A stretch of DNA of 64,000 nt from Bacteroidia bacterium (GTDB taxonomy: Bacteria > Bacteroidota > Bacteroidia > Flavobacteriales > Schleiferiaceae), in contig JAUHWL010000002.1 in NCBI GenBank assembly GCA_030424545.1, forward strand, positions 1 through 64,000, given 5' to 3'. Made by a program: the position numbers and the translations under genes. Below, piece by piece: positions 1-64,000 of the stretch. Each line of letters begins with the position of its first letter. Position 1 is the stretch's first letter. The notes beneath the pieces were generated by a model that saw only the letters and a list, made by a program, of their open reading frames with translations, was not told where the DNA came from and did no database searches.

Positions 1-1
1 C

Positions 2-3000
2 AGCAACCAAGTTTTATACACTTGTGCCGATACCGGATGGCAAAAAGTACACGTAGTATTGTATGATTTATCAGGAAATGCCAGCACAGATTCTGTAGAT
101 GTATATGTGGCAGACACCATTGCACCAACTTATATTAAAACGCCATATACGGCAAGTTTGCTTGCAGATTCGGTTGTCGTGTCACGCGCAGATATTTTAA
201 GTGTTACTTCGGGTGGATGTTTCCCCGTAAGTGTTGCTTTGCAAAGCGATACCGTATTTTATTGCACAGATCCTGGGCTAAATCTGCATTATGTTGTATT
301 TACCATAAATAGCGGAGCTTTTAACTTTTTAGATAGCGTTGCCGTTACTGTAATAGATACCGTAGCGCCCAACTTAGTGCTTAAATCAGATACCTTAGTG
401 CTGGTTAATAATAGCGCGATTTTAAACTTTTCTTTTATAGACGAAGGTTCAACAGATAATTGCTTAATAGATAGTGCAACGGTAAACGGGTTTAGCCAAA
501 TAAACTATACCTGTGCTGATTCTGGGGTACAAAAAATTGGCGTTATTCTTTATGATCTTAATGGAAATCAAACAACAGATTCGGTTAATATATATGTTGC
601 CGATACGATAAAACCTACGTACACTAAAATTCCGTTTACGGCCAATTTATCTGGAGATTCTGTTGTTGTTTCTAGAGCAGATATTTTAAGCAACGTTGCC
701 GCAGGATGTTATACACCTTCCGTATCTATTGTTAGTGATACGGTTTTTACATGTGCAGATATTTCTTCTAATCCACATTATATAAGCTTTATTGTAGATG
801 CTGGATTAATCCAGCTTACAGATAGTGTGGCTGTTACTGTGGTGGATGTAGGTTTGCCTAGCTTGGTTTTAAAGTCAGATACATTGCTTTTATCTGGGCC
901 AACGGTTACAGCAACGTTTGCTAATGTAGACAATGGCTCTACAGATAATTGTGGATTAGACAGCGCCTTATTAAATGGGCAATCTATGCTATCATGGAGT
1001 TGTTTAACAGCAGGTAAAAACAGGGTAGAAGTAAAATTGTACGATATACATGGTAACATGAGTACTGATTCAGTAACAATCTACATACAAGACTCCGTGA
1101 TACCAACGTACACCAAAACGCCTTTTACAGCCAATTTATTAAGTTCATCTATTACTATAAAAAGGTCAGACATACTTACAAACATTAATGGTGGATGTAG
1201 CCAACCCTTTTTTACTTTTTTAAGTGATACGGTATTTACATGCATAGAAGTACAAACCAATCCAAACTATGTGTATTTTGAAATATCAAATGGTTTTAGC
1301 CCGATTTTAGATAGCGTTGCGGTTACGGTTTTAGATGTTGGCTTACCTACATTTTCGTTAAACGCTCCACAGCTAAAGAACCTTGGAGCAAACGGTACTT
1401 ATACGCTTACCGTAGCAGATGTAATTTCAGGTCAACCAATGGATAATTGTGGTATTGATTCTGTAAGCATTGTGCCAAAAATGCTAACGTGTGCAAATAC
1501 AGGAAACTTTACTACGGTAGTTGTAACCGCCTATGATTTAAGCGGAAACTTTGTTACAAAATCTACACTATCAAAAGCAGCAGATGTTACTCCTCCTGTA
1601 GTGTTTACAAAAAACACAATCGTAAATCTAGATAGTATTACAGGTACAGTAAGCATTACCATAAATGCTGTTGTAGATTCTGTTTATGATGCTTGTGGGG
1701 TTGTTTCAACTGTGCTTAGCAAATCAACCTTTAATTGTGCAGATACAGGAGTAAATACGGTGAATGTCATCAGTGTTGATGTGAATGGAAATCAATCAAC
1801 AACACCAGTAAACTTTACCATTGTTGATAATACAAAACCTTTTTATTACCAGAAATCATCATCCGTTTTATATTTAGATAATAATGGGGCAGCTACCTTA
1901 TCTCCAGCTGATTTATTGCTAACCACCCCGTTTGACAATTGCGGAATTGCAGATTCTTCAATTTCTAAATCTCAGTTTTCTTGTGCTGATATTGGTAATC
2001 ATCAAATACAAGTTACGTATACAGATCATAGTGGAAACAGCAGGACAAAATCAACGTTGGTTTCTGTTTTCGATTCCATCAAACCAACTGTAGTTCCGCA
2101 AAACATAATCATTCCAATAGATACGGCTACAGGGCTTGCAAGCCTTACCGTTTGGGATGTTGTTGCCAATGCTTTTGATAACTGTTCTATAGATTCTGCC
2201 ATTTCTTTTGTAACACCATTTCAGTTTGATTGTGCAGCTGTTGGCCAAGTTAATGCAGTAACAATTTATGTGGCAGATGTAAATGGAAACATTAGAACAG
2301 TTCAAGCAAATGTTACCGTTACGGGAGCTGTTTTTTCGCCAAATATTATTGAAGGAGAAATGGATGTTTGTTTAAATGCATTCAACGTAAAATATACAGT
2401 TAAAGCATATAGAAAAAATAGCAATTTCACATGGCTAGCAACGGGAGGCACTATAATTTCTACCGCCTATAAAGGTCGTGAAGTTTATGTGCAATGGCTT
2501 TCACCAAACGGTGGTGTGCTAGAGGTAATAGAGAATAATTCTAAAAATTGTGGAACAATTTCTTCTGATACTACCATAACAATTACAGGTGCAGCACCAG
2601 ACACTGCCAAGATTGTTTATTGGAGCAATGCTACCACAAACACCCTTGTAACTACCGATGTTGTTAGCAGCTATTATCAATGGGGATATGATGAGTATGT
2701 GAATGGTGTATTGGTGTCTAATCCGCTGCTTGGAGAAACATCAAATTCGTATTATAACCCAGCAATTGCCTCCAACATTGCCAATTTAGGATATCGATAT
2801 TGGTGCGAAACTTCGTTTGATGAAGTGTGCTGGAATAGGTCGTATTTCAACAATAAATACCCGGTAGGTATTGTAGAGCTATCCGAAGGGGCAAAAAATA
2901 TTTGGCCAAATCCTTTTACCAACTTCATTCAAATTCAGTCCTCAAAAGAAGTTAAAGAAGTTGTATTGCTAAACCTGGTTGGCGAAAAATTAAAACAAGT

Positions 3001-3127
3001 TAAAGCACAGAATAAAAAGGAAGTTGTGCTATCAGATTTAGAGGGACTCTCAGCGGCCACTTACATTTTACAAGTTATTTATACAGATGGCAGTTTAAGC
3101 AACCATAAAATTGTACGTACAAAATGA
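2..3127 (+). CDS. Large secreted Ig-like repeat protein with T9SS type A sorting domain (5' end missing)
   Basis: The frame is open from base 2, so the gene starts before the window; about 1041 codons are visible. The protein is built from repeated beta-sandwich (HYR/Ig-like) modules. These recur with a DNC motif (near nt 450, 940, 1440, 1930, 2170) and a YD-x-x-GN motif. The first part alternates a second module containing VSRADIL and SDTVFTC. The last ~75 residues form a type IX secretion sorting domain with the WPNPF signature and a basic end. Role inferred: cell-surface or secreted adhesin-like protein exported by T9SS. No catalytic domain is visible in the part present. It overlaps the next gene by four bases (ATGA), so the two are probably co-transcribed. 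Confidence 0.85.
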   Translation, partial: SNQVLYTCADTGWQKVHVVLYDLSGNASTDSVDVYVADTIAPTYIKTPYTASLLADSVVVSRADILSVTSGGCFPVSVALQSDTVFYCTDPGLNLHYVVFTINSGAFNFLDSVAVTVIDTVAPNLVLKSDTLVLVNNSAILNFSFIDEGSTDNCLIDSATVNGFSQINYTCADSGVQKIGVILYDLNGNQTTDSVNIYVADTIKPTYTKIPFTANLSGDSVVVSRADILSNVAAGCYTPSVSIVSDTVFTCADISSNPHYISFIVDAGLIQLTDSVAVTVVDVGLPSLVLKSDTLLLSGPTVTATFANVDNGSTDNCGLDSALLNGQSMLSWSCLTAGKNRVEVKLYDIHGNMSTDSVTIYIQDSVIPTYTKTPFTANLLSSSITIKRSDILTNINGGCSQPFFTFLSDTVFTCIEVQTNPNYVYFEISNGFSPILDSVAVTVLDVGLPTFSLNAPQLKNLGANGTYTLTVADVISGQPMDNCGIDSVSIVPKMLTCANTGNFTTVVVTAYDLSGNFVTKSTLSKAADVTPPVVFTKNTIVNLDSITGTVSITINAVVDSVYDACGVVSTVLSKSTFNCADTGVNTVNVISVDVNGNQSTTPVNFTIVDNTKPFYYQKSSSVLYLDNNGAATLSPADLLLTTPFDNCGIADSSISKSQFSCADIGNHQIQVTYTDHSGNSRTKSTLVSVFDSIKPTVVPQNIIIPIDTATGLASLTVWDVVANAFDNCSIDSAISFVTPFQFDCAAVGQVNAVTIYVADVNGNIRTVQANVTVTGAVFSPNIIEGEMDVCLNAFNVKYTVKAYRKNSNFTWLATGGTIISTAYKGREVYVQWLSPNGGVLEVIENNSKNCGTISSDTTITITGAAPDTAKIVYWSNATTNTLVTTDVVSSYYQWGYDEYVNGVLVSNPLLGETSNSYYNPAIASNIANLGYRYWCETSFDEVCWNRSYFNNKYPVGIVELSEGAKNIWPNPFTNFIQIQSSKEVKEVVLLNLVGEKLKQVKAQNKKEVVLSDLEGLSAATYILQVIYTDGSLSNHKIVRTK

Positions 3128-4626
3128 TGAACATTATAAAATACGCAGGATTGTTTATGGTGGTGTTTTCAACATTTGCACAGGCACAATCATTAAAAAA
3201 TACCGAGACAATATCTTTTCAACTTTTTAACCCAGAAGACTCTATCGGTAAAGAAGTTTTTTCTCAGCTAGATAAATTTGAAAGATTTGGTCACTTTGGA
3301 AATGTAGAAGATAGAGCTAAAAATGGGCAGTACATCTCAAACTATGTAAACCTATTTGTGAAAGGTGCAAAAGTACCAGATGATTTATCTGACACAATAA
3401 TTGGCAAGAAAGAAATAACTATAGAGGAATATGAAAATTTGGCAAGAAAAGCTCCGGTTTTCCCTTATGTGCTAATCTTAGAAAAGCAGGATACCACAAA
3501 AGCTTTAAAAGTAGATTCTTCTGGATTCTATTATACTACGTTTCGGTTTTTTAAACTGTTTGATAAAAGGGCCATTATTGGCAAGGTGTATAAACATGCG
3601 GCTATTTATTCTGTTGGATTTAAATTTAGGCTAGATACTTCTGAAAGTTATTTTACAGAAATAAGAAAACTAGAGGGAGATGAGTTTACAGATTTTAAAC
3701 TAGGTTCATACGGCCGCTTTATCTATTCAGAAATTCTACTTTCCAATGACCTTACTACCCTGCCTAAGCCACTGCCACCGCCATACGTGCCTACCTCTAC
3801 GCCTACAAAATCTAATTTTTTCTTGTATGGAGGATATCTCTTAACCAACTTTTTGGCACCAGAAAACTATAAAGGCAACAGCAATACAAACTACTCGGGT
3901 ACTGGTCAAGAAAGCGGATATAGCGTTGGGTTAAAATACCAAAAAGGATTTGGACAGAACGATCTGTTTGGGATAATTGTTGGCGTAGAATATGAAATGA
4001 ATATGTATGATTTTACGCAAAATGATATGTCTTTTGAATATAGTGAAGATAATGATGGCAACAGCTTGGTAGATTTAGAAGGTGGAGAATATGACAAGAA
4101 ATATGTAGACGTAAGCACATACAAAGAGAATGGAGACCTTAGTTTTATTAAGCCCGAAATAGGCTTGTTTTTAAACTTTGGAAAGAAGAAGGTTAATTTT
4201 CAAATTATAGGTGCTATCGGCAATGCTTTTTTATTGCAAACGAATTATTCCAACCGGTCTATTACTTCTTCTAAAGGAGAAATTTTTGGAAGCGGTAAAC
4301 CCATTAGTGGCGAACATTTAGGGTTTTATAATCAACTAGAAACTAATTTTACGGGAGAGTTTACCGAAGCGCAAAGCTATATGTTTTGGAAAATGGGTGC
4401 GGGCGTAGATTTTAAATTTGGTGATAGAATTGGGTTTTCGTTATCTGCGGAATACAGAAAATCGTTTACCTACGTGCTTAGAAAAAATACAGCAGACCAA
4501 GCATTTTTAGATCCAGATAAAAATTTAGGCTACGGCAGTCAGTTTAATGTGTTAAGCGAATCACGTAACTATTCGGCCATAGCCATAGTTGCAGGCTTTA
4601 AAATTTATTTAAACGAAAAGAGATAA
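3124..4626 (+). CDS. Outer-membrane protein of unknown function, beta-barrel-like
   Basis: 500 residues with a clear signal peptide (hydrophobic stretch 8-18, cleavage after AQA near 21). The N-terminal ~200 residues look soluble and include a possible proline-rich linker around residues 217-225. The C-terminal half has alternating aromatic/glycine strands typical of Bacteroidota outer-membrane barrels and ends with a short FKIYL strand before a basic tail. The start codon overlaps the stop of the upstream T9SS cargo gene, which suggests a shared transcript and perhaps a role in its display. I do not recognise the family; function unknown. Confidence 0.7.
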   Translation: MMNIIKYAGLFMVVFSTFAQAQSLKNTETISFQLFNPEDSIGKEVFSQLDKFERFGHFGNVEDRAKNGQYISNYVNLFVKGAKVPDDLSDTIIGKKEITIEEYENLARKAPVFPYVLILEKQDTTKALKVDSSGFYYTTFRFFKLFDKRAIIGKVYKHAAIYSVGFKFRLDTSESYFTEIRKLEGDEFTDFKLGSYGRFIYSEILLSNDLTTLPKPLPPPYVPTSTPTKSNFFLYGGYLLTNFLAPENYKGNSNTNYSGTGQESGYSVGLKYQKGFGQNDLFGIIVGVEYEMNMYDFTQNDMSFEYSEDNDGNSLVDLEGGEYDKKYVDVSTYKENGDLSFIKPEIGLFLNFGKKKVNFQIIGAIGNAFLLQTNYSNRSITSSKGEIFGSGKPISGEHLGFYNQLETNFTGEFTEAQSYMFWKMGAGVDFKFGDRIGFSLSAEYRKSFTYVLRKNTADQAFLDPDKNLGYGSQFNVLSESRNYSAIAIVAGFKIYLNEKR

Positions 4627-4636
4627 GCCACGTTAG

Positions 4637-5335
4637 CTATTTTTCTATCGTGCGGTCTATGGTATCTATAAGTTCAAGTATTTGAGTTTCCATCTGCCTA
4701 TAATTAAGTATGGTAAAGTTCCTATCCTTTTCTATGCGCCATAAGTAGCTCAACAGTAAATTCTTTTCTTCTTGGGTAAATTTCATGGGCTGCTTAAAAT
4801 CAATCAATGTGCCCTTATCATCAAACACCATGTATTTAGCCAACAGGTTATTAATGGCATGATAATAATTGGTGTTAAACTGGTTTTGGGCGTAGTTTTC
4901 TTCAAGCTTTTCCATGATTTCAAAATAGAAATCGTAGGTGGTAATAATTTTTAGTCGCAAAGAATCATCTTGTATAATTTGTAACCCTTGAGACTTTAAA
5001 GATTCATACCCAGACTTATTTTGTACCGAAACAAAATCTCTGAGTAAGGTAAAATAGTAAGAAGGTATAGAGTCGTGATTAAGTTCTTCATTGTTAATCA
5101 ACTTTCTAAAATTATCACAAGCTTTTATCCCAGATTGGTGTCCAAATATATTGAGCCTAAGGTCTTCTAAATCGAGCTTTAGACCGTTTTTTATTTCTAG
5201 CAAAGTCTTGGTTTCTGATGTTGCCAAGGTTCTGTTTTCGTTCCATTTGCTAAGTGAAAACGCCAAACTAACGCCTACAAAAATGGAAATGAATTCTAAA
5301 AAATACTTTTTCCAGCTAAATTTATTGTTTCGCAT
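4637..5335 (-). CDS. DUF6090-like membrane-anchored protein
   Basis: 232 residues with one N-terminal membrane segment (about 10-29) followed by a KWNENR motif, then a long helical domain. This is the architecture of the DUF6090 family common in Flavobacteriia (short transmembrane helix, WNENR, helical periplasmic part). No enzymatic motif is seen. It lies directly downstream of the DUF1569 gene on the same strand with a 9-bp gap, so the two are likely co-transcribed. It converges on the preceding outer-membrane gene with only 10 bp between stops. Function unknown. Confidence 0.65.
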   Translation of the reverse strand: MRNNKFSWKKYFLEFISIFVGVSLAFSLSKWNENRTLATSETKTLLEIKNGLKLDLEDLRLNIFGHQSGIKACDNFRKLINNEELNHDSIPSYYFTLLRDFVSVQNKSGYESLKSQGLQIIQDDSLRLKIITTYDFYFEIMEKLEENYAQNQFNTNYYHAINNLLAKYMVFDDKGTLIDFKQPMKFTQEEKNLLLSYLWRIEKDRNFTILNYRQMETQILELIDTIDRTIEK

Positions 5336-5344
5336 ACTACTATG

Positions 5345-5797
5345 TTAGACCCCAAATTGGGTAAGATGATGATTGATGTGCTTGTAGAACATTGTATTCC
5401 ATTCTTCTGCTGTTAGCTTTCCAAAGCTGTGAGATTCTATTTTTAAAAAGTGATCCAACCCTAATTTTTGTGATTCTAGTAAATTGGCAATAAGCAAGTT
5501 TTTTTCTTTCTCAAAGTCTTTCTCGGTGGTTTGCAAAAACTGAGGTGCCGTTCTAGAGTTCTTTTTGTACGGTTTAGGACCAACCACAATAGGTTTTACA
5601 AAGGTTTTAAGCAACCACTTTTTTACACCTTTTGCGGGAGGATATTTACCACCCTGATCTAAATTGTAAGATACATTGCAGTGTGCTAACATTTGGCCTA
5701 CGCTCATTTTCCCCCAATGTGGCGTAGAGGTATGGTCTAGTTTGTTAATCCGATTTATGATTTCGTCAACATCGGCCTTATTAAAAATATTTTTCAT
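5345..5797 (-). CDS. DUF1569 / DinB-like protein
   Basis: 150 residues resembling the DUF1569 branch of the DinB/YfiT four-helix fold. The first helix carries HWGKMSVGQMLAHC, and near the C-terminus there is a HINHHLTQFG motif; these histidines are the usual metal-binding positions in DinB-like proteins. Predicted cytoplasmic. Such proteins are often linked to thiol or metal-dependent chemistry but the substrate is unknown. It is divergent from trmL (98-bp shared upstream region) and precedes the DUF6090-like gene. Confidence 0.7.
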   Translation of the reverse strand: MKNIFNKADVDEIINRINKLDHTSTPHWGKMSVGQMLAHCNVSYNLDQGGKYPPAKGVKKWLLKTFVKPIVVGPKPYKKNSRTAPQFLQTTEKDFEKEKNLLIANLLESQKLGLDHFLKIESHSFGKLTAEEWNTMFYKHINHHLTQFGV

Positions 5798-5894
5798 GGT
5801 GGTGTTTTTGTGTAGGGCAAAATTTACGATTATTATTTAGGCTTACCCCAACCTGAACATTATTTTTAGCGCATAATTTCTAGCTCGTTTCTTC

Positions 5895-6344
5895 ATGTTT
5901 AATATTGTTTTGGTTCAGCCGCAAATCCCAAATAACACGGGCAATATTGGGCGTACATGTGTGGCAACAAACAGCAAATTGCATTTGGTAAAACCGCTTG
6001 GTTTTGAAATTACAGATGCGCGCGTAAAACGTGCCGGCCTTGATTATTGGGGCGATTTAGATGTAACTTTTTATGATGATTTTGAATCATTATTAAGCAG
6101 CATAGAAAACAGAAATAGGATGTTTTTCTTTTCCGCACACGCGGAAAAAAGTTTTTATAGTAAAGAGTTGCAGCATGGCGATTGGCTGATTTTTGGCCGC
6201 GAAGCAGACGGCTTGCCGCGTGAAATAAAAAACCAATTTGTAAACGAATTAGTAAAAATTCCATTCCCAGGTAAAGTACGCAGTTTTAATTTGGCCAATG
6301 CCGTAGCTATGGCTTTGGGCGAAGGAATGAGACAGTTGTTGTGA
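5895..6344 (+). CDS. trmL: tRNA (cytidine(34)-2'-O)-methyltransferase
   Basis: 149 residues, the normal length for TrmL, a single-domain SPOUT methyltransferase that 2'-O-methylates the wobble base of tRNA-Leu isoacceptors using SAM. Family motifs are visible: PQIPNNTGNIGRTC at residues 9-22, a central FGREADGLP loop, and a C-terminal FNLANAVAMALGE knot helix. The start is the ATG at 5895. The gene stands alone, with the broken fic gene converging on it 42 bp downstream. Confidence 0.93.
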   Translation: MFNIVLVQPQIPNNTGNIGRTCVATNSKLHLVKPLGFEITDARVKRAGLDYWGDLDVTFYDDFESLLSSIENRNRMFFFSAHAEKSFYSKELQHGDWLIFGREADGLPREIKNQFVNELVKIPFPGKVRSFNLANAVAMALGEGMRQLL

Positions 6345-6386
6345 TAGAAATAAAGGAGCTTAAACTATCGTTCAGCCCCCTTTAGA

Positions 6387-7361
6387 TTATTGAGAAACTT
6401 TGCGTTTACGCTGCCTATTTTGCATGTAATCTTGCACAGCCGCCTTGGTGGTTACCCAATTGCGCCCGTCTTTAAACGCATCAATCTTACCCTGCCGAGC
6501 AAGCAAGCTAACATACTCTTGCCCATAAGGCATGTCGGGCTCGGCAACTATCGTTGCAATGGGTTTGTAATCGTCAAAATTGTCGTTTAAATGACTCAAA
6601 TAAATATCCAAGCTTCGCTCGGTTGCTTGCAACATCATCAGCATTAATTTGCTGTAATCGCCCAAATTGGCAGCGTTTAGAGCCGCGTAATATTTCTTTC
6701 TATCATTACTTAAAATAATGGCTGGCGGATATCCAGCTTGCATCAACAACAGATTCATCAGCAAACGTACGGTGCGGCCATTGCCATCAAAGAATGGATG
6801 AATCCAAACAAACCGATGATGAAAAACTGTAGCGCGTACCGCAGGGTGCAAGTTTTGCCCTTCGTTATGAAGCCATGCGAAAAGTTCGTCTATTAAATCG
6901 GGAACTTTTAGCGCATTGGGCGGTACAAAATTGGCTTTTAAAATGCGCACACCAGAAGTTCTGAGCCGACCAGCAAAATCTTATTCAATTTTTTGCAGCA
7001 CCAACGCATGCACATCTAGTGCAATTTTGTTAGACAAAAGCTGTGTAGTTTGCGCCAGCTCTTCTACAAAACCAATAGCATCGTGGTGGTTTACGGCTTC
7101 AAAATGTTCGCGCAAATTTTTACCTTTTATGATAATGCCTTCTTGTAAAATAAGCTGTGTTTCTTGCAGCGTAAGCGTGTTGCCTTCAATGCGGTTGCTG
7201 TTGTACGTCCACTCGTAAGTGAGGCTATCTTTAATGCTTTTTACCACAATAGGAGGTATGGGCCGGAACGTATCGAGCTCGGCTTTTTTCTGGTTGATGC
7301 GTTGCAATGTGGCATCAAACCCTTGGTAGTGATATGGATATGTTTTCCAGGTCATCGCCAC
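6387..7361 (-). pseudogene. Fic family protein interrupted by one in-frame stop
   Basis: Reading 7361 to 6387 in a single frame gives a Fic (AMPylation-type) protein of normal order. It has the N-terminal NRIEGNTLT-type element (residues ~55-63, resembling the inhibitory helix region), the catalytic HPFFDGNGR motif, and a C-terminal winged-helix-like domain. The frame is broken only by a TAA at 6981-6983; the codons after it (DFAGRLRTSGVRI) continue the expected Fic sequence. This is therefore a single nonsense substitution, not a frameshift. The downstream half could restart at 6950 and keep the catalytic motif without the N-terminal part. Possible causes: recent inactivation, sequencing error or readthrough. 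Confidence 0.85.
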
Positions 7362-7380
7362 AAAATTACTAATTATCGGT

Positions 7381-7671
7381 TGGATTTAAAAACAATCTTA
7401 TCCGATATTAAGAAATGGTTCAAAAAAATAGGATTTGAAATCAGATTCAAATCCTATTATATGTGTTATTCGACTTTAGCCTCACGCTGACCTCACCCCA
7501 GCCCTCTCCTAAAAGGAGCGGGAGACGTGGTGTGCTCACTTCGCGAAACTTTGCGTTTTTTCTTTGCGCTCTTTGCGATATTTTTTCTCTGTGTTACTCT
7601 GAGACCTACTCTGTGTAACTCTGCGAAACCATCCTCAATGAGATTTTCTAGAAAAATAATCGAAGCCTTTG
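7381..7671. repeat. ~290-bp direct repeat, copy 1
   Basis: This segment matches 8151-8443 closely along its whole length. It contains a strong hairpin (7427-7458, 13-bp stem, 6-base loop), a palindrome of the CCCTCTCC type (7502-7522, one mismatch) and a low-complexity TTTGCG/CTCTGTG stretch. It also covers the last ~12 codons of the membrane-protein gene at 7635-8138. The gene between the copies is thus flanked by its own downstream region. Confidence 0.85.
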
Positions 7672-8138
7672 TTTTTGAAATGGCGGAACTTTTTAAGGTC
7701 CTCTTTAAAGTACTTCAGTATAGTTTTTTGCTGATGATGAATAACGGCACGAAACCAGAAAAAGACAGCGATACTCAATAGGAAAACAAGCGCGCCAACC
7801 CAAATTTCTTTTGTTATTATAGAAAATGAAATAAGGAATAAAACCGCAGTAATAAAAAGCAATCCTCGTTGACCAGGGGCAGAGAAATTGAAATTTACAG
7901 TGTCATCTTCTCGCTCTATTTGGCAATTTAGAATGATGTCACCTCCTTGAATTTCATTTCGCATTGCGGTTCCAACACTCATATTCGCTATAAACATGAA
8001 GTTGTTACTGTCTTGTTGAACAAGTGTAAAATCATCATTAAAATAGTGCGCAAGTATATGTTCTAATTCTGTCTCAGAAAGCCGTACCGAAAGTGTTTCT
8101 CGGTAGCCTAAAATTCTGTCGACAAATTGTTTAAACAT
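7635..8138 (-). CDS. Small membrane protein of unknown function
   Basis: 167 residues. An N-terminal ~90-residue soluble region is followed by two closely spaced hydrophobic helices (about 92-108 and 112-130) and a basic C-terminal tail. No family is recognised. The gene lies exactly between two ~290-bp direct repeats, and the upstream repeat includes a remnant of this gene's own 3' end. This suggests a former tandem duplication of gene plus downstream DNA in which one gene copy was mostly lost. The start at 8138 is the first ATG, just inside the repeat boundary. Confidence 0.55.
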   Translation of the reverse strand: MFKQFVDRILGYRETLSVRLSETELEHILAHYFNDDFTLVQQDSNNFMFIANMSVGTAMRNEIQGGDIILNCQIEREDDTVNFNFSAPGQRGLLFITAVLFLISFSIITKEIWVGALVFLLSIAVFFWFRAVIHHQQKTILKYFKEDLKKFRHFKNKGFDYFSRKSH

Positions 8139-8150
8139 AAATTGAATGAT

Positions 8151-8443
8151 TGGTTTTAAAAATAATCTTATCCCATATTAAGAAATGATTCAAAAAATAG
8201 GATTTGAAATCAGTTTCAAATCCTATTATATGTGTTATTCGACTTTAGCCTCACGCTGACCTCACCCCAGCCCTCTCCTAAAAGGAGAGGGAGACGTGGT
8301 GCGATCACTTCGCGAAACTTTGCGTTTTTTCTTTGCGTTTTTTCTTTGCGATATTTTTTCTCTGTGTTGCTCTGAGACCTACTCTGTGTAACTCTTTGAA
8401 ACCATCCGCAATGAGATTATCTAGAAAAATAATCGAAGCCTTT
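8151..8443. repeat. ~290-bp direct repeat, copy 2, with 3' gene remnant
   Basis: Second copy of 7381-7671; it fills most of the gap between leuS and the membrane-protein gene. It has a perfect 14-bp stem hairpin (8196-8227, loop TCAG), the palindrome CCCTCTCCT-AAA-AGGAGAGGG at 8271-8291, and an extra short TTTTTTCTTTGCG unit relative to copy 1. Its right end (about 8410-8443) repeats the last codons of the neighbouring gene without the rest of it. No intact gene is seen here. Confidence 0.85.
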
Positions 8444-8485
8444 ATTTCAACTCAAGACTAAAAACTAACCACTAAAAACTAGCCC

Positions 8486-11428
8486 CTAACCGACAACAAT
8501 ATTCACAATCTTACCCGGCACAACGATAATTTTTCGGATGGTTTTTCCGTCTAAATATTTGTTGGTGCGTTCATCGGCCAAGGCGGCTTTTTCAACTTCT
8601 TCTTTGCTCAAGCTCAAAGGCAATTCAAGCTGGAAGCGCATTTTGCCGTTGAAAGAAACCGGATAGCTTTTGTTGCTTTCTACCAAATATTTTTCTTCGT
8701 GCACCGGGAATGGTGCCGTTTCAATGCTTTGGTTGTGGCCCAATTGCTGCCATAATTCTTCGGCAATGTGCGGGGCAAATGGCGAAATAAGAATAGCCAA
8801 AGGCTCTAAGATTGCGCGCTTGCTGCATTTTAAATCGAGCAGCTCGTTGGTGCAAATCATAAACGCAGAAATGCTGGTGTTGAAGCTAAACGCTTCGATG
8901 TCGGCATTTACTTTTTTGATGCACGTGTGCAGTGCTTTCAGTTCTTTTTCGTTGGGTTTTTCGGTGCTAATTTCTTGTTGAAATAAACGCCAGAATTTTT
9001 TCACGAAGCCGTTAACGCCACTCAAACCTTGCGTGTTCCACGGTTTGGCTTGCTCCAACGGACCTAAAAACATTTCGTACATGCGCAACACATCGGCACC
9101 GTATTCTTCTACAATCTGGTCAGGATTAACCACATTGTATTTTGATTTCGACATTTTTTCTACTTCGCGAGAACAATGAAATTCACCTTTTTCGTTTGTA
9201 ATAAACTTAGCGTTCTTAAAGTTTTGAACCTTTTCTGTTAAGTAATCCGTGTCAACAAGCGTTTCGGTTTTTAAACTTGAAATATCAATATGCAAACGTG
9301 AACGGCCATAACCATTATTTTGTATTAGATCATCATAATCTAAATTTAACTGCTCTTTAATCTGTTTTTTTAACTCACCTGGACTTAAGTTTACGGGGGT
9401 CATTAAATCATTTGAAATGTAAATAGGAGTTTCGTTAATTAGTTTAGTTTTTCCTTCTTCAAGAAATTCAACATCAAGTGATAGTCTATAAACCAATGCA
9501 CTCATCCCCTGAATCATCCCTTGGTTAATCAATTTCTTGAAAGGCTCTTGGGTAGAAACAAAACCGCGGTCGGCTAAGAATTTATGCCAAAAGCGTGAGT
9601 ACAATAAATGGCCCGTGCCGTGCTCGCTTCCGCCAATGTACAAGTCAACATTTTGCCAATATTCTTCGGCTTTTTTGCTCACAAATTCACCGTCATTTTG
9701 CGGGTCCATGTAGCGGAGAAAGTACCAAGAGCTTCCTGCCCAACCGGGCATGGTGGTGGTCTCGAGCCCCCCCTGCCCCCCGAAGGGGGGAGTTAGATTA
9801 GCCGCGTCCCATTCGGAAGCACGGGCTAAAGGAGGTTCTCCATCTTCTGTTGGAAGGTATTTGTCCACTTCTGGTAAAACTAGCGGAAGGTTTTCATCCG
9901 GTAAAAGTTTCGGAATATCGTTTTCGTAATACACCGGAATGGGCTCGCCCCAGTAGCGCTGGCGACCAAAAATGGCATCGCGCAGGCGGTAATTTATTTT
10001 GGCTTGGCCGATGCCTTTTTCTTCTACTTTTTGGCAAACCGTTTTAATGGCTTCGGCTACCGAAAGTCCGTTTAAGAAATCGCTATTTATTAATGTGCCG
10101 TCTTTGGCATCAAAAGCTTCTTTTTGAATATCGCCACCGGCAACCACTTCAACAATGGGCAAATCAAAATGATTGGCAAATGCCCAATCGCGCGTGTCGT
10201 GTGCAGGAACGGCCATAACCGCGCCTGTGCCGTAACCAGCCAGAACGTAATCGCCAATCCAAATCGGAATTTGTTTTCCGGTAAACGGATGCTCGGCATA
10301 GGCGCCAGTAAATTGCCCCGAGATAGTTTTTGTATCGGCCATGCGGTCGCGTTCGCTGCGTTTGCTGGCGGCAAATTTGTACGCGTTTACGGCATCGCGG
10401 TATTCGTCTGTTGTAATTTCATCCACCAGTTCATGCTCGGGCGCCAAGGTCATATATGTTACGCCAAAAATGGTGTCGGGACGAGTTGTAAACACCTCGA
10501 TTTTTAAAAAGTCATTTTGCTCCCTCTCCTTTGGGGAGGGCTGGGGAGGGGCTGCAACATTGAACGTTAAAGCCGCACCTTCGCTTCGTCCAATCCAGTT
10601 GCGTTGTGTTTCTTTAAGGCTTTCGGGCCAGTCGATGGTGTCTAATCCGTCAAGCAAACGCTGGCCGTAGGCGGTTATGCGCATGCTCCACTGCATCATT
10701 TTTTTCTGAATAACGGGATGTCCGCCTCGCTCAGAAACGCCATCTTTAACTTCGTCATTGGCCAACACCGTGCCCAAAGCGGGGCACCAATTTACCACGC
10801 TTTCGCTGCGATAAGCCAAACGGTAATTTAAAAGAATGTCGCTTTTTTCGCGTTCGCTGAAGTTTTGCCATTCTTCGGCAGAAAAATATTTTTCTTCGCC
10901 ACAGGCGGCAGAAATATCGGCCGAACCTGATTTTTCAAACGCAGAAATAAGCGTAGAAATGTCTTCGGCTTTGTCGGTAAATTTGTTGTACCAACTATTA
11001 AAAAGCTGCTTAAAAATCCACTGCGTCCATTTGTAATAATCAGGGTTGCTGGTACGCACTTCGCGGCTCCAATCAAAACTGAATCCAATTTTATCGAGTT
11101 GTTCGCGGTAGCGGGCAATATTTTCTTTGGTGGTAATGGCTGGATGCTGCCCTGTTTGAATGGCGTATTGCTCGGCCGGCAAACCAAAACTATCGTAACC
11201 CATTGGGTGCAACACATTGTAGCCTTGGTGGCGTTTGTAGCGCGCAACAATATCGCTGGCAATATAACCGAGCGGATGCCCCACGTGTAGCCCGGCACCA
11301 CTGGGGTACGGAAACATGTCCAACACGTAATATTTAGGTTTTTCGCTATGATTTTCGGCTTTAAAAGTTTGGTTTTGGGCCCAAAATATTTGCCACTTTT
11401 TGTCTATTTCGTTAGGATTAAAATCCAT
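8486..11428 (-). CDS. leuS: Leucyl-tRNA synthetase with two in-frame palindromic insertions
   Basis: 980 residues; charges tRNA-Leu with leucine in the cytoplasm. Class I signatures are present: HVGH at residues 48-51, and KMSKS near 756-760. The CP1 editing domain is marked by [10 protein letters not shown] and the catalytic core by [12 protein letters not shown]. Two stretches look foreign to the family. Residues ~292-304 ([11 protein letters not shown]) and ~545-553 ([10 protein letters not shown]) are translated from G/C-rich palindromes related to the intergenic palindromes next to this gene. Both keep the frame, lie near domain edges, and make the protein slightly longer than usual. The enzyme is presumably functional because the class I and editing motifs checked are intact and no other leuS is visible. 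Confidence 0.95.
9765..9795. repeat. G/C-rich palindromic element inside leuS (copy 1)
   Basis: Core stem CCCCCC-GAA-GGGGGG at 9776-9790, preceded by a run of C. On the leuS strand it reads in frame as [10 protein letters not shown]. Its composition and arrangement match the palindromes at 11491-11507 and elsewhere near leuS. The flanking protein sequence (WD...[16 protein letters not shown]) is normal for LeuS, which points to a small in-frame insertion. Confidence 0.7.
10521..10555. repeat. G/C-rich palindromic element inside leuS (copy 2)
   Basis: CCCTCTCC (10522-10529) pairs with GGGGAGGG (10533-10540) around a TTT loop, with one G-T pair, and is followed by CTGGGGAGGGGCTG. This is the same layout as the intergenic copies at 7502, 8271 and 11607. 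On the leuS strand it encodes [11 protein letters not shown], just before the editing-domain motif FTTRPDT. The reading frame is preserved. Confidence 0.75.
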
Positions 11429-11479
11429 GATGATGCCGTTTTTTTAGAAGGCGCGAATTTAGAGAAAAAGAAGTCTGCA

Positions 11480-11507
11480 GCCCCCTCCAACTCCCCCAAA
11501 GGGGGAG
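11480..11507. repeat. Palindromic element upstream of leuS
   Basis: CTCCCCC-AAA-GGGGGAG, a perfect 7-bp stem at 11491-11507, preceded by AGCCCCCTCCAA. It is the first of four related elements in the ~500-bp intergenic region between leuS (start 11428) and the DUF2157-like gene (start 11929). There is no T-run, so it is unlikely to be a terminator. Confidence 0.7.
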
Positions 11508-11595
11508 CGGTTAAACGGGATGTGCTTACTTGGTGGGAATTTATGCTGAGTTGTTTGGAGGGTTTTTTATTTGTGAGATGGGTTCTGTGAAGAAA

Positions 11596-11630
11596 CCCCA
11601 CCCCAGCCCTCCCCAATTGGGGAGGGAGAC
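11596..11630. repeat. Palindromic element, perfect 8-bp stem
   Basis: CCCTCCCC-AATT-GGGGAGGG at 11607-11626, with flanks CACCCCAG and GAGACTTGG. The flanks resemble those of the copies at 7502 and 8271 (CACCCCAG ... GAGACGTGG), so the repeated unit is longer than the stem itself. Confidence 0.75.
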
Positions 11631-11679
11631 TTGGCGTGAGCAACTCATTTTTAATTGGTGAAATATCTGCCAAGTGCGT

Positions 11680-11712
11680 AGCCTCCCCCTCGGGGAGGTT
11701 GGAGGGGTTACG
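11680..11712. repeat. Palindromic element with GTTGGAGGGG arm
   Basis: CCTCCCC-CTC-GGGGAGG at 11682-11698, followed by TTGGAGGGGTTACGCCAAGTG. It is in the same orientation as the copy at 11750 and shares its GTAG prefix and TTGGAGGGG suffix. Confidence 0.7.
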
Positions 11713-11745
11713 CCAAGTGAAGCCACTAGAATATCCACTAGGAGA

Positions 11746-11779
11746 GTAGCCTCCCCTTTGGGGAGGTTGGAGGGGCTGT
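11746..11779. repeat. Palindromic element at the head of the minisatellite
   Basis: CCTCCCC-TTT-GGGGAGG at 11750-11766, followed by TTGGAGGGGCTGTG. The suffix is identical to the unit amplified in the adjoining 15-bp tandem repeat, so the minisatellite seems to have grown from this element's right arm. Confidence 0.75.
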
Positions 11780-11895
11780 GGTTGGAGGGGCTGTGGTTGG
11801 AGGGGCTGTGGTTGGAGGGGCTGTGGTTGGAGGGGCTGTGGTTGGAGGGGCTGTGGTTGGAGGTGCTGTGCTTTGAAGGGCTGAAGTTTGAGGCG
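11764..11895. repeat. 15-bp minisatellite
   Basis: Unit GGTTGGAGGGGCTGT, seven good copies (starting about every 15 bp from 11764) followed by two degenerate copies (CTTTGAAGGG, GTTTGAGGCG). The strand bias (G+T on top) is extreme. The unit is a multiple of three, so a reading frame stays open through it, but I do not consider it coding. It ends only ~10 bp before a TAGCTTTG promoter-like element. Confidence 0.9.
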
Positions 11896-11904
11896 CTTTT
11901 ATCT

Positions 11905-11912
11905 TAGCTTTG
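11905..11912 (+). promoter_or_regulatory. Possible -7 element for the DUF2157-like gene
   Basis: TAGCTTTG matches the Bacteroidota -7 consensus TAnnTTTG, 17 bp before the ATG at 11929. A TTTG at 11887-11890 lies upstream in the degenerate end of the minisatellite, with a 14-bp spacer, shorter than optimal. Changes in minisatellite copy number would alter the DNA directly upstream. Confidence 0.45.
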
Positions 11913-11928
11913 ACCTTCATTCCAAAAC

Positions 11929-12885
11929 ATGAATAAAACAACCTTGCAAGAGTTTCGCGAGAGCGGGATGCTCTCTGAAGAATCTTTTAAAAAATTGATG
12001 GCCATTGAAAACCGAACCGTGTTTTCTGTTTTTGCCGAACTGCGCACATTATTATATGTGGGCGTGCTTTTGCTGAGCACGGGCGTGGGTATTTTAATTT
12101 ACAACAACATTGGCGATATTGGTCATTACATCAGTTTGGTGCTGCTTTTGGCGGCTACGTTGGGCTGCTTGTTTTATGTAAAAAAGGTGCAATTGCCGTA
12201 CAGCAACGGCAGGGTAGAAGCGCCCAATCCGTATGCCGATTACGCGTTGCTTTTGGGCGCACTTTTGTTTTTAAGCGTGCTGGGTTATTTGCAATTTCTG
12301 TTTGGCATTTTTGATGATTACCTCGGGCTGATTTCGCTGATGGCAGCTGTGGTGTTTTTTGCGCTGGCATATCGGTTCGATCATCTGGGTGTTTTATCGA
12401 TGGCTATTACCGCCTTTGCTGGATTTTGGGGCATCGCTATTTCGCCTGCCCATTGGTACGATTTTGACTTTTTCAGCCAGCTGCAATTGCATTGGACGGG
12501 CGTTTTCTTGGGTGTTGGTTTGTTTGCTTCGGCCTTGGTTTTACGCAAATTGGGCATCAAAAAACACTTCACCAAAACGTATCTCAATTTTGCCATTCTC
12601 ATTGGTTTTATTGGGAGCACATCTTTGGTTTTTCAAGAAGAATCAAAATTAGTTGCTACCGCACAAGTGTTGACTGCCGTAGCATTGGGCTATTTTTCAA
12701 TCAAAGAAAAAACCGCGTTGTATATGATTTACGCGTTTGTTTTTGGGTACATCGCATTTACATTTCTTATCATTATGATGATTGAATTTGCGCCTACATT
12801 CTTGATGTTTTACATCTTTTTATCGTGTGCGGCATTTATCGCGTTCATCATGTTTATTCGTAAAAAATTTAGCAAAGACGCATGA
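11929..12885 (+). CDS. DUF2157-like multi-pass membrane protein
   Basis: 318 residues with a short N-terminal cytoplasmic region (LQEFRESGMLSEESFKKL) followed by roughly ten hydrophobic helices. This matches the DUF2157 arrangement, in which a small helical N-terminus precedes a polytopic domain. The stop overlaps the start of the next membrane-protein gene by four bases (ATGA), so the two are translationally coupled, as DUF2157/DUF4401 pairs commonly are. Function unknown; inner-membrane location inferred. Confidence 0.65.
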   Translation: MNKTTLQEFRESGMLSEESFKKLMAIENRTVFSVFAELRTLLYVGVLLLSTGVGILIYNNIGDIGHYISLVLLLAATLGCLFYVKKVQLPYSNGRVEAPNPYADYALLLGALLFLSVLGYLQFLFGIFDDYLGLISLMAAVVFFALAYRFDHLGVLSMAITAFAGFWGIAISPAHWYDFDFFSQLQLHWTGVFLGVGLFASALVLRKLGIKKHFTKTYLNFAILIGFIGSTSLVFQEESKLVATAQVLTAVALGYFSIKEKTALYMIYAFVFGYIAFTFLIIMMIEFAPTFLMFYIFLSCAAFIAFIMFIRKKFSKDA

Positions 12886-14048
12886 TTACAGCCTATAAAA
12901 AAGCGCGTTTACCTGCGCAAGAAAAATTGAATTTCGCCAAGCAATTGCAGAAAGAAGGCTACATGGATCCGCAAATTTCGTTGGAAGATATGAAGCAAGA
13001 AGCGGGCTTTTTTCATCCGTCTTGGCCCATGCGCATATTGCTTTTTATTGTTGGGTACTTTGGTTTTTCGGGCTTGATGGGGTTAGGATTTTTTATGGTC
13101 GAAAACATGATTTCTAGTCATTGGCAATCTTTTTTGTTAGGTGCAGGGTTACTTGGCTTCGTGGCTTTTGAGGGCGTGATTATCCGCTCCATGAATCATT
13201 TCAAATCGGGATTAACCGAAGCTGTTTTGTATACGTCTATGAGTATGGTTTTAGGTGGGTTTGCTGAGTTTATTGATCGCTTCGAAACATGGGGATTTCT
13301 GCTTTTTGCGGCAATTCTTGCCGCGGCTGCCATCCGGTATGTCGATAAATTTTTAACCATTATGGCGGTGCTTTGCGTAGGTGGCTTCTTGTTTTTTCTC
13401 TGCCAAAATTTGGGCGTGATTTTCCAAAACCTTGTGCCATTTGTTTTTATGGCTGTTTTTGCAAGCATTTATTTCTTTACCCGAAAATTAGAAACACAAG
13501 AAAGTTTAAGAATCTGGCACAAACAAATTTTGGTTTTGCAAAGTCTAAGCTTATTGTTGGTGTACGCAGGTGGAAATTATTTTGTGGTGCACGAGTTAGA
13601 TAGAGCCGTAAACGACACGTATTTAGCACCCGGAGAAAACATTGCATTTGCTTGGATTTTTTACGCATTTACCATTTTGCTACCTGCGCTATTTTTATTT
13701 TTCGGCATCAAGCATCGCGACCGCATTTTAATTTGGGCGGGATTGCTTTCGGCAGGTTTTTCGGTGTTTACCTTTAAATATTATTTCTCATTAGGCCATC
13801 CCGAAATTACGTTGACAATTTCTGGAGTGCTCCTTTTGGGCGTTGCGGTTTTTCTTCTCAATAAATTAAAACAACCCGTGCATGGTTTTACCCGAGAGAA
13901 ATTGGCAGCCACAGATGTAGATGCGCTCACAGCCGAAGGCGTTTTTATTTCGCAAACCATGGGCGGCATCACCACAAAAACGCAAGAGCAAGAATTGTTT
14001 CAAGGCGGAGGTTTTGGCGGTGGCGGAGCAAGCGGAAATGTGGATTGA
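12882..14048 (+). CDS. DUF4401-like multi-pass membrane protein
   Basis: 388 residues with an N-terminal cytoplasmic segment of about 50 residues, then about nine to eleven transmembrane helices, and a glycine-rich C-terminal tail (GGGFGGGGASG). It is paired with the DUF2157-like gene by a four-base overlap. The DUF4401 assignment rests on gene pairing and topology, not on a distinctive motif. Function unknown. Confidence 0.55.
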   Translation: MITAYKKARLPAQEKLNFAKQLQKEGYMDPQISLEDMKQEAGFFHPSWPMRILLFIVGYFGFSGLMGLGFFMVENMISSHWQSFLLGAGLLGFVAFEGVIIRSMNHFKSGLTEAVLYTSMSMVLGGFAEFIDRFETWGFLLFAAILAAAAIRYVDKFLTIMAVLCVGGFLFFLCQNLGVIFQNLVPFVFMAVFASIYFFTRKLETQESLRIWHKQILVLQSLSLLLVYAGGNYFVVHELDRAVNDTYLAPGENIAFAWIFYAFTILLPALFLFFGIKHRDRILIWAGLLSAGFSVFTFKYYFSLGHPEITLTISGVLLLGVAVFLLNKLKQPVHGFTREKLAATDVDALTAEGVFISQTMGGITTKTQEQELFQGGGFGGGGASGNVD

Positions 14049-14140
14049 TGACGAAAAGTATCTGGCTACTGTCTACAACTCAACGTGGTTTTTCGGCTTT
14101 GTTCATTCGGTTATTTTTGTGGCAATCAAAAAAATTAAGC

Positions 14141-15706
14141 ATGAATAGATTTCTACTCACAGCAACCTTACTTTTTTCATTTATAGTGGGTACACAAGCC
14201 TCTCATATTTTGGGCGGAAGCCTTACATACCGGTACATTGGCGATTCTACAGGTGTGCAAAATCAGTTCATTGTTAACTTGCAACTTATCCGTAATTGCT
14301 CAAATACCACCACGAGTTTTAATCGAACTATTGTTATTTCTTCATCGTGTTTTGCCAATCAATCGCACATGCTAAATGCGGTAAATGGGCCGTTGCCAAA
14401 TGGTGATTTTCCCGCTTATGACTATGACAATTGTGTAGATTCTTTGCTTATTCCTTGCGTTACATATCGGTATTACTCTAAGGTTGTAACGCTACCCAGC
14501 AATTGTAGCGACATAAAGTTTGCATATAATGATTGCTGTCGTTCGTATCAAATAAATAATTTGGCTTCAGCAAGTTCTAGTTATAATTATTTCGAAGCAT
14601 TTTTAAACGGTAATTTAAATTCTGTACAGAACACAAGTGCCCCGGCACATCCGCAACCGGCAAAAGCATTTTGTGTGGGAAACGAGTTTACGTGGAACCA
14701 ACATGTTGAAGATCCGAATTTTGATTCTGTATTATTTGAGTTGGTTGCTGCCAGAAGTTTAAATGGAGCATCTGTAACGTATGCAACAGGTTTAAGTCCA
14801 CAACAACCCATTACAAATTTTGCTGGAACTTCGTTGATGATGAATCAAAAAACGGGCGAATTAACATTTACGCCCGGAGCGGTAGAATCTGCCGTGGTAA
14901 CATTAAAAGTTTCGGAGTTTACATTTGATACAACCACTACGAGCTGGATGCTAATTGGAAGTTCTACGCGCGATTTGTTGTACACCTCGGTTGCGAATTG
15001 CAATGCAACGGCACAAGTGGGTGTTGGCTATGATAACACGAGCCAAAATCCAAGTACAATAAAAGGATTGCCGTGGGTTTCGTTGCCGTGTTACGATTCT
15101 ATTGTTGAAATATCTTTTCTCCCAAAATTTGTTTGTACAACATTGGCGCCCGATGGTTCTGACTTTGTTTTGGCAGATTCAAGCGGTACGCCAATAAATA
15201 TAGTAAAGGCCGAAGCGAATTGCGATTCTAGTGGTAGGGCCTCTCAAATAAAATTATCTTTGAGCAAGCCGATTGATCAAAACGGATATTACTTTTTGTA
15301 TTCTCAAAAAGGTAGCGATGGCAATACGCTTAAAAATGCGTGCGATTTTTCCATGCCAGAAAACGATTCCATCATCATTATTGTTGCTGATTGCTCCGGC
15401 ATTGGCGTTGCTGATAACGGAATTTATACACCCAGTTTAATTTTACCCAATGTTTATTCGCCCAATGGCGATGGGCAAAACGATCAATTTTTTATTGATA
15501 TTCCAGAAAATTTGTCGGGGAAATTTGAGTTAACCTTGGTAAATGCGTTGGGCCAAGTTGTGCATAGCAACACGTACAACGGCTTTGGTAGATGGGATGT
15601 AGAATTGCCCAAAACCTTAAAAACCGGAATGCATTTTTATACAATTTCGGCAACCCAAAAAACCGGAGTGCGTAAAACGTGGCGCAGTAGGTTGGTGGTT
15701 TTTTAA
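14141..15706 (+). CDS. Secreted protein with gliding-motility-associated (T9SS type B) C-terminal domain
   Basis: 521 residues from the ATG at 14141, chosen because it places a clean signal peptide (NRFLLTATLLFSFIVGTQAS) at the N-terminus; the frame extends upstream to 14045 without a signal. The C-terminal ~90 residues contain NVYSPNGDGQND and end in RLVVF, the type B (CHU_C/gliding-motility-associated) sorting domain used by the type IX secretion system. The middle part is Cys-rich with an N-terminal SHILGGSLTYRYIG motif common to large Bacteroidota surface proteins. Probably exported to the cell surface or medium; ligand unknown. Confidence 0.8.
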   Translation: MNRFLLTATLLFSFIVGTQASHILGGSLTYRYIGDSTGVQNQFIVNLQLIRNCSNTTTSFNRTIVISSSCFANQSHMLNAVNGPLPNGDFPAYDYDNCVDSLLIPCVTYRYYSKVVTLPSNCSDIKFAYNDCCRSYQINNLASASSSYNYFEAFLNGNLNSVQNTSAPAHPQPAKAFCVGNEFTWNQHVEDPNFDSVLFELVAARSLNGASVTYATGLSPQQPITNFAGTSLMMNQKTGELTFTPGAVESAVVTLKVSEFTFDTTTTSWMLIGSSTRDLLYTSVANCNATAQVGVGYDNTSQNPSTIKGLPWVSLPCYDSIVEISFLPKFVCTTLAPDGSDFVLADSSGTPINIVKAEANCDSSGRASQIKLSLSKPIDQNGYYFLYSQKGSDGNTLKNACDFSMPENDSIIIIVADCSGIGVADNGIYTPSLILPNVYSPNGDGQNDQFFIDIPENLSGKFELTLVNALGQVVHSNTYNGFGRWDVELPKTLKTGMHFYTISATQKTGVRKTWRSRLVVF

Positions 15707-15790
15707 AGCAATATTAATCTCTAAGCATCTTTAACGAAAAGTTGGGGTTTTGGCAGCGTTAAATTTTTAAATTCGCCACCACTTGTACGT

Positions 15791-16669
15791 ATGAGCACGA
15801 AAGAAGAAAAATTTAATAAAAGAAGGCTGCGATCAGCTTATCTGTCGGTTACCATTAGCATAGCGTTGGTACTGTTTTTAGTTGGCGCCCTTGGTGTTTT
15901 AGTAGTAAACGCCCAAAGTTTGGCAAAAGAAATGCGCGAGAACTTCACGTTTACCGTAATGCTAAAAAGCGATGCACCCGAAGTAGAAATACGCCAGTTT
16001 GTTAAGGAGTTACAAATTAAAGACTACATTAAAGAAGCCGAATTGATTACAAAAGATGAGGCGGCCGAAATGATGAAGCAAGAATTGGGCGAAGATTTTG
16101 TAGAGTTTTTAGGTTACAATCCGCTTAATGATGCATTGGACGTACGTTTAAATTCTGAGTTTGTTAATACCACAGAGATAGATAAAATACAGCAGGAAAT
16201 TTTAGAAAATAATTTGGTAACAGAAGTAGTTTATGATCCAGATTTAATTCAGCTAGTAAATGAAAACATTGAGCGCATAGGTTTGGTGTTGGCTGCGGGA
16301 ATTTTTCTGTTGCTTATTATTTCAATAGCACTTATAAACTCTTCTATACGGTTAACCATTTATAGCCGCAGGTTTTTAATTAAAACTATGCAATTGGTAG
16401 GAGCAACCAAGCCCTTTATACAAAGGCCGTTTTTATTGCGTAGCATAAAGTTAGGAGTTTTTGGGGCTATAGTTGCTGCATTGTTGTTAACCGCTATGGG
16501 CTATGGTTTATATCAATATTTACCAGAGTTTACAGCGCTTTTAAATCCAACAAAAATTGCCATTGTATTTGCTATAATGCTGGTGCTTGGCGTTGCCATT
16601 AGTTGGGTGAGTACTTGGCTAGCCGTAAATAAATTTTTAAAAATTAAAACAGACGAAATACATTATTAA
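15791..16669 (+). CDS. ftsX: Cell division protein FtsX
   Basis: 292 residues with the FtsX layout: N-terminal membrane helix (~22-43), an extracytoplasmic domain (~45-165), and three C-terminal helices (~172-192, ~218-240, ~253-275). FtsX with the ATPase FtsE links septal peptidoglycan hydrolase activation to division; ftsE is not in this window. The gene opens a tight operon ftsX-DUF3098-uppP-truB (gaps of 1, -4 and 1 bp), an order well conserved in Bacteroidota, joining division, lipid-carrier recycling and tRNA modification. Confidence 0.92.
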   Translation: MSTKEEKFNKRRLRSAYLSVTISIALVLFLVGALGVLVVNAQSLAKEMRENFTFTVMLKSDAPEVEIRQFVKELQIKDYIKEAELITKDEAAEMMKQELGEDFVEFLGYNPLNDALDVRLNSEFVNTTEIDKIQQEILENNLVTEVVYDPDLIQLVNENIERIGLVLAAGIFLLLIISIALINSSIRLTIYSRRFLIKTMQLVGATKPFIQRPFLLRSIKLGVFGAIVAALLLTAMGYGLYQYLPEFTALLNPTKIAIVFAIMLVLGVAISWVSTWLAVNKFLKIKTDEIHY

Positions 16670-16670
16670 T

Positions 16671-16910
16671 ATGAGTAAAGACGCATTTATTTTTAACAAG
16701 AAAAATTACACTTTGGTCATCATTGGGTTGGCTTTTGTGGCTATCGGTTTTATTTTAATGGCTGGTGGTGGTGCCGAAGATCCTGCTGGATTTAACGAAG
16801 AAATTTTTAGCGCCAGACGTATTACTTGGGCTCCTTTGTTAATTCTTATTGGTTTCGGTATAGAAGTTTTTGCCATCATGCGTAAGCCTAAAGAAGAAGA
16901 CGCTGAATGA
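16671..16910 (+). CDS. DUF3098 small membrane protein
   Basis: 79 residues with two hydrophobic helices (about 13-30 and 49-67) and an acidic tail. DUF3098 proteins are found between ftsX and uppP across Bacteroidota, exactly as here. Starts one base after ftsX and overlaps uppP by four bases. No biochemical role known; conservation of position suggests a link with division or envelope synthesis. Confidence 0.85.
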   Translation: MSKDAFIFNKKNYTLVIIGLAFVAIGFILMAGGGAEDPAGFNEEIFSARRITWAPLLILIGFGIEVFAIMRKPKEEDAE

Positions 16911-17710
16911 GTATAATTCAAGCTATAATTCTTGGTTTAATTCAAGGATTAACCGAGTTTTTACCCGTAAGTAGTAGTGGCCATTTAGAGTTAGGTAAAG
17001 CCATTTTTAACTTACAGTTAGCGGGTTCTGATAGTTTAACATTTGATGTTATTGTACACGCAGGAACAGCGTTAAGCACCATTTTTGTTTTTAGAAAAGA
17101 CATTGCAGATATCTTTAAAGGTTTGCTAAAGTTTAAGTGGAACGAAGAGTGGAAATTCGCCACCAACATATTTATTTCTATGCTTCCCGCAGGTTTTGTG
17201 GGATTGTTTTTTCAAGACCAATTAGAAGTTTTGTTCGAAGGGCAAATTTTACTTGTCGGCCTTATGCTTATCATCACTGGCTTATTGTTGTTTTTGGCCG
17301 ATAAAGCAAAAAAAACCACACGCAAAGTAAAACCGTTAGATGCGGCAATTATTGGTGTTTCTCAAGCCATAGCAATCCTTCCGGGTATTTCGCGTTCTGG
17401 GGCTACGATATCAACGTCTGTATTGTTGGGGGTTGATAGAGAAAAAGCAGCACGCTTTTCTTTCCTCATGGTTTTGCCATTAATAATTGCCAAATCTTTG
17501 CTCGATTTAAAATCAATTTTTGATGGAGATTTGGTGACATCGGCCATTGGCACACCACAACTATTGGTTGGTTTTGGCGCGGCATTTTTTGCGGGCTTAT
17601 TGGCGTGTACCTGGATGATTAACCTTGTAAAAAGAGCCAAATTGCGCGGATTTGCCTATTACTGTTTTGCCGTAGGTATTGCCGTAGCCATTTATACCGT
17701 AGCTTTTTAA
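16907..17710 (+). CDS. uppP: Undecaprenyl-diphosphatase
   Basis: 267 residues, normal for UppP/BacA, the integral membrane enzyme that dephosphorylates undecaprenyl pyrophosphate so the lipid carrier can be reused in peptidoglycan synthesis. Visible family motifs: GLTEFLPVSSSGHLEL (residues ~14-29, with the catalytic Glu/Ser/His region) and PGISRSGATISTSVLLG (~156-172). Multiple membrane helices. Member of the ftsX operon. Confidence 0.96.
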   Translation: MSIIQAIILGLIQGLTEFLPVSSSGHLELGKAIFNLQLAGSDSLTFDVIVHAGTALSTIFVFRKDIADIFKGLLKFKWNEEWKFATNIFISMLPAGFVGLFFQDQLEVLFEGQILLVGLMLIITGLLLFLADKAKKTTRKVKPLDAAIIGVSQAIAILPGISRSGATISTSVLLGVDREKAARFSFLMVLPLIIAKSLLDLKSIFDGDLVTSAIGTPQLLVGFGAAFFAGLLACTWMINLVKRAKLRGFAYYCFAVGIAVAIYTVAF

Positions 17711-17711
17711 A

Positions 17712-18407
17712 ATGAATTTTTCGCCACAAGAGTATTTAGATGGTAAATTGTTGCTCATCAACAAACCATTAAACTGGACTAGTTTTGATGTGGTGAATAA
17801 AATTCGCTTCCGGTTGCGAAAATATTGCCAAGTAAAAAAGATTAAGGTAGGCCATGCCGGTACGTTAGATCCTCTGGCTACGGGGCTTTTGCTTATTTGT
17901 ACAGGCAAGCAAACCAAGCAAATAGATGGCTACCAAGGCATGCCCAAAAGCTACAGAGCAACCATAAAGTTAGGAGCCGAAACCCCGAGCTACGATGCCG
18001 AAACAGAAGAGACCAAAACATACGATCTGACTCATCTAGATATAGATGCCGTACTAAAAGCAATGAAATCTTTTGAGGGCGAGATCGATCAATATCCGCC
18101 AATTTACTCGGCCTTAAAAAAGGATGGCAGAAAACTTTACGAGTTTGCTAGGGCGGGAGAAGAAGTAAAAATAAACCCCAGAAAAATTACCATTAATGGC
18201 TTTAGCTTGGTAGAAAACAAGTGGCCAGAAATTGTGGTAGATATAGATTGCTCTAAAGGCACATACATTAGAAGTTTGGCGCACGATTTAGGAAAAGAGC
18301 TACATATTGGCGCCTATTTAACCGGACTTGTACGTACAAAAGTGGGGCATTTTTCGTTGGATGATGCGCTTAATCTAGATGAGTTTTTAGCGCAGTTTGA
18401 AGATTAA
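17712..18407 (+). CDS. truB: tRNA pseudouridine(55) synthase
   Basis: 231 residues; converts U55 in the T-loop of tRNAs to pseudouridine. The catalytic aspartate lies in GHAGTLDPLATGLL (residues ~49-62), and the conserved YPPIYSALKKDGRKLYE and DCSKGTYIRSLAHDLG segments follow. It lacks the C-terminal PUA extension of longer TruB proteins, which is usual in Bacteroidota. Last gene of the ftsX-uppP operon. Confidence 0.96.
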   Translation: MNFSPQEYLDGKLLLINKPLNWTSFDVVNKIRFRLRKYCQVKKIKVGHAGTLDPLATGLLLICTGKQTKQIDGYQGMPKSYRATIKLGAETPSYDAETEETKTYDLTHLDIDAVLKAMKSFEGEIDQYPPIYSALKKDGRKLYEFARAGEEVKINPRKITINGFSLVENKWPEIVVDIDCSKGTYIRSLAHDLGKELHIGAYLTGLVRTKVGHFSLDDALNLDEFLAQFED

Positions 18408-18515
18408 TCTTCTCGAAAAAACACCACTAAAAAATCTGTAATGGCGTAAACTGCGTTTTATTTGATTTTTAACACATTGTAATAAAGAGGGTTACAAAGT
18501 AAATGAAAATAATAC

Positions 18516-18547
18516 TTGACAACCCCCCTCTCCAAAGTGTATTTTTG
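18516..18547 (+). promoter_or_regulatory. Promoter for queA
   Basis: TTGACA (18516-18521) and TATTTTTG (18540-18547, matching TAnnTTTG) are separated by 18 bp, 26 bp before the queA ATG. This is the best-formed promoter in the window. Confidence 0.7.
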
Positions 18548-18573
18548 CCGCCCTTTATTTAAAGTTCCTATAT

Positions 18574-19629
18574 ATGAAAATGAAATTGTCTCACTTCACC
18601 TATAAATTACCTGAAGAGTTAATTGCCCAATACCCAACCGTTCATAGAGATGAAGCCAGGTTAATGGTTGTTGATAGAAATGCTGGTACAATTGAGCACA
18701 AACAATTTAAAGATATCATTGATTATTTTGATGAAGGTGATGTTCTTGCCCTAAATAACTCCAAAGTTTTTCCGGCAAGAATGTGGGGAAACAAAGAAAA
18801 AACAGGAGCTAAAATTGAAGTTTTCTTGCTAAGAGAACTAAATGCCGAAAGCAGACTTTGGGATGTGTTGGTGGACCCAGCAAGAAAAATTAGAATTGGT
18901 AATAAACTATATTTTGGCGAGGATGATAGCCTAGTTGCTGAGGTTATAGATAACACCACTTCTCGTGGCCGTACGCTACGCTTTTTATTTGATGGCAGCT
19001 ACGAGGAATTTAGAGCCAAACTAAAAGAGTTAGGAGAAACGCCAATTCCAAAATACATCAACAGACCTGTTGAGCCAGAAGATGAAGAGCGTTACCAAAG
19101 CATTTTTGCAAAAGTAGAAGGAGCTGTTGCTGCCCCAACTGGAGGTATGCATTTTGATAAAAACTTAATGAAGCGCTTTGAAATTAAGGGCGTAGACTTT
19201 GCTGAGCTAACGCTTCATGTTGGTTTAGGAACGTTTAGACCCGTAGAGGTTGAAGATTTAAGCAAGCACAAAATGGACTCTGAGCAGTTTTGGGTTTATG
19301 AAGATGCTGTAAAAAGAGTGAACAAAGCAAAGCAAGAAAAAAAGAGAATTTGCGCTGTGGGTACCACGGTAATGAGAGCTATGGAGAGCAGCTTTACCAC
19401 AGAAGGAGACCTTAAAGCAGATCACGGGTGGACAAACAAATTTATTTTCCCTCCGTATAAATTTAACGTTGGCAATGCGTTAATCACCAACTTCCATCCT
19501 CCGCAAAGTACTTTGATGATGATGAAAAGTGCATTTGCTGGCCATGATTTAATGATGAAGGCGTATAAAACAGCAATCAAAGAAAAGTATCGTTTTCTGT
19601 GTTATGGAGATGCAATGCTTATTATTTAA
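18574..19629 (+). CDS. queA: S-adenosylmethionine:tRNA ribosyltransferase-isomerase
   Basis: 351 residues; adds the epoxycyclopentanediol ring from SAM to preQ1 in tRNA during queuosine synthesis. Family motifs are the N-terminal [30 protein letters not shown] and [10 protein letters not shown] segments and the C-terminal [11 protein letters not shown]. Length is normal. The ATG at 18574 is followed two codons later by a second ATG; either could serve. It has its own promoter and a strong terminator 25 bp after the stop. Confidence 0.96.
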
Positions 19630-19651
19630 TAGTAAGACTCAATAAGACAAC

Positions 19652-19685
19652 AAAAAAGCCGCTTCATTTCTGTAGCGGCTTTTTT
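19652..19685. terminator. Bidirectional terminator between queA and carbonic anhydrase
   Basis: AAAAAAGCCGCT and AGCGGCTTTTTT form a 12-bp perfect stem with a 10-base loop. A/T runs at both ends let it serve the convergent genes queA (+) and the carbonic anhydrase gene (-). Confidence 0.9.
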
Positions 19686-19703
19686 AATGAATTGAAAATC
19701 TTT

Positions 19704-20345
19704 TTACTTTAAAGATCCCAAGTTGTAAATAGCCTGAATGTCTTTTAATTTCTCTTCAAAATTAAGATTAAGGTCTACTAGGTTACCAGAGTGTACATCA
19801 AAAACCCAACCGTGTACAATGGGGTAACCTGTATTTATGTATTGTCGTTGTACCACAGCTGTTTTAATCACATTCGTAGCTTGCTCTTCTACGTTAAGTT
19901 CTATTAGTCTGTTGTATTTAGCATCTTCGTCTGTAATAGCATCAAGCTCTTTTTTATGAATTCTATATACATCTCTAATATTTCGTAGCCATGGGTTTAG
20001 AATGCCCAAATCTTGCGCTTGCATAGCCGCTTTTACACCACCACAGTAGTAATGCCCACAAATAACAACATGCTTTACTTTTAGGTGTGCAACCGCATAT
20101 TCAATTACGCTCATTACATTTAAATCTATGTTGCTTACCACATTGGCAATGTTTCTGTGTACAAAAACTTCGCCAGGGCCGGCACCCATTAACTCTTCTG
20201 CAGTAGCTCTGCTGTCGCTACAACCTATGTATAAAAATTCTGGATTCTGACCTTCAGATAGCTTGGCGAAAAATTCTTTGTCGGTGGCTTTCTTATCGGC
20301 AACCCACTTTTTATTGTTCTCAAAAACCTTTTGATACGACTTCAT
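19704..20345 (-). CDS. Beta-class carbonic anhydrase
   Basis: 213 residues; interconverts CO2 and bicarbonate. The zinc ligands and catalytic dyad are visible: Cys42, Asp44, Arg46 in CSDSRA, then His98 and Cys101 in GHYYCGG. No signal peptide, so cytoplasmic. It ends near a shared terminator and is separated from the upstream csp gene by another strong hairpin, so it is probably monocistronic. Confidence 0.93.
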   Translation of the reverse strand: MKSYQKVFENNKKWVADKKATDKEFFAKLSEGQNPEFLYIGCSDSRATAEELMGAGPGEVFVHRNIANVVSNIDLNVMSVIEYAVAHLKVKHVVICGHYYCGGVKAAMQAQDLGILNPWLRNIRDVYRIHKKELDAITDEDAKYNRLIELNVEEQATNVIKTAVVQRQYINTGYPIVHGWVFDVHSGNLVDLNLNFEEKLKDIQAIYNLGSLK

Positions 20346-20387
20346 GAAATATAATTTAGTGTTTTATTATGGCGAGGAAGATAAAAA

Positions 20388-20417
20388 AAACCGCTCAAAA
20401 ATATTTTTGAGCGGTTT
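20388..20417 (-). terminator. Terminator of the cold-shock gene
   Basis: A perfect palindrome (AAACCGCTCAAAAAT and its complement) followed on the minus strand by a run of T residues. It lies 26 bp after the csp stop codon. Confidence 0.9.
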
Positions 20418-20442
20418 CAATAAAAAAGTTTTTTGATAAATA

Positions 20443-20634
20443 TTATATCACCTTAACACTAACTGCGTTTAATCCTTTTTTACCTTCTTTTAATTCAAAT
20501 TCTACTGCGTCACCTTCTCTAACTTCATCAATTAAGCCAGAAATGTGCACGAAGTATTCGCTTTTTGAATCGTCTTCGATGATGAATCCATAACCTTTTG
20601 ATTCATTGAAGAATTTTACTGATCCTTTTTTCAT
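20443..20634 (-). CDS. Cold-shock domain protein
   Basis: 63 residues, a single cold-shock OB-fold that binds single-stranded RNA/DNA. RNP1-like KGYGFI (residues 13-18) and RNP2-like YFVHIS (27-32) are present. A TAACTTCG sequence (20660-20667, complement) is a weak -7 candidate. Likely an RNA chaperone induced by cold or growth change. Confidence 0.93.
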   Translation of the reverse strand: MKKGSVKFFNESKGYGFIIEDDSKSEYFVHISGLIDEVREGDAVEFELKEGKKGLNAVSVKVI

Positions 20635-20736
20635 TACTAAAAAATAAATTATTAAACCGCGAAGTTAAAATTTTAATGGATTATTAAAAGGATTTTTTCT
20701 GTCTGAAACCTAAAATTATAAAACTTAATATTCTGG

Positions 20737-21570
20737 CTATTGGCAGATGCTAAACTTTAAGGTTTGTACCGTTTTACTTGAGGTAATGGATATGAAATAG
20801 GTGCCGTTTTTAAGTTGTTGTGTCGTCAATTCGTAAAGTGGGATTTGTTTTTTACCGGCAACAAGCTGTTTTTTTCCTTGCCAAATTAATTCTCCTTTTG
20901 TGTTAGTAATAGAGATTTTTGCCCATTCGTTTTGGTGGTTGTAAACATCAAGTACGCTTTGGTTAGTAACAGGGTTTGGATAAATAGCTGACTTTGTTTT
21001 GTTGGCTTGAGTTTGTTCTGTGGTTAAGTAAGATCCTGTAATTCTCACACTGTCCATGATTACGTCATTTATGGGTCTGTCATTACCGTCTGTGGGAACT
21101 TGCGCAATAGCAACAACAATATTCCAATCGCTTCTAACAATGCCAAAAACGGCATGTGCAGACGTTAACGGTGTTTTGTCAAAATCTAGCCCATAATTAT
21201 TTTGGAGGTTTATAAAAAACTGGCTGCCCGCAGAGTTGGGGCCGGAGTTCGCCATGCTCATGGTTTTTTTAATGTTTTGTAACGTGCTGTCAAATTCATC
21301 AGGTATTGTCCAGCCAGGGCCACCACTACCTGTACCCGTTGGGTCTCCGCCTTGAATGACAAAACCAGGAATTATGCGATGAAAAATTACACCATCATAA
21401 TAACCCGTGTCTGCTAAGCCTACAAAATTGCCTACGGTAAGCGGCACCAAAGAATCATACATTTGGGCAACAATGTTGCCGTGGTTGGTGTACATTGTAA
21501 CTTGTGTTTGCGCAACACTTGCCGTGTAAGTACAAAAAGATAGTATAATAAATGCTGTAATATTTCTCAT
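20737..21570 (-). CDS. Secreted cyclophilin-type peptidylprolyl isomerase with T9SS sorting domain
   Basis: 277 residues: signal peptide (1-20), a cyclophilin domain (about 23-180) with FHRIIPGFVIQGGDPTGTG and SQFFINL motifs, and a C-terminal ~75-residue type A T9SS sorting domain starting at IYPNPVTNQSVLDV. It should catalyse proline cis-trans isomerisation outside the outer membrane. Cyclophilins in this phylum are normally periplasmic or lipoproteins, so the T9SS tail is the unusual part. Single gene with no obvious operon. Confidence 0.88.
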   Translation of the reverse strand: MRNITAFIILSFCTYTASVAQTQVTMYTNHGNIVAQMYDSLVPLTVGNFVGLADTGYYDGVIFHRIIPGFVIQGGDPTGTGSGGPGWTIPDEFDSTLQNIKKTMSMANSGPNSAGSQFFINLQNNYGLDFDKTPLTSAHAVFGIVRSDWNIVVAIAQVPTDGNDRPINDVIMDSVRITGSYLTTEQTQANKTKSAIYPNPVTNQSVLDVYNHQNEWAKISITNTKGELIWQGKKQLVAGKKQIPLYELTTQQLKNGTYFISITSSKTVQTLKFSICQ

Positions 21571-21654
21571 GCTTATGCTTGTTTATTGTAGGTGAAGATA
21601 TAAATTAGAAGAGAGATTAAAATTGGGTTTCAAGATTTTGGTATTATTTTTAAG

Positions 21655-22125
21655 TTGAGTTTGAGAAAACACAAAATTGACCTGCCAGAAGAAATAGATT
21701 TTACAACAATAGAATTTAAGCGGGCATTTTTAAAATGTTTTGATGTTTATACCGAAGAAGTATCTTTTGGGGTAAATCAAATTGTAATTCATTTATCTTG
21801 GATTACGCCAGCTTCTGTAGTTTTTAGTTTGATGCACAAAAACTTGCGCCAAGTAACCATTGTAAAATCGGGAAAAGAGATTTTCATAACATCAAAAATC
21901 TATCGGATTGCCAAAGTGTTTTACGTTATATCATATCTCATGCTCGGAGCTTTAGGGTTTCTCCTCAGCCTGCTTTCGGGTCATATAGCACCAATGATCA
22001 TGTTTGTTGGGTTTCCGCTCAGCATTTTTTTACCTCTTTATTTCTTTGTAAAAAGAAGTCCATTAAAGCGCTTTACGAACCTTGTAAAAGTTTTAAACGA
22101 AAATAAAAATGCCCAACTCGTTTAA
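21655..22125 (+). CDS. Small membrane protein of unknown function
   Basis: 156 residues with two adjacent hydrophobic helices (about 84-105 and 109-127), a soluble N-terminal domain and a short basic tail. The only available start in frame near the 5' end is TTG at 21655; no ATG precedes the conserved-looking region. No family recognised. It faces the secreted cyclophilin gene divergently and converges on the small exported protein gene. Confidence 0.45.
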   Translation: MSLRKHKIDLPEEIDFTTIEFKRAFLKCFDVYTEEVSFGVNQIVIHLSWITPASVVFSLMHKNLRQVTIVKSGKEIFITSKIYRIAKVFYVISYLMLGALGFLLSLLSGHIAPMIMFVGFPLSIFLPLYFFVKRSPLKRFTNLVKVLNENKNAQLV

Positions 22126-22157
22126 GTCAGGCATCCAATGTTGCTGTTGGTAAAATT

Positions 22158-22547
22158 CTATTTCGTCAAATAATAAACAACGTTCCCGCCTTTTAGCTGT
22201 GCATGATTCTTATCTAGAGATGTAAACAAGAAGGGTTTTTCGTCAATCACAATCGTTGTTTCGTTAGCAATGCCTTCGTTTTCTATGCGGTAATAATCGC
22301 TAGCTTTTAGCACATCTTGCTTTGCATTAAGCATGGAAATTTTGTTTGCTTCAATTTTTAAAAAGGTTGTTTTGTCATCTTCATCTAGCATGGTTAAGGC
22401 CGCAATTGTGAGCAAATCCATTTCATCCAGCTGCTCATTGTTTATGGGAGCGAATGAATCAACCTTCCACGTGGCTTCAATGCTGTAATCTTGCGCAAAA
22501 GCCGTTGTGATGCTGTAAAACGAAAGTAGAAGAATAAGGGTTTTCAT
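22158..22547 (-). CDS. Small exported protein, lipocalin-like
   Basis: 129 residues with an N-terminal signal peptide (hydrophobic 3-14, cleavage after AFA near 18). The mature part is a short beta-rich domain with a TWKVDSF start and repeated hydrophobic strands, resembling small lipocalin-like DUF proteins of Bacteroidota. Function unknown; periplasmic or surface location inferred. Confidence 0.5.
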   Translation of the reverse strand: MKTLILLLSFYSITTAFAQDYSIEATWKVDSFAPINNEQLDEMDLLTIAALTMLDEDDKTTFLKIEANKISMLNAKQDVLKASDYYRIENEGIANETTIVIDEKPFLFTSLDKNHAQLKGGNVVYYLTK

Positions 22548-22739
22548 GATTTCTTTCTTTGCGTATTTTAAAATTATACTATGAACGATTTAATGCAAGA
22601 ATTAATATTAAATACGTGATTGATATTTTTAAGATCAAGTAAAAAAAAATGCCACGTTGGTTTTAACGCGCGTGTAATTCTTAGAATACCATCCTTTTTT
22701 AATTCAGGTTTAGGAGATTCTATATTCTACATTTGCCGC

Positions 22740-23786
22740 ATGAATTCTACTGTTGATAAAACCGACATACGCGCGTTAAACAAGGCGCAACTTAAAGAAT
22801 GGTTTGTGGCGCACAACGAAAAACCTTTTCGTGCGCAACAAGTGTATGAATGGCTTTGGCAAAAAAGTTTAAAAAACTTTGACGATATGACCAACATTTC
22901 GTTGCCGTTGCGCAATTTGCTCAAAAGCCATTTTGTAATCAATCATATTAAAGTAGACGATATGCAGCGCAGCGAAGATGGCACCATTAAAAATGCCGTA
23001 AAGCTGCATGACGGACGCATTGTAGAATCGGTTTTAATTCCAACCGATAAACGCATTACCGCTTGCATTAGCAGCCAAGTGGGCTGCAGTTTAGATTGCA
23101 CGTTTTGTGCCACTGCGCGTTTAAAACGCATGCGCAACTTAAATCCAGACGAGATTTACGACCAAGTAGTAACCATAAAGCAGCAAGCTGATGAGTTTTT
23201 TAATCGCCCGTTAACAAACATTGTTTTTATGGGCATGGGCGAGCCATTGCTCAACTACAAAAACGTATTAGAAGCCATAGGTAAAATTACCCATGACGAA
23301 GGTTTGGGCATGAGTGCCAAGCGCATTACCCTCTCTACCGTTGGTGTTACCAAGCTCATAAAAAAGCTGGCCGATGACGAGGTGAAATTTAATCTGGCCG
23401 TTTCGTTGCACAGCGCCATAGACGAAAAACGCAGCAAGCTGATGCCCATAAACGAAACCAATACGTTAGACGAATTGGCCGATGCGCTGCGATACTGGTA
23501 CAGCAAAACCAAAAGAAAAGTTACCTACGAATACGTGGTTTGGGAGGGCATTAATGATAAACGCGAAGATGCTGAAGCCTTGGCGAAATTTTGCCAAATT
23601 ATTCCGAGCAAAGTAAATTTAATAGAATACAACCCGATTGATGACGGCCCATATCAGCAAGCATCGCCAGCGGCCATTGCTTTGTACGAGCGCATTTTGG
23701 GCGCACACGATGTAGTTGTAAATGTGCGCAGAAGCCGCGGCAAAGACATAGATGCCGCCTGCGGGCAATTGGCGAACAAGTCGTAG
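22740..23786 (+). CDS. rlmN: Dual-specificity 23S rRNA/tRNA adenine C2 methyltransferase
   Basis: 348 residues from the ATG at 22740; the frame extends to 22620 but the upstream part has no family similarity. Radical SAM enzyme that methylates A2503 of 23S rRNA and A37 of some tRNAs. The [4Fe-4S] motif CSLDCTFC has Cys at 116, 120 and 123, and a C-terminal cysteine in DAACGQL (near 341) is the methyl-carrying residue in this family. The NLAVSLHSA and VNLIEYNP motifs are also present. A class B repeat follows shortly after the stop. Confidence 0.95.
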   Translation: MNSTVDKTDIRALNKAQLKEWFVAHNEKPFRAQQVYEWLWQKSLKNFDDMTNISLPLRNLLKSHFVINHIKVDDMQRSEDGTIKNAVKLHDGRIVESVLIPTDKRITACISSQVGCSLDCTFCATARLKRMRNLNPDEIYDQVVTIKQQADEFFNRPLTNIVFMGMGEPLLNYKNVLEAIGKITHDEGLGMSAKRITLSTVGVTKLIKKLADDEVKFNLAVSLHSAIDEKRSKLMPINETNTLDELADALRYWYSKTKRKVTYEYVVWEGINDKREDAEALAKFCQIIPSKVNLIEYNPIDDGPYQQASPAAIALYERILGAHDVVVNVRRSRGKDIDAACGQLANKS

Positions 23787-23812
23787 GGCAGATAGCGTTC
23801 AAGGTTTAAAGC

Positions 23813-23873
23813 CCTGACGGAGCGCAGCTTGTCAGGATGCAGACTTCCGAAAGTTTTCGGAACGTCAGCATTG
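23813..23873 (+). repeat. 61-bp repeat, copy 1
   Basis: The segment from CCTGACGGAGC to CGTCAGCATTG contains an inner hairpin TTCCGAAA/TTTCGGAA and outer CTGACG/CGTCAG arms. It matches 28699-28759 in the opposite orientation with only a few differences, and is followed by a diverged tandem copy. Confidence 0.85.
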
Positions 23874-23884
23874 AATGTTCAAAG

Positions 23885-23935
23885 TCCTGATGGAGCGCGG
23901 CTTGTTTAGTAGCAGACTTCCTAAAGGATTGGCGT
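23885..23935 (+). repeat. Diverged tandem copy of the 61-bp repeat
   Basis: TCCTGATGGAGCGCGGCTTG ... GCAGACTTCC repeats the first half of the 23813-23873 element about 72 bp further on; the second half is degraded. Confidence 0.65.
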
Positions 23936-23975
23936 AGGAGAGAAGAGGTTGTTGGCTTTCGTTATAAATCTGATT

Positions 23976-24176
23976 TCAATTTCCCTCTTCCTTGTGTTGT
24001 TTTAATTTCTTTTTAAGTTGAGCGTTGGTTACGGCCAAGTAGAAAAATACACCAATAAAGGTTAGTCTACTTACAAGATCACCAACTTGGGCATAGGGCA
24101 GGTGAAGAAATTTAAGGCTAGCTCCGCCCAATACCAATACTGCTCCAAGTAAGTAGATAATATTTTCAGTTTTCAT
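23976..24176 (-). CDS. Small two-helix membrane protein
   Basis: 66 residues: two hydrophobic helices (about 6-22 and 37-50) and a Lys-rich cytoplasmic tail. The first helix (LLGAVLVLGGASLKFLHLP) resembles the N-terminal membrane segment of GldL-type proteins, but there is no periplasmic or cytoplasmic domain to support that. Function unknown. Confidence 0.5.
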   Translation of the reverse strand: MKTENIIYLLGAVLVLGGASLKFLHLPYAQVGDLVSRLTFIGVFFYLAVTNAQLKKKLKQHKEEGN

Positions 24177-24270
24177 TGAATACTATTTATATCAGGTTTT
24201 ACATTTAAGTGTTGAATACGGCTTAAAACTAGTTTTTTTTTTGATCCAAATTAGAGCACAGTTTTCGCGC

Positions 24271-25299
24271 TTATTTTTTTAAGAGCGAAAAACTTTGGCC
24301 ATTAAAACTTACTTGGTACAGAATGTTTAGTCCAGATGCTTGGTGCAAGTATAGAATTTGAGATTCTTGAATTTGATTGTAAACGGCTTCCGTTACAGAT
24401 ATAGGGCCGTTGCTGCTTTCTAATTGATATTTTGTTGCGTTTCTATTGGAAGTTGTTTTTCGCTTATCTACTACGCTAATTTTAGTAATTGTTTTTACAC
24501 AACCGTTGCGGTAAAATTTGGCATATCTGTACAACTGAATGGAAATAGCAATTGTGTAATAAGCAAATGCAAGAATTAACGGCACCATAAAAATGAAAAT
24601 GCCAGGCCAAAGAACAACCAATAAAATGGTAACCAGAATTAAATAAATCAGTTTGGAACGCAAACCTCGGTAAAACATTTTTTTTACCAATTTAACCTCC
24701 TCCGTTGGCATAGCAGCCGACTTTTGTTCGCTGGCAAAATCTTGGTCGTTTTGTGCATCAGTGGGTAATTTGGTTGGTTGTTTGCCTTTTTCTAAAACAG
24801 TAAAAGCTAAAATTTCCTTTTTTCTGGGGCTAATTTCAAGGTAAACCAAATCGCCTAATTGGGCTTGCAAATAGTGAGCGTGGGTAACGCTGTATTCTTT
24901 GTTTTCTACACAAACATAATAGTGGGTTTGCGTATTTTTTCGAGAAGATGCATAGGGCTGTGCGCCACCTTTGTTGTGCGAAGCCGAAGATGTTGTGTGT
25001 TTGTTTATGCGCTTATCAGTAACAAAACCGGTGGTGCAATATTTTATGCCGTGTTTTAAATCGAGGTAAGTGCCGCGGAAGAAATAAAAAATTAATGCCG
25101 TAAAAACTAGCCCCAAACCCGAGAAAATAAAAACAGGCGCACGACCCGTTTCTCCATCCAACAAAACCAGATTAAAAATTAATAACAGAATAGCGCCAAC
25201 AGAAACACCAAATACCAAGAAAGACACCAAATGTTTCCGAAGCACTTTTTTATCGCTTACCGAAAGTGGCTTTGTTTCGTATTGATTTGGGTTGGTCAT
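24271..25299 (-). CDS. Four-helix membrane protein of unknown function
   Basis: 342 residues with two pairs of membrane helices (about 29-50, 57-73, then about 216-232, 236-256). Each pair is followed by a soluble beta-rich domain containing a repeated pattern of the type Y-x(n)-VTHAHY / VTEAVY. The protein therefore looks like an internal duplication of a ~150-residue membrane/soluble unit. No family recognised with confidence. A TAATTTTG -7-like element (25328-25335, complement) lies 28 bp before the start. Confidence 0.5.
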   Translation of the reverse strand: MTNPNQYETKPLSVSDKKVLRKHLVSFLVFGVSVGAILLLIFNLVLLDGETGRAPVFIFSGLGLVFTALIFYFFRGTYLDLKHGIKYCTTGFVTDKRINKHTTSSASHNKGGAQPYASSRKNTQTHYYVCVENKEYSVTHAHYLQAQLGDLVYLEISPRKKEILAFTVLEKGKQPTKLPTDAQNDQDFASEQKSAAMPTEEVKLVKKMFYRGLRSKLIYLILVTILLVVLWPGIFIFMVPLILAFAYYTIAISIQLYRYAKFYRNGCVKTITKISVVDKRKTTSNRNATKYQLESSNGPISVTEAVYNQIQESQILYLHQASGLNILYQVSFNGQSFSLLKK

Positions 25300-25327
25300 G
25301 CGGTTTCGTTTTTTATACTAAAAACGG

Positions 25328-25335
25328 CAAAATTA
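25328..25335 (-). promoter_or_regulatory. -7 element for the 342-residue membrane protein gene
   Basis: On the minus strand the sequence reads TAATTTTG, a full match to TAnnTTTG, 28 bp upstream of the start at 25299. Confidence 0.4.
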
Positions 25336-25459
25336 GAAAACGCCCGTGTTGTTGCGTGAGTTTCTTGTGTGATCTAAGCGAAAGGATTTGTGTGGGAGTG
25401 GGACGGTAAAGCCAAATGCGGCACTATAATTTTTGTAGCTCAAAATTATTGTGCACAAA

Positions 25460-25482
25460 AAAGACCGCGTTAAACGGCCTTT
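25460..25482 (-). terminator. Probable terminator after the HEPN gene
   Basis: AAAGACCG and CGGCCTTT pair (one G-T) around a 7-base loop and are followed on the minus strand by a run of T residues. It lies about 60 bp past the HEPN gene stop. A second imperfect inverted repeat (25422-25453) sits just downstream. Confidence 0.55.
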
Positions 25483-25531
25483 ATTGTGTTGTGTTTTTTA
25501 CGGAAAAGAGGGTTGTGCATCAGCTACCCGT

Positions 25532-25541
25532 GTTGTGAGTA
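25532..25541. repeat. Inverted repeat at the 3' edge of the HEPN cassette
   Basis: GTTGTGAGTA; its exact complement TACTCACAAC lies at 26433-26442. The pair brackets the HEPN gene at 25543-26418 closely on both sides. Confidence 0.6.
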
Positions 25542-25542
25542 G

Positions 25543-26418
25543 TTATTTTCTAGGGAGGACTCTATATCTAATTAGTAAGAAATCATCTTTATCACCGAAT
25601 TTATGCCACTTTTTGTTAGTAATGACTCTAATTTGAATATCTAAATTATCTCCAATATGTTTTTCCTCTATTGTTAAGTCTAAAATGTTTGAATCGTGAA
25701 TATTGTTTATTCCTTTTGCTGAACTCCATCCAATTCTATATTCACTTCTTGGAAAGGTTGTGTCCATTTCAACTTCTATTTTTAGTTTGTCACCTGGATA
25801 TAAATAAAACTCTGGCTTAATGAGACTTAAATGTTTGATGGCTATATTTTTCGGGTTGAATTGTTCACGATATTGTGAATTTCCAAATGAATCTGTGAAC
25901 TTTAAGATTTTTGGAACATTAAATTCTTCGTTCATATTATTGTTTTTATAATAGTCTTTTATTGAGTCTATTACGTCATTTGTATAGCAGACTATTTGTT
26001 CTAAAGCTCGTATTGATATTGGATTACTGTGATAAAGACAATTTCTGGGATAGACCAGTCTATTTAAAATTTCCGCTAACATTTCACGACCTATTTTAAA
26101 ATTCAATTCAAAATATTTTCGAAAGTGTAATTTGAATAATTGCGGTTTAGTTACTATTTCAATTGCAGTATCTAATAAACAGGCATCTATAGGTCTAGGA
26201 TATCTAGATTTCTCAGAATTATATCTATCCTCAATTTCTTTCCTTATTTTCCCATTAAGCAAGAAGTTCCCCTTATCATCTTTAGCATTGATATAGTTAG
26301 TTCCATAATTTGTTCTTAACTCTCTATCGATAACTATTCTAAGCCAATATTCAAGACTTTCAATATATTCTTTGCCATATCCTCTAATGTCTCTGTTAGG
26401 TATTTTGTTTAATGGCAT
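25543..26418 (-). CDS. Swt1-type HEPN domain protein
   Basis: 291 residues. The N-terminal ~170 residues resemble the Swt1-like HEPN fold, with a LEYWLRIVIDRELRTNYG helix at 17-34. An R-x4-H motif follows (RNCLYH), the signature of HEPN ribonucleases. The C-terminal ~110 residues are predicted beta-rich and unassigned. The gene is markedly more AT-rich than its neighbours and is tightly bracketed by a 10-bp inverted repeat, which suggests acquisition as a cassette. Possible roles are RNA cleavage in defence or a toxin-like activity; no separate antitoxin is obvious. The assignment rests on motif and helix pattern only. Confidence 0.55.
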   Translation of the reverse strand: MPLNKIPNRDIRGYGKEYIESLEYWLRIVIDRELRTNYGTNYINAKDDKGNFLLNGKIRKEIEDRYNSEKSRYPRPIDACLLDTAIEIVTKPQLFKLHFRKYFELNFKIGREMLAEILNRLVYPRNCLYHSNPISIRALEQIVCYTNDVIDSIKDYYKNNNMNEEFNVPKILKFTDSFGNSQYREQFNPKNIAIKHLSLIKPEFYLYPGDKLKIEVEMDTTFPRSEYRIGWSSAKGINNIHDSNILDLTIEEKHIGDNLDIQIRVITNKKWHKFGDKDDFLLIRYRVLPRK

Positions 26419-26432
26419 ATGGTTTGTTTAAT

Positions 26433-26442
26433 TACTCACAAC
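26433..26442. repeat. Inverted repeat at the 5' edge of the HEPN cassette
   Basis: TACTCACAAC, exact complement of 25532-25541, 15 bp upstream of the HEPN gene start. It runs directly into the nested palindrome at 26447-26557. Confidence 0.6.
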
Positions 26443-26446
26443 GTTT

Positions 26447-26557
26447 AAGTAAAATTTCGTGCGGGAGACGAAGACGAAGTCGAGTCCACCGAAACGAAAT
26501 TTGGACTAGAATAAAAGTAGCTGAATACATAAACAAAAGCCCGCATGAATTTTACTT
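26447..26557. repeat. Nested imperfect palindrome between two small genes
   Basis: Arms AAGTAAAATTTCGTGCGGG (26447-26465) and CCCGCATGAATTTTACTT (26540-26557) pair almost fully. Inside them AGTCCA (26483-26488) and TGGACT (26502-26507) form a second hairpin. The outer edges are ACAACG and TTGTTGG. The layout (long bulged palindrome with AAC/GTT-type ends between small gene units) recalls integron attC sites, but no integrase is visible. Confidence 0.6.
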
Positions 26558-26863
26558 TTTGTTGGCAACAGTTTTACTTTCATTAGTGCCAAGCATTTTT
26601 TTCTTTTCAAGTTTTAGGAAGATTCGGTTATAAAGCGAAGTCGGAAAGGAGTGGATCATCACATTAAACTCCGTGGCACTTGAGTTGTATGTGTCGATGT
26701 GCAGTCTTTTTAGATTTCCAGAACTTGCAGCTATTTTATCCTTCCGGTCAGATAATTTTCTGTTTAATAGTTCAATTTTGTTAAGGTCAGCTATGCAGTC
26801 AACAGATACTATTATCACAACTGCAAAAGCAGCTATTAAAGTTATGACTGTTTTTTTTCTCAT
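26552..26863 (-). CDS. Small membrane-anchored protein
   Basis: 103 residues from the ATG at 26863 (a TTG at 26878 is in frame but lies inside a repeat). One N-terminal membrane helix (about 5-22) is followed by a charged, possibly coiled-coil segment (26-55) and a basic tail. Both ends sit on an inverted repeat (TTGTTGGCAAC at 26559-26569, GTTGCCAACAA at 26868-26878). No family recognised. Confidence 0.4.
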   Translation of the reverse strand: MRKKTVITLIAAFAVVIIVSVDCIADLNKIELLNRKLSDRKDKIAASSGNLKRLHIDTYNSSATEFNVMIHSFPTSLYNRIFLKLEKKKMLGTNESKTVANKK

Positions 26864-26878
26864 GATTGTTGCCAACAA
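26559..26878. repeat. 11-bp inverted repeat pair bracketing the small membrane-protein gene
   Basis: TTGTTGGCAAC (26559-26569) and its exact complement GTTGCCAACAA (26868-26878) enclose the gene, in the same manner as the pair around the HEPN gene but with a different sequence. A further hairpin ATAAACGC-AATA-GCGTTTAT (26883-26902) follows. Confidence 0.6.
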
Positions 26879-27113
26879 TTGGATAAACGCAATAGCGTTT
26901 ATTTCACCTTTGGCCTAACTTAAAGTATCGTTTTAGGTAGGCGGCAAAAGTTTGTTGTTGTTTTTTAGCAAGTTTAAAAAATTAAACTTTAGAAAACATT
27001 TTCTCAGGTATAAAAAAGTTGGTTTTTGGGTGTTAAAATCTGTTTTTATCGGGCACCATGTTGGTGGCATTCTCTAAAAGTTTTGTTATTTTTCCGAAAA
27101 CAAACCCAACCTA

Positions 27114-28652
27114 ATGCTCGTAAAAACTTTTGGCAGCGCAGTTACAGGCGTAGATGCAACCACCATTACCATAGAGGTTAATATAGACAAAGGCATTAAA
27201 TTCTTTTTAGTGGGGTTGCCAGATAGCGCGGTAAAAGAAAGTCAGCAACGCATTACCGCAGCGTTAAAAAACAACGATTACAAATGGCCGGGCAAGCAAA
27301 TTACCATCAACATGGCGCCCGCAGATATTCGCAAAGAGGGCTCCGCTTACGATTTGCCTATTGCTATTGGTGTGCTTGCGGCCAGTGGCCAAATTCCTGC
27401 GGACCAAGTATCAGATTTCGTAATTATGGGTGAGCTGAGTTTAGATGGCGGTTTGCAGCCTATAAAAGGTGTTTTGCCCATTGCCATACAGGCCCGTAAA
27501 GAAAATTTTAAGGGTTTTATTCTACCCAAACAAAACGCCAGAGAAGCGGCCATTGTAAACAACCTTACGGTATATGGCATGGATAATATTGATGAGGTTA
27601 TTGGCTTTTTTGCAGGAACGCATCAAATAGAACCAACTGTTGTAGATACGCGCAAAGAGTTTGAGCTTCACCTAGAAAACCCCGCCTTTGATTTTGCCGA
27701 TGTTAAGGGGCAAGAAAATGTAAAACGTGCGTTAGAGATTGCAGCTGCCGGTGGACATAATGCCATTTTAATTGGTCCGCCTGGCGCGGGTAAAACCATG
27801 CTGGCCAAGCGCATGCCAACCATTTTGCCACCGCTTACTTTGCTAGAGGCTTTAGAAACTACCAAAATACATTCGGTTGCCGGAGCCTTAAGCAGCAATG
27901 CAAGTTTGGTTGCGCAGCGGCCCTTCAGAAATCCGCATCACTCAATTTCGGATGTTGCTTTGGTGGGCGGGGGAGGAAATCCGCAACCGGGCGAAATTAG
28001 CATGGCGCATAACGGCATTTTGTTTTTAGATGAGTTGCCCGAATTTAAACGTACCGTACTAGAGGTGCTTCGGCAACCTATGGAAGATAGAAATGTGGTG
28101 ATTTCGAGAGCCAAACTTACGGTGGCTTTTCCGGCCGGATTTATGTTAATTGCCAGTATGAATCCGTGCCCGTGCGGATATTTTAATCACCCCGAAAAAG
28201 AATGTGCATGCGGCCCCGGAATTGTACAGAAATACCTAAATAAAATTAGTGGCCCCTTGCTAGATCGGATAGATTTACACGTAGAAGTAACGCCCGTTAG
28301 CTTTGATGAGTTAAGCGCCAAACACAAGGCAGAATCTAGCGCCAGCATCCGCGAACGCGTTGTAAAAGCCCGCGAAGTGCAAAACGAAAGGTTTGCCAAA
28401 ATAGAAGGCATGCACAGCAATGCGCAAATGCACAGCAAACAACTCAGAGAGGTTTGCCAAATTACCAAAGAGGGGCATCAAATATTAAAAATGGCTATGG
28501 ATAAGCTAAACCTCTCGGCACGTGCTTACGATCGGATTTTAAAAGTGTCTAGAACCATTGCCGATTTAGAAAACGCAGAACACATAGAAAACCATCATTT
28601 GGCCGAGGCAATTCAATACCGCAGTTTAGATAGAGAAGGGTGGATGGGGTAG
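27114..28652 (+). CDS. comM: YifB/ComM-family Mg-chelatase-like AAA+ ATPase
   Basis: 512 residues, full length. N-terminal Lon-like ChlI domain, then an AAA+ core with Walker A GPPGAGKT at residues 221-228 and the Walker B segment ILFLDELPEF near 305, and a C-terminal Mg-chelatase-type domain including NPCPCGYF. ComM is a hexameric helicase promoting branch migration during natural transformation; many Bacteroidota carry this form. Single gene; the second copy of a 61-bp repeat follows. Confidence 0.9.
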   Translation: MLVKTFGSAVTGVDATTITIEVNIDKGIKFFLVGLPDSAVKESQQRITAALKNNDYKWPGKQITINMAPADIRKEGSAYDLPIAIGVLAASGQIPADQVSDFVIMGELSLDGGLQPIKGVLPIAIQARKENFKGFILPKQNAREAAIVNNLTVYGMDNIDEVIGFFAGTHQIEPTVVDTRKEFELHLENPAFDFADVKGQENVKRALEIAAAGGHNAILIGPPGAGKTMLAKRMPTILPPLTLLEALETTKIHSVAGALSSNASLVAQRPFRNPHHSISDVALVGGGGNPQPGEISMAHNGILFLDELPEFKRTVLEVLRQPMEDRNVVISRAKLTVAFPAGFMLIASMNPCPCGYFNHPEKECACGPGIVQKYLNKISGPLLDRIDLHVEVTPVSFDELSAKHKAESSASIRERVVKAREVQNERFAKIEGMHSNAQMHSKQLREVCQITKEGHQILKMAMDKLNLSARAYDRILKVSRTIADLENAEHIENHHLAEAIQYRSLDREGWMG

Positions 28653-28698
28653 TTTAGTAGGCAGTAGGCAGTTGCGGTGCTCAAAAGGTGATGACTTT

Positions 28699-28759
28699 CA
28701 ATGCTGACGTTCCGAAAACCTTCGGAAGTCTGCATCCAGACAAGCTGTGCTTCGTCAGG
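28699..28759 (-). repeat. 61-bp repeat, inverted copy
   Basis: Reverse complement matches 23813-23873 with only a few substitutions, including the inner TTCCGAAA/TTTCGGAA-type hairpin. With copy 1 it encloses about 4.8 kb of DNA containing the HEPN island and comM. Confidence 0.85.
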
Positions 28760-28780
28760 ACCTATCACTTTTTACCTTCT

Positions 28781-29404
28781 TTACTTTCTCCAAATCGGGT
28801 CTTTTGGGTCGGGGGCATTTTTAGTCCAATCTAATGGGCCTTCGCAATCAAGTTCAATAATCATGCTTTCTGGGTTGCCAAAAAAAGTGAGCATTTCTTT
28901 TCTCAGTTCTCTAAAAAACTCAAGCGAATAATCTTTACAAGACATTTGCACCACACAAATGTCTGTTTTGTTGATTACAATAATGGTGGGCTCTGCGCCT
29001 TTGTAAGAGCGCATTGTACGGCCAGGCGTAATTCTATTATCGCCAATAAAATTTTTAAACCAATAGCGCAAGGCGTACATTTTTTCTTCTTCGTTTTCGT
29101 AAGCGTAAAAAGAGTAATCAAGTTTTAACTTGGATTTGTTTCCGATGTTATTTACCGTTTTTTCTTTTGCTTTTAAGATGAAAAAATCATGAAAATCAAA
29201 ATTTGTATTGTCCAATTCGCCATAATCGGGCTCGGTTTCGTTTAAATATTTTTTGTCGTAATCGCCCGCTTTAGCATCTACAAATGCCGAAATTTTTTGT
29301 TTTAACTCTTGATGCTGCGCGTGCATGTTAAATTGAAATAAAAGGAAAAGCACAAGGGTAAATGATTTAACGAGCAAATTATTTATAGATTTTGTCGACC
29401 GCAT
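28781..29404 (-). CDS. Exported protein of unknown function
   Basis: 207 residues from the ATG at 29404, chosen because it gives a compact signal peptide (LVKSFTLVLFLLFQFNMHAQ); an in-frame ATG at 29443 adds 13 residues. The mature part is mixed alpha/beta without recognised motifs, with two cysteines. Probably periplasmic. Downstream lies the inverted 61-bp repeat. Confidence 0.5.
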   Translation of the reverse strand: MRSTKSINNLLVKSFTLVLFLLFQFNMHAQHQELKQKISAFVDAKAGDYDKKYLNETEPDYGELDNTNFDFHDFFILKAKEKTVNNIGNKSKLKLDYSFYAYENEEEKMYALRYWFKNFIGDNRITPGRTMRSYKGAEPTIIVINKTDICVVQMSCKDYSLEFFRELRKEMLTFFGNPESMIIELDCEGPLDWTKNAPDPKDPIWRK

Positions 29405-29480
29405 TGTATTATTTTTAAATTTGTTAACGAGTAGAGTTTTCATTGTTTCATGACTTGTTTGCCTTTTACAGGCAACAGCG

Positions 29481-29508
29481 CCCTCTCCTGCAAAGGAGAG
29501 GGTTTTTT
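29481..29508 (+). terminator. Palindrome with T-run (terminator-like, related to the leuS-region palindromes)
   Basis: CCCTCTCCTGCAAAGGAGAGGG at 29481-29502 is followed by TTTTTT. The stem is the same sequence as the palindromes at 7502 and 8271. There is no plus-strand gene directly upstream, so it may be a repeat copy that happens to resemble a terminator. Confidence 0.5.
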
Positions 29509-29660
29509 ATTTTTTATAATCTTCTTGAAAGCCATTTTGTATTTGGGTGCTAACCTAAGTATTTTAAGAATATTGAGTATTGAAATTAATAAACGTCAAA
29601 CTTTATATTTTTAGCATAGTCTTTTATTATCTTTCCCTTTTATACGCCAACCACCAATAC

Positions 29661-30263
29661 ATGAAGTCGCCAGAATCATTAAAGAGCCTATTGCCCTTTT
29701 TAGAAAATGAAGTTTTTGATTCATTACCGCATGCGCTTACGTATCATAATTTAGCACATACAAAACAAGTCATTGATTTTGCCATGACTCTAGCTGGCAA
29801 CGCGAGTTTAAGCGAAAAGGATACACGATTAATTTATGCAAGCGCAGCACTACATGATTCGGGGTACGGTAAAAAGTATTACGCAAACGAAGGTGTGGCT
29901 GCGTTACTTGCCGCTAGAGTATTGCCAACATATAATTTTACAACCAAAGAGATTGAACAAATACAGAACATGATTTTGGCAACAAATTTGGCCATTGTTC
30001 CAACCAACAAATTAGAAATGCTACTAGTAGATGCTGATTTGGCTTACTTAGGAACTGATGATTTTTTTGATTGGTCTAACAAGCTCTATGTAGAATGGGG
30101 GAATATGGGGATTTATGATGAGCCAAAAGAAAAATGGCTGGCCAGCCAAATTGTGTTTTTAGAAAAGCATTTTTATTACACAAAAGAAGCTCAAATATTA
30201 TTTGAAGAATCAAAGCAACTCAACCTGCAAAAGCTAGAGTCTTTTACACACTGGCCATATTGA
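29661..30263 (+). CDS. HD-domain phosphohydrolase-like protein
   Basis: 200 residues from the ATG at 29661; a TTG start at 29580 would add a hydrophobic leader, less likely. HD-type metal ligands are visible: YHNLAHT near the N-terminus, ALHDSGYGK in the middle (H-D pair) and LLVDADLAYLG later. This resembles small HD proteins of the predicted metal-dependent phosphohydrolase group; the substrate is unknown. Cytoplasmic. It ends just upstream of the nos locus control region. Confidence 0.65.
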   Translation: MKSPESLKSLLPFLENEVFDSLPHALTYHNLAHTKQVIDFAMTLAGNASLSEKDTRLIYASAALHDSGYGKKYYANEGVAALLAARVLPTYNFTTKEIEQIQNMILATNLAIVPTNKLEMLLVDADLAYLGTDDFFDWSNKLYVEWGNMGIYDEPKEKWLASQIVFLEKHFYYTKEAQILFEESKQLNLQKLESFTHWPY

Positions 30264-30335
30264 GTTGTTCTATACTCAATGGGTATTGATTCCAATATTT
30301 TTCATCCTTACTATTGTGCCGTCTCAATATCTCAA

Positions 30336-30349
30336 TTGATATTTATCAT
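30336..30349 (+). promoter_or_regulatory. FNR-type box upstream of the nos-locus uptake genes
   Basis: TTGATATTTATCAT matches TTGATnnnnATCAA at nine of ten positions. Its centre (30342.5) is 29.5 bp before the -7 element TACATTTG, which fits a class II activator site near -41.5. A weaker half-match (TTGATTCCAATATT) lies 50 bp further upstream. Confidence 0.6.
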
Positions 30350-30371
30350 ATATACAGAGAGCTTTTGAGGT

Positions 30372-30379
30372 TACATTTG
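30372..30379 (+). promoter_or_regulatory. -7 element, near-leaderless promoter
   Basis: TACATTTG matches TAnnTTTG and ends only 4 bp before the ATG at 30384, so the transcript would start at or very near the start codon. Confidence 0.5.
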
Positions 30380-30383
30380 TACT

Positions 30384-30749
30384 ATGTTTAAAGCACTAAA
30401 AATAGCTGTATTGTTACTCTTCTTGCAACCGCAAGTAAGCAACAGCGTTGTTTGGCTGCTTTATGAGTTTAACAAGGATTACATTACCCAAGAGCTTTGC
30501 GAGAATAAGGACAAACCGAAGTTAAAGTGCGAGGGGAAATGTCATTTAGCAAAGCAGCTCACAGAAGTATCTCCTACAGAATCTTCAGAGCCTGCTGAGG
30601 TTAATTATATTCCTCAAGTACAACTTTTTTATCAAGGGTTGCAGTCTTCTTTTTTCACCATTTATGATAAAAATGCAATAATACCTGAGCCAAACTCATC
30701 TTACAATTTTCAACCTTTTTATGAAATAGACGAACCACCACGTGCTTAA
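30384..30749 (+). CDS. Small exported cysteine-containing protein, first gene of the nos locus
   Basis: 121 residues: an N-terminal hydrophobic signal/anchor (4-15), then the conserved-looking segment LCENKDKPKLKCEGKCHLAKQL with three Cys and one His, then a variable region ending in EPPRA. Proteins of this layout occur in Flavobacteriia next to TonB-dependent receptors. The spaced Cys and His could bind metal, and the operon context (Met-rich lipoprotein, CxxxM TonB receptor, nosZ) makes copper the likely ligand; this is inference. Controlled by an FNR-type box. No alternative start is available. Confidence 0.65.
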   Translation: MFKALKIAVLLLFLQPQVSNSVVWLLYEFNKDYITQELCENKDKPKLKCEGKCHLAKQLTEVSPTESSEPAEVNYIPQVQLFYQGLQSSFFTIYDKNAIIPEPNSSYNFQPFYEIDEPPRA

Positions 30750-30803
30750 CACAATGTTATTTCACAGAGTTCAACAATTTATTATTTCATAAAAAAAATT
30801 AAA

Positions 30804-31640
30804 ATGAAAACTTATTTTTTAAAATCAGTTTTAGCAGTTTTTGCTATTACTGTACTAGCTGTTGGTTGTAAAAAAGAATCAACAACAAATACGCCTCCAA
30901 CGCCAACGAACCCTTATGCAGGATTGCATGAAATTGCAGAAATGCCCGCCATGGGAGCCGGTGTTACGGCCACCTTATATATGGGAGAAGAGCCTTTTGT
31001 AGGCTATAATAGAGTATATGTAGTACTCAAAGATTCCGTAACAGGAGAATTATTAATGAATGCAAAAATTACTTTTCAACCCATGATGGATATGGGCGCC
31101 ATGATGCATAGTGCACCTTGGGAAGAAGCCAAATGGACAGAATCTAGCAAAGCGTTTTTAGGATCATCAACCTTTATAATGCCATCTATGGCTGGTGTAT
31201 GGACCTTAAAAGTTATGGTTCAAAATCATAGTTCTGGCGCACAAGGTGCTGCAACTTTTCCAATTACAGTAATGGAAAAACAAGAGGCTATGCTTTATTC
31301 TTTTGTAAGTGCAACCGATAGCGCACGCGTTTTTGTTGCATTGGTACAGCCTTTAAATCCAACTGTTGGTTTAAACAATTTTGAATTGGCTGTATACAAA
31401 AGAAAAACCATGATGGAGTTTCCTCCTATGGACAATTTAATGATAGAAATTGACCCAGAAATGCCCACAATGGGCCATGGTTCTCCCAATAACGTAGATC
31501 CGGTATTTACAGAAATGGGGCATTATTTGGGTAAGGTAAACTTTACCATGACCGGCTATTGGAAGGTAAATGTAATGGTGAAAGATGATCAAAATGCCAT
31601 GATGAATGACAATGGTTATTTTGATATTACATTTCAATAA
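30804..31640 (+). CDS. Met-rich lipoprotein, probable copper-binding
   Basis: 278 residues with a lipoprotein signal (LAVGC, Cys22). The mature protein has several Met clusters (MPAMGAG, MMDMGAMMHS, PEMPTMGHG) with adjacent histidines, typical of periplasmic Cu(I)-handling proteins. The fold looks like two beta-sandwich halves. It lies between the Cys-containing small protein and the TonB receptor, so it probably receives or buffers copper taken up for NosZ. No named family recognised; role inferred from composition and position. Confidence 0.65.
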   Translation: MKTYFLKSVLAVFAITVLAVGCKKESTTNTPPTPTNPYAGLHEIAEMPAMGAGVTATLYMGEEPFVGYNRVYVVLKDSVTGELLMNAKITFQPMMDMGAMMHSAPWEEAKWTESSKAFLGSSTFIMPSMAGVWTLKVMVQNHSSGAQGAATFPITVMEKQEAMLYSFVSATDSARVFVALVQPLNPTVGLNNFELAVYKRKTMMEFPPMDNLMIEIDPEMPTMGHGSPNNVDPVFTEMGHYLGKVNFTMTGYWKVNVMVKDDQNAMMNDNGYFDITFQ

Positions 31641-31660
31641 GGTTTACTAAAACCGAATAA

Positions 31661-33661
31661 ATGAAAGTAGCGAAAACAATTTTGCTATGTTCTCTGGTTC
31701 AGGCACTCTATGCACAACCCGAGAGCTTAGATTCGTTAAAAAAACCAATTGAATTATCAGAAGTTGTAGTGCTGGATCAATCAGAAAAAGATCCAGCACT
31801 AGATTTCTATAAATCTTCTAGACAAATTGGTGTAGAAAACATAATGACGCGTATGCAAGGCATTAGCATGATAAGACGCGGCAATTACGCTCCTGATCTT
31901 GTGCGGCATGGTATGCGCAATGGTCAAGTAGGTATAACCATAGATGGTATGCAGGTGTTTGGGGCATGTACAGATAGAATGGACCCGGCAACCTCTTATG
32001 TTGAAACCAATAATTTAAAAAGCATTTCTGTATCTGATGATGATGAAAATGGGGGCTGCCATAGCGCTAATATTGCAGGAGGTGTAGATTTAAAAATTAA
32101 AGAACCTGTTTTTGGAAGCGGTTTTAGCGGTGCGGTTGGCGGAGGATTTACGCCTAACGGTAAGGGTTACAACGGTTTGTTAAGTACCACCTATGCCAAT
32201 AACAAGTGGGCAATAAATGTAAATTCTGTGTATCGAAAATTTGATAATTATACAGATGGCAATGGAAACGAAGTTTTGTATTCTCAGTATGAAAAAATAA
32301 ATTTTGGAACCAATTTTAGGTATAGGGTAAATAAAAATCAGATTGTTAGGTTAGATTTTATTTTGGATGATGCGTATAACATTGGCTACGCTGCATTGCC
32401 TATGGATGTAGCTTTTGCAAAGGCACGTATGTATGGCATAACCTACCATTGGTACACAAAAGGTTTTTTTAAGCAAATTACGGCTAAGGGATATTACAAT
32501 TATATAGACCACGCCATGGATGACAGCAAACGCCCCGATGTACCTATTAGGATGGATATGCCTGGCCAAAGCAAAACTTGGGGAGCTTTTGTAGAAGCGC
32601 AAACCAAATCTATCAAAACACATTCTTTGTATAGTAAATTGGAGGTGTTTAGCAATTTTAGACATGCTGATATGACGATGTACCCAAACACATCTTCAGA
32701 ACCAGATATGTACATGCTTACTTGGCCAGATGTGCAAAAAACATCTTCACTTTATTTTATAAAAGATGTGATAACCTTAAATGCGAAAAGTGGAATTGTT
32801 GTTTCTGGGAAATTGCAAATTGATTACAACCAAATTATTACAGAAGAGGGAAGAAAGTATATGGAACCTATGGGTTATGAAGGGCCATCTACATATGTTT
32901 TGCCCTCTTTAGATGTTGAGTTTAAACATGCGCTAAATAAAAACAATTCGTTCTTAATTCATGCGGGATATGCTTCTCGCGGTCCATCTACATCAGAACA
33001 ATATGGTTTTTATTTATTTAATGCGTATGATGGTTATGATTACATAGGTAAGCCAACAATTAAAGCAGAGCAGGCTTTAAAAGCAGATTTGAGTTACCAA
33101 TTGGCAACAAAAAAATGGTTGATAGAATCAAGCTTGTTTGGGTATAAAATACAAGATTACATCTTGGGTATTACGGCAACTGATTATGATGGAATGACCA
33201 TTGGCTCTAACGGGGTACGCGTATATGACAATGTTTCTTCAGCAACATTGTATGGAGCAGAATTGGCTGTAAGTGTAGAGATATATAAATGGTTAGATGC
33301 CATGGCCAAAGCAACTTTTACAAGAGGTATTTTAGAAGATAACAGCAATTTGCCGTTAATACCACCATTAAATGGTTTGTTTGCTTTTAAGGCTAACTAC
33401 AAAAGTTGGGAAGCTATGTTTGAAACAGAATTTGCATCATCACAGAATAAAATAAATGAGCAATATGGCGACCAAAAAACACCGGGTTATGTGGTAAATA
33501 ATTTACGAGCTATTAAAACTTTTAGGCTAAAATCGTCTGCTTTAAATGTAGAATTGGGTGTGGATAATATGTTTAATATCGCCTATCGAAATCACCTTGA
33601 TTGGGGCAATATTTTGCGTATCGGTCGTAATTTTTATGTCCAAGTAAAATACAGTTTTTAA
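31661..33661 (+). CDS. nosA: TonB-dependent receptor, OprC/NosA-like (copper)
   Basis: 666 residues: signal peptide (1-19), plug domain and a 22-strand barrel ending in VQVKYSF with a C-terminal aromatic. The plug contains GACTDRMDPATSY (Cys103, Met107), matching the CxxxM copper motif of OprC/NosA, outer-membrane proteins that import copper and are needed for NosZ maturation in Pseudomonas. Many additional Met residues line the sequence. No N-terminal carboxypeptidase-like domain. Upstream genes are the Met-rich lipoprotein and the Cys protein, and cytochrome c and nosZ follow. The symbol is by analogy. Confidence 0.8.
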   Translation: MKVAKTILLCSLVQALYAQPESLDSLKKPIELSEVVVLDQSEKDPALDFYKSSRQIGVENIMTRMQGISMIRRGNYAPDLVRHGMRNGQVGITIDGMQVFGACTDRMDPATSYVETNNLKSISVSDDDENGGCHSANIAGGVDLKIKEPVFGSGFSGAVGGGFTPNGKGYNGLLSTTYANNKWAINVNSVYRKFDNYTDGNGNEVLYSQYEKINFGTNFRYRVNKNQIVRLDFILDDAYNIGYAALPMDVAFAKARMYGITYHWYTKGFFKQITAKGYYNYIDHAMDDSKRPDVPIRMDMPGQSKTWGAFVEAQTKSIKTHSLYSKLEVFSNFRHADMTMYPNTSSEPDMYMLTWPDVQKTSSLYFIKDVITLNAKSGIVVSGKLQIDYNQIITEEGRKYMEPMGYEGPSTYVLPSLDVEFKHALNKNNSFLIHAGYASRGPSTSEQYGFYLFNAYDGYDYIGKPTIKAEQALKADLSYQLATKKWLIESSLFGYKIQDYILGITATDYDGMTIGSNGVRVYDNVSSATLYGAELAVSVEIYKWLDAMAKATFTRGILEDNSNLPLIPPLNGLFAFKANYKSWEAMFETEFASSQNKINEQYGDQKTPGYVVNNLRAIKTFRLKSSALNVELGVDNMFNIAYRNHLDWGNILRIGRNFYVQVKYSF

Positions 33662-33664
33662 AAC

Positions 33665-33678
33665 CTGATATACATCAA
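33665..33678 (+). promoter_or_regulatory. FNR-type box upstream of cytochrome c-nosZ
   Basis: CTGATATACATCAA matches TTGATnnnnATCAA at nine of ten positions. Its centre (33671.5) is 51.5 bp before the -7 element TAATTTTG, the same spacing as at the fasciclin gene, consistent with a class I site near -62. Confidence 0.6.
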
Positions 33679-33722
33679 CTTTTAACGTGAAGTAGTTCAT
33701 TTTTATCGAGAGTTTACGGGCG

Positions 33723-33730
33723 TAATTTTG
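33723..33730 (+). promoter_or_regulatory. -7 element for cytochrome c-nosZ
   Basis: TAATTTTG matches TAnnTTTG exactly, 57 bp before the cytochrome gene ATG at 33788. No good -33 element is seen, as expected of an activator-dependent promoter. Confidence 0.55.
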
Positions 33731-33787
33731 GCTAATAAATTAACGTCAACGCGCCATACACAAGCGCTTTTAAATTCGAGAAAAAAA

Positions 33788-34270
33788 ATGAAAATTAAAG
33801 TATTTTTTGCGTCAGCAATTGTTGGAAGTTTATTCCTTGTTTCTTGCGGTGGAGATGCGCCAAAAGAAGAAGTAAATCCAAAAGAAGAAACCGTTGTAGA
33901 AGAAACCGTTGTAGAAGATGCTGCAGAAGAAGGTGGCATGTCTAACAAAGGAGTTGGGCCCATAACTTCTATGGAAATTGCCGAGTCTATAGATGAGGCT
34001 CTTGCAGCTAAAGGTGAGGAGATTTTTACATCTAAATGTACTGCTTGCCATAAAATGGATGCTCGCTATGTTGGTCCTCCTTTACAAGGTATAACCAACA
34101 AAAGATCTCCAGAATGGATCATGAACATGATTTTGGCGCCAGAAAAGATGGTTGCAGAAGATCCGGATGCTAAGGCACTATTAGCAGAGTACTTAGCGCC
34201 AATGGCAAATCAAAACCTTACTGAGGATGAAGCTCGTGCTATTTTAGAGTACTTCCGCACGGAGGTTTAA
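33788..34270 (+). CDS. Lipoprotein c-type cytochrome, probable electron donor to NosZ
   Basis: 160 residues from the ATG at 33788, chosen because it gives a lipoprotein signal with lipobox LVSC (Cys20). An acidic linker (25-48) is followed by a class I cytochrome c domain with heme motif CTACHK (Cys84, Cys87, His88) and a probable axial Met139 in LAPMANQN. It precedes nosZ by 40 bp with no terminator. In clade II nos loci such cytochromes are thought to pass electrons from the quinol pool to NosZ; that role is inferred here. Confidence 0.85.
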   Translation: MKIKVFFASAIVGSLFLVSCGGDAPKEEVNPKEETVVEETVVEDAAEEGGMSNKGVGPITSMEIAESIDEALAAKGEEIFTSKCTACHKMDARYVGPPLQGITNKRSPEWIMNMILAPEKMVAEDPDAKALLAEYLAPMANQNLTEDEARAILEYFRTEV

Positions 34271-34310
34271 CAAATAACTTCGAATTAATTTCACTTAAAT
34301 ATCGCTTACA

Positions 34311-36293
34311 ATGAAAAAAGTATATCAATGGTTTTTAGCCATTATAGCAACAAGCGCTTTAATTACTGCCTGCGGAGATGGAGACAGTAAAAGCAAAAAG
34401 TCAACGGCAAGCAACTTTAATGATGCTGCCTCTAAAGTTTATGTAGCACCAGGAGAGCATGACGAGTTTTATGCCTTTATGTCTGGTGGATTTAGCGGCC
34501 AGTTAACCGTTTACGGTTTACCATCAGGACGTTTGTTTAGACGTATTCCAGTATTCTCGCAAGATGGTGAGAAAGGGTATGGTTACTCTGAAGAAAGTAA
34601 GCCATTGTTAGAAACATCTTACGGTTTTGTGCCTTGGGATGACTCTCACCACCCAGAATTATCACAAACAGATGGTACGCCAGATGGTCGTTGGATTTTT
34701 ATCAACGGTAATAACACGCCTCGCATTGCTCGTATTGATCTTACGACTTTCGAAACAGTAGAGATTTTAGAAATTCCCAACTCAGGTGGAAATCACTCAT
34801 CTCCATTTATTACAGAAAACTCTGAGTATTTGGTAGCCGGAACTCGTTTCTCTGTGCCAATTCCGCAAAAAGATGTGAGCATTGAAGATTACAAAAACAG
34901 CTTTCAAGGCAGCTTAACATTTGTTAGTGTTGAGAAAGAATCTGGAGATATGGACATCGCGTTCCAAATTTTGGTTCCTGGTTTTGATTATGACCTTGCC
35001 CATAGCGGGAAAGGGCCGTCTCATGGTTGGACATTCTTTACTTGCTACAATACTGAGCAGGCAAATACGATGTTGGAAGCCGAGGCTAGCCAAAACGATA
35101 AAGACTTTATTGCTGCTGTAAACTGGAAAAAAGCTGAAGAATATATCGCTGCGGGTAACTTTACAGAAATGCCTGCCGATTATCGCGATAACTCAGTAGA
35201 TCATTCTACGCAGATTGCAACGTCTAAAAAAATGACCTCAGTACGGGTTTTAAACCCAGCAGAATGCCCAGGTTTAATTTATTACCTACCAACACCAAAA
35301 TCTCCACACGGAGTTGATGTAGACCCAACAGGTGAATACATTGTAGGTGCAGGTAAACTATCTGCCGACTTAACAGTGCATAGCTTCTCAAACATGATGA
35401 AAGCCATTGATGCAAAAGATTTTGAAAAAGAAATTGATGGCATCCCAGTTTTAAAATACGAAAGTGTAGTTGCTGGTGTGGTTAAACAACCTGGTTTAGG
35501 CCCTCTTCATACTGAATTTGATGGTCAAGGAAACGCTTATACTTCTTTCTTTATCTCTTCTGAAGTTGTAAAGTGGAAAGTTGGTACATGGGAAGTTCTT
35601 GATCGTATTCCTACATATTACTCAATAGGTCACTTAATGATTCCTGGTGGAGACAGTAAAAACCCATGGGGTAAATACTTGGTTGCTCTAAATAAAATCA
35701 CCAAAGACCGTTATTTACCAACAGGTCCTGAGTTGGCACACAGTGCACAATTGATTGACATTTCTGGAGAGAAAATGCAAATGTTGTTAGACTTTCCTAC
35801 AGATGGTGAGCCACACTATGCACAAGGTATTGCTGCAGATGTTGTAGCGCCTAATAGCGTTAAAATTTTCCGCTTAGAAGATAACAAACACCCACGCGCT
35901 GTAAAAAGCGAATCTGAGGCACGCGTTGTTAGAGAGGCAGACGGAGTACACGTTTATATGAGTTCTATTAGAAGCCACTTTGCACCAGATAATATTGAAG
36001 GGATTAAACAAGGCGAAACAGTTTGGTTCCACGTAACCAACCTTGAGCAAGATTGGGATACTCCACACGGATTTGCGGTTATGGGTGCAAACAATGCAGA
36101 GTTGTTGATTATGCCTGGTGCTACAAGAACTTTAAAATGGGTGGCTAACAAAGTTGGTGTATATCCATTTTACTGTACAGACTTCTGTTCTGCACTACAC
36201 CAAGAGATGCAAGGTTACATGCGTGTAAGCCCTGCAAGTGCTAACGTACCTCTTACAGCCACTTTAGGCGGTCGCTCTTTTGATACGCAATAA
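34311..36293 (+). CDS. nosZ: Nitrous oxide reductase, clade II (Sec-dependent)
   Basis: 660 residues. Reduces N2O to N2 in the periplasm. The N-terminus is a lipoprotein-type Sec signal (LITAC, Cys21), not a Tat signal, as in clade II enzymes. A beta-propeller carries candidate CuZ histidines: His113/114 (DSHHPE), His162 (GGNHSS), His333 (SPHG), His400 (GPLHTEFDG), His441 and His502 (EPHYA). The C-terminal cupredoxin domain holds CuA ligands His586, Cys622, Cys626, His630 and Met633 in YCTDFCSALHQEM. An Asp stands where clade I enzymes have Trp between the two cysteines. Followed by a strong terminator. Confidence 0.96.
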   Translation: MKKVYQWFLAIIATSALITACGDGDSKSKKSTASNFNDAASKVYVAPGEHDEFYAFMSGGFSGQLTVYGLPSGRLFRRIPVFSQDGEKGYGYSEESKPLLETSYGFVPWDDSHHPELSQTDGTPDGRWIFINGNNTPRIARIDLTTFETVEILEIPNSGGNHSSPFITENSEYLVAGTRFSVPIPQKDVSIEDYKNSFQGSLTFVSVEKESGDMDIAFQILVPGFDYDLAHSGKGPSHGWTFFTCYNTEQANTMLEAEASQNDKDFIAAVNWKKAEEYIAAGNFTEMPADYRDNSVDHSTQIATSKKMTSVRVLNPAECPGLIYYLPTPKSPHGVDVDPTGEYIVGAGKLSADLTVHSFSNMMKAIDAKDFEKEIDGIPVLKYESVVAGVVKQPGLGPLHTEFDGQGNAYTSFFISSEVVKWKVGTWEVLDRIPTYYSIGHLMIPGGDSKNPWGKYLVALNKITKDRYLPTGPELAHSAQLIDISGEKMQMLLDFPTDGEPHYAQGIAADVVAPNSVKIFRLEDNKHPRAVKSESEARVVREADGVHVYMSSIRSHFAPDNIEGIKQGETVWFHVTNLEQDWDTPHGFAVMGANNAELLIMPGATRTLKWVANKVGVYPFYCTDFCSALHQEMQGYMRVSPASANVPLTATLGGRSFDTQ

Positions 36294-36335
36294 ACTTTCT
36301 CGGATTAGGCGTTATTCTTGAATGTCTAATTTATG

Positions 36336-36362
36336 CCCCTCCGCGAAAGCGGAGGGGTTTTT
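36336..36362 (+). terminator. Terminator after nosZ
   Basis: CCCCTCCGC-GAAA-GCGGAGGGG, perfect 9-bp stem with a GNRA-type tetraloop, followed by TTTTT. It lies between nosZ and the accessory genes, which have no clear promoter of their own, so partial readthrough may set lower expression of the maturation genes. Confidence 0.92.
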
Positions 36363-36385
36363 CTCACAACAAAAACACACCCAAA

Positions 36386-36964
36386 ATGGAAACTAGAAGT
36401 AGGTATCTTTTAATATTTTCTTCACTTATTTTATTTGTCGTTTATTTTTTTCCACTTTGGTGGATTTCTTTAGAGGCACCACAATATCCTGAGGGAATTA
36501 AAATGTACATCTGGGTAAACCAGATAACTGGAGAAAGTGAAAACACAATTCAGAACATCAATATCCTTAACCATTATATTGGCATGCAATATATAGAGCC
36601 AGACTCTATTCCTGAGCTCACGTATTTTCCGTGGGTAATTGCTGCCCTAATTGGTACGGGATTATTGGTGGCCTTGTTAAATAACAGTAAAATGGCGCTT
36701 GTTTGGGTTTCACTTTTAACCATTCTCTCCATTTTAGGCCTGTATGATTTCTATATGTGGGAGTATAATTATGGTCATAATTTAGACCCAAAAGCACCCA
36801 TTCAGGTAGAAGGACAAGCCTACCAACCACCATTTTTAGGTACCAAATGGTTGCTTAATTTTAAAGCAACATCATGGCCTCATTTAGGTGGTCTTGCTTT
36901 GTTTTTATCTGTTATTTTTGGAAACCTATTATGGTTTACAGAACTACGTAAGAAAAAAGCATGA
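36386..36964 (+). CDS. Membrane protein of Bacteroidota nos clusters
   Basis: 192 residues with about four membrane helices (8-27, 78-95, 101-118, 162-182) and an extracytoplasmic loop between helices 1 and 2 rich in aromatics. A Tyr/His/Trp-rich loop (YDFYMWEYNYGHNLDPKAP) follows helix 3. Genes of this type sit between nosZ and nosL in Bacteroidota nos loci. It may help electron transfer or copper handling in place of NosR, which is absent here; this is inference. Overlaps nosL by four bases. Confidence 0.65.
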   Translation: METRSRYLLIFSSLILFVVYFFPLWWISLEAPQYPEGIKMYIWVNQITGESENTIQNINILNHYIGMQYIEPDSIPELTYFPWVIAALIGTGLLVALLNNSKMALVWVSLLTILSILGLYDFYMWEYNYGHNLDPKAPIQVEGQAYQPPFLGTKWLLNFKATSWPHLGGLALFLSVIFGNLLWFTELRKKKA

Positions 36965-37422
36965 AATTAACTTTTTCGATTTTAATAATGTTTGCAATAA
37001 CTCTGGGCTGCAGTAATATGGAGCCTAGAGCTATTGAATATGGCAATGCCGAATGTGCGCATTGTAACATGATGGTAACCGAGCAAAAGTTTGGCGCGGA
37101 ACTAGTAACAGACAAAGGCCGCTATTATTTTTTTGATTCTGCTGAGTGCCTGTTTGAATACATGAGTGAGCAAGAAAATACAAACTACACGCATGTTTTA
37201 GTTACACCTTTTTTACAACCCAACACCTTGGTTGATGCAAAATCTAGTTTTTATTTAATAAGTAGCGGAATACCCAGCCCAATGGGTGCGTTTTTGTCTT
37301 CGTATGCAAGTCTAGAAGAAGCAAAAACACAGGCTACCATGCACGGTGGCGAAATTTATAACTACACTCAAATCTTAGAAAATTATCAAATTGGCGCAGG
37401 TGCTGCGCATCAGCCCGAATAA
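36961..37422 (+). CDS. nosL: NosL copper chaperone lipoprotein
   Basis: 153 residues with a lipoprotein signal (LGC, Cys17). NosL delivers Cu(I) for assembly of the NosZ copper centres. The family segment AECAHCNMMV (CxxCxMM) followed by FFDSAECLFEYM is present, containing the Cys/Met/His residues used in copper binding. Start overlaps the preceding membrane-protein gene, and nosD starts one base after the stop. Confidence 0.92.
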   Translation: MKLTFSILIMFAITLGCSNMEPRAIEYGNAECAHCNMMVTEQKFGAELVTDKGRYYFFDSAECLFEYMSEQENTNYTHVLVTPFLQPNTLVDAKSSFYLISSGIPSPMGAFLSSYASLEEAKTQATMHGGEIYNYTQILENYQIGAGAAHQPE

Positions 37423-37423
37423 A

Positions 37424-38653
37424 ATGCGTTACGTATTTGCTTTGCTTTTAATGCCTTTTTTAGCATGCGCCTCTGTTTTTAAAGTTGGTCAAAATCAACC
37501 GTATAAAACTATTCAAAGTGCTGTAGAGGCCGCTAGTACAAAAGATACTATTTTGGTGATGGCCGGAAAGTATAATGTGCGCAATTTTGTGCTTAGGAAA
37601 CAACTTACATTCATTGGCAAAAACTATCCTGTTATTACCGGACAGGGTGAAAAAATAATGGAAATACACGCAGATAGCACGTCTTTTTACGGACTTAAAT
37701 TTGTGGATGTTGCAACTTCGTATATCAATGATAATGCTGCGCTAAAGTTTGTGCGAACCATGGGGGGGCTTGTTCAAGACTGTAAATTTGACACTTGCTT
37801 TTTTGCCATTTATACGGCAAATTCTAATTTCATTACTATTAACAACAACAATGTGCAATCGCGCTACACCGATGAAGCTTCTAGCGGAAACGCAATACAT
37901 GCATGGTATTCTAATGATCTAACCATAACCAACAACAAGGTTTACGGACATAGAGATGGAATATATTTAGAATTTGTAGAAAACTCGGTTATTACAAACA
38001 ATTACAGCTATAACAATTTACGCTATGGATTGCATTTTATGTTTAGTCATAATAATGTGTATAGCAAAAATATATTTGAGGCAAATGGTGCGGGTTGTGC
38101 TGTGATGTATAGCAATAATGTAGCAATGCTTGACAATATTTTTAGAGAAAACTGGGGAGCTGCATCATATGGGTTGTTGTTAAAAGATATAAAAGATAGC
38201 AGGCTAGAGGGCAATTACTTTTATCACAACAGTGTTGCAATTCATACAGACAATTCCATGCGTTTGTTAATAAAATCTAATACGTTTGAGTTAAACGGTT
38301 GGGGATTAAGAATTATGGGGAGCTGTATGGATAACAATCTCACCCAAAACAATTTTATCGACAATACTTTTCAAGTAGCTACAAACTCTCAACGCAATTA
38401 CAATACGTATGAGGGAAATTATTGGAGTGATTATACAGGCTACGATTTAGACAGAGATGGTAGGGGAGATGTGCCACATAGGCCCGTAAGTTTGTATACC
38501 TATATGGTTACACAAAATGCGCCTACCGTAATATTAATGCGCAGTTTAATTATAGATTTATTAAACCTTGCAGAAAAGGTAATGCCAACCATTACCCCAA
38601 AAACCTTAACAGATGATGCCCCTTTGATGAAGCCATATCATGCTAGAGATTAA
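37424..38653 (+). CDS. nosD: NosD periplasmic copper-processing protein
   Basis: 409 residues from the ATG at 37424 (a frame-extending start at 37391 lies inside nosL). Signal peptide 1-17, then a right-handed parallel beta-helix of pectate-lyase type with many N-rich turns (NNKVYGHRDGIYLEF, NSVITNNYSYNN). NosD works with the NosFY ABC transporter in maturing the CuZ sulfide-bridged cluster. Its end overlaps nosF by 14 bp. Confidence 0.92.
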   Translation: MRYVFALLLMPFLACASVFKVGQNQPYKTIQSAVEAASTKDTILVMAGKYNVRNFVLRKQLTFIGKNYPVITGQGEKIMEIHADSTSFYGLKFVDVATSYINDNAALKFVRTMGGLVQDCKFDTCFFAIYTANSNFITINNNNVQSRYTDEASSGNAIHAWYSNDLTITNNKVYGHRDGIYLEFVENSVITNNYSYNNLRYGLHFMFSHNNVYSKNIFEANGAGCAVMYSNNVAMLDNIFRENWGAASYGLLLKDIKDSRLEGNYFYHNSVAIHTDNSMRLLIKSNTFELNGWGLRIMGSCMDNNLTQNNFIDNTFQVATNSQRNYNTYEGNYWSDYTGYDLDRDGRGDVPHRPVSLYTYMVTQNAPTVILMRSLIIDLLNLAEKVMPTITPKTLTDDAPLMKPYHARD

Positions 38654-39347
38654 AAGTTTAAATAAGAATTTTGGAAAAATGCACGCGCTCAAAAGTGTAG
38701 ACTTAACTTTTGAGAAAGGCGTAGTATATGCGTTATTAGGTCCAAACGGAAGTGGTAAAACAACGTTGTTAAAAAATATTCTAGGCTTGGTTAAACCATC
38801 GTCTGGAGATGTGCTAATAGATAACAAAACGGTTATAAACAATTCTGCAGCTAGAAACAAAGTGGGATACATGCCGCAATACGCACATTTTCCAGGAAAT
38901 GTTACGGCCAATGATGTGTTTAAAATGTTGCAAAAACTGCGTGGTGAATCTAAAAACCTAGAAGATTTAATAGAGCATTTTGGTATTCAAGATCAGGTTG
39001 GCAAAAAAATTAGTGCGCTATCAGGTGGAAATATGCAAAAAATTTCTGCCGTAGCTGCATTCATGTTCGATGCTGATATTTATATTTTAGATGAACCTTC
39101 GGTAGGATTAGACCCCTTGGCAAACTTTAAGTTAAAAGAATTAATTATAAAATACAGAGACCAAGGCAAAACGGTAATATTTTCATCGCATTTAATGGGA
39201 GAAGTACAAGAAGTGGCTAATGAAATCGTCTTTTTGTTTCAAGGCGAGTTAATTTTTAGAAAAGAGCCAAAAGTGCTAATTGAAGAAGAAAAAGCAAAAA
39301 ATTTGGAGCAAGCAATCGCTTCTATATTCCAACGGATGTATGTTTGA
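38640..39347 (+). CDS. nosF: NosF ABC transporter ATPase
   Basis: 235 residues with Walker A GPNGSGKTT (residues ~34-42), signature LSGGNMQK, Walker B DADIYILDEPSVGLDP, and the switch His in IFSSHLMGE. Supplies ATP hydrolysis to NosY and NosD in NosZ maturation. Overlaps both nosD and nosY, so the three are translationally coupled. Confidence 0.93.
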   Translation: MLEIKSLNKNFGKMHALKSVDLTFEKGVVYALLGPNGSGKTTLLKNILGLVKPSSGDVLIDNKTVINNSAARNKVGYMPQYAHFPGNVTANDVFKMLQKLRGESKNLEDLIEHFGIQDQVGKKISALSGGNMQKISAVAAFMFDADIYILDEPSVGLDPLANFKLKELIIKYRDQGKTVIFSSHLMGEVQEVANEIVFLFQGELIFRKEPKVLIEEEKAKNLEQAIASIFQRMYV

Positions 39348-40128
39348 GTTATTTAGATTATATAGAATTTCTATAAGCAATTTGTTACGCGCTAGATGGA
39401 TCTGGGCGTATTTAGGCTTTTTTCTCTTGGTGAGTTTTGGTTTGTTTCGCTACTCTCCAACATTAAGCGGTGCCATGGTAAGTTATATGAATGTTGTGGT
39501 GTTAATCATACCATTAATAGCCACCATCATCGGCTCCATGTATTATTACAATAATTATGATTTTTCTATGATGATGCTAACCCAGCCTATAAAACGCATA
39601 TCCGTTTTTTTAGGGCAGATATGGGCGTTAATTACCATGCTAAGTGTTTCGTTTTTAATAGGCACAATAGGTGGAGCTGCATATTATGGTTTTGATGAAA
39701 CTCTTTGGACACAACTAATTTTATTAATGGTATGCGGAGTATTTTTAAATGCCATTTTTACTTCTATTGCATATGTACTAGCTGTAAAATCTTCTGATAA
39801 AGTAAGAGGCATTGGTTTAGCCATGTTTATTTGGTTATTCATGGCCGTAGTTTACGATGGCTTGTTGCTTGCATATTTTTATTCTTTTGGACAATATCCA
39901 GTAGAAAATCATGCCATTGCATTTACCTTATTAAACCCCATAGATTTAAGCAGGGTAGTAGTCATGCTGCAAATGGATGTGTCTGCATTAATGGGTTATA
40001 CGGGTGCTGTATTCAAATCATTTTTTGGCAATATAGCAGGGCTATCCATCTCGCTTTTTGCGCTTATATTTTGGGTGCTCATCTTGCAGTTTTTTCTGTG
40101 GATTAGCCTTAGAAAGAAAGACTTTTAA
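39340..40128 (+). CDS. nosY: NosY ABC transporter permease
   Basis: 262 residues from the ATG at 39340, which gives MFELFRLYRISISNLLRARW, the usual NosY start; an upstream in-frame start lies inside nosF. Six hydrophobic helices spread over the protein. Partner of NosF; moves a still debated sulfur-containing substrate for CuZ assembly. Last gene of the nos accessory operon. Confidence 0.92.
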   Translation: MFELFRLYRISISNLLRARWIWAYLGFFLLVSFGLFRYSPTLSGAMVSYMNVVVLIIPLIATIIGSMYYYNNYDFSMMMLTQPIKRISVFLGQIWALITMLSVSFLIGTIGGAAYYGFDETLWTQLILLMVCGVFLNAIFTSIAYVLAVKSSDKVRGIGLAMFIWLFMAVVYDGLLLAYFYSFGQYPVENHAIAFTLLNPIDLSRVVVMLQMDVSALMGYTGAVFKSFFGNIAGLSISLFALIFWVLILQFFLWISLRKKDF

Positions 40129-40162
40129 GCAATTTGACATCCTTAAGTTTAGATTAAAAAAG

Positions 40163-40176
40163 TTGATTTTAATCAA
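40163..40176 (+). promoter_or_regulatory. Perfect FNR box upstream of the fasciclin-domain gene
   Basis: TTGATTTTAATCAA matches the FNR consensus TTGATnnnnATCAA at all ten positions. Its centre (40169.5) is 51.5 bp before TACTTTAG (40221-40228), a near-match to TAnnTTTG, giving a class I arrangement like that upstream of cytochrome c. Confidence 0.75.
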
Positions 40177-40255
40177 TGTTTAGATTGTAGTAATTCATTT
40201 ATCTAAACCAACCCCAGTATTACTTTAGATGAGTGAAATAACCTAAATAGAAATA

Positions 40256-40822
40256 ATGATGAATGTTAAAAAGTTAGTAATTGCACTTGGGGTAGTCATG
40301 TCGTTTTGGGCATGTTCTACTGAAGAAGTAGAAGAAACAGTTACGTCTACAGGAACAGAAGAACAAGATGCAGGCCCTGGTCAAAGTGCTGTGCAAGATG
40401 CAGAATCTGATCCAAATATAGTTGCCGTTGCTGTTGGTAGCGCAGACCACACCACGTTAGTAGCGGCAGTACAGGCAGCAGAATTGGTAGATGCTTTAGC
40501 TAACGCTGGACCGTTTACAGTTTTTGCTCCAACAAACGAGGCTTTTGCAGCCTTACCAGAAGGAACAGTAGATAACTTGTTGTTGCCAGAAAATAAAGAA
40601 ACGTTAAAACAAATTTTACTAGGCCATGTAATGACTTCTGCCGTAGCAGTTGATTATATGGGAGATGGTAAAAGTTATGCAATGGTAGATGAAAACTTTA
40701 CCAAATGGACGATTACGAGAAAAGGTGATGATGTATTTATAGGTGAAGCCAAAATTTTAGGCAGTGTGAAAGCTACGAATGGGTATGTGCATGTTATAGA
40801 TAAAGTACTGTTGCCCAAATAA
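40256..40822 (+). CDS. Fasciclin-domain lipoprotein
   Basis: 188 residues with a lipoprotein signal (SFWAC, Cys20), an acidic linker, and one fasciclin (FAS1) domain (about 50-188) marked by TVFAPTNEAFAALPEGTVDNLL and HVIDKVLLP. FAS1 domains usually mediate adhesion or binding. Its perfect FNR box and location between nosY and the Crp/Fnr gene suggest expression under N2O-reducing conditions; small FAS1 proteins are recurrent neighbours of nos genes in Bacteroidota. Molecular role unknown. Followed by a hairpin terminator. Confidence 0.88.
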   Translation: MMNVKKLVIALGVVMSFWACSTEEVEETVTSTGTEEQDAGPGQSAVQDAESDPNIVAVAVGSADHTTLVAAVQAAELVDALANAGPFTVFAPTNEAFAALPEGTVDNLLLPENKETLKQILLGHVMTSAVAVDYMGDGKSYAMVDENFTKWTITRKGDDVFIGEAKILGSVKATNGYVHVIDKVLLPK

Positions 40823-40846
40823 GTAAAGTTTTATTTAAGATGATAG

Positions 40847-40886
40847 AATGGTCGTTTATTTTAATATAAACGGCCATTTTATTTTT
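40847..40886 (+). terminator. Terminator after the fasciclin-domain gene
   Basis: AATGGTCGTTTAT and ATAAACGGCCATT (one G-T pair) form a 13-bp stem with a 6-base loop, followed by TTATTTTT. It shows that the upstream extension of the next reading frame to 40848 is not coding. Confidence 0.85.
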
Positions 40887-40931
40887 ACAAGGATTATCAG
40901 CACTTTTGAGCATTATTTTTTTAGTAAAGAA

Positions 40932-41642
40932 ATGCCAAATAAAAAAGCTATAATTCCTTCTTGTGCAGACTGTAAATTATGTTCATTTACGGTACTAAAA
41001 TCTATTTCTACAGAAGATTTAGAGGAAGTTTCTAATACGAAAATAGATTTGTTTGTTGCTAAGGGCCAGAGAATATTTTCTGCTGGAAATAACCCAGGCG
41101 GGTTGTATGCTTTGTATCAGGGTAAAGTAAAAATACACAACGAACAAGAAAATGGCTCAGAACAATTAATTCAATTGTTGGCGCCAGGTGCAGTATTTGG
41201 TTATAAAGCACTTCTTTGCGAAGAGCCTTACTCTAACTCAGCAACTGCTATAGAAGATAGTTTGGTTTGTTTAATTTCTGGCGAGGTATTCAACAACATC
41301 TTATCAAAAAGTCATAAGGTTAAAAAGCAATTAATTTATACCCTAAGTGATGATTTAGAAAGTGCTCATAGCCGTATGGAATTAAGCAATAAACCCGCTA
41401 AAGACAGGGTTATACATGGGCTTTATTGTATTTTAAAAACCTACGGTGTTCATGAAGAAACGGGTGAGCTTAATGCCCAATTAACAAGAAAAGATTTGGC
41501 AAGTTTAGCCGGGCTTACGCTAGAGACAACCATTAGAACTTTAAATGCGCTTAAGGCTGAGGGCATTCTAGATTTTAAAGGAAAACGAATTAGTGTGTTT
41601 AACAAAGACAAATTTGTGAAAATTGCTACGTCAATTAAATAG
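40932..41642 (+). CDS. Crp/Fnr-family regulator with N-terminal Cys cluster
   Basis: 236 residues from the ATG at 40932; earlier in-frame starts fall in a terminator. The N-terminus carries CADCKLC (Cys11, 14, 17), followed by a cyclic-nucleotide-binding-like beta-roll (about 35-135) and a C-terminal winged helix with TRKDLASLAGLTLETTIRTLNALKAEG. Cys96 could be a fourth ligand. The arrangement resembles FNR-type oxygen or NO sensors, though the Cys spacing differs from E. coli FNR. It is the natural candidate to bind the three FNR boxes of the nos locus. Its 3' end overlaps convergent folC by eight bases. Confidence 0.85.
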   Translation: MPNKKAIIPSCADCKLCSFTVLKSISTEDLEEVSNTKIDLFVAKGQRIFSAGNNPGGLYALYQGKVKIHNEQENGSEQLIQLLAPGAVFGYKALLCEEPYSNSATAIEDSLVCLISGEVFNNILSKSHKVKKQLIYTLSDDLESAHSRMELSNKPAKDRVIHGLYCILKTYGVHEETGELNAQLTRKDLASLAGLTLETTIRTLNALKAEGILDFKGKRISVFNKDKFVKIATSIK

Positions 41643-42849
41643 CCTCTGCAACAACAAAGGTGCTGCCACCAATAAAGATTAAATCATCTTTTGCTGCACA
41701 TTTTTTGGCAGCTGCCACAGCATCAAGTACACTTTCGTACGCTTTACCATTCAAATTTAATATCAAAGCTTCTGCCAACAGTACGGAAGATTCCAGCCCT
41801 CTGGGTAGGTCGGGTTTTGCAAAATAGTAGTACGCATTTTTAGGTAAAAGCTTTAAAATGGGCACAATATTTTTATCATTTACCATGCCCCAAACAATGT
41901 GTAGATTTTTAAACTCGGTTTGTTTTATTTGTTTTAAAACTTGTTTTATACCATCTTCGTTGTGCCCTGTATCACAAATGGTTAAAGGGATTTTACTTAA
42001 CGTTTGCCATCTGCCTAAAAGCCCAGTGTTATTAACTACGTGATTAAAACCATTAAAAATTTCTTTGGTGTTCGGCTTAAGGTTTTCGGGCAGAAGTTGC
42101 AACGCTGTCCAAGCCGTTGCTTTGTTTTCTTCTTGATAAATACCAGTTAAATCTGAAGTGATTTTTGGATATTTTTTGTCTTGGGCAAAATGTAAGGGTG
42201 CCTTTTTTTGCTTGGCTATCTCTACAAAAACGGGCAGTGTTTCTTCTTGTTTTTTGCCAATCACTACGGGAGTTTCTTTTTTTATTATTCCGGCTTTTTC
42301 TTTAGAAATACTGGCCAAATCGTTGCCTAAAAACTGTACGTGATCTAAGCCTATATTGGTGATAATAGAAACTAATGGTTGTAAAACGTTAGTAGAATCT
42401 AATCTTCCGCCCATGCCAACTTCTATTATTGCAATGTCTACGTTTTGTTTTTTAAAGTATTCAAAGGCGAGGCCAACAGTCATTTCAAAAAATGAGAGTT
42501 GTAATTTCAAAAAATCGGATTTGTAAAGTTCTACAAATTCTATTACGTCATTTTCTGCAATAGGATTGCCATTTATTTTAATGCGTTCTCTAAAATCTTT
42601 TAAATGAGGGGAAGTATATAAGCCTACTTTTAATCCTTTTTCTTGAAGCGCACTGGCCATTAAATGAGAAGTAGAGCCTTTGCCATTTGTGCCTGCAACA
42701 TGGATGCTTTTAAACCCGTTTTGTGGGTTTTTTAAAAGCGACATTAACTGTAGTGTTTTTTCTAAATCTATTTTGTAGTTGGCACCCCCCACACGCTGGT
42801 ACATGGGCATTTGCGCAAAAAGCCAGTCCAAAGTTTGCTGATAATTCAA
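41635..42849 (-). CDS. folC: Folylpolyglutamate synthase / dihydrofolate synthase
   Basis: 404 residues; adds glutamate to dihydropteroate and folates in the cytoplasm. Mur-ligase-type ATP motif GTNGKGSTS (residues ~50-58), SPHLKDFRERIKING, and EVGMGGRLDSTNV are present. Length is normal. Stop overlaps the convergent regulator gene by eight bases, so the two transcripts can pair at their 3' ends. It follows the TonB-like gene by 5 bp and may be co-transcribed with exbBD. Confidence 0.93.
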   Translation of the reverse strand: MNYQQTLDWLFAQMPMYQRVGGANYKIDLEKTLQLMSLLKNPQNGFKSIHVAGTNGKGSTSHLMASALQEKGLKVGLYTSPHLKDFRERIKINGNPIAENDVIEFVELYKSDFLKLQLSFFEMTVGLAFEYFKKQNVDIAIIEVGMGGRLDSTNVLQPLVSIITNIGLDHVQFLGNDLASISKEKAGIIKKETPVVIGKKQEETLPVFVEIAKQKKAPLHFAQDKKYPKITSDLTGIYQEENKATAWTALQLLPENLKPNTKEIFNGFNHVVNNTGLLGRWQTLSKIPLTICDTGHNEDGIKQVLKQIKQTEFKNLHIVWGMVNDKNIVPILKLLPKNAYYYFAKPDLPRGLESSVLLAEALILNLNGKAYESVLDAVAAAKKCAAKDDLIFIGGSTFVVAEAI

Positions 42850-42854
42850 TGGAT

Positions 42855-43634
42855 TTAGTTCTTAGTGAAGTTGTAAATAATGTAACCTATTTGAATTTCA
42901 TTTGCATTTGGATTACGTTCCCAAGTTGTTCTTAATGCAGCTTCTTTTGCGTTTCTTAAGGCACATGAGTTTGTTAGGTTTGTTTTTTTGGCTCCATAGT
43001 TTACACCAGTTTCGACAGAAATTGTTTTTCCATTTCTATCTACACGAACCTTTACCACTATTCGTCCATTTACATGACAGCCTTTTTTCGGTTCGGGGGT
43101 AAAAGTTGGGTTTCGGCCTTCTAGGTTGAAATTTCCATCGCCAGTGCCGCCTCCTGATCGATTCGAGCTATTGGGATCTCCGTTTCTATCGCCTTGGTCT
43201 CCACCACCTTTTGTTTCGCCTTCGCCTTGTCCGGTAGCATCTTCGCTGTTTTTGGCTTTGTTTAGCGCATCTGCAAGTTTGTTAGATGGCGTAGGTTTTG
43301 GCTCTGGCTTAGGTTTTTCTACGGGTTTTTCGGTGGGTTCTTTTTTGGGTTTTTCTTCCGAAACGGCAGGAGCATCTTCTACATCTTGGGTAGCCACATT
43401 GTCTATTTCTTCAACCTGAGGCTCTTCAACTTGCGGAGGAGCTGTTTGCTCTGGTGCACTTTGTGAGGTGTTTCCATTGCCATCATCTTCGTAACCAAAA
43501 TTTATTGCTATGCCATCTTCTGGTGGCGGATCTTGGTAGGTGAGGCCTAAAAACACAAAAGCAATTACCATTAAAATATGGTAGAATATTGTGGCAATAA
43601 GCCCTTTGCGTTTATGTTCTTTTTTCTTTTCCAT
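42855..43634 (-). CDS. TonB/TolA-like energy transducer
   Basis: 259 residues: one N-terminal membrane helix (about 13-30), a long Pro/Glu/Lys-rich region (about 60-125), a Gly-rich segment (130-165), and a C-terminal domain with GRIVVKVRVDRNGKTISVE resembling TonB/TolA C-termini. It should span the periplasm and couple ExbBD proton flow to outer-membrane receptors or envelope constriction. Shares one base with exbD. Whether it serves Ton or Tol cannot be told from sequence. Confidence 0.82.
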   Translation of the reverse strand: MEKKKEHKRKGLIATIFYHILMVIAFVFLGLTYQDPPPEDGIAINFGYEDDGNGNTSQSAPEQTAPPQVEEPQVEEIDNVATQDVEDAPAVSEEKPKKEPTEKPVEKPKPEPKPTPSNKLADALNKAKNSEDATGQGEGETKGGGDQGDRNGDPNSSNRSGGGTGDGNFNLEGRNPTFTPEPKKGCHVNGRIVVKVRVDRNGKTISVETGVNYGAKKTNLTNSCALRNAKEAALRTTWERNPNANEIQIGYIIYNFTKN

Positions 43635-44029
43635 TATTTTCCAGGATCAGTGGCTATAATCATTTTTAGCCGATTTCGGTATCCTATATCCAAAATTCGT
43701 ACCGTTTCGCCTGTGGGTACATTTTTATCTGCTTTTAATATAATAACAGCTTCAGGATCTCCTCCCGTTTTGGCCAATACAGCGCGCTCTACTGCCGCGG
43801 CATCAACAATATCACCATCTACACTATAGCGCATATCTTCTGATATTGTAATGGTAACATCGTGGCGCTTAACCGTTTGTGCCTGGCTTTTTGGCAAGAT
43901 AATATCTAGCGCACTTGTTGTAACCAACGTAGAAGTTAAGATGAAAAATATTAATAATAAGAACACGAGGTCTGTCATAGAACTCATGTTGAACTCTGCA
44001 CTTACTTTACTTCTAGATCGTAAATTCAT
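43634..44029 (-). CDS. exbD: ExbD/TolR-family biopolymer transporter
   Basis: 131 residues with one N-terminal membrane helix (about 19-38) carrying the conserved aspartate in SMTDLVFLLLIFFI, followed by a small periplasmic domain. Partner of the ExbB-like protein in proton-driven energy transduction. Middle gene of exbB-exbD-tonB. Confidence 0.9.
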   Translation of the reverse strand: MNLRSRSKVSAEFNMSSMTDLVFLLLIFFILTSTLVTTSALDIILPKSQAQTVKRHDVTITISEDMRYSVDGDIVDAAAVERAVLAKTGGDPEAVIILKADKNVPTGETVRILDIGYRNRLKMIIATDPGK

Positions 44030-44040
44030 ACGTTTTTGGT

Positions 44041-44748
44041 TTAAGCGGGTTCGTGAAGTAAGTCTAAAAATTCTGTGGCGCTAAGCTCCATTTTGTAAAT
44101 AACGCTTTCTACACGTGTTACTAAATAGTTGTATCCAAAATAGGCAAATATGCCCACAAACAGACCGCCAACCGTGGTGCTCATGGCTGTGTAAATACCT
44201 TCTGCCATGAGGCCAATGTTAATTTGTCCGCCCGCGTTTGCCATTTCTTTAAAGGTTAATATCATACCAATTACGGTACCTAAAAAGCCAATCATGGGTG
44301 CACCTCCAGAAATTGTTGCCAAAAAGGGCAGGTTTTTTTCTAGGCGTTGCACTTCTAATTTTCCTTGATTCTCAATGCTCGCAGTAATGTCTTCTAGGGG
44401 CTTGCCAATTCGGTTTACTCCTTTTTTCATCATTCTAGAAACAGGAGAATCATTACTATCGCATAAGGCCATAGCACTTTCTATCTTTCCGTTAGCAATA
44501 TGATCTTTTATGTTGTTCATAAAATTGGGGTCTATTTTGTTGGCGCTTTTGATTGCGCTAAAACGTTCCCAAAATATATATACGGCTATGATGCTCATGA
44601 TAAACAAAACGCTCATGATAAATATTCCTCCCGGCCCACCGGAGGTTATTAAATCTAAAATACTGAGTGTTTTTTCTACGGGTTGTTCTTCTAAAAGCGC
44701 ATCTTCTTGTGTTGCCGCATCTATTATTTGAAGAAAAGGATTGTACAT
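44041..44748 (-). CDS. exbB: ExbB/TolQ/MotA-family proton channel
   Basis: 235 residues with three membrane helices (about 39-60, 138-160, 180-200) and the family segment LPFLATISGGAPMIGFLGTVIGMI. Forms the stator with ExbD. First gene of the set; a hairpin terminator of nhaD lies 77 bp upstream of its start, so it needs its own promoter in the short space between. Confidence 0.9.
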   Translation of the reverse strand: MYNPFLQIIDAATQEDALLEEQPVEKTLSILDLITSGGPGGIFIMSVLFIMSIIAVYIFWERFSAIKSANKIDPNFMNNIKDHIANGKIESAMALCDSNDSPVSRMMKKGVNRIGKPLEDITASIENQGKLEVQRLEKNLPFLATISGGAPMIGFLGTVIGMILTFKEMANAGGQINIGLMAEGIYTAMSTTVGGLFVGIFAYFGYNYLVTRVESVIYKMELSATEFLDLLHEPA

Positions 44749-44824
44749 ATTTTATTCGTATTAGCTGTATTATAATGCCAAATGGCAATATTTATTGTGA
44801 TGACTATGTCAAACGTATAAAAAG

Positions 44825-44847
44825 AAACTCCCTGAATGAGGGAGTTT
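44825..44847 (-). terminator. Terminator after nhaD
   Basis: AAACTCCCT-GAATG-AGGGAGTTT, a 9-bp stem, followed on the minus strand by CTTTTTA. It is 38 bp past the nhaD stop. Confidence 0.85.
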
Positions 44848-44884
44848 TAAATGGGATATTAACAAAGAGTGTTTAGTTGTTAAC

Positions 44885-46285
44885 TTAAGCGTGTAGCAAG
44901 TAAAACTGGGCCATATAAACCAAGCATCCTGAAACGTAACCTATGATAGCAAGCAAAGAAATATTTTTTAAATACCAACCAAAGCTTATGTTTTCTAAAC
45001 CCATGGCTGCTACTCCGGCTGCAGAACCAATAATTAAGGCGCTACCACCTGTCCCAGCACAGTAGGCAATAAATTCCCAAAACAAACCATCTTGCATAAA
45101 ATAGCCTTCGGCAGCAAGTGGGTACATACCCATAGAAGCAGCTACTAGCGGCACGTTATCAACAATAGAAGATAACAGTCCGATAATAAATCCTACGCCA
45201 AAGACACCGTTAGGAGAGCTTGTTCCAATAGATTCGTCTAGTGCGGTTGCCATTTGTGTTAAATGACCAGCACCTTGTAAACTTGAAACGGCTAATAAAA
45301 TTCCTAAAAAGAATAAAACACTGGGCGTGTCAATTTTTCTAATTACACCAACAACAGAAAATTTCGATCTAAATTCTTTGTTTTTGCTTCTATGTAAAAT
45401 ATCGGTTAATAACCATAGCATTCCTAAGCTTAACATCATTCCCATAAACGGTGGTAAATGGGTTACTGTTTTATAAACGGGTACCATAATTAAACCGAGA
45501 ACGCCCGCAATAAATACAAAGTTTCTTTCAAAATTGGAGGTAGGATCTAAATAACGATCTGGGCTAGTTTCTTTTCTAGGCCTCATTACATTGCCTTTAA
45601 GTTTAAATGAAAGGTACAAGAGAGGTACAATCATACAAATTATACTAGGTAGTATAATACCAGTAATAATCTTTACCGTGGTGATTTGTCCTCCAATCCA
45701 TAACATGGTTGTGGTTACGTCACCAATGGGGCTCCAGGCTCCTCCAGCATTTGCAGCAATAACAACTATTCCAGCAAATAACCACCTTTGTTGTTGGTTG
45801 GAGATTAATTTCCTGAGCAAGGAAACCATAACAATGGTCGTAGTTAAATTATCTAGCGCAGCAGAAAAGAAAAATGTTATGATAGCAACAATCCACATTA
45901 ACTTTACTTTATTACGCGTTTTAATTTTATCTGTAATTACAGCAAAACCTTCGTGGGCATCTACCAATTCTACAATGGTCATAGCGCCAACTAAAAAGAA
46001 CAGAATACTTGCTATTTCTGCGAGGTGTTCTAAAATTTGATGATGCGTAACGTAATGGGTTATGATTTCACCTTGAGAAGAGCCAACTCCATGCTCAGAA
46101 AAAAGGCCTAGCAAGTTTTGAGAAATGGAGTTAAAATCTACAATATTTGTAGAACCAAGAACAAACACAGTCCAGCATAGCACACCGGTAATTAATGCAG
46201 ACGCGGCTTTATCTATTCCGATGGAATGTTCTAGGGCAATGGCCAAATAGCCTAGAACAAAGATGATTACCATTAAGATATACAT
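44885..46285 (-). CDS. nhaD: NhaD-type Na+/H+ antiporter
   Basis: 466 residues with 11-13 predicted membrane helices, in the ion transporter superfamily. NhaD exports Na+ or Li+ in exchange for protons and is common in marine or halotolerant bacteria. Motifs such as SAALDNLTTTIVMVSLLRKL and SSIVDNVPLVAASMGM (two DN sites) fit the family. Single gene with its own terminator. Confidence 0.9.
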   Translation of the reverse strand: MYILMVIIFVLGYLAIALEHSIGIDKAASALITGVLCWTVFVLGSTNIVDFNSISQNLLGLFSEHGVGSSQGEIITHYVTHHQILEHLAEIASILFFLVGAMTIVELVDAHEGFAVITDKIKTRNKVKLMWIVAIITFFFSAALDNLTTTIVMVSLLRKLISNQQQRWLFAGIVVIAANAGGAWSPIGDVTTTMLWIGGQITTVKIITGIILPSIICMIVPLLYLSFKLKGNVMRPRKETSPDRYLDPTSNFERNFVFIAGVLGLIMVPVYKTVTHLPPFMGMMLSLGMLWLLTDILHRSKNKEFRSKFSVVGVIRKIDTPSVLFFLGILLAVSSLQGAGHLTQMATALDESIGTSSPNGVFGVGFIIGLLSSIVDNVPLVAASMGMYPLAAEGYFMQDGLFWEFIAYCAGTGGSALIIGSAAGVAAMGLENISFGWYLKNISLLAIIGYVSGCLVYMAQFYLLHA

Positions 46286-46321
46286 AGGAAACTATTTTAG
46301 GAAAGTGTTTAATGTTAAAAT

Positions 46322-47548
46322 TTAAACCAATTGAGCCAGTGCAATTTCGTACGCTGTTTGTGTTACTAACTTTGTGCTAGGGTTTTTGTGATATACATTT
46401 TTTAATGCGTCATAAATGGTTTTACTCACATCTTCAAATATATCTTCGTCATTAACCTGAGCTTTATCACTCATTAAATATCCAAATACTCTGGCCATAC
46501 CGCAATTAGATATAAAATCTGGTATTACCGCACATTTTTGATCTGCTTCTTCCGCAATGGGTCCGTAAAAAATTTCGGTATCTGCAAAGGGCACATTGGC
46601 ACCTGCAGAAATTACCTCTAAGCCATTTGCTAAAAGCGTATGTAAGTGTTGTCTAGAAATTAACCTTGAGGCTGCAGCCGGAATGAACACTTCTGCGCCC
46701 ACACTCCAGATGGTTCCATCAACTTTATCAAATGGAATAAGGTTTTCTGCAACTAAATAATTTCCTGTTTTGTTGTTGAAAAGCTCCTTGATTTCTTCAA
46801 AGCTAAAGCCCTCTGTTTTTATTAAACCGCCAACTCTATCTATAATCCCAACTATTATGGCTCCTTCTTGTGCCAAGTAATATGCCGCGGCAGAACCTAC
46901 ATTGCCCCAGCCTTGTATTAAAACACGTTTGCCTTTAACACTATTGCCGTGTATGCTGTAATAATGGCGAACACTTTCTGCTGTTCCGTAACCTGTTATT
47001 AAGTCGCCAACTTTATGTTCTAGCGTTTCATCTGGTGTAAGTTTTGTTGATTTAACCAGCAGAGAAACACCTTCTTGTAAGTTTTTAATTTTTCTCTTCT
47101 TATCAGCTTCATTCGGGTTAAAATGACCCTGTAAAACTCCTTCTTGCGGGTGTAAAACACCTAAGGCAGATGTAATCGGAATTACTTCATGCTTCTGGTC
47201 TACATTTAAATCTCCTCCAGTACCATAATAATTTTTTAGTAACGGACGTACGGCTTTGTACCAACGTTCTAAAACGCCTTGTTTTCTCGGGTCGTTTGGG
47301 TCGAAGTTAATGCCAGATTTTGCGCCTCCAATAGCTGGGCCAGCTACAGAGAATTTTATTTCCATTGTTTTCGCTAAAGAGAGTACTTCATGTTTTGTTA
47401 AGCCCTCTCTCATCCTTGTTCCGCCTCCGGCAGCACCACCGCGTAAAGAATTTATGACTACCCATCCTTTTGCATCTGTTTCGCTGTCATTCCAACTAAA
47501 TACTATTTCTGCTGGTTTGTTTTCAAATGCGGCTAGTTTCGCTTTCAT
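46322..47548 (-). CDS. Glu/Leu/Phe/Val dehydrogenase family protein
   Basis: 408 residues; oxidative deamination of an amino acid to its 2-oxo acid with NAD(P). The catalytic lysine region PAIGGAKSGINFDP (residues ~71-84) and the Rossmann motif GWGNVGSAAAYYL (~213-225) are present. Length and the GGGTRM motif fit the short Leu/Phe/Val-type dehydrogenase branch more than hexameric GDH; substrate cannot be fixed by eye. A TACTTTTG -7 element lies 25 bp upstream. Confidence 0.88.
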   Translation of the reverse strand: MKAKLAAFENKPAEIVFSWNDSETDAKGWVVINSLRGGAAGGGTRMREGLTKHEVLSLAKTMEIKFSVAGPAIGGAKSGINFDPNDPRKQGVLERWYKAVRPLLKNYYGTGGDLNVDQKHEVIPITSALGVLHPQEGVLQGHFNPNEADKKRKIKNLQEGVSLLVKSTKLTPDETLEHKVGDLITGYGTAESVRHYYSIHGNSVKGKRVLIQGWGNVGSAAAYYLAQEGAIIVGIIDRVGGLIKTEGFSFEEIKELFNNKTGNYLVAENLIPFDKVDGTIWSVGAEVFIPAAASRLISRQHLHTLLANGLEVISAGANVPFADTEIFYGPIAEEADQKCAVIPDFISNCGMARVFGYLMSDKAQVNDEDIFEDVSKTIYDALKNVYHKNPSTKLVTQTAYEIALAQLV

Positions 47549-47572
47549 ACAATGTTTTTTAAAAAGTGGCGC

Positions 47573-47580
47573 AAAAGTAC
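47573..47580 (-). promoter_or_regulatory. -7 element for the amino-acid dehydrogenase gene
   Basis: The minus strand reads TACTTTTG, a full match to TAnnTTTG, 25 bp upstream of the start codon at 47548. Confidence 0.5.
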
Positions 47581-47631
47581 TTTTTTACATGGAAATATAC
47601 GTGCGATAAAATGCTTGTGTTTTTAACTTTT

Positions 47632-48657
47632 TTAATTGTCGAAAACCAGTTCCTGCGTAAAAAATTGTTTGTCTACAATAATATTTTTTAGCCCGAAATA
47701 CTGGATAAGCACCCAGCGACCATCACTTAAAAAAGCATACATTCTACTGGGGTCATGTTCTAAAAAATGGCCATCATCACCTACCTGGTCTTGGTCTGGC
47801 TTTTTATAATGTGCGGACATTGTTTGCTGATTACCATGTATGTCATTAATGGTTAGTGTAAAAATGGGCGTTGAATTCATGAGCGAATCGCGCTTGGGCC
47901 AAACGCCATCGGTAGGCACAATGGTGCCCTCGTAGCTGGCCGTTTTAAACGAGCCTAAAAATACGTTTTTGTTTACTTCTAGTGTGTTGTTTACGATGTT
48001 TCCATCTAAGTCTTTTATAATAGAACTGCCCTCCTGATTTTCTATCAAAAAACTTGCGGCATCATTGTTCGTATAGGTTATGGCAACATTTTTAATTTCA
48101 TTTTTTTCTAGTCCAAACAAAATTCTCCTTCGCCATAAATCTTCGCCTGTAAAAAACCGGCTGTTTAAATAACCTACAAAACCTTGTATGTGTACAGTAA
48201 AGGGCTGGCTAGCGCCTTTTAGCATCATGTAAGTGGCGGTTTGATCTGGCGTTTCGGTGCCTACAAATAGGTGTTTTATTTTGGTGTCTCCTTCATAAAC
48301 TTCAACCTCTTTGCCATAAACAGCCATTCTTTTAATAATGGTTTCTTGGCTTGGAATGGGTACAAAGTTTTGCATACTCATTCGGTTAAGGGTTTCTAAA
48401 AGCACTTCAATGGCATCTGGCCTTGCTTCATATTTTTCGTTTACCTTCCATTTGTTGCCTTCTCGGGTAAGTTCAACCCTGCTAGGCGTTTTGTCTGCAA
48501 TAATTATTTTGGTAATGGCAGAGGTATCTTTAACCGCAAAATCATACTCTGCATAAATAGATTCTAAGGTGTTTTCATACTGATTTTTACTGATTAGATA
48601 ATAAGCTACGCCAGCAAGTGCGGCAATAATTAAAATGTAGAGAATTGTTTTTTTCAA
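47632..48657 (-). CDS. DUF4340 protein linked to gldFG
   Basis: 341 residues with one N-terminal membrane helix (about 4-21) and a large extracytoplasmic beta-rich region. It matches the DUF4340 pattern, a family usually encoded beside GldG-like ABC components, as here (14 bp after gldG). Probably part of the same envelope complex. Specific role unknown. Confidence 0.75.
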   Translation of the reverse strand: MKKTILYILIIAALAGVAYYLISKNQYENTLESIYAEYDFAVKDTSAITKIIIADKTPSRVELTREGNKWKVNEKYEARPDAIEVLLETLNRMSMQNFVPIPSQETIIKRMAVYGKEVEVYEGDTKIKHLFVGTETPDQTATYMMLKGASQPFTVHIQGFVGYLNSRFFTGEDLWRRRILFGLEKNEIKNVAITYTNNDAASFLIENQEGSSIIKDLDGNIVNNTLEVNKNVFLGSFKTASYEGTIVPTDGVWPKRDSLMNSTPIFTLTINDIHGNQQTMSAHYKKPDQDQVGDDGHFLEHDPSRMYAFLSDGRWVLIQYFGLKNIIVDKQFFTQELVFDN

Positions 48658-48671
48658 AATAAATGAGGGAT

Positions 48672-50390
48672 TTATTTGCGTGCGTATTTTCTTCTGCGCA
48701 GCCAGTTATAAAGTATGCCAAAAAGTATAATAATGGCAATGGGTAATGCTGTATTAAAGGTTTTCCAGTAGGTTTTATCGGCTTCTATTTTATTAAAATC
48801 TAACAAGCGCAATGTTAATTCTCGGCTGCGTATGCTTATTAAATTGTTTTGGTCTAGCATAAAATCTATGGCGTTTAAGATAAAATCTTTGTTGCCGTAT
48901 TGCATGCCGGTAAACTGGTCGTAGCCCAAAGGTAGTGGCGTGCCGCGCGGTATTTTTGGATTTACCAAATTGAGTTGGTTTTTAATAATGTCACCATCGC
49001 CAACAACAAGCATTTGTGTGGACTTACCTTTGTTTGTGATAGAAAATTGCTCTTTGCTATCGGGGTTTGGCAATACGCGGTTTGCAAACGTACTGTTAAA
49101 CTCGCCTTCTAAAAGTACAGCCAAAGGCAAATTCTTTTGGGTGAATTGACTTTCTACAGGCTCCGTATATAGTGTTTGCAGATTAACCATATGCGGTGTG
49201 CTTACGGTACGAGAATAAGGTGAGCTGCGCAACAAGAACGTTTTTTTAATACCAGGGGTGATAATTGTATCAACCGTACTTGCAAATTCAAATCGCACGG
49301 CATTTAAATCTTTTGTTATTGGGTGTTCTACTTGCGGCATCACCAATGGAAAATATATCCACCTGTGTACACCTTGACGATCATTTACACCACCGGCAAC
49401 CATGTCTTGTACCAAATTGGTGTTAACACGCACACCATATCTAAAAAGCCAATCGGTTAAATTTAAATCATTGGCCGTAGGGTAAGCTAAAAATTGAGGT
49501 GCATAAGAGAGGCTGTCCATTTCAGCCTGTACAGCATCTACAAACCAGAGTGTTTTACCGCCATTCATAATATACTGGTCTATCAGTAATTTGTCTAAGT
49601 CAGCAAATGGTTTGGTTGGTTTTGCAATAATTAAAGCGTCAAAAGTGTTTAGTCGCCTTAATTGGCCAGTAATGCTAAGATCCTGGTTGCCTGCATTGGT
49701 TCTAAATTCTCGTAGGTTTATTCTATCTACAATATAATATTGAGAGAGTTCTTTGCCAATGTCTGCTACATATTTTGCTTCTAATTGGCCATTTCCTTCT
49801 AAAAAAGCAATACGCGGTTTTTCTACCGAAGTAATTTTTTTAATGTTGTTGGCTAGTGTAAACTCCAGCTTTTCTATGCTATTGTTTACTTGCAAGTTGG
49901 GGGCAGTGGCAAATTGGTTGATTAAAAGTTGAACGGCAATTTCGCGGTCTTTGTAAAACGCTATGGCGCCCGGGAATATTTGTTTAGAGCTTTTCCCTCC
50001 TTGTTCTATTTGTTCTATCTGAATGGCTTCTAAGCCTTTTTGCCTTAATTCGGCCCAAATTTCTCGGTTGGTTTTGTCGTCTTCGCTTTCGTTGGGGTTA
50101 ATAAACGTGTATTCTATGTTGGGTTGATACGCTCTAAACTCATCCAACATTTGCTTGGTTTCTTTTTTTAAGCGCTGAAAATCTGCTGGGAAACTACCGT
50201 CTAAATATACTTTAAAGTAGAGCTTGTCTTCAATGTTCTCCAGCAATTCTAGCGTGGCCGGATTTAAGCTATACCTTTTTTCTTGGGTTAAATCTAACCG
50301 ATAAAAAGTGTAGGATCCGATAATGTTTAACAGAATCAAAATGAGAACGAGAGCAACAAATTTTGCAATGTCTTGTGTGCGTTTTTTCAT
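48672..50390 (-). CDS. gldG: Gliding-associated ABC transporter substrate-binding-like protein GldG
   Basis: 572 residues from the ATG at 50390, which overlaps the gldF stop by one base; an ATG two codons earlier (50396) is possible. One N-terminal membrane helix (about 12-30), a large extracytoplasmic region with an ABC-type-uncharacterised (GldG) fold, and a C-terminal helix (about 545-562) followed by a basic RRRKYARK tail. Works with GldF and GldA in gliding in Flavobacterium; gldA is not in this window. Confidence 0.88.
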   Translation of the reverse strand: MKKRTQDIAKFVALVLILILLNIIGSYTFYRLDLTQEKRYSLNPATLELLENIEDKLYFKVYLDGSFPADFQRLKKETKQMLDEFRAYQPNIEYTFINPNESEDDKTNREIWAELRQKGLEAIQIEQIEQGGKSSKQIFPGAIAFYKDREIAVQLLINQFATAPNLQVNNSIEKLEFTLANNIKKITSVEKPRIAFLEGNGQLEAKYVADIGKELSQYYIVDRINLREFRTNAGNQDLSITGQLRRLNTFDALIIAKPTKPFADLDKLLIDQYIMNGGKTLWFVDAVQAEMDSLSYAPQFLAYPTANDLNLTDWLFRYGVRVNTNLVQDMVAGGVNDRQGVHRWIYFPLVMPQVEHPITKDLNAVRFEFASTVDTIITPGIKKTFLLRSSPYSRTVSTPHMVNLQTLYTEPVESQFTQKNLPLAVLLEGEFNSTFANRVLPNPDSKEQFSITNKGKSTQMLVVGDGDIIKNQLNLVNPKIPRGTPLPLGYDQFTGMQYGNKDFILNAIDFMLDQNNLISIRSRELTLRLLDFNKIEADKTYWKTFNTALPIAIIILFGILYNWLRRRKYARK

Positions 50391-51121
50391 TACCATTTTC
50401 TGCTTTGAAGTACTAATCTGGTGGCATAAATAAATACGCCAATTACCGTTAGAAAATAAAATATATCTCTTGTGTCTAATACACCTCTACTCATAGAAAC
50501 ATAATGCTCATTTATGCCAAGGTTAAAAATTAAAAGCTCTAAACCACCAAAAATGCCAAGGCCTGCAATCTGGTCGAATCCAAAATAAAAGATGAAAGAT
50601 AGCGCCATGGCGATGATAAAAGACACAATTTGATTGTCTGTTAACGAGCTGGCAAATAGGCCTATTGCTGTGTAACTGCCGGCCAAAAAGAGCAATCCAA
50701 AATAAGAGCCTATGGTGCCACCTGTATCTATATTACCCACCGGATTGCCTAATTGATAAACACTAAAAAAATAAAGTAGGGTGGGCAGCAGCGCAAAAAT
50801 TACAAGCAGCAAGCCCGCAAAAAATTTGCTTAAGATTATTTGCATTTCAGAAAGGGGCTTGGTAAGCAATAACTCCATCGTTCCGAGGCGTTTTTCATCA
50901 GCAAACAAACGCATGGTTATGGCTGGAATTAAAAACATAAATACCCAAGGAGCTAGTAAAAACAAATTATCTATGCTAGAATAGCCCCCTTCTAGTATGT
51001 TAAAGCTTCCTGCAAAAAGCCATAAAAACGAGCTGTTGATCAGGAGAAAAACAACAATGACCAGATAGCCCGTTATAGAGCTAAAAAAGCTGTTTAGTTC
51101 TTTTTTTAATAAGCTAATCAT
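50390..51121 (-). CDS. gldF: Gliding-associated ABC transporter permease GldF
   Basis: 243 residues from the ATG at 51121, the usual MISLLKKELNSFF start; a longer frame from 51151 overlaps the upstream gene. Six hydrophobic helices and the MRLFADEKRLGTMELLLTKP segment typical of ABC-2 type permeases. Forms an operon with gldG and the DUF4340 gene. Confidence 0.9.
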   Translation of the reverse strand: MISLLKKELNSFFSSITGYLVIVVFLLINSSFLWLFAGSFNILEGGYSSIDNLFLLAPWVFMFLIPAITMRLFADEKRLGTMELLLTKPLSEMQIILSKFFAGLLLVIFALLPTLLYFFSVYQLGNPVGNIDTGGTIGSYFGLLFLAGSYTAIGLFASSLTDNQIVSFIIAMALSFIFYFGFDQIAGLGIFGGLELLIFNLGINEHYVSMSRGVLDTRDIFYFLTVIGVFIYATRLVLQSRKW

Positions 51122-51414
51122 ATCAATATTTCTTTTTGTACCGTGCTCCACGCTTCGGGCTTGGCGCTGAACAAACGTTTTGTTTTAGGCCATATCTCGC
51201 CAAACAACGCAGAATTTCTGTACTTGTTTAAGTGTTCTTGGTTTTGCCAATGACTATAAGTAAAAAACACATTTGGATGATTAGCGTCTTGTAACAATTC
51301 TAAATGTTTGCACCCTTCAAAGGCGCGAATTTTGTGTTTGGTTGCCTCAAAAATGAAAAGAAAATCTGAAATCTTATCTTCTTTAAATGTTAATTTAACC
51401 ATGCGTACGATCAT
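51118..51414 (-). CDS. Antibiotic biosynthesis monooxygenase-like (ABM) protein
   Basis: 98 residues with the ferredoxin-like ABM dimer fold pattern: an N-terminal VRMVKLTFKEDK strand, CKHLELLQDANHPNVFFTYSHWQNQEHLNKYR in the middle. The family includes small heme-independent oxygenases and many proteins of unknown function. Its ends overlap the gene upstream (DUF62) and gldF by four bases each, so it belongs to the gldFG transcript although no functional link is known. Confidence 0.82.
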   Translation of the reverse strand: MIVRMVKLTFKEDKISDFLFIFEATKHKIRAFEGCKHLELLQDANHPNVFFTYSHWQNQEHLNKYRNSALFGEIWPKTKRLFSAKPEAWSTVQKEILI

Positions 51415-52214
51415 ATAAATTCTATGGTTATTTGGTCTTTTAATCTTATTCCCAACAATTCTGTTGCGCCTCCCATGGTATCGCTACCTGATTTAAAAAT
51501 GGCAACCTCAAGCAATCCCGCAGCATTGAAAATGGCAATGGCTTTTCCGTCTTCTGTTTCTTCGTAGTAATGTTTAAAAATCTTGGTTATCGGTTTTCTG
51601 CCTTTTGGCAATAACACAGAAAAATCTCGGCCCTTGGCGTCTTCCAATACTTGTTTTTCTGAAATATTTGTTACCAAGTTTCCAAATCTGTCTACATAAA
51701 TCACGGTTCCAATTAATCTTTTTCCACCTTCTTTTAATACAGGATTGGGCAAAGATGCTTTTTTATAATCATCTACCGCGCGGCCAAGCAAATCTGTTTT
51801 TCCTCCACGGGCTAAATGGCCTGCTACGCGCGCAAAAATATCTCTTGCCGAAACCAATTCTGGCGCATTTCGCAAATCAATTTCTATAAGCTGGTCGGGT
51901 TTATAATCTGGGTTTATCATAGAAAGCACACCATTGTTTGCTGCAACAAACAGGTGGCCATTCATTTTCATTACCAAATGTTTTTTGTGGGGCAGTGCTT
52001 CTTCGTCTACACAAATTAAATGGATTGTACCTGTTGGGAAATGATGGTAAGCATTGCCTAAAATAAACGCGGCCTCTACAATATTAAATGCTTGTACGTG
52101 ATGCGTTACATCTACAATATATGGGTGGTCTATTTCACGGTGCAACGCACCTTTTAAAGCGGCAACATAATGGTCTTTTAAACCGTAGTCTGATGTTATT
52201 GTAATCACAGCCAT
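51411..52214 (-). CDS. SAM hydroxide adenosyltransferase (DUF62) family protein
   Basis: 267 residues from the ATG at 52214 (MAVITITSDYGLKDHYVAALKG); a start at 52226 adds four residues. The family hydrolyses S-adenosylmethionine to adenosine and methionine. The N-terminal TSDYGLKDHYV aspartate region and the later YVDRFGNLVTNI motif fit. It heads the transcript continuing through ABM, gldF, gldG and DUF4340. A TACTTTTG -7 element lies upstream. Confidence 0.88.
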   Translation of the reverse strand: MAVITITSDYGLKDHYVAALKGALHREIDHPYIVDVTHHVQAFNIVEAAFILGNAYHHFPTGTIHLICVDEEALPHKKHLVMKMNGHLFVAANNGVLSMINPDYKPDQLIEIDLRNAPELVSARDIFARVAGHLARGGKTDLLGRAVDDYKKASLPNPVLKEGGKRLIGTVIYVDRFGNLVTNISEKQVLEDAKGRDFSVLLPKGRKPITKIFKHYYEETEDGKAIAIFNAAGLLEVAIFKSGSDTMGGATELLGIRLKDQITIEFI

Positions 52215-52268
52215 TTTTGTGCCCAAGCAAATAGAAATTTTGTTGTGTTAAAAGCTTTTCTTTGCGCC

Positions 52269-52276
52269 CAAAAGTA
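52269..52276 (-). promoter_or_regulatory. -7 element for the DUF62-gldFG transcript
   Basis: The minus strand reads TACTTTTG, identical to the element before the amino-acid dehydrogenase gene, 55 bp upstream of the ATG at 52214. Confidence 0.45.
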
Positions 52277-52314
52277 CTTAATTTCGGTAACCCGTAATCT
52301 AATTTTTATCCCGT

Positions 52315-53286
52315 TTGACAGAGAAAATACTACAAATTGAAGATGCAGACCCAAACGCGGTTTATGGCACAAACAATAAATACATTGCTATTTTAAATAG
52401 CCACTTTTCTAAATTAAAAATTACAGCCAGAGGCCATCAAATAAAAGTGAATGGCGAGGCAGAACAAATAGAAGATTTTGAAAAAAAGCTCGCGCTTATT
52501 ATTGAGCATATTGCTAAATACAATGCCATTACAGAGAACCAAATGGAGCGTATTTTAGGCGAAGGCAATGATGATGATTACCGTAAATTAAGAGATCATG
52601 ATGATGTTTTGGTGCATGGTGTGCGCGGCAGATTGATTAAGGCACGCACGCTTAACCAAAAAAGAATGGTTAAAGAGTGCGATGTTAACGATATGCTTTT
52701 TGCCATTGGCCCAGCCGGAACGGGCAAAACGTATACGGGGGTAGCGTTGGCCGTGCGTGCGCTTAAAAATAAAGAGGTGCGCAGAATTATTTTAACGCGC
52801 CCTGCCGTAGAAGCCGGAGAAAACCTAGGTTTTTTACCTGGCGATTTAAAAGAAAAATTAGATCCGTATTTGCGCCCGTTGTACGATGCACTGCGCGATA
52901 TGATTCCGCATGAAAAATTAGAAAACTATATTGAATCTGGCGTAATAGAAATTGCCCCGTTGGCGTTTATGCGCGGCCGCACGTTAGACCATGCTTTTGT
53001 AATTTTAGACGAGGCCCAAAACACAACCCACGCTCAAATGAAAATGTTTTTAACGCGCATGGGCAAATCTGCTAAGTTTATTATTACGGGAGATACCACC
53101 CAAATAGACCTACCCAAAAATCAACGTTCTGGCTTGGTTTCGGCTTTGGCCATTTTACAAGAAACAAAAGGTATTTCGGTAGTAACCTTAGATCATATAG
53201 ATGTTATCCGCCACGAGTTGGTAAAAGATATTATTAAAGCATATAGCAAAGAAGAAAATATAATTCATGAGCACACAAAAAAATAG
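52315..53286 (+). CDS. PhoH family ATPase
   Basis: 323 residues starting at TTG (52315), since no ATG precedes the conserved region. N-terminal KH-like domain (about 25-70), then the PhoH P-loop domain with Walker A GPAGTGKT (132-139) and Walker [10 protein letters not shown]. PhoH-like proteins are cytoplasmic ATPases linked to RNA metabolism. Its end overlaps purC by 20 bp. Confidence 0.9.
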
Positions 53287-54220
53287 TTTCGAGTTTTCTG
53301 GCCAAACCGCGGTTTATCACGGTAAAGTAAGAGATGTTTACAGCTTGCAAAACAACCTTTTGGTAATGGTTGCTTCAGATAGAATATCTGCTTTTGATGC
53401 AATTTTGCCCAAAACAATTCCACACAAAGGGCAAGTGCTAAACCAAATTGCAGAGCACTTTTTAGATGCCACGGCAGATATCATCCCCAACTGGAAAATT
53501 GCTACGCCAGATCCTGTGGCCACGGTTGGTCATCGCGCAGAGCCGTTTAAAATAGAAATGGTTATAAGAGGCTATTTAAGTGGACATGCTGCTCGCGAAT
53601 ACAAGGCTGGCAAACGCATACTTTGTGGTGTTGCCATGCCCGAAGGAATGGTGGAAAACGATAAATTTCCCACGCCCATTATTACTCCGGCAACCAAAGC
53701 AGAACAAGGAGATCATGACGAGGATATTTCTAAAGAAGACATTCTGAAAAAAGGAATTGTATCTGAGAATGATTATAAAATTCTAGAAGAAACAACACAA
53801 AAGCTTTTTGCTCGCGGACAAGAAATGGCGGCCAAACAAGGGCTAATTTTGGTAGATACCAAATATGAATTCGGTAAATTGGCAGACGACACCATTGTGT
53901 TGATTGATGAAATTCACACCCCAGATTCCTCTCGATATTTTTACAAAGAAGGCTATGAAGAGCGCCAAAAAAAGGGTGAAAAACAAAAACAACTAAGCAA
54001 AGAGTTTGTACGCGAATGGCTGATTGAAAACGGATTTCAGGGGTTAGAGGGACAGCAAATTCCGCCAATACCAGATCAATTTGTGCAAACGGTTTCTGAT
54101 AGATATGTAGAGCTTTTTGAAAGCATTACAGGAAAAACATTTATACCCGCCACACTAGAAAATGTTAATGAACGTATTTATAACAACGTAGAAAATTGTT
54201 TGAAATCAATTAAAATCTAA
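53267..54220 (+). CDS. purC: Phosphoribosylaminoimidazole-succinocarboxamide synthase
   Basis: 317 residues; joins CAIR and aspartate in purine synthesis (SAICAR synthase). Motifs [18 protein letters not shown] and [14 protein letters not shown] near the N-terminus and [22 protein letters not shown] later. Belongs to the longer Bacteroidota/eukaryote-like subtype rather than the ~240-residue form. Start overlaps phoH; the stop abuts the next gene directly. Confidence 0.95.
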
Positions 54221-54811
54221 ATGATGAAAAAATTTATCCTTCTTTTCTTAATCGTAACAGGAAGTTTTGCCCAAGCACAACTGTTAGACTTTGGCGTAAT
54301 GGGTGGGTTAAACGTTCCTAATTTTAAAATCAAAGACAGCAGCCCCTCCATTTCTGATATAAATCTGGATAGTGAAGCTGGTTTCCATATTGGTGCCATG
54401 TTGCGCATAAATTTGGTTATGCTGTACGTACAACCAGAATTATTGTATACAAAGGTGAGTACAGATTATGCGTTTAAGGCAGATGCAGTGCCAACCAGCG
54501 GCACATACAATTTACAGCGTTTAGATATTCCCGTTCCTGTGGGTTTAAAGCTTGGTCCTGCCGCAATTTTTGCAGGTCCAGTAGCGAGCATAAACTTAAG
54601 CTCGCCCAACCAAATATTTGATGACGGTTATAAAAAGGCAACATTAGGCTATCAAGTAGGAGCCGGAATTAAGTTTATTGGTATTCTGGCCGAAGTGAAA
54701 TATGAAGGCGCATTTCATTCGCATTCTGGTACTGCAGTTGTTGCTGGCCAAGAGTTTGATTTAGACGGACGTATGAACCAATTGGTGATTAGCGTTGGAT
54801 ACTTCTTTTAA
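54221..54811 (+). CDS. Small outer-membrane beta-barrel protein (PorT-like family)
   Basis: 196 residues with a signal peptide (1-19, cleavage after AQA), then about eight amphipathic strands (GVMGGLNVPNF, GFHIGAMLRINL, YQVGAGIKF) and a terminal aromatic SVGYFF. This is the PorT/outer-membrane beta-barrel pattern of Bacteroidota. Begins immediately after the purC stop. Role unknown. Confidence 0.8.
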   Translation: MMKKFILLFLIVTGSFAQAQLLDFGVMGGLNVPNFKIKDSSPSISDINLDSEAGFHIGAMLRINLVMLYVQPELLYTKVSTDYAFKADAVPTSGTYNLQRLDIPVPVGLKLGPAAIFAGPVASINLSSPNQIFDDGYKKATLGYQVGAGIKFIGILAEVKYEGAFHSHSGTAVVAGQEFDLDGRMNQLVISVGYFF

Positions 54812-54817
54812 CCAAGA

Positions 54818-55585
54818 TTATTCTCCTAGCCAGCTTTTAAACGCCTTTGTACGGTCTCGTGCAACAATAATCAACTCGTCTTCCAATCCGTTTATGGTTA
54901 TTTTTAAACGGCTGTTGCTATAAGCCACAATGTTATTAGCTGCAGCTAAACTCAAAATAAATCCGCGATTAATTCTAAAAAAGTGTTCGGGGTTAAGTTC
55001 TGTTTCTATAAAATCTAGAGAGCTTTCTAATACATAAGAGCGTTTGTCTGATGTAAAAATGTAGTTGGCTTTTTCTTTACTATAAAACGCCAAAACATCG
55101 GCTACCGCAATACTTTTTAGTTGTGTACCAACTTTAACCATAAACCTTTTTTTGTACTGTGTGTTTTGGGCATTTCCTGCATTTTGAATGATGGCGGCAA
55201 GTGCTTTTAAATCTGGATTCGATTCTTTTTTAGTTAGGTGTTTAAACTTGGCAATGGCTTTTTCTAAATCTTCTGGTTTTACTGGTTTTAGCAAATAATC
55301 TATGCCGTTGGTTTTAAAGGCTTCAATGGCGTAACTGTCATAAGCCGTTGTAAAAATAATAGGCGCGTTTATTTCGGTTTGCGCATAAATTTCAAAACTT
55401 AAATTATCGGCAAGTTGAATGTCAGAAAAAATGAGATCAACCTCGGGATGTGTATTAAAAAACACCAAGGATTCTTTTACACTTTCTAGCCTGTTAATGA
55501 TGTGGGCAGCAGGCTCAATATCCAGAATCATTTTTTCTAAACGCCTGGCGGCACGAGGCTCATCTTCTATAATTACAATGCGCAT
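54818..55585 (-). CDS. LytTR-family response regulator
   Basis: 255 residues: receiver domain (1-~120) with acidic pocket EDE (7-9), phosphorylation site Asp55 in FSDIQL, and KPVKP loop; LytTR DNA-binding domain (~150-255). The stop-start overlap of one base with the sensor kinase gene shows they form a pair. Likely controls the neighbouring TonB receptor cluster or envelope functions; the target is not visible. Confidence 0.92.
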   Translation of the reverse strand: MRIVIIEDEPRAARRLEKMILDIEPAAHIINRLESVKESLVFFNTHPEVDLIFSDIQLADNLSFEIYAQTEINAPIIFTTAYDSYAIEAFKTNGIDYLLKPVKPEDLEKAIAKFKHLTKKESNPDLKALAAIIQNAGNAQNTQYKKRFMVKVGTQLKSIAVADVLAFYSKEKANYIFTSDKRSYVLESSLDFIETELNPEHFFRINRGFILSLAAANNIVAYSNSRLKITINGLEDELIIVARDRTKAFKSWLGE

Positions 55586-56637
55586 TAGTTATGGTTTAGT
55601 TTAATGATGGGTAGTTCTACGGTAAACGTTTCTGTAGTTTTATTAATGGTAATTTCCTTGCCGCTTAAATAAGCGTAACGCTCTTTTATGTTGCTTAAAC
55701 CCGTATTTGTAGAGTGTTTAACAGCCGTTTTTTCTTGCAGATTATTGCTTACAACAATGCTATTGTTTCGCTTGGCAATGCTAATTTTTAAGGGCGAAGC
55801 ACTTGTAGCTTCGTTGTGTTTAACAGCATTTTCTACCAGGAGTTGTAAAGACATGGGTACCAAATATTCTTCATCATTGAGTTGCACATCAATGGTAATT
55901 TCTAGCTGATTTTCGAACCGGGTTTTTAACAGAAATGCAAACGACTGAATAAACGCTAGTTCTTTTTTCAGCGGCACCAAATCTTCGGTTTTTGTAGATA
56001 ATACGTAGCGGTATAAATCGCTAAGCTGATGAATAAACTTTACGGCCAAATCTTGGTTTTCGTACACCAACTCACTCAACACATTAAAGCTGTTGAATAG
56101 AAAATGTGGGTTTATTTGGTTTTGTAGCGCATTGTATTTGTGCACCATCATTTGTGTTTTTAGCCGTTCTTTTTCAACTTCAGATTTTCTCCAAGCATTT
56201 AAAAAACCAAAAAATGTGGCCACAAACGAAACTACAAATGCCACCTGAACGGCATACCAGCTATTTTGTAATAACTCTAATAAAGTAAGGTTTGGCAATT
56301 TTTGAAAGAAAACAAATTGCATAATGATTTGAACCACAATAAAAGCAACCGAGGCGTAAATCACCATGCTTACCAAACCTGCTAAACCGCGCAGTACGGG
56401 GCGTTTCATCCAAGAAATACGCTCGTCTAGTTTTACAATAATAATAGTGTGTCCTACCATTTGGGTGGCCCAAATCACAAAACTCCACAACGATACTTTA
56501 AGCAACACCACGGGATTGCTCCAATCTCCGTTGCCCCAAACCAGAGGCAAGCTTAGCGTGCTCATCACATAGATTCCTAAAAAATACTGCCAGTATTTTT
56601 TAGCGGGTTTAATCATGTCTTTGGTAAGTAGGGCCAT
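55585..56637 (-). CDS. LytS/YehU-type sensor histidine kinase
   Basis: 350 residues with four N-terminal membrane helices (about 18-35, 43-63, 84-108, 128-147), a linker coiled coil, and the His_kinase motif NQINPHFLFNSFN with His178, followed by an ATPase domain (N-box LLVENAVKHN). No extracellular sensor domain, so it may sense membrane state or a partner. Partner of the LytTR regulator. Confidence 0.92.
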   Translation of the reverse strand: MALLTKDMIKPAKKYWQYFLGIYVMSTLSLPLVWGNGDWSNPVVLLKVSLWSFVIWATQMVGHTIIIVKLDERISWMKRPVLRGLAGLVSMVIYASVAFIVVQIIMQFVFFQKLPNLTLLELLQNSWYAVQVAFVVSFVATFFGFLNAWRKSEVEKERLKTQMMVHKYNALQNQINPHFLFNSFNVLSELVYENQDLAVKFIHQLSDLYRYVLSTKTEDLVPLKKELAFIQSFAFLLKTRFENQLEITIDVQLNDEEYLVPMSLQLLVENAVKHNEATSASPLKISIAKRNNSIVVSNNLQEKTAVKHSTNTGLSNIKERYAYLSGKEITINKTTETFTVELPIIKLNHN

Positions 56638-56675
56638 GTTTTTGTGTTGTGCTATTTAAAACGTGATAATACGTT

Positions 56676-57080
56676 TTAATTTTTTGTTTTAAGTGTCATG
56701 CTTACGTTTTCGTTTACGGTAAAAATCATGTCTTCAAAATCTGGAGGGCCCATAAAACCGCGTGCGTTGTTAGAAAAACCGTAACCTTCTGTAGGGATGC
56801 CAAACGTGCCGGTATCCATTTTTCCATTGCTGTTTTCATCATGAAAAAAGCGGATGGCATATTTCCCGTTTTTAATGTCGTTGAATTTAACGGTTGCTAC
56901 GTTGTCTTTAATAACAATGATTTCCTGTCCAACTACTTCTTGTCTTTCGTTTACCAGCTCAAGCATCACCTTGCCGTTGCTATTTTCTAGGTTTATAATT
57001 TTTACATCAATTGTGTTTTGTGCATTTAAAAACAAAGTGGCAAATGCTAAAAGGGCTGTTATTGTTAATTTGTATTTCAT
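56676..57080 (-). CDS. DUF2141 exported protein
   Basis: 134 residues with a signal peptide (1-20) and a single DUF2141 beta-sandwich, including YAIRFFHDENSNGKMDTGTFGIPTEGYGFSNNA. DUF2141 proteins are exported and of unknown function, and often appear next to LytTR systems and TonB receptors in this phylum, as here. Confidence 0.88.
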   Translation of the reverse strand: MKYKLTITALLAFATLFLNAQNTIDVKIINLENSNGKVMLELVNERQEVVGQEIIVIKDNVATVKFNDIKNGKYAIRFFHDENSNGKMDTGTFGIPTEGYGFSNNARGFMGPPDFEDMIFTVNENVSMTLKTKN

Positions 57081-57111
57081 CTTGAAAAATATTTAGGGTT
57101 AAATGTATTTT

Positions 57112-57747
57112 TTATTTACAAAGGTTTTTTAGTCCCGCAACTTCGTCTTTGCCCCAGCTTGGGTAAAGTTCGGGCACTTGGTTAAGCTCATCCCAATTTG
57201 CGTAAAGTGTGTTTATTCTTGGGCAAAACTCTTCTACTTCTTTGCCAAAAAATTGGGCTTGGCCAACTTCGTTGCTCAATAACAAATATTGCGCTCTTGG
57301 GTTGTTTGGGTTTAGGCCCAATGCTTGGCCAATGGCTTGTCCAGATTTCATCATCATTTGCTGGCCGCGATTCATGGGGTCTATTACCAAACGTGCTGTG
57401 TAAAGCAAACTTTGTAGCGCATAAATTTCTGATTCTTTGTTGTTGATGGCCAACATCTCGTCTACCGATTTTTGAGCAGCGTCTAAATATGCATCGCGCT
57501 GTTCGTTGTTGTCATTCAACATAAAACTCATGCGGATATAAGCCTGCGCGTTGTAGTACAGCGGCAACCATTCTTTGGTTTCTACTTGGCTAATGCGCTT
57601 AAATTGGTTGGCAGATGCGGTTAAATCTTCTATGGTTTTGGCCTGGCCATATTGGGTTAACGCTTGCCCCAACGCTTGTTTAAAACTGGGTTGAGCTTGT
57701 GCGGCAAAAAGGGCAAAAACAATTGTAAGGGTGATTAAATGTTTCAT
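57112..57747 (-). CDS. Exported helical-repeat (TPR-like) protein
   Basis: 211 residues with a signal peptide (1-18) and a series of helix pairs (for example EWLPLYYNAQAYIRM and ESEIYALQSLLYTARL) resembling tetratricopeptide repeats. Ends with a Cys near the C-terminus. Lies between the TonB receptor and DUF2141 genes on the same strand with short gaps (19 and 31 bp), so it is probably part of one operon with the two-component system. Function unknown. Confidence 0.7.
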   Translation of the reverse strand: MKHLITLTIVFALFAAQAQPSFKQALGQALTQYGQAKTIEDLTASANQFKRISQVETKEWLPLYYNAQAYIRMSFMLNDNNEQRDAYLDAAQKSVDEMLAINNKESEIYALQSLLYTARLVIDPMNRGQQMMMKSGQAIGQALGLNPNNPRAQYLLLSNEVGQAQFFGKEVEEFCPRINTLYANWDELNQVPELYPSWGKDEVAGLKNLCK

Positions 57748-57766
57748 TTTAATGGGGGTTTTGTGA

Positions 57767-59926
57767 TTAATTAATTTTATCTAGTTGATTTTCTTTTCCG
57801 GTTTTACTTAGGGTAATAAAGCAGCCCACAAAAAAGAAGTGTTTGGCGCTGGGCAATATTTCTGTTCTTCCGTATGTGCCGTTGCTGTTGGGTGTGGGTG
57901 TGTAGTTGTAGCCGTAAATATTGTTGGCGCCCAACACATTGCTAAAGGCCGCATGAAAGATGATGTTGTCTCGGTACAAAAAACTCCAGTTTACATCTAG
58001 CGAAGAATAGGGCTTTAGTTTATCGGCCATAAAATTTGCTTGATTGGGGTTGTTGTGCGGTCTGGCGCTGCTCAGGCTTAATGTGGCGCCTATTTGGCTG
58101 CGCAGTTTCTGAATCCAATGTTTGTAAACCACCGAAATGGTGTGCGCATTGGTAAAGCTTGGTTTGGCCGCGTAAGGGTAGTTTAAATAATTGCGTTCTG
58201 AGTTTAAATAAGAATAAGAAATCCAGTAATCGCCATTTTTAATGGTTTTGGCATCTCTAAAATATAGGTCAACTCCATACACATAGCCATGGCCATTGTT
58301 GGTGTAAGCATTGGCATGTTGGTTGGTGTATTTTACTAGGTTGCTGTAATCTTTGGCGTAAAGCTCGGCTCTCAAGGTGCGCTTGTTCATCTGCTTATCA
58401 AAACTTAAGATGTAATGCGTTGCTTTTTCGTAGCTAATTTGGTTGTGTGCAATAAGTTGGGTGTTTATAGGGTCTTGATAAAACCAACCGTACGCAAAAG
58501 AAACCTGATTGTTTTTAGAGAGTTTATACGCCATAGAAATTCTTGGCGATACATTGGCTTGCGCCAAGTAGCTGCTGTATTCTGCACGCAGTCCTGCGTT
58601 AATCACAAATTTTGTTGAGGTGTAAAGTTTGGCCTCGGCAAAAGCAGCGGTTTTATTGTCGGTGTAAAAAGCGCTGCTGTCTGCGGCAAGATTTTTTACT
58701 TGATAGCTTTCTGCAAAGTTTTTGTAAAAATACTCGGTACCAAAACAGAGGTGAAACTTCTCGTTCGCCTCATGTATGGCCATGGCTTTTGCATGACTTC
58801 CTTTTAAAGTTTCGGTTAGCGTTGTGTGGGTTAAATCATAATAATTTTCATTGTAAGTAAAAGAAGCGCCACCTTTTAGCATCCATTTTTCAGCAATCAA
58901 CCCTTTCCAATTGGTGTTTACAAAACGGTTATTATTAGTTAGGTTGATGTTTTGCGTGCTTTGTTCTGTACCTAACAAGTTTTGTTGCTGAGACAAGTTA
59001 GATTGATCTATAGTAGCATACACTTTAAACAATCCGTTAAAGGCAGTTTTTTGCCTAAAATTTATTGCGCCACCAAAAGCTTCGGGTTGCTTGTTCCAGG
59101 TGTAGTTTTGGGGCATTACACTCATGTAGGGTTTTAAGTTCATGTAGTTGGCAGTGGCAGTTATGGCGCCATTCTTCCACATTTTTGTTCCAGCCAAATC
59201 GGCCCCAATGGTCATTAGGCTAATGTTTACCGATTCTTCTACCGGCATTTCGTTGGTGTTTAAAATAAGTACCGATGAAAGCGCTTGGCCATATTCGGCC
59301 GAATATCCGCCTGTGCTAAAAGCCGTACCGCTAAACATAAACGGGTTAAACCTTCCGCGTACAGCCATATTGGGTGCCGAGCTAGAGTAGGGCGCATGTA
59401 CCAAAATGCCATCTATGTAGGTGCCTGTTTCGTTGGCGCTTCCGCCATGCACAAACAGTTTGCCGCTTTCGCCATTGGTGCTTGTGCCGGGCAAGGTTTG
59501 CATGGCACCCGTAATATCGCCAAGGGCACCGGCCGTGGTAACTACATCTAAGCTATTCATCACCACTGCGTCTACAGATTCTCCTGTGCCGTACATCCCT
59601 GCCGTTACGGTAACTACATTTAATTTGTTAAAAGCTTCTTTTAAGGTGATGGTAAACGCAGGCATTGCGTTGGTTATGTAAATACGTTTTTTAAATGCTT
59701 TGTATCCAACAAACTGCACTTTTAATGTTGCCGAGTCATTCATCGGAGCATTAAATTCAAATTCACCGTCAACATTTGTTGATGCGCCAAAATAGGTACC
59801 TTCTAAAGAAACATTGCAACCAGGCAACAAATTTCCTTTTTGGTCTGTTACCGTTCCGCGGATATTTTGTCCTTGAAGAAAGGAGGCGAAAAAAAGAAAA
59901 GAAAATAAAAAATATGCTCTCATCAC
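57767..59926 (-). CDS. TonB-dependent receptor with carboxypeptidase-like N-terminal domain
   Basis: 719 residues: signal peptide (1-19), a CarboxypepD_reg-like domain (about 20-105) beginning NIRGTVTDQKGNLLPG, a plug domain (about 110-225) and a beta-barrel. No SusD-like partner gene adjoins. The C-terminus does not end in an aromatic residue but in a short charged extension (about 8 residues after LSK). Substrate unknown. First gene of the cluster that ends with the LytTR regulator. Confidence 0.88.
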   Translation of the reverse strand: MMRAYFLFSFLFFASFLQGQNIRGTVTDQKGNLLPGCNVSLEGTYFGASTNVDGEFEFNAPMNDSATLKVQFVGYKAFKKRIYITNAMPAFTITLKEAFNKLNVVTVTAGMYGTGESVDAVVMNSLDVVTTAGALGDITGAMQTLPGTSTNGESGKLFVHGGSANETGTYIDGILVHAPYSSSAPNMAVRGRFNPFMFSGTAFSTGGYSAEYGQALSSVLILNTNEMPVEESVNISLMTIGADLAGTKMWKNGAITATANYMNLKPYMSVMPQNYTWNKQPEAFGGAINFRQKTAFNGLFKVYATIDQSNLSQQQNLLGTEQSTQNINLTNNNRFVNTNWKGLIAEKWMLKGGASFTYNENYYDLTHTTLTETLKGSHAKAMAIHEANEKFHLCFGTEYFYKNFAESYQVKNLAADSSAFYTDNKTAAFAEAKLYTSTKFVINAGLRAEYSSYLAQANVSPRISMAYKLSKNNQVSFAYGWFYQDPINTQLIAHNQISYEKATHYILSFDKQMNKRTLRAELYAKDYSNLVKYTNQHANAYTNNGHGYVYGVDLYFRDAKTIKNGDYWISYSYLNSERNYLNYPYAAKPSFTNAHTISVVYKHWIQKLRSQIGATLSLSSARPHNNPNQANFMADKLKPYSSLDVNWSFLYRDNIIFHAAFSNVLGANNIYGYNYTPTPNSNGTYGRTEILPSAKHFFFVGCFITLSKTGKENQLDKIN

Positions 59927-60162
59927 TATGGTTTTTGTTTAGAATGTTAAGCCAGATTGGGAAGTGACTTTTAAAATTCTTGAGCGAAAGTGCGATGAGA
60001 ATCGCGGCTACAAAAAAGAAAAAGGATGAACCGTAGTATTTACCAGACCAACCGTAAATTTTGTTTGTTGCTGATGGACATTTGCTTTTATGCTTTTAAA
60101 AAAAGACGAAAGAAAAACATGGATTGCCGCGGAAATGCGAGGAATTGTGGTTGGGGCTACAA
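59927..60162. other. Intergenic gap without recognised genes
   Basis: 236 bp between the TonB receptor start and the exonuclease stop. A short GCGATGAGAATCGC palindrome is present (about 59990). No convincing coding sequence, RNA gene or terminator was seen. Confidence 0.5.
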
Positions 60163-61491
60163 TTAAAATTGGTGCACTTTTAAAGACCCCAACTGTATAA
60201 AATGGTGCACCACAGAATTTACATACGGGTGATGTACAATGGGCGTAAGCAATTTTTTTATGCGTGTTTTACTTTCTAAAACACTTTCTAGCTCATAAAA
60301 AAAGTAACCTTTTACCATGTAGTTTTCTATGAGTAGCGCACTTTTTTCGGTGGTTGTTCTGCCTTTGCCAATGGCCAAAAAGTTCGGTTGTTTAAACAGA
60401 GAATGCGTTAAACTTTCTAGGGGCATGGTTTGCCTTGCAGGTTTATAGGTATATCGCTTTAAAAAAGGTTCTAAATATCTCTGATCCTTTTCCATCAAGA
60501 TTATTTCTGTATCTACTTTATTTTCTACCAAGCGCTCTAGCACAAATTGATAAGCATCATCTTTTTCTTTAAAGTAAATAGCCGGTGGCCTCTGCTTTAC
60601 TTGGGCCACACGTAAAAAGGTTATGTTTTCGCCATCGGTTTCGGCAAAAATGCCAAAGTGTAAAAACTTGGTATTTATGCCTTTGTTAAACTTGGGTTTT
60701 AACTTGCGCAAGGCATCAAACGCTTTAATATGGGCAATGGCTTCGTTGCCGGTTTCTTCTATATGTATGTTGCTAGATTCTTGCTGAATATTTACCGCTT
60801 CTTGGTTGGTAGCTAAAAAGTGGCGATTGATGCTGTTTTGTAAATCGTTGCTTTTACCCACATAAATTACTTTGCCACGTGCGTTGTGTAAAAAATAAAC
60901 GCCCGTAACATTTTTTAGTCCGCGTACAATTTCTCTAAATGGGTGCTGGTTTTCGCTTTCTTCTACCGAGCTAGATAATTTGCTAATTGTTTTGCCAGTA
61001 TCTTTTTCAAGTAAAATTTTTAAAAGCTCAACGGTGGCGCGTGCATCGCCATCTGCGCGATGCCGATGTGTATTGCTAATGCCCAACTCTTTGCAAACAG
61101 ATTCTAACCCGTAGGTTTTTAATCCGGGAATTAATTCTTTGGTCAGGTCGATGGTGTCTAAGGTTTTGCGGTGAAAATCAAAACCCAAACGCTCAAATTC
61201 TAGTTGCACCACGCGGTAATCAAACTTTACGTTGTGCGCTACAAACACGGCATCTTCGGTAATTTTTACAATGCGTTTGGCAATCTCATAAAATTTAGGA
61301 GAACGCAATACCATGTTTTGGGTGATGCCTGTAATCTTGCTTACATATTGTTGGATGGGCGCTTCCGGATTTACCAGCGTGATAAACTGATCAATCACTT
61401 CTTTGCCGTTAAACAAAAACACAGCAATTTCCATGATGTGTTCTTGGTTAAACTTGCCCCCTGTGGTTTCTATGTCTATTACAGCATACAT
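60163..61491 (-). CDS. DEDDh exonuclease fused to a GIY-YIG domain
   Basis: 442 residues. N-terminal DNA polymerase III epsilon-like exonuclease (1-~165) with ExoI DIETTGG, ExoII and the HRADGDA ExoIII motif. Next comes a GIY-YIG nuclease domain (about 192-275) with GVYFLHNARGKVIYVGKS, then a C-terminal region of ~150 residues without assignment. The middle part resembles the nuclease domain of UvrC, and this fused form occurs across Bacteroidota. Probable role in DNA repair or processing; exact substrate unknown. Confidence 0.9.
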   Translation of the reverse strand: MYAVIDIETTGGKFNQEHIMEIAVFLFNGKEVIDQFITLVNPEAPIQQYVSKITGITQNMVLRSPKFYEIAKRIVKITEDAVFVAHNVKFDYRVVQLEFERLGFDFHRKTLDTIDLTKELIPGLKTYGLESVCKELGISNTHRHRADGDARATVELLKILLEKDTGKTISKLSSSVEESENQHPFREIVRGLKNVTGVYFLHNARGKVIYVGKSNDLQNSINRHFLATNQEAVNIQQESSNIHIEETGNEAIAHIKAFDALRKLKPKFNKGINTKFLHFGIFAETDGENITFLRVAQVKQRPPAIYFKEKDDAYQFVLERLVENKVDTEIILMEKDQRYLEPFLKRYTYKPARQTMPLESLTHSLFKQPNFLAIGKGRTTTEKSALLIENYMVKGYFFYELESVLESKTRIKKLLTPIVHHPYVNSVVHHFIQLGSLKVHQF

Positions 61492-61636
61492 AAATGAGAG
61501 CGCAAATTAAGTGTATTCGTTGCTTTTATTCAGGTTAAGTTTTTAAGTTAAATGAAGAACAGACTGAGCAGAATATCTTTAATACAATTGGAGTGTGCCA
61601 CTTTTTTGGAAAGCGGTTTCAAGCAAAATGAAAGTT

Positions 61637-62305
61637 CTAATAATTCCGCTCCCCAAAAATTTTAGTTCCCACGCGTATCATATTGCTGCCGTTTTTTATA
61701 GCCACTGGGTAGTCTCCACTCATGCCCATGCTTAACACGTTAAAGGTTGAAGGTTGAAGGTTAAAAGTTGCAATGACTTCGTCAAAAAGAGATTTAAGTG
61801 TGGCAAACTCTTCCGCTACCTGGGTTTGGTTATCGGTAAATGTTGCCATGCCCATTAATCCGCGTACGCGGAGGTTGGGGTAGTTTTCTAGAGTTTTGTC
61901 TTTAAATAGGGCTGTAATTTCTTCGGCACTAAAACCAAATTTGGTTTCTTCATCGGCTATAAAAACTTGCAGTAAACAATCAATTACACGATTGTTTTTC
62001 ACAGCTTCTTTGTTTAATTCTTTAAGCACTTTTAGTCTATCAACACCATGAACTAAACTTACAAAAGGCGCAAAGTATTTTATCTTGTTGGTTTGCACGT
62101 GGCCAATCATGTGCCACTGAATGTCTTTGGGTAAACGCTCGGCCTTGGCGGCTAAATCTTGCACTTTGTTTTCGCCAAAAATGCGCTGTCCGGCATTGTA
62201 GGCTTCTAGTATGGCCTCGTCTGGTTTTGTTTTAGAAACGGCAACAAGGGTAACTTCTTTCGGTATTTCTGCCTGAAGCGCTGCCAAATTTTCTACAATG
62301 CTCAT
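61637..62305 (-). CDS. YggS-family PLP homeostasis protein
   Basis: 222 residues with a single alanine-racemase-like barrel. PLP-binding lysine in VAVSKTKP (near residue 25), then FGENKVQDL, WHMIGHVQTNK and MGMSGDYP motifs. YggS/PROSC proteins bind and buffer pyridoxal phosphate in the cytoplasm and have no known catalytic activity. Starts one base after the DUF1015 stop, so the two form an operon. Confidence 0.95.
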   Translation of the reverse strand: MSIVENLAALQAEIPKEVTLVAVSKTKPDEAILEAYNAGQRIFGENKVQDLAAKAERLPKDIQWHMIGHVQTNKIKYFAPFVSLVHGVDRLKVLKELNKEAVKNNRVIDCLLQVFIADEETKFGFSAEEITALFKDKTLENYPNLRVRGLMGMATFTDNQTQVAEEFATLKSLFDEVIATFNLQPSTFNVLSMGMSGDYPVAIKNGSNMIRVGTKIFGERNY

Positions 62306-62306
62306 G

Positions 62307-63536
62307 TTAATCTTTAAAGTTGTAAATGGTTAATCCGCTGCGCAATTTGGGTTCTATGTACGTGCTTTTTGGGGGCATCACTTTATCTTCGTCTGCCACA
62401 CGTTTTAATTGTTCTACCGAGATAGGATAGAGGCCAAAACCAACTTTATACTTGCCGCTATCTACGGCTTTTTTTAGGGTTTCTGGCCCTGTATTGCCGG
62501 GAGAAAAATCGATGCGCGAATCTGTTTTTAAATCTTTTATGCCCAAAACAGGGTCTAAAAGCAGTGCCGATAAAATATTACAATCTAAACTTTCTACGGC
62601 ATCTTCTGGGTTGTGGCTACCCGGTTTATTAAATAGAGCGTACCATTTTCCACCAACGTACATGCTCATTTCGTGCATGCTTTCTGGTTTATAAAGTTCA
62701 ACTTCTTTTTCGCGCACAAAAAAGTTTTCGGTAAGCTTTTGCAAAAACTCTTCGGTGGTCATACCGTTTAAATCTTTCACCAATCTGTCAAACCCGTGTA
62801 TGCGTATGGTAGATTCTGAAAGAAAATAGGCCATAAAATAATTCTGCGTATCATCCTCTTGATCCGAGGCAAATTTATCTGCCAACCTTACCGAGCTTGC
62901 GCAGCGGTGGTGGCCATCGGCAATGTATACTTTATCTACTTTGGCAAAAGATTCTTCAAACGCCTTTACGTCTTCTTCGTCTGTTACGGGCCACATTAAA
63001 TGCAACACTTTATCGGTAGATGTAAACTCATATTCGGCACGTTCTTTCATGTATTTGCTTTTAATTTCGGCAACCTTAGAAAGGGGGCGATGCATCAACA
63101 AAACAGGTTCGGCATTAAAACCGGTTTCGTGCAAATAATTGGTAAACATTTCTTCGCGATGGGTAAGGGTGTTTTCGTGCAGTTTAATTCGGCCTTCTCG
63201 ATAGTCGTTTACCGATACAGCTCCAATTAGCCCAGTAAATACATGGTTTTCGGCCTGCTGCTGGTAGATGTAAAACGCAGGCTTTTCTTCATCAATAAAA
63301 TAGCCCAGGTTTTTAAAATGTTTAAAATGATGTTTTACTTTTTTAAAGCGCTCAGTGCCTTCGCTTCTCACTTTTTCTTTGTATTCTGGATTTATTACAT
63401 GCAAAAATGTAAACGGATTTTTATCCAATTTGTCTATAAGCTCTTCTTCGCTATAACTTACATAAGAGCGCGAGGCTAATAAATAAGCTTTATCTCTGGT
63501 AGGGCGAGTAGCCTTAAACGGTTTAATTTTAATCAT
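62307..63536 (-). CDS. DUF1015 family protein
   Basis: 409 residues, full length for DUF1015. Motifs include YIADGHHRCASSVRLA and, near the C-terminus, KVGFGLYPISVEQLKRVADEDKVMPPKSTYIEPKLRSGL. A cytoplasmic protein of unknown function, in many bacteria encoded near serine biosynthesis genes. Co-transcribed with yggS. A TACATTTG -7 element lies 20 bp upstream (63557-63564, complement). Confidence 0.92.
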   Translation of the reverse strand: MIKIKPFKATRPTRDKAYLLASRSYVSYSEEELIDKLDKNPFTFLHVINPEYKEKVRSEGTERFKKVKHHFKHFKNLGYFIDEEKPAFYIYQQQAENHVFTGLIGAVSVNDYREGRIKLHENTLTHREEMFTNYLHETGFNAEPVLLMHRPLSKVAEIKSKYMKERAEYEFTSTDKVLHLMWPVTDEEDVKAFEESFAKVDKVYIADGHHRCASSVRLADKFASDQEDDTQNYFMAYFLSESTIRIHGFDRLVKDLNGMTTEEFLQKLTENFFVREKEVELYKPESMHEMSMYVGGKWYALFNKPGSHNPEDAVESLDCNILSALLLDPVLGIKDLKTDSRIDFSPGNTGPETLKKAVDSGKYKVGFGLYPISVEQLKRVADEDKVMPPKSTYIEPKLRSGLTIYNFKD

Positions 63537-63556
63537 GAAATAAATTTTTAAAGCGG

Positions 63557-63564
63557 CAAATGTA
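63557..63564 (-). promoter_or_regulatory. -7 element for DUF1015-yggS
   Basis: The minus strand reads TACATTTG, matching TAnnTTTG, 20 bp upstream of the DUF1015 start. Confidence 0.45.
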
Positions 63565-63681
63565 CGTGCAAATGTTTTTGTTGTGGAGACTTTTCCACCT
63601 TATTGCGGCCAACTTTTATTCTCTGTTAAATATATATCAGAGGCCATTATTAATGAATGAACCAACCTTTTTTGAAAGTTT

Positions 63682-63689
63682 TACATTTG
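63682..63689 (+). promoter_or_regulatory. -7 element for the gene running off the right edge
   Basis: TACATTTG, matching TAnnTTTG, 15 bp upstream of the ATG at 63705, so the leader would be about 10 bases. Confidence 0.5.
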
Positions 63690-63704
63690 AAAAAACACAA
63701 AGAC

Positions 63705-64000
63705 ATGAAAAGGAATTTGCTTGGTTTTTTATTTTGCCTTTTGGGCAGTACGCTATTTGGACAGGCGGTTATTCAAAGCGGAGATATTTTTTACCCACTT
63801 ACACCAGACACGGCAAAGGGTATTGAGGTTGCAACAGCGGGGTTGATGGCTCCAACAATAGGTGCAAATCAAACGTGGAATTATTCGGCAATTTCTGGAA
63901 ACAAGGCCAAAGATTTCAGTTTAAAAACGCCAAATACCAACCCAAACTTTCCCAATGCTACGGGGATGCTAAACACGCAAATTTACCTTGGGCCGATTTT
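63705..64000 (+). CDS. Exported protein, 3' end outside the window
   Basis: About 98 codons visible. A clear signal peptide (KRNLLGFLFCLLGSTLFGQA) is followed by a segment with a conserved-looking ANQTWNYSAISG motif seen at the start of many Bacteroidota secreted proteins that carry a C-terminal T9SS sorting domain; whether this one does cannot be told. The ATG at 63705 is preferred over longer frames from 63560 because it gives the signal peptide and lies just after a -7 element. Confidence 0.75.
   Translation, partial: MKRNLLGFLFCLLGSTLFGQAVIQSGDIFYPLTPDTAKGIEVATAGLMAPTIGANQTWNYSAISGNKAKDFSLKTPNTNPNFPNATGMLNTQIYLGPI

Follow-up and report, generated by a model that had tools for sequence, protein, structure and literature searches.

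Three boxes in the nos locus of a Bacteroidia genome, analysed here as a 64,000-nucleotide stretch of DNA (the window), look like real sites for an FNR-type, oxygen-sensing regulator, as predicted from sequence. They probably serve as operators of an FNR-type low-oxygen activator, with a class II site at the copper-uptake genes and a tandem at the cytochrome c–nosZ genes, perhaps also at the fasciclin gene (Table 1). The boxes, their spacings and their conservation can be read off the DNA directly. This reading confirmed the regular spacing to −7 elements reported in an initial annotation: the box centres lie 29.5 (A), 51.5 (B1) and 51.5 bp (C1) before the first T of the element.

Table 1 Genes, boxes and predicted promoter elements of the nos locus (positions within the window)
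Feature	Coordinates	Strand	Remarks
FNR-type box A, class II (predicted centre −41.5)	30336..30349	+	TTGATATTTATCAT; read directly; matrix rank 1
Promoter A −7 element	30372..30379	+	TACATTTG; predicted start 30384, on A of ATG (leaderless)
Small protein, CxxxC and signal-like start, first of copper-uptake group	30384..30749	+	
YtkA-like lipoprotein	30804..31640	+	
TonB-dependent receptor	31661..33661	+	Nearest NCBIfam model TonB-copper, far under its cut-off
FNR-type box B1, upstream half of tandem (predicted centre −63.5)	33665..33678	+	CTGATATACATCAA; matrix rank 2
FNR-type box B2, weak, class II position (predicted −41.5)	33688..33699	+	TGAAGTAGTTCA; full core; 22 bp from B1
Promoter B −7 element	33723..33730	+	TAATTTTG; predicted start 33735
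Cytochrome c lipoprotein	33788..34270	+	
nosZ, Sec-dependent (clade II) nitrous oxide reductase	34311..36293	+	TIGR04246, 947 bits
Remaining nos group: membrane protein, nosL, nosD, nosF-like, nosY-like	36386..40128	+	nosF-like and nosY-like genes named by position and order
FNR-type box C1 (predicted centre −63.5)	40163..40176	+	TTGATTTTAATCAA; matrix rank 6
Possible degenerate box C2 (predicted −41.5), doubtful	40186..40197	+	TGTAGTAATTCA; core bases 5/6
Promoter C −7 element	40221..40228	+	TACTTTAG; 1 mismatch to TAnnTTTG; predicted start 40233
Fasciclin-domain lipoprotein	40256..40822	+	
Crp/Fnr-family regulator, divergent FNR homologue	40848..41642	+	Likely start 40932

Exact copies of TGATN4ATCA occur four times in the 64 kb, at the three boxes and at 60548, inside an ORF. 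The ranks in Table 1 are those among all window positions, obtained with a matrix trained only on 50 boxes in the nos promoters of other species, the window left out; the same matrix scores both proximal boxes as weak (B2, −0.7; C2, −13.4). In shuffled intergenic DNA of the window, TAnnTTTG falls at one named position with a chance of 0.0007 (exact) or 0.011 (at most one mismatch), values to be read with the window's −7 elements having been chosen after the fact. The variant at promoter C recurs in two other nos promoters (L009 and L012). Each predicted start lies 12 bases beyond the first T of its −7 element. No good −33 TTTG element stands at A, B or C, where the letters are TATA, TTTT and TTTA, respectively. 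The −7 element is the same as that of the flavobacterial sigma-A promoter, placed at −12 to −5 in F. psychrophilum in the accessible part of PMC9723704, where words beginning with Fnr or Crp were looked for and none were found.

Box A is an FNR-type inverted repeat, and its −41.5 centre is set by the −7 element only, the gap of 23 being the commonest one both in nos loci and in near genomes. Bound at this position, one dimer would touch RNA polymerase in the class II manner, and the copper-uptake message would begin at its own start codon. Among nine homologues of the gene that opens the copper-uptake group, the predicted start falls on the ATG in three (the window, L058 and L066) and one base off in a fourth (L076). 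Leaderless mRNAs made up 5.5% in the flavobacterial promoter study, as far as the part seen of PMC9723704 describes. For the small CxxxC protein encoded first, no Pfam match was found.

The tandem is not peculiar to this locus. De novo motif discovery in 93 nos loci yielded ATATGAYN4RTCATAT, and 42 matches to its core, ATGAYN4RTCAT, stood at a gap of 23 from an exact TAnnTTTG; no other gap had more than 4 (counted on both strands and with two duplicate loci). In these loci, the offset was 22 in 9 of 20 core pairs lying between genes and in 1 of 29 lying in coding DNA. When 295 genomes of the class were scanned for tandems, 130 held matches, and the table of the reversed control had none; among the matches listed, 120 of 150 had the offset of 22, from 60 genomes with 28 family labels. 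Once the pair was fixed, TAnnTTTG stood at a gap of 23 in 77 of the 92 rows, the reversed control giving 1 in 149 genomes. Thirty tandem sites were fetched, of which five stood before ccoN (four calls over the family cut-off, one just under), two before ccoS and one before nosZ. Upstream boxes outscored proximal ones (mean 11.6 versus 4.9 bits, 29 sites) and were the stronger in 22 of 34 tandems (Wilcoxon P = 0.0025, or 0.011 after removal of fixed columns, since the scan pattern fixed one extra base in the upstream box and so favours it). The 22-bp FNR tandem is thus a predicted class-wide promoter design, for which no report in Bacteroidota was found among open-licence papers. It precedes the nos group in only 7 of 91 nos loci, and a candidate promoter was not found in 34 of the 91 scanned.

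Bacteroidota with clade II nosZ form a large N2O sink. Outside Proteobacteria, the regulation of clade II nosZ is little known, according to the part of PMC6264515 available. A fixed promoter grammar would let a simple pattern predict the low-oxygen regulon (cbb3 oxidase, nos and copper supply) in many genomes, and the tandem offers a testable geometry for cooperative activation beside a promoter type unlike that of E. coli.

The initial annotation read B1 and C1 as class I sites near −62; on this reading each would stand alone, with neutral sequence downstream. Its class II placement of box A at −41.5 and the two-helical-turn relation hold, but the '−62' sites read better as upstream members of tandems than as simple class I sites, because a second box occupies −41.5 (33688, with a full core, and perhaps 40186, weak) and because the 22-bp tandem recurs across the class. 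A lone site near −62 with none at −41.5 is not what promoter B contains: it has two boxes on the same helix face, one of them a core box at the predicted −41.5; promoter C, with 5 of 6 core bases there, may resemble this weakly. We consider the single-site reading improbable. B1 and C1 are indeed the only strong boxes at their promoters, both at gap 45, and C2 is barely a box. Against this, B2 has a full TGAN6TCA core exactly where the class-wide rule predicts one (chance 0.0003 for one named place). Gap 45 forms a minor peak in nos loci (2 exact and 8 one-mismatch elements). Among 19 gap-45 readings there with a −7 element (at most one mismatch), 11 have a second core at that place within one mismatch, expected with a chance of about 0.0065 each, whereas 8 have none.

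In the own genome, TGATN4ATCA lies at a gap of 22–24 from TAnnTTTG in 5 of 8 matches over a 31-wide range, one of the five (at C5) inside an ORF; over gaps 41–71, gap 45 occurs in 1 of 5 matches, the window's own. With this count, the minor peak and the 11 of 19 readings that resolve into tandems (8 do not), gap 45 was rejected as an independent class. The perfect E. coli-type palindrome TTGATN4ATCAA was also discarded as a regulon marker: 16 of 19 own-genome copies lie inside ORFs of at least 100 aa, and in 80 named nos loci it lies between genes in only 4 of 16 strand-counts.

In the scan with the pair fixed, the two matches of the own genome are nos and ccoNO (cbb3 oxidase), the latter on another contig. 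The regulon is therefore not nos-local: common control of copper uptake, cytochrome c–nosZ and, more weakly, fasciclin remains the predicted arrangement, but the 'local' regulon first proposed was too narrow. Fasciclin genes regularly belong to nos clusters: in 45 of 91 loci, one lies no more than 2.5 kb from nosZ.

Barnard, Green and Busby reportedly described class II and tandem-bound FNR promoters of E. coli in 2003. The resemblance lies in an FNR palindrome at −41.5 that may or may not be joined by another FNR site upstream; here, in contrast, many families keep that other site at a constant 22 bp upstream, together with TAnnTTTG, with the stronger box tending to be the upstream one. From the arrangement in this locus we infer binding, start sites, an oxygen signal and cooperativity. 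The cytochrome c–nosZ promoter, and perhaps that of the fasciclin gene, would carry two adjacent dimers on the same face, 22 bp apart, at −63.5 and −41.5. The strong upstream site would be occupied first and aid filling of the weak promoter-proximal site, which would be the activating one, and such a promoter would need high levels of active regulator to fire.

Two FNR homologues are candidates for this role. The one linked to nos matches PF00027 and PF13545 (Crp fold and Crp-type HTH) over their cut-offs and scores 97.8 bits against NCBIfam Fnr, far under the cut-off of 228. The FNR recognition helix is ExxSR; the linked product has ETTIR, keeping E and R and replacing S with I. Aligned with the FNR structures 9qlt and 5cvr, it has the three N-terminal cysteines and a counterpart of C122, with the spacing CxxCxxC rather than CxxCx5C. 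The second homologue, at C31:156654–157343 on another contig, is better conserved.

A Crp/Fnr gene is present in the locus, as first noted, but such linkage is rare: of 92 other nos loci, only 4 were seen to have a homologue nearby, and none was found in the examined flanks of the remaining 88, of which 12 (L006–L017) were examined over about 1.5 kb only. Since FNR-like genes occur in just 5 of 93 nos loci, window included, a linked regulator was rejected as the general rule for nos. In genome G021, an FNR-like gene lies about 10 kb away.

It is possible, if unlikely, that nos is specifically regulated by the linked divergent protein and not by the conserved FNR, the linked protein having operator letters of its own (YTGAT instead of ATGAY). 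No close counterpart of it was seen in 60 near genomes, where the best matches are at most 35% identical, and five of the six window half-sites are without the A present in 87 of 100 half-sites of relatives' single class II boxes (Fisher P = 0.0005). This departure vanishes against class-wide tandem upstream half-sites, which carry the A in 24 of 58 (P = 0.39), and against all tandem half-sites (P = 0.22); operator letters, drawn from three boxes only, were therefore set aside as proof of a local regulator. The E and R of the recognition helix are identical in both homologues and ccoNO in the same genome has the same tandem, both of which argue against a nos-specific regulator.

We regard it as very unlikely that the boxes answer another Crp-type signal, such as nitric oxide, as DNR does. 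In other bacteria, DNR controls nos genes that carry this type of box, as reported in the part of PMC1274295 consulted. The FNR-like box upstream of nosZ is common to DNR/NnrR control and this locus, which differs from the systems described there in its −7 element, a Cys-bearing FNR homologue and the tandem geometry. The four cysteines of the linked regulator align with those of FNR and cbb3 oxidase genes belong to the class-wide set, both of which speak against such a signal, and NO control in relatives fits a separate palindrome of Rrf2/NsrR type, AAGAYN6RTCTT.

That palindrome takes the −61 position instead in 18 of 91 nos loci; the window has one Rrf2-type match, at 41675, inside an ORF. 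A strict pattern of Rrf2 palindrome, FNR box and −7 element matched 0 of 295 genomes, perhaps because it asked for too much or because the lineage was sparsely sampled. Rrf2 genes have already been reported in clade II nos scaffolds (PMC6264515, in the portion available). Tentatively, and with somewhat less than even confidence, we propose a dedicated low-oxygen promoter code for Bacteroidia: ahead of TAnnTTTG stand two FNR boxes whose starts are exactly 22 bp apart, the one at −63.5 strong and the one at −41.5 weak, and a pair of touching FNR dimers would form a cooperative switch there. The −61 slot of nos may be interchangeable, taking a second FNR dimer or an Rrf2/NsrR-like NO regulator by lineage; here nos would have lost the Rrf2 slot and gained the two FNR boxes, with adaptation to a newly linked FNR copy perhaps under way.

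Nitrosophilus labii, with clade II nosZ, belongs to another phylum. Crp/Fnr control of its denitrification genes has been described, with FNR-like boxes near nos genes as in this locus and, unlike here, without a fixed tandem as far as the accessible part of PMC11539149 describes. According to the same portion of PMC11539149, exact boxes begin 48–49 bases upstream of the starts predicted for napA, norE and nosB.

An FNR box and a TAnnTTTG-type −7 element stand at each of the three promoters that the initial annotation had named, as direct reading of the sequence confirmed. This element is placed at −12 to −5 in F. psychrophilum by PMC9723704, which puts the centre of the copper-uptake box at −41.5 and those of the boxes preceding cytochrome c–nosZ and the fasciclin gene at −63.5. 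The three sites rank 1, 2 and 6 against a matrix built from 50 relatives' boxes with the window excluded. The class II assignment of the rank 1 site, at the copper-uptake promoter, is well supported, both by its centre and by the spacing peak in relatives' nos loci. Besides these three sites, the 64 kb contain one further exact TGATN4ATCA palindrome, the fourth, which is ORF-internal. Searching the whole genome bore out only one of the two proposed spacings: the gap, counted in bases from box to −7 element, is 22–24 in five of eight matches (gaps 10–40 scanned; one of the five ORF-internal), whereas no cluster appears at gap 45 (one of five matches, gaps 41–71). An intergenic match on another contig, near a cNMP-domain gene, is a possible further class II site.

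Coordinates of the sites and genes (positions in the window unless a contig or locus is named)
Feature	Position	Box centre	Gap to −7	Remark
FNR box, copper uptake	30336	−41.5		
−7 element, copper uptake	30372			
Upstream box, cytochrome c–nosZ	33665	−63.5		
Proximal box, cytochrome c–nosZ	33688	−41.5	23	TGAAGTAGTTCA, full core
−7 element, cytochrome c–nosZ	33723			
Upstream box, fasciclin	40163	−63.5		
Possible proximal box, fasciclin	40186	−41.5	23	TGTAGTAATTCA, one core base missing, poor matrix score
−7 element, fasciclin	40221			
Linked Crp/Fnr gene	40848–41642			
Fourth exact palindrome	60548			within an ORF
Possible class II site	contig C22, about 21988 (L110)		23	perfect TTGATTTCAATCAA, followed by CAAATTTG
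Second FNR homologue	contig C31, 156654–157343			
Tandem upstream of ccoNO	contig C31, 256537		24	
Rrf2, globin-sized protein, ric	contig C24, L202:8606–10182			preceded by CGGATAAATTTGTCTT
Rrf2-type palindromes, three of 57	L049:3823, L055:7765, L090:18117			intergenic, relatives' nos loci

The spacing was examined in 93 nos loci (the window, 12 from near genomes and 80 named), reduced to 91 by removal of two duplicates. NosZ relatives had been drawn from the best 80 of 584 named loci and from 13 other genomes among 60 near ones; three weak matches from a single genome (L018–L020) were excluded. The gapped palindrome enriched in the intergenic DNA, ATATGAYN4RTCATAT, differs from the E. coli letters. 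Its core, ATGAYN4RTCAT, is found 128 times in intergenic and 60 times in coding DNA (both strands counted), and it is followed 42 times by TAnnTTTG at gap 23, against four times or fewer at each of the other gaps; a reversed −7 element gave no peak at any gap. In 41 of the 91 loci the first gene of the cytochrome–fasciclin–nosZ group is preceded by a strong box, scoring above 12 bits, that is followed at gap 22–24 by a −7 element; in 32 of them the element is exact and the gap 23. The scan returned no candidate promoter in 34 of the 91.

The initial annotation had interpreted the two '−62' boxes as class I sites. A second full core lies 22 bp downstream of the nosZ box, so this site should instead be regarded as the upstream member of a tandem pair at −63.5 and −41.5. 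The fasciclin box, with a possible degenerate partner at the same offset, is read likewise, with less confidence. Where two TGAN6TCA cores of the nos loci lie no more than 80 bp apart, the spacing is 22 bp in 9 of 20 intergenic cases, from seven loci including the window, and in 1 of 29 coding cases. A tandem stands directly before the nos group in 7 of 91 loci: the window and L029, L030, L037, L041, L042 and L071, all six Saprospiraceae or Lewinellaceae by name. L024 has a tandem elsewhere in the locus, and L048 a pair at offset 23. In 19 gap-45 readings (−7 element up to one mismatch), a second core with no more than one mismatch is present in 11 and missing from eight.

The arrangement extends across the class. 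A first scan anchored the proximal box ahead of the −7 element and let the upstream box vary across 31 offsets; it matched 130 of 295 genomes, and the reversed control gave zero in the table. Among the 150 matches listed, which come from 70 genomes, 120 have offset 22 and 18 have offset 23; those at 22 represent 60 genomes and 28 of the 30 family labels. A second scan kept the pair constant and let its gap to the −7 element vary across 31 values: 50 of 149 genomes matched, gap 23 accounts for 77 of the 92 rows, and the reversed control gave one match. In fetched pairs the upstream box averages 11.6 bits and the proximal box 4.9 (n=29), and the upstream box is better in 22 of 34 pairs (p 0.0025; 0.011 when the columns that the search pattern fixes are left out). 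Single −41.5 boxes preceding nos are strong, unlike these proximal boxes. The asymmetry suggests that a strong distal site would recruit a second dimer onto the weak proximal one.

Downstream of 30 fetched tandems lie ccoN (five; L132, L142, L146 and L148 above the family cut-off, L149 just below), ccoS (two; L138 and L152) and nosZ (L155, the same site as L041), besides two cytochromes c, a tryptophanase, a universal stress protein and several genes matching no known family; at four sites no ORF was found. In the window's own genome, the first scan returned nos and a C15 site near two biosynthetic-looking genes, which may be a chance match; the second returned nos and a site about 195 bases upstream of the ccoNO ATG. 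The proposed regulon is thus too narrow in being local; on these promoter patterns it would be better drawn as a wider, predicted low-oxygen regulon that also takes in ccoNO.

Either of two proteins may be the acting regulator. The gene in the nos locus does encode a Crp/Fnr protein, as annotated; its cysteines align with four of solved FNR (9qlt, 5cvr) at shorter spacing, and it scores under the curated Fnr cut-off. The C31 homologue has better-conserved relatives in near genomes (254–357 bits for all 16 of L160–L175), and a canonical box separates it from a divergently oriented heavy-metal P-type ATPase gene. The counterpart of this homologue in G021 has the same ATPase neighbour, then ccoNO, with nosZ about 10 kb away. 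The outer half-site position is T or C in five of six cases in the window boxes and A in 87 of 100 in relatives' single class II boxes (p 0.0005 versus the window). Upstream half-sites of class-wide tandems carry A in only 24 of 58, so the window letters are no departure from tandem boxes (p 0.39). Tandem pairs directly adjoin FNR-like genes in several genomes by coordinate comparison. At L129 and L147, ORFs of about 352 aa adjoin tandem sites and fuse, by eye, a receiver-like N-terminus to a Crp/Fnr-like part.

In 18 of 91 nos loci the −61 position holds a second palindrome, A[AG]GAYN6RTC[CT]T, whose centre precedes that of the FNR box by 18–20 bp. It occurs at 57 intergenic sites in 43 loci, versus 17 sites in nearly nine times more coding DNA. 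Besides nos, it adjoins Rrf2-family, copper nitrite reductase, ric and norC-like genes, which fits an NsrR-like NO regulator of the Rrf2 family, whose operator it likely is. Thirteen of the 14 near genomes with nosZ have homologues of this Rrf2 protein above 75 bits, a cut-off chosen once the list had been seen, against four of the remaining 46 (p 6e-9); in seven of the 13 the gene sits no more than about 6 kb from nosZ. The palindrome is absent from the window's nos locus, and a strict joint pattern with FNR box and −7 element matched none of 295 genomes of the class; a near-match precedes the Rrf2 gene of an Rrf2–ric group that this genome has on contig C24. At the cytochrome–nosZ promoter of L006 (G024), the FNR box lies between two copies of a GGATAAnATTGTC palindrome, the downstream copy of which separates it from the −7 element.

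Some other nos loci have homologues of the copper-uptake gene at 30384 next to genes of YtkA and TonB type. In the window, L058 and L066, the start predicted from the −7 element coincides with the A of the ATG, and in L076 it lies one base later; in the remaining five of the nine homologues it lies off the ATG or no −7 element was found. From its position in the window, the message of this gene is therefore likely leaderless.
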